From NCBI GenBank assembly GCA_020061125.1, contig JAGUYV010000035.1, positions 1 to 8,280 on the forward strand: DNA of 8,280 bases, given 5' to 3'. The DNA comes from a bacterium (GTDB lineage Bacteria > UBP15 > UBA6099 > DSWB01). Below are positions 1 through 8,280 of the stretch, piece after piece. Each line of letters starts with the position of its first letter. Position 1 is the first letter of the stretch. Position numbers and translations under genes: made by a program. The notes beneath the pieces were generated by a model. The model saw nothing but the letters and a program-made list of their open reading frames with translations. It was not told the origin of the DNA and searched no databases.

Positions 1-14
1 CGCTCTTCCGATCT
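1..14. other. Illumina adapter remnant at contig end
   Basis: The first 14 bases, CGCTCTTCCGATCT, equal the 3' end of the standard Illumina TruSeq/Nextera-era universal adapter. They sit exactly at the window edge, which is where untrimmed adapter normally survives in an assembly. They are not genomic. The last four codons of the partial gene at 1-450, and most of the codon before them, therefore derive from adapter; genuine sequence begins at position 15. Confidence 0.93.
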
Positions 15-450
15 CCGAAGCCGGCTCCGTAAATACTGCCATGAACAGGCGCTCGTCCTGCAGGAACAGCATCGAAGGAGCCGTGCATGCGCTTTCATAC
101 ATGGCACCATCGTATTCCACGCCTGGAGACAGCGTGCGGTAGTCCGCTCCCGGCATGATCCACAGATCCGGCGATGCGCGCCTCATGGCGGAAAACACGA
201 GGCCCGCGCCGAACGACCCCGACAGGGTCCACGAACGCCGCACGGTAATGCACCCGGTCTCAAAGGAAAATATGTCTCTGATATGAGTGTCGCCGCCGAA
301 CCGGGCATGCACGCTGTCCCCGTCCGTGGCGATTTCCGAGGCGAACACGGCGCTGCCGTCAACCGTGATCTGATAGGGAATCAGAAACAGTTGGACGCCT
401 TCGTGCTCCAGGGACACCAGATGTTTGAAAGCAGCGGTTTCTATGCGCAC
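1..450 (-). CDS. 5' part of an unrecognised beta-rich protein, possibly carbohydrate-related
   Basis: An uninterrupted frame of 150 codons runs from a GTG at 450 to the left edge; the last five residues (EIGRA) are wholly or partly adapter-derived. The start follows the stop of the preceding gene by 7 bp. A GGTAG containing that stop codon lies 7 bases upstream as a weak ribosome binding site, so translation is probably coupled. No in-frame ATG was found just upstream. The protein starts RIETAAFKHL and alternates hydrophobic and polar residues, as in antiparallel beta-sheets (VQLFLIPYQITVDG, TVRRSWTLSG, SMLFLQDERLFMAVF). No signal peptide or transmembrane segment is visible. This resembles the N-terminal beta-sandwich found in some large glycoside hydrolases, but I do not recognise the family; the carbohydrate role is inferred from the GH35-like gene in the same operon. 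Confidence 0.7.
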   Translation of the reverse strand, partial: MRIETAAFKHLVSLEHEGVQLFLIPYQITVDGSAVFASEIATDGDSVHARFGGDTHIRDIFSFETGCITVRRSWTLSGSFGAGLVFSAMRRASPDLWIMPGADYRTLSPGVEYDGAMYESACTAPSMLFLQDERLFMAVFTEPASEIGRA

Positions 451-457
451 GACGAAG

Positions 458-1276
458 CTACCGTTTTGTTTTGTTCCGCAAAATCCGCGGCAGAAGCCGG
501 ATGGCGAGCCGCATGCGCCAGGGGCACGGCCCGAGCGTCACCCACCCGTTGTGCACGCACTGCGCCAGCGCCTGCGCGGGGCTGGGATGGCGCACAATGT
601 GCATGAACGCGTGTCGGTCACAGAACAGCCCGAGATGCGCCGGACCCCGCCGCTCCGCGCATCGTCCGAGCAGCAATGCGACACGCTGTTCCATGCTTTT
701 GCCAGACAAGTCCAGAGGTTCAAGCAAGGCGCTTGTTGAAATGAAAACAATCTCATTGTCTCTGAATTCCAAAATAAGGCTTGCCCAAAGCCCCTCATGA
801 TCGTCAAAGACAAATGCAGCCAATATAAACTTTTTATAAGTTAACTTTCTAAAAATTGCCGGGATTCCGGATTTGATGTGATTGAGGGTTGGCGCCGGAT
901 CCGGCCATGCATGAATCCCGGCGCCAAGTTCCGCGCCCAGAGCGCGGAGCAGGGTCTGCCCCTGCGCGGTGAATGGATCCGCGAAGTCAATGCCGGATTG
1001 CGCGGCCGCAGCCAGCCGCTTGATGGCATTGCGTTCCAGGCATACGACCCAATCCGCGTCATGCTGTGCGGCAAGCTCGTTCAGCCGCTGCGGACCGAAG
1101 AACTGCACTGGAACGCCCGGGCCTTTACGGGTATGAACGGCATGCAGAAGCCTGCTGCCGCTGTAGAAAAGGATCAGTCCGGCGCCGCGTACACCCCGGG
1201 GCGGGTTCAACAGTTTCATGACCCGCTCATACTGATCCGGCGCTATATCTATGATTTCCACATTGCTTGAAAGCAT
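458..1276 (-). CDS. Unrecognised 272-residue cytoplasmic protein in a GH35-like operon
   Basis: I do not recognise this protein. The ATG is preceded by GGAAG with a 5-base spacer, a fair ribosome binding site. It starts 27 bp after the stop of the GH35-like gene and ends 7 bp before the next gene, so it sits inside the operon. It has no signal peptide and no clear membrane helix. Visible parts are an N-terminal alpha/beta segment with a glycine-rich strand-turn (RGVRGAGLILFYSGSRLLHA, about 27-46), a middle segment (about 60-125) with alternating strands and helices, and a second beta-rich segment (LILEFRDNEIVFISTSALL, about 167-185). The tail (253-272) is very basic. Histidines and cysteines are scattered and form no metal-binding motif I can name. 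The coding frame is convincing from length, spacing and composition; the function is unknown. Confidence 0.8.
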   Translation of the reverse strand: MLSSNVEIIDIAPDQYERVMKLLNPPRGVRGAGLILFYSGSRLLHAVHTRKGPGVPVQFFGPQRLNELAAQHDADWVVCLERNAIKRLAAAAQSGIDFADPFTAQGQTLLRALGAELGAGIHAWPDPAPTLNHIKSGIPAIFRKLTYKKFILAAFVFDDHEGLWASLILEFRDNEIVFISTSALLEPLDLSGKSMEQRVALLLGRCAERRGPAHLGLFCDRHAFMHIVRHPSPAQALAQCVHNGWVTLGPCPWRMRLAIRLLPRILRNKTKR

Positions 1277-1281
1277 AATTG

Positions 1282-1291
1282 CTTCCGATCT
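1282..1291. other. Ten-base adapter-like sequence in the intergenic gap
   Basis: CTTCCGATCT here equals the last ten bases of the adapter seen at 1-14. On the minus strand it reads AGATCGGAAG and supplies the GGAAG ribosome binding site of the gene at 458-1276. Both flanking genes look intact and the gap is only 27 bp, so chance is more likely than a chimeric junction, but a join cannot be excluded from sequence alone. Confidence 0.35.
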
Positions 1292-1303
1292 CTATTTCCG
1301 AAA

Positions 1304-3469
1304 TCAGATATCTCCAGGAATGGATTGATTTTTTCCTGCGTTGCGCGTGACGATAAATGCCCGGACTTTGTGCGGACCAAGAGGTATATGCGGGCTTGGG
1401 CCGGGAAAAGATTCTCCGGAAAATGCGTCCATCAGAATTTCCCCGTCTTTCAGCCTGATGCGCGGGTTCGCGCGGTCCGGGGCGGTGTTGGCCGCGAAGA
1501 GCACATTGGCGTTTCCCCCGGTGTGCAGAGTGGTTTCCACAAGCGGGTCATCGGGCGGATACAATGGCTCGATGCCCGCTCGCGCGGCCAGGCGGCGCGC
1601 CAGTTCCGCCGCGTGAGGCGTGCGATCAATGTCCGTGTAATCCGGGAACATGAAGCCCAGGAATATGATGGCGCCGCGCTCCATGGGCCGCTCGTACGCC
1701 ACGCATTTGCCCCGGCTTTCCACAAATGCGTGCGGGGCGTCGAACACCTGCGCGCGGCGCAGCATCATGCCGTTGTAATCAAGCTCATCAATATAATCCA
1801 CGGGATCGAGCAAGTGGGAGGCGAAGCGCGCCGACGGCAGCAGATACTCGTCCATCTCGGGCACGCGCGGCCCGAGCGCGAGAACTCCGCCCTTGAGCGC
1901 GTAGACCAGCAGTTTCTTCTGCAGCGCGGTGTTCATGAACGCGAACGACGGCGCAACCACCAGGCGATAGCTCTGGAGCGCTTCGGCGGAAATGTCCGAA
2001 TCCGGGTATTCCAAGGTCACGCCCGCCTGTGAGAACCCTTTCTGCCAGGTGCGCCACTGGCGGCGGTAACGCCGCACGGGCGACTCGGGCAGGGCGTCCA
2101 TGGGCGGATGCGCGCAGAACCAGTCTCTGGGCAGTCCCGCCGGAGAAAAACCCGGCGCAGGAGAAGACAGGGAGCAGAGGCTCTCGAACCGCTCGTAGTC
2201 CCGCATGCGCAACAGCGCGCCCCGCGCCTGCATGCGCGCCTTGTTCAGGCCTGTGTCTTTCAAGAACTTGTTGAGGTTTACATAAAATGAATAAGCAGGA
2301 TTTCTGCGGCGTCCGTCGCGCGATAAAGGCGCTCCCTGCCAGCGGTCACAATCCGCAAACAGATAATGGTTCGCCGCCTTGGTTCCATTCATGAGCGCGG
2401 CCAGGACCGCGGATTGCCTGTCGTCGAAAGAATACGGCGCGCCCAGGGGATTGCAGCCCGCGCCCATAGTGCAGAAGGGCAGACGGCTGTCCGCGGCCAG
2501 GGCGCGGGCCGTATCGCGCACCCTTGCGTAGTCCTCCCGCCCGGCGAACAACTCGACACCCGCCAGGTCCGCGGCCGCTCCTTCAGTCCCGAATAAATGA
2601 AACGGCGTCTCCGGCAGCCAGGGGTATGTCATCAGCGTAAACGCGCCGCCAAGGCCCCGTTCCTTGAGCATGCCGGTCAGCCGGTTCGCGCCGTAATAAA
2701 CTAAAAATTCCTTGAATTCGGACCAGTCCACAAAATACGGCATGCGCGATGACGCGCCGGGCAGGAACTCGCGCGGCGGAAGAATGTCCGCAAACCGCGC
2801 GTGCCGCTTCCCGTACAATTCATTCACCGTCTGGATGTCGCCGTGGCGGCCGCGAAGGAAATCGCGGTAAAGCGCCACCGCCGCATCACAGTAATCCAGA
2901 TCAAAACACTGGGTGCGGCGCAGCATAGTTGCCGCGCTGTCCGCCTGCACGCCGATGACCGGCCCCGCGGGGTGCATCCGGGGCGCAAGCTCTTTGCACA
3001 CGGCGTCATACCACACAGCCGTTTCCTCATAGAATGCGGAACTGGCGTAACTGGGAACCGGGTAAAATCTGGGAGGGACCGGGGCAAGTGCGAAGGTACC
3101 GTCTGAAGTGCGCGCCAACAAGTCTTCACGCTCCAGAATTCTTTCTGGATATCCAGAGCAGTTAAGCTCTGCGCCCGTGTGCGGCCCAAGCACAGCCACC
3201 ACAAAAAGCTCTTTTTCAAAGCAGAGATTCAAAAATTTGCCCAGGCTTTTGGAATCGTCTGTTTTTCCGAAATCAAAAATACCATTGCTCGTCTCATGCA
3301 CGCTCCAGGGAATGGTGATACTGACCATGGCGAACCCGGCTTCGCGCACTCGATCCAGAATTCTTCCCCAGGCGCTGGCGTCGTGCCGCCAATAGTGGAG
3401 GGCCGCGCTCATAAACGGTTTTTCGATGCCCCCGAGGATTATTCCGTGATACCCGATTTGTAACGGCAT
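1304..3469 (-). CDS. GH35/GH42-like glycosidase relative with both catalytic acids apparently lost
   Basis: The 721-residue protein has the layout of clan A beta-galactosidase relatives. The TIM barrel starts near residue 10 with SAALHYWRHDASAWGRIL (21-38; compare the GH35 'G-x-HY-R ... W' start), IPWSVHE (53-59) and LGPHTGAELNCSGYP (94-108; compare GPYicAEWdfGGlP). The acid/base strand reads IGVQADSAA (172-180) where the family has Q-x-E-N-E, so Ala179 replaces the acid/base Glu. The nucleophile strand reads LPFCTMGAG (330-338), placing Met335 where Glu is expected. NGTKAANHYLFADCDRW (361-377) closes the barrel. Residues about 480-555 resemble the flavodoxin-like trimerisation domain of GH42 enzymes, and a beta domain ends the protein (about 640-708). 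There is no signal peptide and no clear ribosome binding site; the gene starts 37 bp after the HTH gene ends. It probably binds rather than hydrolyses a sugar; the substitutions are read by eye. Confidence 0.85.
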   Translation of the reverse strand: MPLQIGYHGIILGGIEKPFMSAALHYWRHDASAWGRILDRVREAGFAMVSITIPWSVHETSNGIFDFGKTDDSKSLGKFLNLCFEKELFVVAVLGPHTGAELNCSGYPERILEREDLLARTSDGTFALAPVPPRFYPVPSYASSAFYEETAVWYDAVCKELAPRMHPAGPVIGVQADSAATMLRRTQCFDLDYCDAAVALYRDFLRGRHGDIQTVNELYGKRHARFADILPPREFLPGASSRMPYFVDWSEFKEFLVYYGANRLTGMLKERGLGGAFTLMTYPWLPETPFHLFGTEGAAADLAGVELFAGREDYARVRDTARALAADSRLPFCTMGAGCNPLGAPYSFDDRQSAVLAALMNGTKAANHYLFADCDRWQGAPLSRDGRRRNPAYSFYVNLNKFLKDTGLNKARMQARGALLRMRDYERFESLCSLSSPAPGFSPAGLPRDWFCAHPPMDALPESPVRRYRRQWRTWQKGFSQAGVTLEYPDSDISAEALQSYRLVVAPSFAFMNTALQKKLLVYALKGGVLALGPRVPEMDEYLLPSARFASHLLDPVDYIDELDYNGMMLRRAQVFDAPHAFVESRGKCVAYERPMERGAIIFLGFMFPDYTDIDRTPHAAELARRLAARAGIEPLYPPDDPLVETTLHTGGNANVLFAANTAPDRANPRIRLKDGEILMDAFSGESFPGPSPHIPLGPHKVRAFIVTRNAGKNQSIPGDI

Positions 3470-3505
3470 TGCGAGTCTGCACCAGGCAGCGCCCGGCGCG
3501 CCCCC

Positions 3506-4000
3506 TTAATCATCGTGCTCGATATTTGAGAACAGCTCCATGAGTTTTCGCCGGCGCTTGGCGGTCACTATCATGTCTTCCGTAACCACGCAGCCCTGCT
3601 CGAAGAGCAGGTTCCCATCGTCGTCAAACATATCCCGCAGAAGGGTCTTGCCGAGCATATAGGCCCGTTGCCGCATTTCCGCGGTGGACATGGGTTCGGC
3701 CTCCGGCTCACGCTGGGGCATGCGCACATGCGTGGCCGACGCTGGCGCAGGCGGTGGCGCGGCAGGGCGCGGATCCTGTGCGGAGGCTGGCGCGGGTGTG
3801 CCGGATGATGAGACCGGAATGCCCGGCCCGTCCGGAGACAGCATATCCAGCAGGTCCTTGCCAAGGAATCTGTGCTGTTTGCCTATGCGCGTGCTCTTGA
3901 GCCGCTTGTCCTTGAGCATCCTCTTGATTGTTGGGAGGCTCACCTTGAGCAACTCCGCAACTTCTTTTGTGGTATAGACTTCGTTGGGTTCAATTTGCAT
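3506..4000 (-). CDS. Excisionase/MerR-type HTH protein with C-terminal HD-GYP-associated-like segment
   Basis: Residues 8-55 (VYTTKEVAELLKVSLPTIKRMLKDKRL, split here by position, then STRIGKQHRFLGKDLLDML) are a canonical HTH_17/excisionase-type winged helix-turn-helix: helix 1 TKEVAELL, recognition helix SLPTIKRMLK, and the RIGKQHRF wing. Proline- and alanine-rich residues 56-105 form a flexible linker. The C-terminal part (110-160), with LRDMFDDDGNLLFEQG and VVTEDMIVTAKR, resembles the short 'D-x-x-G-x-x-L-x-x-x-G-x-x-(L/V)-T' segment found ahead of HD-GYP and related signalling domains; the enzymatic domain itself is absent. It is the first gene of the four-gene minus-strand operon and is likely its regulator, or a DNA-binding partner. 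No strong ribosome binding site is seen; GGGGCGGCG lies 6 bases upstream. Phage excisionase is an alternative reading, but no other phage gene is present. Confidence 0.85.
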   Translation of the reverse strand: MQIEPNEVYTTKEVAELLKVSLPTIKRMLKDKRLKSTRIGKQHRFLGKDLLDMLSPDGPGIPVSSSGTPAPASAQDPRPAAPPPAPASATHVRMPQREPEAEPMSTAEMRQRAYMLGKTLLRDMFDDDGNLLFEQGCVVTEDMIVTAKRRRKLMELFSNIEHDD

Positions 4001-4077
4001 GGATTACGCCGCCCCGAACGCAGTTTTTATGGTTTTTCGCTTTGTTCGCCCCGGATGCCGTATTTTGGGGCTGTGTC

Positions 4078-4133
4078 CATGATCCAGGGATCTGGCCATG
4101 TCCGTGTAAAAACGCTGCGTGTACTAAATACAC
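4078..4133. promoter_or_regulatory. Candidate operator dyads upstream of the HTH gene
   Basis: Two dyads lie close together. The imperfect one at 4078-4100 has CATG ends and CCAG/CTGG inner arms (one-base bulge). The 15-base dyad at 4119-4133, GTGTA-CTAAA-TACAC, has perfect 5-base arms. They lie 78-133 bases upstream of the ATG of the HTH gene and could be binding sites for that protein or another regulator. Dyads this short also arise by chance, so the call rests on position. Confidence 0.3.
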
Positions 4134-4140
4134 CTGTCTG

Positions 4141-4200
4141 AAAAGCGCTTTCCGGCAAGAAATAAAAATCAAAAAACGCATTAAAAACAGGATTATTTTC
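4141..4200. other. AT-rich block with A-tracts and a perfect 10-bp palindrome
   Basis: This block is about 30 percent G+C against a clearly higher surrounding value. It starts with the perfect palindrome AAAGCGCTTT (4142-4151) and carries A-tracts at 4164-4168, 4171-4176 and 4183-4187, whose centres average about one helical turn apart, so mild intrinsic bending is plausible. Position upstream of the HTH operon suggests a promoter or nucleoid-protein region, but no clean -35/-10 pair is present. Confidence 0.35.
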
Positions 4201-4210
4201 AGATATATCG

Positions 4211-4243
4211 GGCAATGCAGAAAGTGGACAGCGCGGCATTGCC
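4211..4243. repeat. Inverted repeat with 8-bp perfect arms
   Basis: GGCAATGC (4211-4218) and GCATTGCC (4236-4243) are exact reverse complements separated by 17 bases. It could form a hairpin in RNA or a two-site operator. No T-run follows on either strand, so it is not a classical terminator. Confidence 0.45.
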
Positions 4244-4553
4244 GAAAAGCAACAATAATCATCAATGGCGCGGGAGGTGCGGCTGATCAAGAATTTGCCC
4301 ATTGGGTTTCCACTCCGTCCGCCGTGTTCGCAGTTTGCGGCGGCTGTCCTTTTCAAGTGCTTGTCCGAACTGAAAAATGCCTTTGCAATGAGCTGTTTCC
4401 GGCTGGTTTGTCCAATTGGACGCATACCGCAGACACCCCATTGTTCGAAGCCAGTACGGCAAGGGTAATAATGACACAGACCCGGCAATTCTGCGTGATC
4501 GAGCATACTCGAACACCGGGACATGTTCCCGCCCGGACCTACGCCACAATCAT

Positions 4554-4581
4554 TCTATATGATTTGCTCATGCATTCGCAA
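4554..4581 (-). promoter_or_regulatory. Possible leftward sigma-70-like promoter
   Basis: On the minus strand TTGCGA and TATAGA are separated by 16 bases, each matching four of six consensus positions. It would read toward the HTH operon with a leader of over 500 bases. The match is modest and sits in an AT-richer region where such pairs occur by chance. Confidence 0.22.
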
Positions 4582-4665
4582 CTGGTTCTCAAAGGTTTTT
4601 ATGGTATCATCAGGATCCATGAACCAGGAGGCGCCACGCCGGATTTGGTGTTGAATTGGTTGATT

Positions 4666-4805
4666 CCAGGCAAGGCGCTTGCCCTGGCGGAAGTTTCTGT
4701 TTGAACGGGCCGGACAGAAGCTCGATCAATGCATTGATTTTCAATTCTTATGGAGAATTCTGATGTTCATTCAAGCCTGCGGCATTGCCGGGAAGTCGCC
4801 GGCAA
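4666..4805. repeat. Run of five inverted repeats, possible structured RNA or regulatory array
   Basis: Five dyads follow one another. (1) 4666-4687: CCAGGCAAG pairs with CTTGCCCTGG around a GCG loop with one bulged base. (2) 4692-4722: AGTTTCTGT pairs with ACAGAAGCT, nine pairs including one G-T, loop of 13. (3) 4725-4738: ATCAATGCATTGAT is a perfect 14-bp palindrome. (4) 4743-4759: AATTCT-TATGG-AGAATT. (5) 4785-4805: TTGCCGG and CCGGCAA around seven bases. Together they occupy most of 140 bases in a stretch without a gene. Single short dyads are expected by chance; the dense spacing is what stands out. No promoter or T-run clearly sets a transcript strand. Confidence 0.4.
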
Positions 4806-5017
4806 GCAAAGTGGACATGCCGGAGCGCCTCAAACGGAATCCGCCCTGCGGGAAAGGGGAGAATCCGGACGCGAGAAGCGCTTGCCCCGGCACAGGGAGG
4901 AAAAGCAAGTGTAATGCCATGGAAACCGATGCGGGAATCCCGGATTCACTTGTTGGAGAAAGAAGGGGAGCGGTTTTGGTGAAGGAGAAATCCGGAGGTC
5001 AAACCCCAGGAGCGGCT

Positions 5018-5395
5018 TCAGGGAGAAACCAGTTTGCGATATTCCTCAAGGGCCTGTTCGAGTTTATCGGGATCCATGAGGCCGATGTCCACGATGAGTT
5101 CAGCCTGGTTTTCGGCCGAAGCGTTCTGCATGGCCAGAACCTCATCCACCTGCGCCTGTGTCATGAATCCGCGGTCGAGCATGATCTGGCCGATGCGCTG
5201 TTCCGCGCCGCACGAGGCTTGGTGCGTCAGCGCCTTTTCAAGCTGCTCCACGGTGATGTATTCTTCGCGCAGCGCAAGCACTCCGAAAAAAAACCTGCTT
5301 TTCTGAAGCATGCGCACGGTGTCCACATGCGGCCCTTTGAGGTATTCCCGCTGGATGAGAAAATCAAGGAAAGTGATTTTTTCCGGTTCCGTCAA
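5018..5395 (-). CDS. Small stand-alone MshEN-like repeat protein
   Basis: The protein is 125 residues when started at the TTG at 5395, which has AAAGGA nine bases upstream. An ATG at 5548 would add 51 residues, but they do not look protein-like and that start overlaps the rightward promoter at 5542-5570. The protein is made of helical repeats of the MshEN / type II secretion ATPase N-terminal kind: FGVLALREEYITVEQLEKAL (37-56), RIGQIMLDRGFMTQAQVDEV (67-86) and LIVDIGLMDPDKLEQALEEY (100-119). A degenerate first copy spans about 8-35. The pattern is (L/I)-G-x-x-(L)-x-x-x-G-x-(I/M)-(T/D)-x-x-Q-(L/V)-x-x-A-L. In larger proteins MshEN binds c-di-GMP, but the long MshEN c-di-GMP motif is not clear here, so ligand binding is uncertain. 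No ATPase domain follows and no membrane segment is seen. It is probably an adaptor or sensor; function otherwise unknown. Confidence 0.8.
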   Translation of the reverse strand: MTEPEKITFLDFLIQREYLKGPHVDTVRMLQKSRFFFGVLALREEYITVEQLEKALTHQASCGAEQRIGQIMLDRGFMTQAQVDEVLAMQNASAENQAELIVDIGLMDPDKLEQALEEYRKLVSP

Positions 5396-5404
5396 GCGGC
5401 TTGA

Positions 5405-5410
5405 TCCTTT
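5405..5410 (-). promoter_or_regulatory. Ribosome binding site that sets the TTG start
   Basis: On the minus strand AAAGGA lies nine bases before the TTG at 5395. It is the best Shine-Dalgarno match near any candidate start of the MshEN-like gene. This decides the start over the ATG at 5548. Confidence 0.6.
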
Positions 5411-5473
5411 AGCCGGGCCGGTCAGCCCCGGAATTTGTCCAAAGATCCGGGGCAAAGCCTGTTTCCCGGCCTT

Positions 5474-5503
5474 ATTGTTACACAGATTCCCGGTGTCAGA
5501 CAA
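5474..5503 (-). promoter_or_regulatory. Possible leftward promoter of the MshEN-like gene
   Basis: On the minus strand TTGTCT and AACAAT, each four of six consensus matches, are separated by 18 bases. Transcription would begin about 70 bases before the TTG start. It lies back to back with the rightward promoter at 5542-5570 in the same intergenic region. Confidence 0.32.
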
Positions 5504-5541
5504 GAGGAGCCTCCATTTCCCGCTTTGCGCAACGGCTCGCG

Positions 5542-5570
5542 TTGACATCGCCCCATGCCGGGATTATTAT
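5542..5570 (+). promoter_or_regulatory. Near-consensus sigma-70 promoter for the aldolase
   Basis: A perfect TTGACA (5542-5547) is followed by exactly 17 bases and TATTAT (5565-5570), five of six matches to the -10 consensus. The predicted start near 5577 leaves a leader of about 174 bases before the aldolase ATG. This is the clearest promoter in the window. Confidence 0.75.
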
Positions 5571-5576
5571 GTGACT

Positions 5577-5750
5577 GAACGCATTTCCGGGGAGGCGGGC
5601 GCATTTTATTCGTAGTTGCATTACCCGGTTCCCGTGCCGATGAAACGCAGATTGCGAAATAATTCACCAGACCGGCGCGCCCTTTGCGGACCGGACACGA
5701 GAAATCCCGGAACAATCAGCCTGAACCAATACATTCAGTGAGGTGCACAC
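5577..5750 (+). other. Long leader of the aldolase transcript
   Basis: If the promoter at 5542-5570 is used, this is an approximately 174-base untranslated leader. It holds a 33-codon frame from an ATG at 5640 to a TGA at 5739-5741 that lacks a clear ribosome binding site. Its stop overlaps the GAGG ribosome binding site (5740-5743) of the aldolase and is in the same frame, so it blocks any N-terminal extension of that gene. GACCGG (5680-5685) recurs as GGACCGGAC near 5688-5696. I recognise no known riboswitch. Confidence 0.4.
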
Positions 5751-6584
5751 ATGTTTTACGGAACCGACTGGGGCATGCAGAACCGCATGAGCCGGATCAT
5801 CAACCCCGAGACGGGCGGCTGCCTGATGCTGGCCGTGGATCACGGCTATTTCCAGGGGCCGACCACGGGACTGCGCGATCTGGACAAAGCGGTGATGCCG
5901 CTGCTGCCGTATTGCGACGCGCTCATGATAACCCGTGGCGCGCTGCGCGCTTTCATTCCTCCGAAGATGAACAAGCCCATCGTGTTGCGCGTGTCGGGAG
6001 GCCCCACCGTGCTCAACGAGCTTTCCAACGAATACATCACCACGGCCATTGAGGACGCCATCCGCATCAACGCCGCGGCCATCACCTGCTCGGTCTACAT
6101 CGGCTCCGAATTCGAGACCCAGTGCGTGGACAACCTGGCGCAGCTTGTGAACGAGGGCGAACGCTATGGCATTCCGGTGCTCGCCGTGACCGCCGTGGGA
6201 CGGGACATGAACCGTGACGCGCGTTTTCTGGGCCTGGCGTCCCGCGTGTGTGTGGAAATCGGCGCGCACATGATCAAGACCTATTATTGCGAAGGGTTCC
6301 GCAGTGTGGTCAAAGCCTGCGGAAACGCGCCAGTGGTCATGGCCGGTGGCAAGAAGATACCGGAACGGGAAGCCCTGCAGATGGCGCACAACGCCGTGGC
6401 CGCGGGCGCCGTGGGCGTGGACATGGGCCGAAACATTTTCCAGAGCGACAAGCCCGTGGGCATGATCCAGGCCGTGCGCGCCATGATCCACGAAAAAGTG
6501 TCCGTGGAAGAAGCGTACAAAATGTATCAGAGCTACCGTCCGGCGGGAGCGAAAAAGAAAAGCGTCCCGCGCAAGAGCAAATAA
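5751..6584 (+). CDS. lsrF: LsrF-type class I aldolase/thiolase (DeoC/FbaB/LacD superfamily)
   Basis: This 277-residue protein aligns along its whole length with E. coli LsrF, the 3-hydroxy-5-phosphonooxypentane-2,4-dione thiolase of AI-2 breakdown. Shared blocks are DWGMQNRMSRIINPETG (6-22), LAVDHGYFQGPTTGL (27-41), the TRG motif (61-63), and VYIGSEFE (115-122). Lys176 in HMIKTYY corresponds to the Schiff-base lysine. AGGKKIPEREAL (198-209) and GVDMGRNIFQSD (222-233) form the phosphate-binding end of the barrel. It is slightly shorter than LsrF at the N terminus and ends in a lysine-rich tail (265-277). GAGG lies seven bases before the ATG. None of lsrA-D, K, R or G is in the window, and the next gene is a dehydrogenase. 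The reaction class (aldol or thiolytic cleavage of a phosphorylated ketose-like compound) is secure; AI-2 as substrate is not. It is cytoplasmic. Confidence 0.9.
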   Translation: MFYGTDWGMQNRMSRIINPETGGCLMLAVDHGYFQGPTTGLRDLDKAVMPLLPYCDALMITRGALRAFIPPKMNKPIVLRVSGGPTVLNELSNEYITTAIEDAIRINAAAITCSVYIGSEFETQCVDNLAQLVNEGERYGIPVLAVTAVGRDMNRDARFLGLASRVCVEIGAHMIKTYYCEGFRSVVKACGNAPVVMAGGKKIPEREALQMAHNAVAAGAVGVDMGRNIFQSDKPVGMIQAVRAMIHEKVSVEEAYKMYQSYRPAGAKKKSVPRKSK

Positions 6585-6629
6585 CGCGCCGCCCATGCCG
6601 GATCCGTTATTGATGTGAGCCAATCCCTC

Positions 6630-6657
6630 CAGCCCCCGGACGCGACTCCGGGGGCTG
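6630..6657 (+). terminator. Strong GC hairpin between aldolase and dehydrogenase genes
   Basis: CAGCCCCCGGA and TCCGGGGGCTG form a perfect 11-bp stem around the six-base loop CGCGAC. Only TTGCCATT follows, so a U-tract is nearly absent. It may be a weak or factor-assisted terminator, an attenuator lowering dehydrogenase expression, or an RNA-stabilising 3' hairpin. It ends 15 bases before the ribosome binding site of the next gene. Confidence 0.55.
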
Positions 6658-6688
6658 TTGCCATTCCGCGCCGGAGGAGTCTCGCGCC

Positions 6689-7687
6689 ATGAAAGCCGCC
6701 GTGTACTACAGCAATTCGGATCTTCGATTGGAGGAAATGCCCGTTCCCGCGATCGGCCCCGGAGAGCTGCTTGTGAAGATCATCGCCTCGGGCATTTGCG
6801 GAACGGATGTGATGGAGTGGTACCGCATCCGCAAGGCCGGCCGCATCCTGGGGCATGAGATCGCGGGTGATGTGGTCGAAGCAGGCGAGGGCGTTACGGA
6901 GTTCGCGCCCGGGGACCGCGTGTTCGTTTCCCACCATGTGCCGTGCAACGCGTGCAAATACTGCGCCGCGGGCCACCACACGGCTTGCGAGACCCTGCAT
7001 TCGGGCAACTACGATCCGGGCGGTTTCTGCGAGTTCGTGCGCATTCCCGCGATCAATGTGGCGAACGGAACCTACCGGCTCCCCGGCGCCATGCGCTACG
7101 AGGAGGCGGTGATGATCGAGCCTCTGGCGTGCGTGGCGCGCGGCCAGCGCGTGGCGGATATCCGCGACAACCACACCGTACTCGTACTGGGGTGCGGCAT
7201 TTCGGGGCTGATGAACATCCAGTTCGCAAAGTACCGTGGCGCAACGGTCGTGGCCACGGATGTGAACTTGTACCGTTTGGAAAAAGCCAAGAGCTACGGT
7301 GCGGACCAAGTGGTGCACGCGAGCAAGAGCCTGGACGGGCTGAAAGCCGACCGGGTGATCGTGTGCACGGGCGCGGAAGCCGCGCTGGCGCAGGCCTATC
7401 AGTGTGTGGATCGTGCGGGCGTGATCCTTTTCTTCGCCATTCCCCACGAAGATTTCAAAGTGCCCGTGGTGGACTTCTGGCGCAACGAATGGACCCTGGC
7501 GTCCACATACGGCGCCGCGCCCTGCGACCTCGAAGAGGCTCTAGAGCTTATTGGCAACCGCACGCTGAATGTGATGGATATGATCACGCACCGTCTGCCG
7601 CTGTCCCGCATTCAAGAAGGGTTTGAAATCGCAGCCGCGGCCGCGGGGGATTCCCTCAAAGTCGTCATTTTCCCGCACCAGATCTGA
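6689..7687 (+). CDS. Zinc-dependent medium-chain alcohol/polyol dehydrogenase
   Basis: The 332-residue protein is a full-length MDR enzyme oxidising an alcohol or polyol, or reducing the reverse, with NAD(P). Catalytic zinc ligands are visible as Cys37 in GICGTD, His56-Glu57 in GHE and Glu144 in IEPLACV. Cys86, Cys89, Cys92 and Cys100 form the structural zinc lobe. The Rossmann motif is GCGISG (168-173); Asp191 at the end of the second strand favours NAD. GGAGGAG (6673-6679) lies nine bases upstream of the ATG, a strong ribosome binding site. The gene follows the aldolase by 104 bp on the same strand, so the two probably act in one pathway. Closest named relatives by feel are L-threonine 3-dehydrogenase and sorbitol/galactitol dehydrogenases; substrate cannot be fixed. 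It converges with the TPR gene 62 bp away. Confidence 0.92.
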   Translation: MKAAVYYSNSDLRLEEMPVPAIGPGELLVKIIASGICGTDVMEWYRIRKAGRILGHEIAGDVVEAGEGVTEFAPGDRVFVSHHVPCNACKYCAAGHHTACETLHSGNYDPGGFCEFVRIPAINVANGTYRLPGAMRYEEAVMIEPLACVARGQRVADIRDNHTVLVLGCGISGLMNIQFAKYRGATVVATDVNLYRLEKAKSYGADQVVHASKSLDGLKADRVIVCTGAEAALAQAYQCVDRAGVILFFAIPHEDFKVPVVDFWRNEWTLASTYGAAPCDLEEALELIGNRTLNVMDMITHRLPLSRIQEGFEIAAAAAGDSLKVVIFPHQI

Positions 7688-7749
7688 TGCGGGCATTCTG
7701 CAACATATCAGGATTTATTGCCAAGGGAAGTATCGCGCGCCGGGCGGAG

Positions 7750-8280
7750 CTACTCGTCATCATCCGCGCCCGTGAAGCCCCGGGCGCGCGCGGCGGCGAG
7801 ATCCTGTTCTGCGCGCGCCGGATCGCCCTTGTCCTGAAACGCGCGGGAGCGGTTGTGCAGGGCCACTGCGTAATCCGGGTTGATCTCCAGCGCTGCGGAA
7901 TAGTCGGCGATGGCTGCCTCGGGATTGCCTGACTGGCGCAGGGACACGCCGCGGTTGTTCAAGGCCACGGCGTAGCGAGGATCGCGCGCCAGGGCCTGGG
8001 TGAAATCCGCGATGGCGGCCGCGTGATCGCCGCGCGCTTGTCGCAGCAGGCCCCGGTTGTTGAAGGCCGGAGCGTAGTCCGGGTCCAGTTCGAGCGCTTT
8101 GTTGAAAGCGTCCAGGGCCTCATTGACAAGTCCGCACCCGCGCAGGGCCAGCCCCCGGTTGTTGTGAGCGGCGGGCAGGTCCGGGCGCAGGGCGACGGCC
8201 TGGTCGAAACGCTCGATGGCGTCGCGGAACCGGCCTTGCTCCAGGAGCAGGCCCGCGAGTTCGAGAATGGCCTGGAAATC
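7750..8280 (-). CDS. TPR-repeat protein, C-terminal part (runs off right edge)
   Basis: One open frame of 177 codons enters from the right edge and stops at TAG (7750-7752); the start lies outside the window, so the GTG at 7968 is not a real start. The 176 visible residues hold four exact 34-residue tetratricopeptide repeats plus flanking halves. Each has the A-x-x-x-(F/Y)-x-x-A-L-x-x-x-P-x-(Y/L)-A-x-A-x-x-N-R-G-x-x-(L/F) signature: AIERFDQAVALRPDLPAAHN, ALDAFNKALELDPDYAPAFN, AIADFTQALARDPRYAVALN and AIADYSAALEINPDYAVALH. The tail ends in an acidic DDDE. TPRs build a superhelical protein-binding scaffold; the partner is unknown. The protein may be much longer and could carry an N-terminal enzymatic or secretory domain outside the window. 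Confidence 0.9.
   Translation of the reverse strand, partial: DFQAILELAGLLLEQGRFRDAIERFDQAVALRPDLPAAHNNRGLALRGCGLVNEALDAFNKALELDPDYAPAFNNRGLLRQARGDHAAAIADFTQALARDPRYAVALNNRGVSLRQSGNPEAAIADYSAALEINPDYAVALHNRSRAFQDKGDPARAEQDLAAARARGFTGADDDE
7854..8223 (-). repeat. 102-bp tandem TPR-coding repeats
   Basis: The TPR gene contains about four consecutive diverged copies of a 102-bp unit, matching the 34-residue protein repeat. Phrases encoding NNRG and AIADF/Y recur at that period. The copies are diverged at nucleotide level, so they are coding repeats and not a DNA satellite. Confidence 0.6.

What the first reader, a model, noticed from the sequence alone, without database searches (positions are those of the whole stretch)
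1304..3469. GH35/GH42-like protein that seems to lack both catalytic glutamates
The barrel landmarks are well kept (HY near residue 25, AE at 100-101, barrel-closing strand near 361-377). The acid/base motif reads QADSA instead of Q-x-E-N-E, and the nucleophile strand reads FCTMGAG instead of ending in Glu. Losing both residues while keeping the fold over 721 residues suggests selection for sugar binding, sensing or a scaffold role. The alignment was made by eye.
Basis: partly seen in the sequence, partly recalled or inferred. Interest (0 to 1): 0.62.

Follow-up and report, generated by a model that had tools for sequence, protein, structure and literature searches.

The report
Sugar-enzyme relative missing its catalytic residues
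A bacterium of the little-known candidate phylum UBP15 carries a protein built like a sugar-cutting enzyme (glycoside hydrolase family 35) in which both cutting residues and most of the sugar pocket have been replaced while the gene stayed intact beside its usual neighbours, so it has probably been kept for a non-cutting job, although closer relatives would be needed to prove that.

Summary
The gene runs on the minus strand (3469->1304, 721 aa, uninterrupted). [quoted passage not shown] The acid/base Glu is Ala179; the nucleophile position is Thr334, beside a one-residue deletion. All 45 reference homologues have both Glu; a 46th, Dive96_bin1.91, has lost only the acid/base. Five of seven published -1 subsite residues are gone, and 18 of 72 nearly invariant columns (references 0-7, Dive96 10). 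Four UBP15 orthologues are intact, so the loss is lineage-specific. Open frame, normal codon bias and kept gene order (HTH, GH35-like, orfB, orfA) favour a maintained pseudoenzyme over a pseudogene, but no close relative exists for dN/dS and the branch is accelerated. Side results: orfB is an undescribed gene just downstream of these GH35-like genes in bacteria and ANME-2 archaea. A second GH35-like family, in 117 of 146 genomes searched around another bacterium, lacks at least one catalytic Glu in 69 of 70 members read.

The parts
1304..3469 (-). GH35-like (GlmA/IaSGT subfamily) protein, 721 aa, lacking both catalytic Glu
2933..2938 (-). codons 178-179 (Ser-Ala) at the Asn-Glu acid/base motif (IaSGT N175-E176)
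2465..2473 (-). codons 333-335 (Cys-Thr-Met) at the nucleophile position (IaSGT E343), with a one-residue deletion relative to homologues
458..1276 (-). orfB, 272 aa, no Pfam/NCBIfam/PDB match; family found immediately 3' of the GH35-like gene in many phyla
3506..4000 (-). HTH_17 DNA-binding protein, 164 aa, first gene of the conserved UBP15 cluster
1..450 (-). orfA, N-terminal 150 aa of a ~660-670 aa protein of unknown family (cut by the contig end)

Best explanation
It is a GH35 pseudoenzyme. The ancestor was an ordinary retaining GH35 enzyme of the GlmA/IaSGT type, probably cytosolic, encoded in a fixed cluster with orfB. In this UBP15 lineage the acid/base Glu (to Ala), the nucleophile Glu (to Thr, with a one-residue deletion) and three more of the seven -1 subsite residues were replaced, so the double-displacement reaction and the ancestral glycone pocket are gone (shown by alignment, not by assay). 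The protein kept its barrel, alpha/beta and beta domains (predicted) and its place between the HTH and orfB genes.
For: Both Glu are missing where all 45 reference homologues have them. IaSGT -1 subsite residues Y52/E102/N175/E176/N275/E343/Y378 correspond to window T52/E101/S178/A179/T281/T334/Y369 (PMC8861115, where E176Q and E343Q keep <0.4% and <0.1% activity). Losses are enriched in the subsite: 5/7 vs 13/65 other near-invariant columns, Fisher p 0.009. The full-length fold is kept: pLDDT 90.6, Z 40.6 to IaSGT. The frame is intact with high third-position G+C like its neighbours. About 8.6 stops would be expected under neutrality and none is seen. The HTH-GH35-orfB-orfA order is shared with intact UBP15 copies. 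Dive96 also keeps a full ORF with a damaged active site. A precedent exists: a separate GH35-like family in which 69 of 70 members read lack a catalytic Glu, one double-null pair having dN/dS about 0.09.
Against: The branch is accelerated (0.88-1.11 vs 0.40-0.43 for Dive96, against 0.20 vs 0.14 for rpoB), as also expected during decay. No orthologue closer than 45% was found, so dN/dS cannot be measured. The stop-count argument assumes the active-site columns were free for the whole period; at a quarter of that time P rises to 0.12. Whether Dive96 and the window share one loss is unresolved (p-AU 0.33). In Dive96 orfB lies on another contig, so the pairing is not obligatory.
Confidence: 0.6

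Rival explanations
1. The gene is simply decaying: catalysis became useless in this lineage and the protein is drifting, not yet broken by a stop or frameshift.
For: 18 of 72 near-invariant columns lost; accelerated branch; four intact orthologues in the phylum; a half-way state in Dive96.
Against: No stop or frameshift in 721 codons although about 8.6 stops are expected for the neutral time implied by the lost columns; synteny and codon bias intact; 54 of 72 near-invariant columns kept, losses concentrated in the sugar pocket.
Confidence: 0.27
2. The protein is still an enzyme by another route: a migrated carboxylate, an exogenous nucleophile, or a different reaction in the same barrel.
For: Glu101, Asp177, Glu296, Asp192 and Tyr369 are kept. 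In GlmA another Glu (306) near the site also contributes to activity (PMC6566704).
Against: No new Asp/Glu appears at the barrel mouth; new acids are only at 160, 203, 287 and 327. Both Glu-to-Gln mutants of IaSGT are essentially dead. The -1 pocket residues equivalent to Y52, N175 and N275 are also lost.
Confidence: 0.11
3. Artefact of eye alignment, wrong frame or MAG mis-assembly.
For: Single 8,280-base contig of a 513-contig MAG at 79% completeness.
Against: Other frames do not restore either motif; the neighbours match UBP15 synteny; many linked amino-acid changes, not a single error; alignment to 45 homologues is well anchored by G338, Q175 and D177.
Confidence: 0.02

Closest known systems
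IaSGT (IALB_1185), Ignavibacterium album beta-1,2-glucosyltransferase, GH35, PDB 7VKW-7VL5/7X87 (PMC8861115)
   Same: Full-length domain match: A2 profile E 4e-88 over positions 10-644; window model Z 40.6, rmsd 2.8, 653 residues, 20% identity.
   Different: IaSGT has acid/base E176, nucleophile E343 and a complete -1 subsite; the window has lost both Glu plus the equivalents of Y52, N175 and N275.
[quoted passage not shown] PDB 5GSL, 5GSM, 6JOW, 8OUG)
   Same: Same domain order and fold, Z 37.9-40.4 for the window model; NF041127 hit at E 1.9e-26 but far below its 1500-bit cut-off.
   Different: GlmA has Glu179 and Glu347, both needed (PMC6566704); the window has neither.
Intact UBP15 orthologues (UBA6099, ADurb.Bin236, USMO_maxbin.112, USCA_metabat.19)
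   Same: 44-45% identity; three show the same HTH-GH35-orfB-orfA order, while in USCA_metabat.19 the contig ends after the GH35-like gene.
   Different: Both catalytic Glu and the whole -1 subsite are kept.
Known glycosidase pseudoenzymes (klotho in GH1, chitinase-like proteins in GH18; from general knowledge, not tested here)
   Same: Glycosidase fold with catalytic Glu lost, kept for binding or scaffolding.
   Different: Different GH families and mostly eukaryotic; no homology tested.

Membership tests
Glycoside hydrolase family 35 (sequence/fold) | Significant match to the GH35 profile | tested here: met
   PF01301 E 6.9e-21, 75.6 bits vs cut-off 27, residues 11-127; the family profile matches IaSGT over its whole length
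Glycoside hydrolase family 35 (sequence/fold) | TIM-barrel plus C-terminal domains of the GlmA/IaSGT type | tested here: met
   AF2 model pLDDT 90.6, pTM 0.92; VIA-align Z 40.6 to 7VL0 and 40.4 to 5GSL; Foldseek E 4e-43
Active retaining GH35 / clan GH-A enzyme | Acid/base Glu at the end of beta-4 | tested here: not met
   Ala179
Active retaining GH35 / clan GH-A enzyme | Nucleophile Glu at the end of beta-7 | tested here: not met
   Thr334 with an adjacent deletion
Active retaining GH35 / clan GH-A enzyme | Other -1 subsite residues Y52, E102, N175, N275, Y378 (IaSGT numbering) | tested here: not met
   T52, E101, S178, T281, Y369: three of these five lost
GH42 | GH42 as best-matching family | tested here: not met
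   PF02449 E 2.2e-7, weaker than GH35; GH42 structures Z about 30-33 vs 40 for IaSGT/GlmA
Pseudoenzyme | Conserved catalytic motif absent by sequence (definition in PMC10211241) | tested here: met
Pseudoenzyme | Protein maintained by selection for a non-catalytic function | tested here: inconclusive
   open frame, synteny, stop-count argument; no close orthologue for dN/dS
Pseudoenzyme | No measurable activity | not testable with these tools
   needs an assay

The most novel reading that the evidence does not exclude
The GlmA/IaSGT-like GH35 fold has been turned, separately in at least two bacterial lineages, into conserved non-hydrolytic proteins: here in UBP15 beside the undescribed partner orfB, and across another lineage where 69 of 70 members read lack at least one catalytic Glu and 16 lack both. 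That would make pseudo-GH35 proteins a recurrent, selected class in bacteria.
Probability: 0.45. Interest if true: 0.65.

Novelty: new variant of a known kind. Interest (0 to 1): 0.45.

Why it matters
My paper searches found no report of a bacterial GH35 pseudoenzyme, though most subscription journals are not in that library. Annotation pipelines would call this gene a beta-galactosidase or glycosidase. The case gives a graded series inside one candidate phylum (intact, acid/base lost, both lost), and points to orfB, an unannotated family next to these genes from ANME-2 archaea to Clostridia, as the place to look for the function. The second family would be wrongly counted as carbohydrate-degrading capacity in most genomes of its lineage.

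Tried and rejected
The first genome-contig scan with the single protein found nothing; the alignment-based one worked. A migrated catalytic residue was sought and none found. A hidden frameshift was sought and not found. A shared single loss with Dive96_bin1.91 looked supported in the full tree (99/77); with the active-site columns removed it was neither supported nor rejected, so I do not claim it. orfB and orfA had no Pfam or PDB relatives. An intact paralogue in the same genome was sought: only a distant GH35 gene (32% over 114 aa, both Glu present) was found, in a genome that is 79% complete. A residue-level structural superposition was not possible, as model coordinates are not exposed; residue equivalence rests on sequence alignment plus the strand positions in both models. 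The phylum of the second GH35-like family could not be named (genome handles are anonymous).

Full report
WHAT IS THERE. The feature is a 721-aa ORF on the minus strand, 3469 to 1304. It matches Pfam GH35 (E 6.9e-21), the GLMA-like second domain (4.4e-10) and, weakly, GH42 (2.2e-7). A profile of its family matches the I. album beta-1,2-glucosyltransferase IaSGT over profile positions 10-644 (E 4e-88), and also the archaeal exo-beta-D-glucosaminidases. AlphaFold2 models of the window protein (pLDDT 90.6) and of an intact orthologue (92.2) have the same fold. The best structural matches of the window model are IaSGT (Z 40.6, 653 residues, rmsd 2.8) and GlmA (Z 40.4) (Foldseek agrees). So it is a GlmA/IaSGT-type GH35 protein, not a classical GH35 beta-galactosidase or GH42.

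THE ACTIVE SITE. IaSGT Glu176 and Glu343 are acid/base and nucleophile; E176Q and E343Q have under 0.4% and 0.1% activity (PMC8861115). GlmA Glu179/Glu347 are equivalent (PMC6566704). In alignment A2 (window, Dive96_bin1.91 and 45 reference homologues) these columns are Glu in all 45 references; the window has Ala179 and Thr334. Of the seven IaSGT -1 subsite/catalytic residues (Y52, E102, N175, E176, N275, E343, Y378), the window keeps only Glu101 and Tyr369. Of 72 columns that are at least 95% conserved in the 45 references, the window has lost 18, Dive96_bin1.91 (L022) 10, and the references 0-7 each. The losses are enriched in the subsite (5/7 against 13/65, p 0.009). No alternative frame restores the motifs, and no new acidic residue appears at the mouth of the barrel.

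ORTHOLOGUES AND HISTORY. The named relatives place the genome in candidate phylum UBP15 (UBA6099, ADurb.Bin236 and others). All seven UBP15 genomes held have the gene; one (G005) is cut at a contig end, so its state is unknown. Four copies have both Glu. Dive96_bin1.91 has lost the acid/base (PDSGM for ADNEM) and the equivalents of Tyr52 and Tyr378, but keeps the nucleophile. The window has lost both Glu. Window and Dive96 share six of their lost columns (hypergeometric p 0.013). With the active-site columns removed, the tree neither supports nor rejects their being sisters (p-AU 0.33), so one or two losses are both possible. The window branch is 2.1-2.6 times as long as that of Dive96, against 1.4 times for rpoB.

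MAINTAINED OR DECAYING. In favour of maintenance: 721 codons without a stop; codon-position G+C of 0.63/0.48/0.71, like the neighbours; the same gene order as in the intact copies; and a rough clock. If the lost near-invariant columns were free to change, 0.29 missense changes per codon have accumulated, and a neutral gene would then have about 8.6 nonsense changes (P(0) about 2e-4; 0.014 at half and 0.12 at a quarter of that time). Against: accelerated evolution and no close relative for dN/dS. I put 0.6 on a maintained pseudoenzyme and 0.27 on slow decay.

NEIGHBOURHOOD. In UBP15 the order is HTH_17 regulator, GH35-like, orfB, orfA. orfB (272 aa in the window) has no Pfam, NCBIfam or PDB relative. 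An orfB profile finds it just downstream of the GH35-like gene in ANME-2 archaea, Deltaproteobacteria/Myxococcota, Chloroflexota and Clostridia, and fused to it in L042 (the Clostridia and some Chloroflexota scores are weak). In ANME-2 archaea a GT2 glycosyltransferase lies directly upstream. In Clostridia the pair sits with sugar ABC transporter genes and other glycosidases. So the ancestral enzyme probably acted on cytosolic or membrane-linked glycans together with orfB (inference). In Dive96, where the acid/base is lost, the pair lies on different contigs. A role for the dead copy as orfB partner is the mechanism I think most likely, but nothing here shows that the two proteins bind.

A SECOND, WIDER FAMILY. 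A distant homologue in genome G015 (L010) also lacks both Glu. Its orthologues occur in 117 of 146 genomes searched around G015. Of 70 read, 42 keep only the acid/base, 11 only the nucleophile, 16 neither, and one both. A pair of double-null orthologues (88% identical) has dN 0.082 and dS 0.90, i.e. strong purifying selection. This family is separate from the window's and has no orfB neighbour at the one locus examined. It shows that GH35-like proteins without the catalytic pair can be fixed and selected. The sample is the 30 best-scoring matches plus 40 chosen from the rest of the list, not random.

NOVELTY AND VERDICT. Glycosidase pseudoenzymes are known in other families (general knowledge). 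I found no report for this branch of GH35. The window gene by itself is a new variant of a known kind; its function is inferred, not shown.

Noticed in passing
L106-L135 and L140-L179 (first seen as L010:1453-3645:+): A second GH35-like family, present in 117 of 146 genomes searched around G015, in which 69 of 70 members read lack at least one catalytic Glu and 16 lack both; one double-null pair has dN/dS about 0.09. Possibly a lineage-wide pseudo-GH35.
   Followed up: partly
window 458-1276 (-) and homologues in L021, L024-L031, L033-L039, L043, L045, L057 and others: orfB: an undescribed ~280-aa family sitting immediately 3' of the GH35-like gene in bacteria and ANME-2 archaea, fused to it in L042, with no Pfam, NCBIfam or PDB match.
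   Followed up: partly
window 1-450 (-); L021:10967-12982, L083:2744-4720: orfA: a ~660-670-aa protein family without Pfam or PDB match, the last gene of the UBP15 cluster.
   Followed up: partly
window 3506-4000 (-): HTH_17/excisionase-like DNA-binding domain followed by a conserved C-terminal segment; first gene of the cluster and a candidate regulator.
   Followed up: no
window 5018-5548 (-): Protein with an MshE-type cyclic-di-GMP-binding domain (NF053729, 50 bits).
   Followed up: no
window 5751-7687 (+): LsrF-type aldolase (NF006081, 404.7 bits) followed by a zinc alcohol dehydrogenase, a possible two-gene sugar-phosphate pathway; no homologue at the orthologous GH35 loci checked.
   Followed up: no
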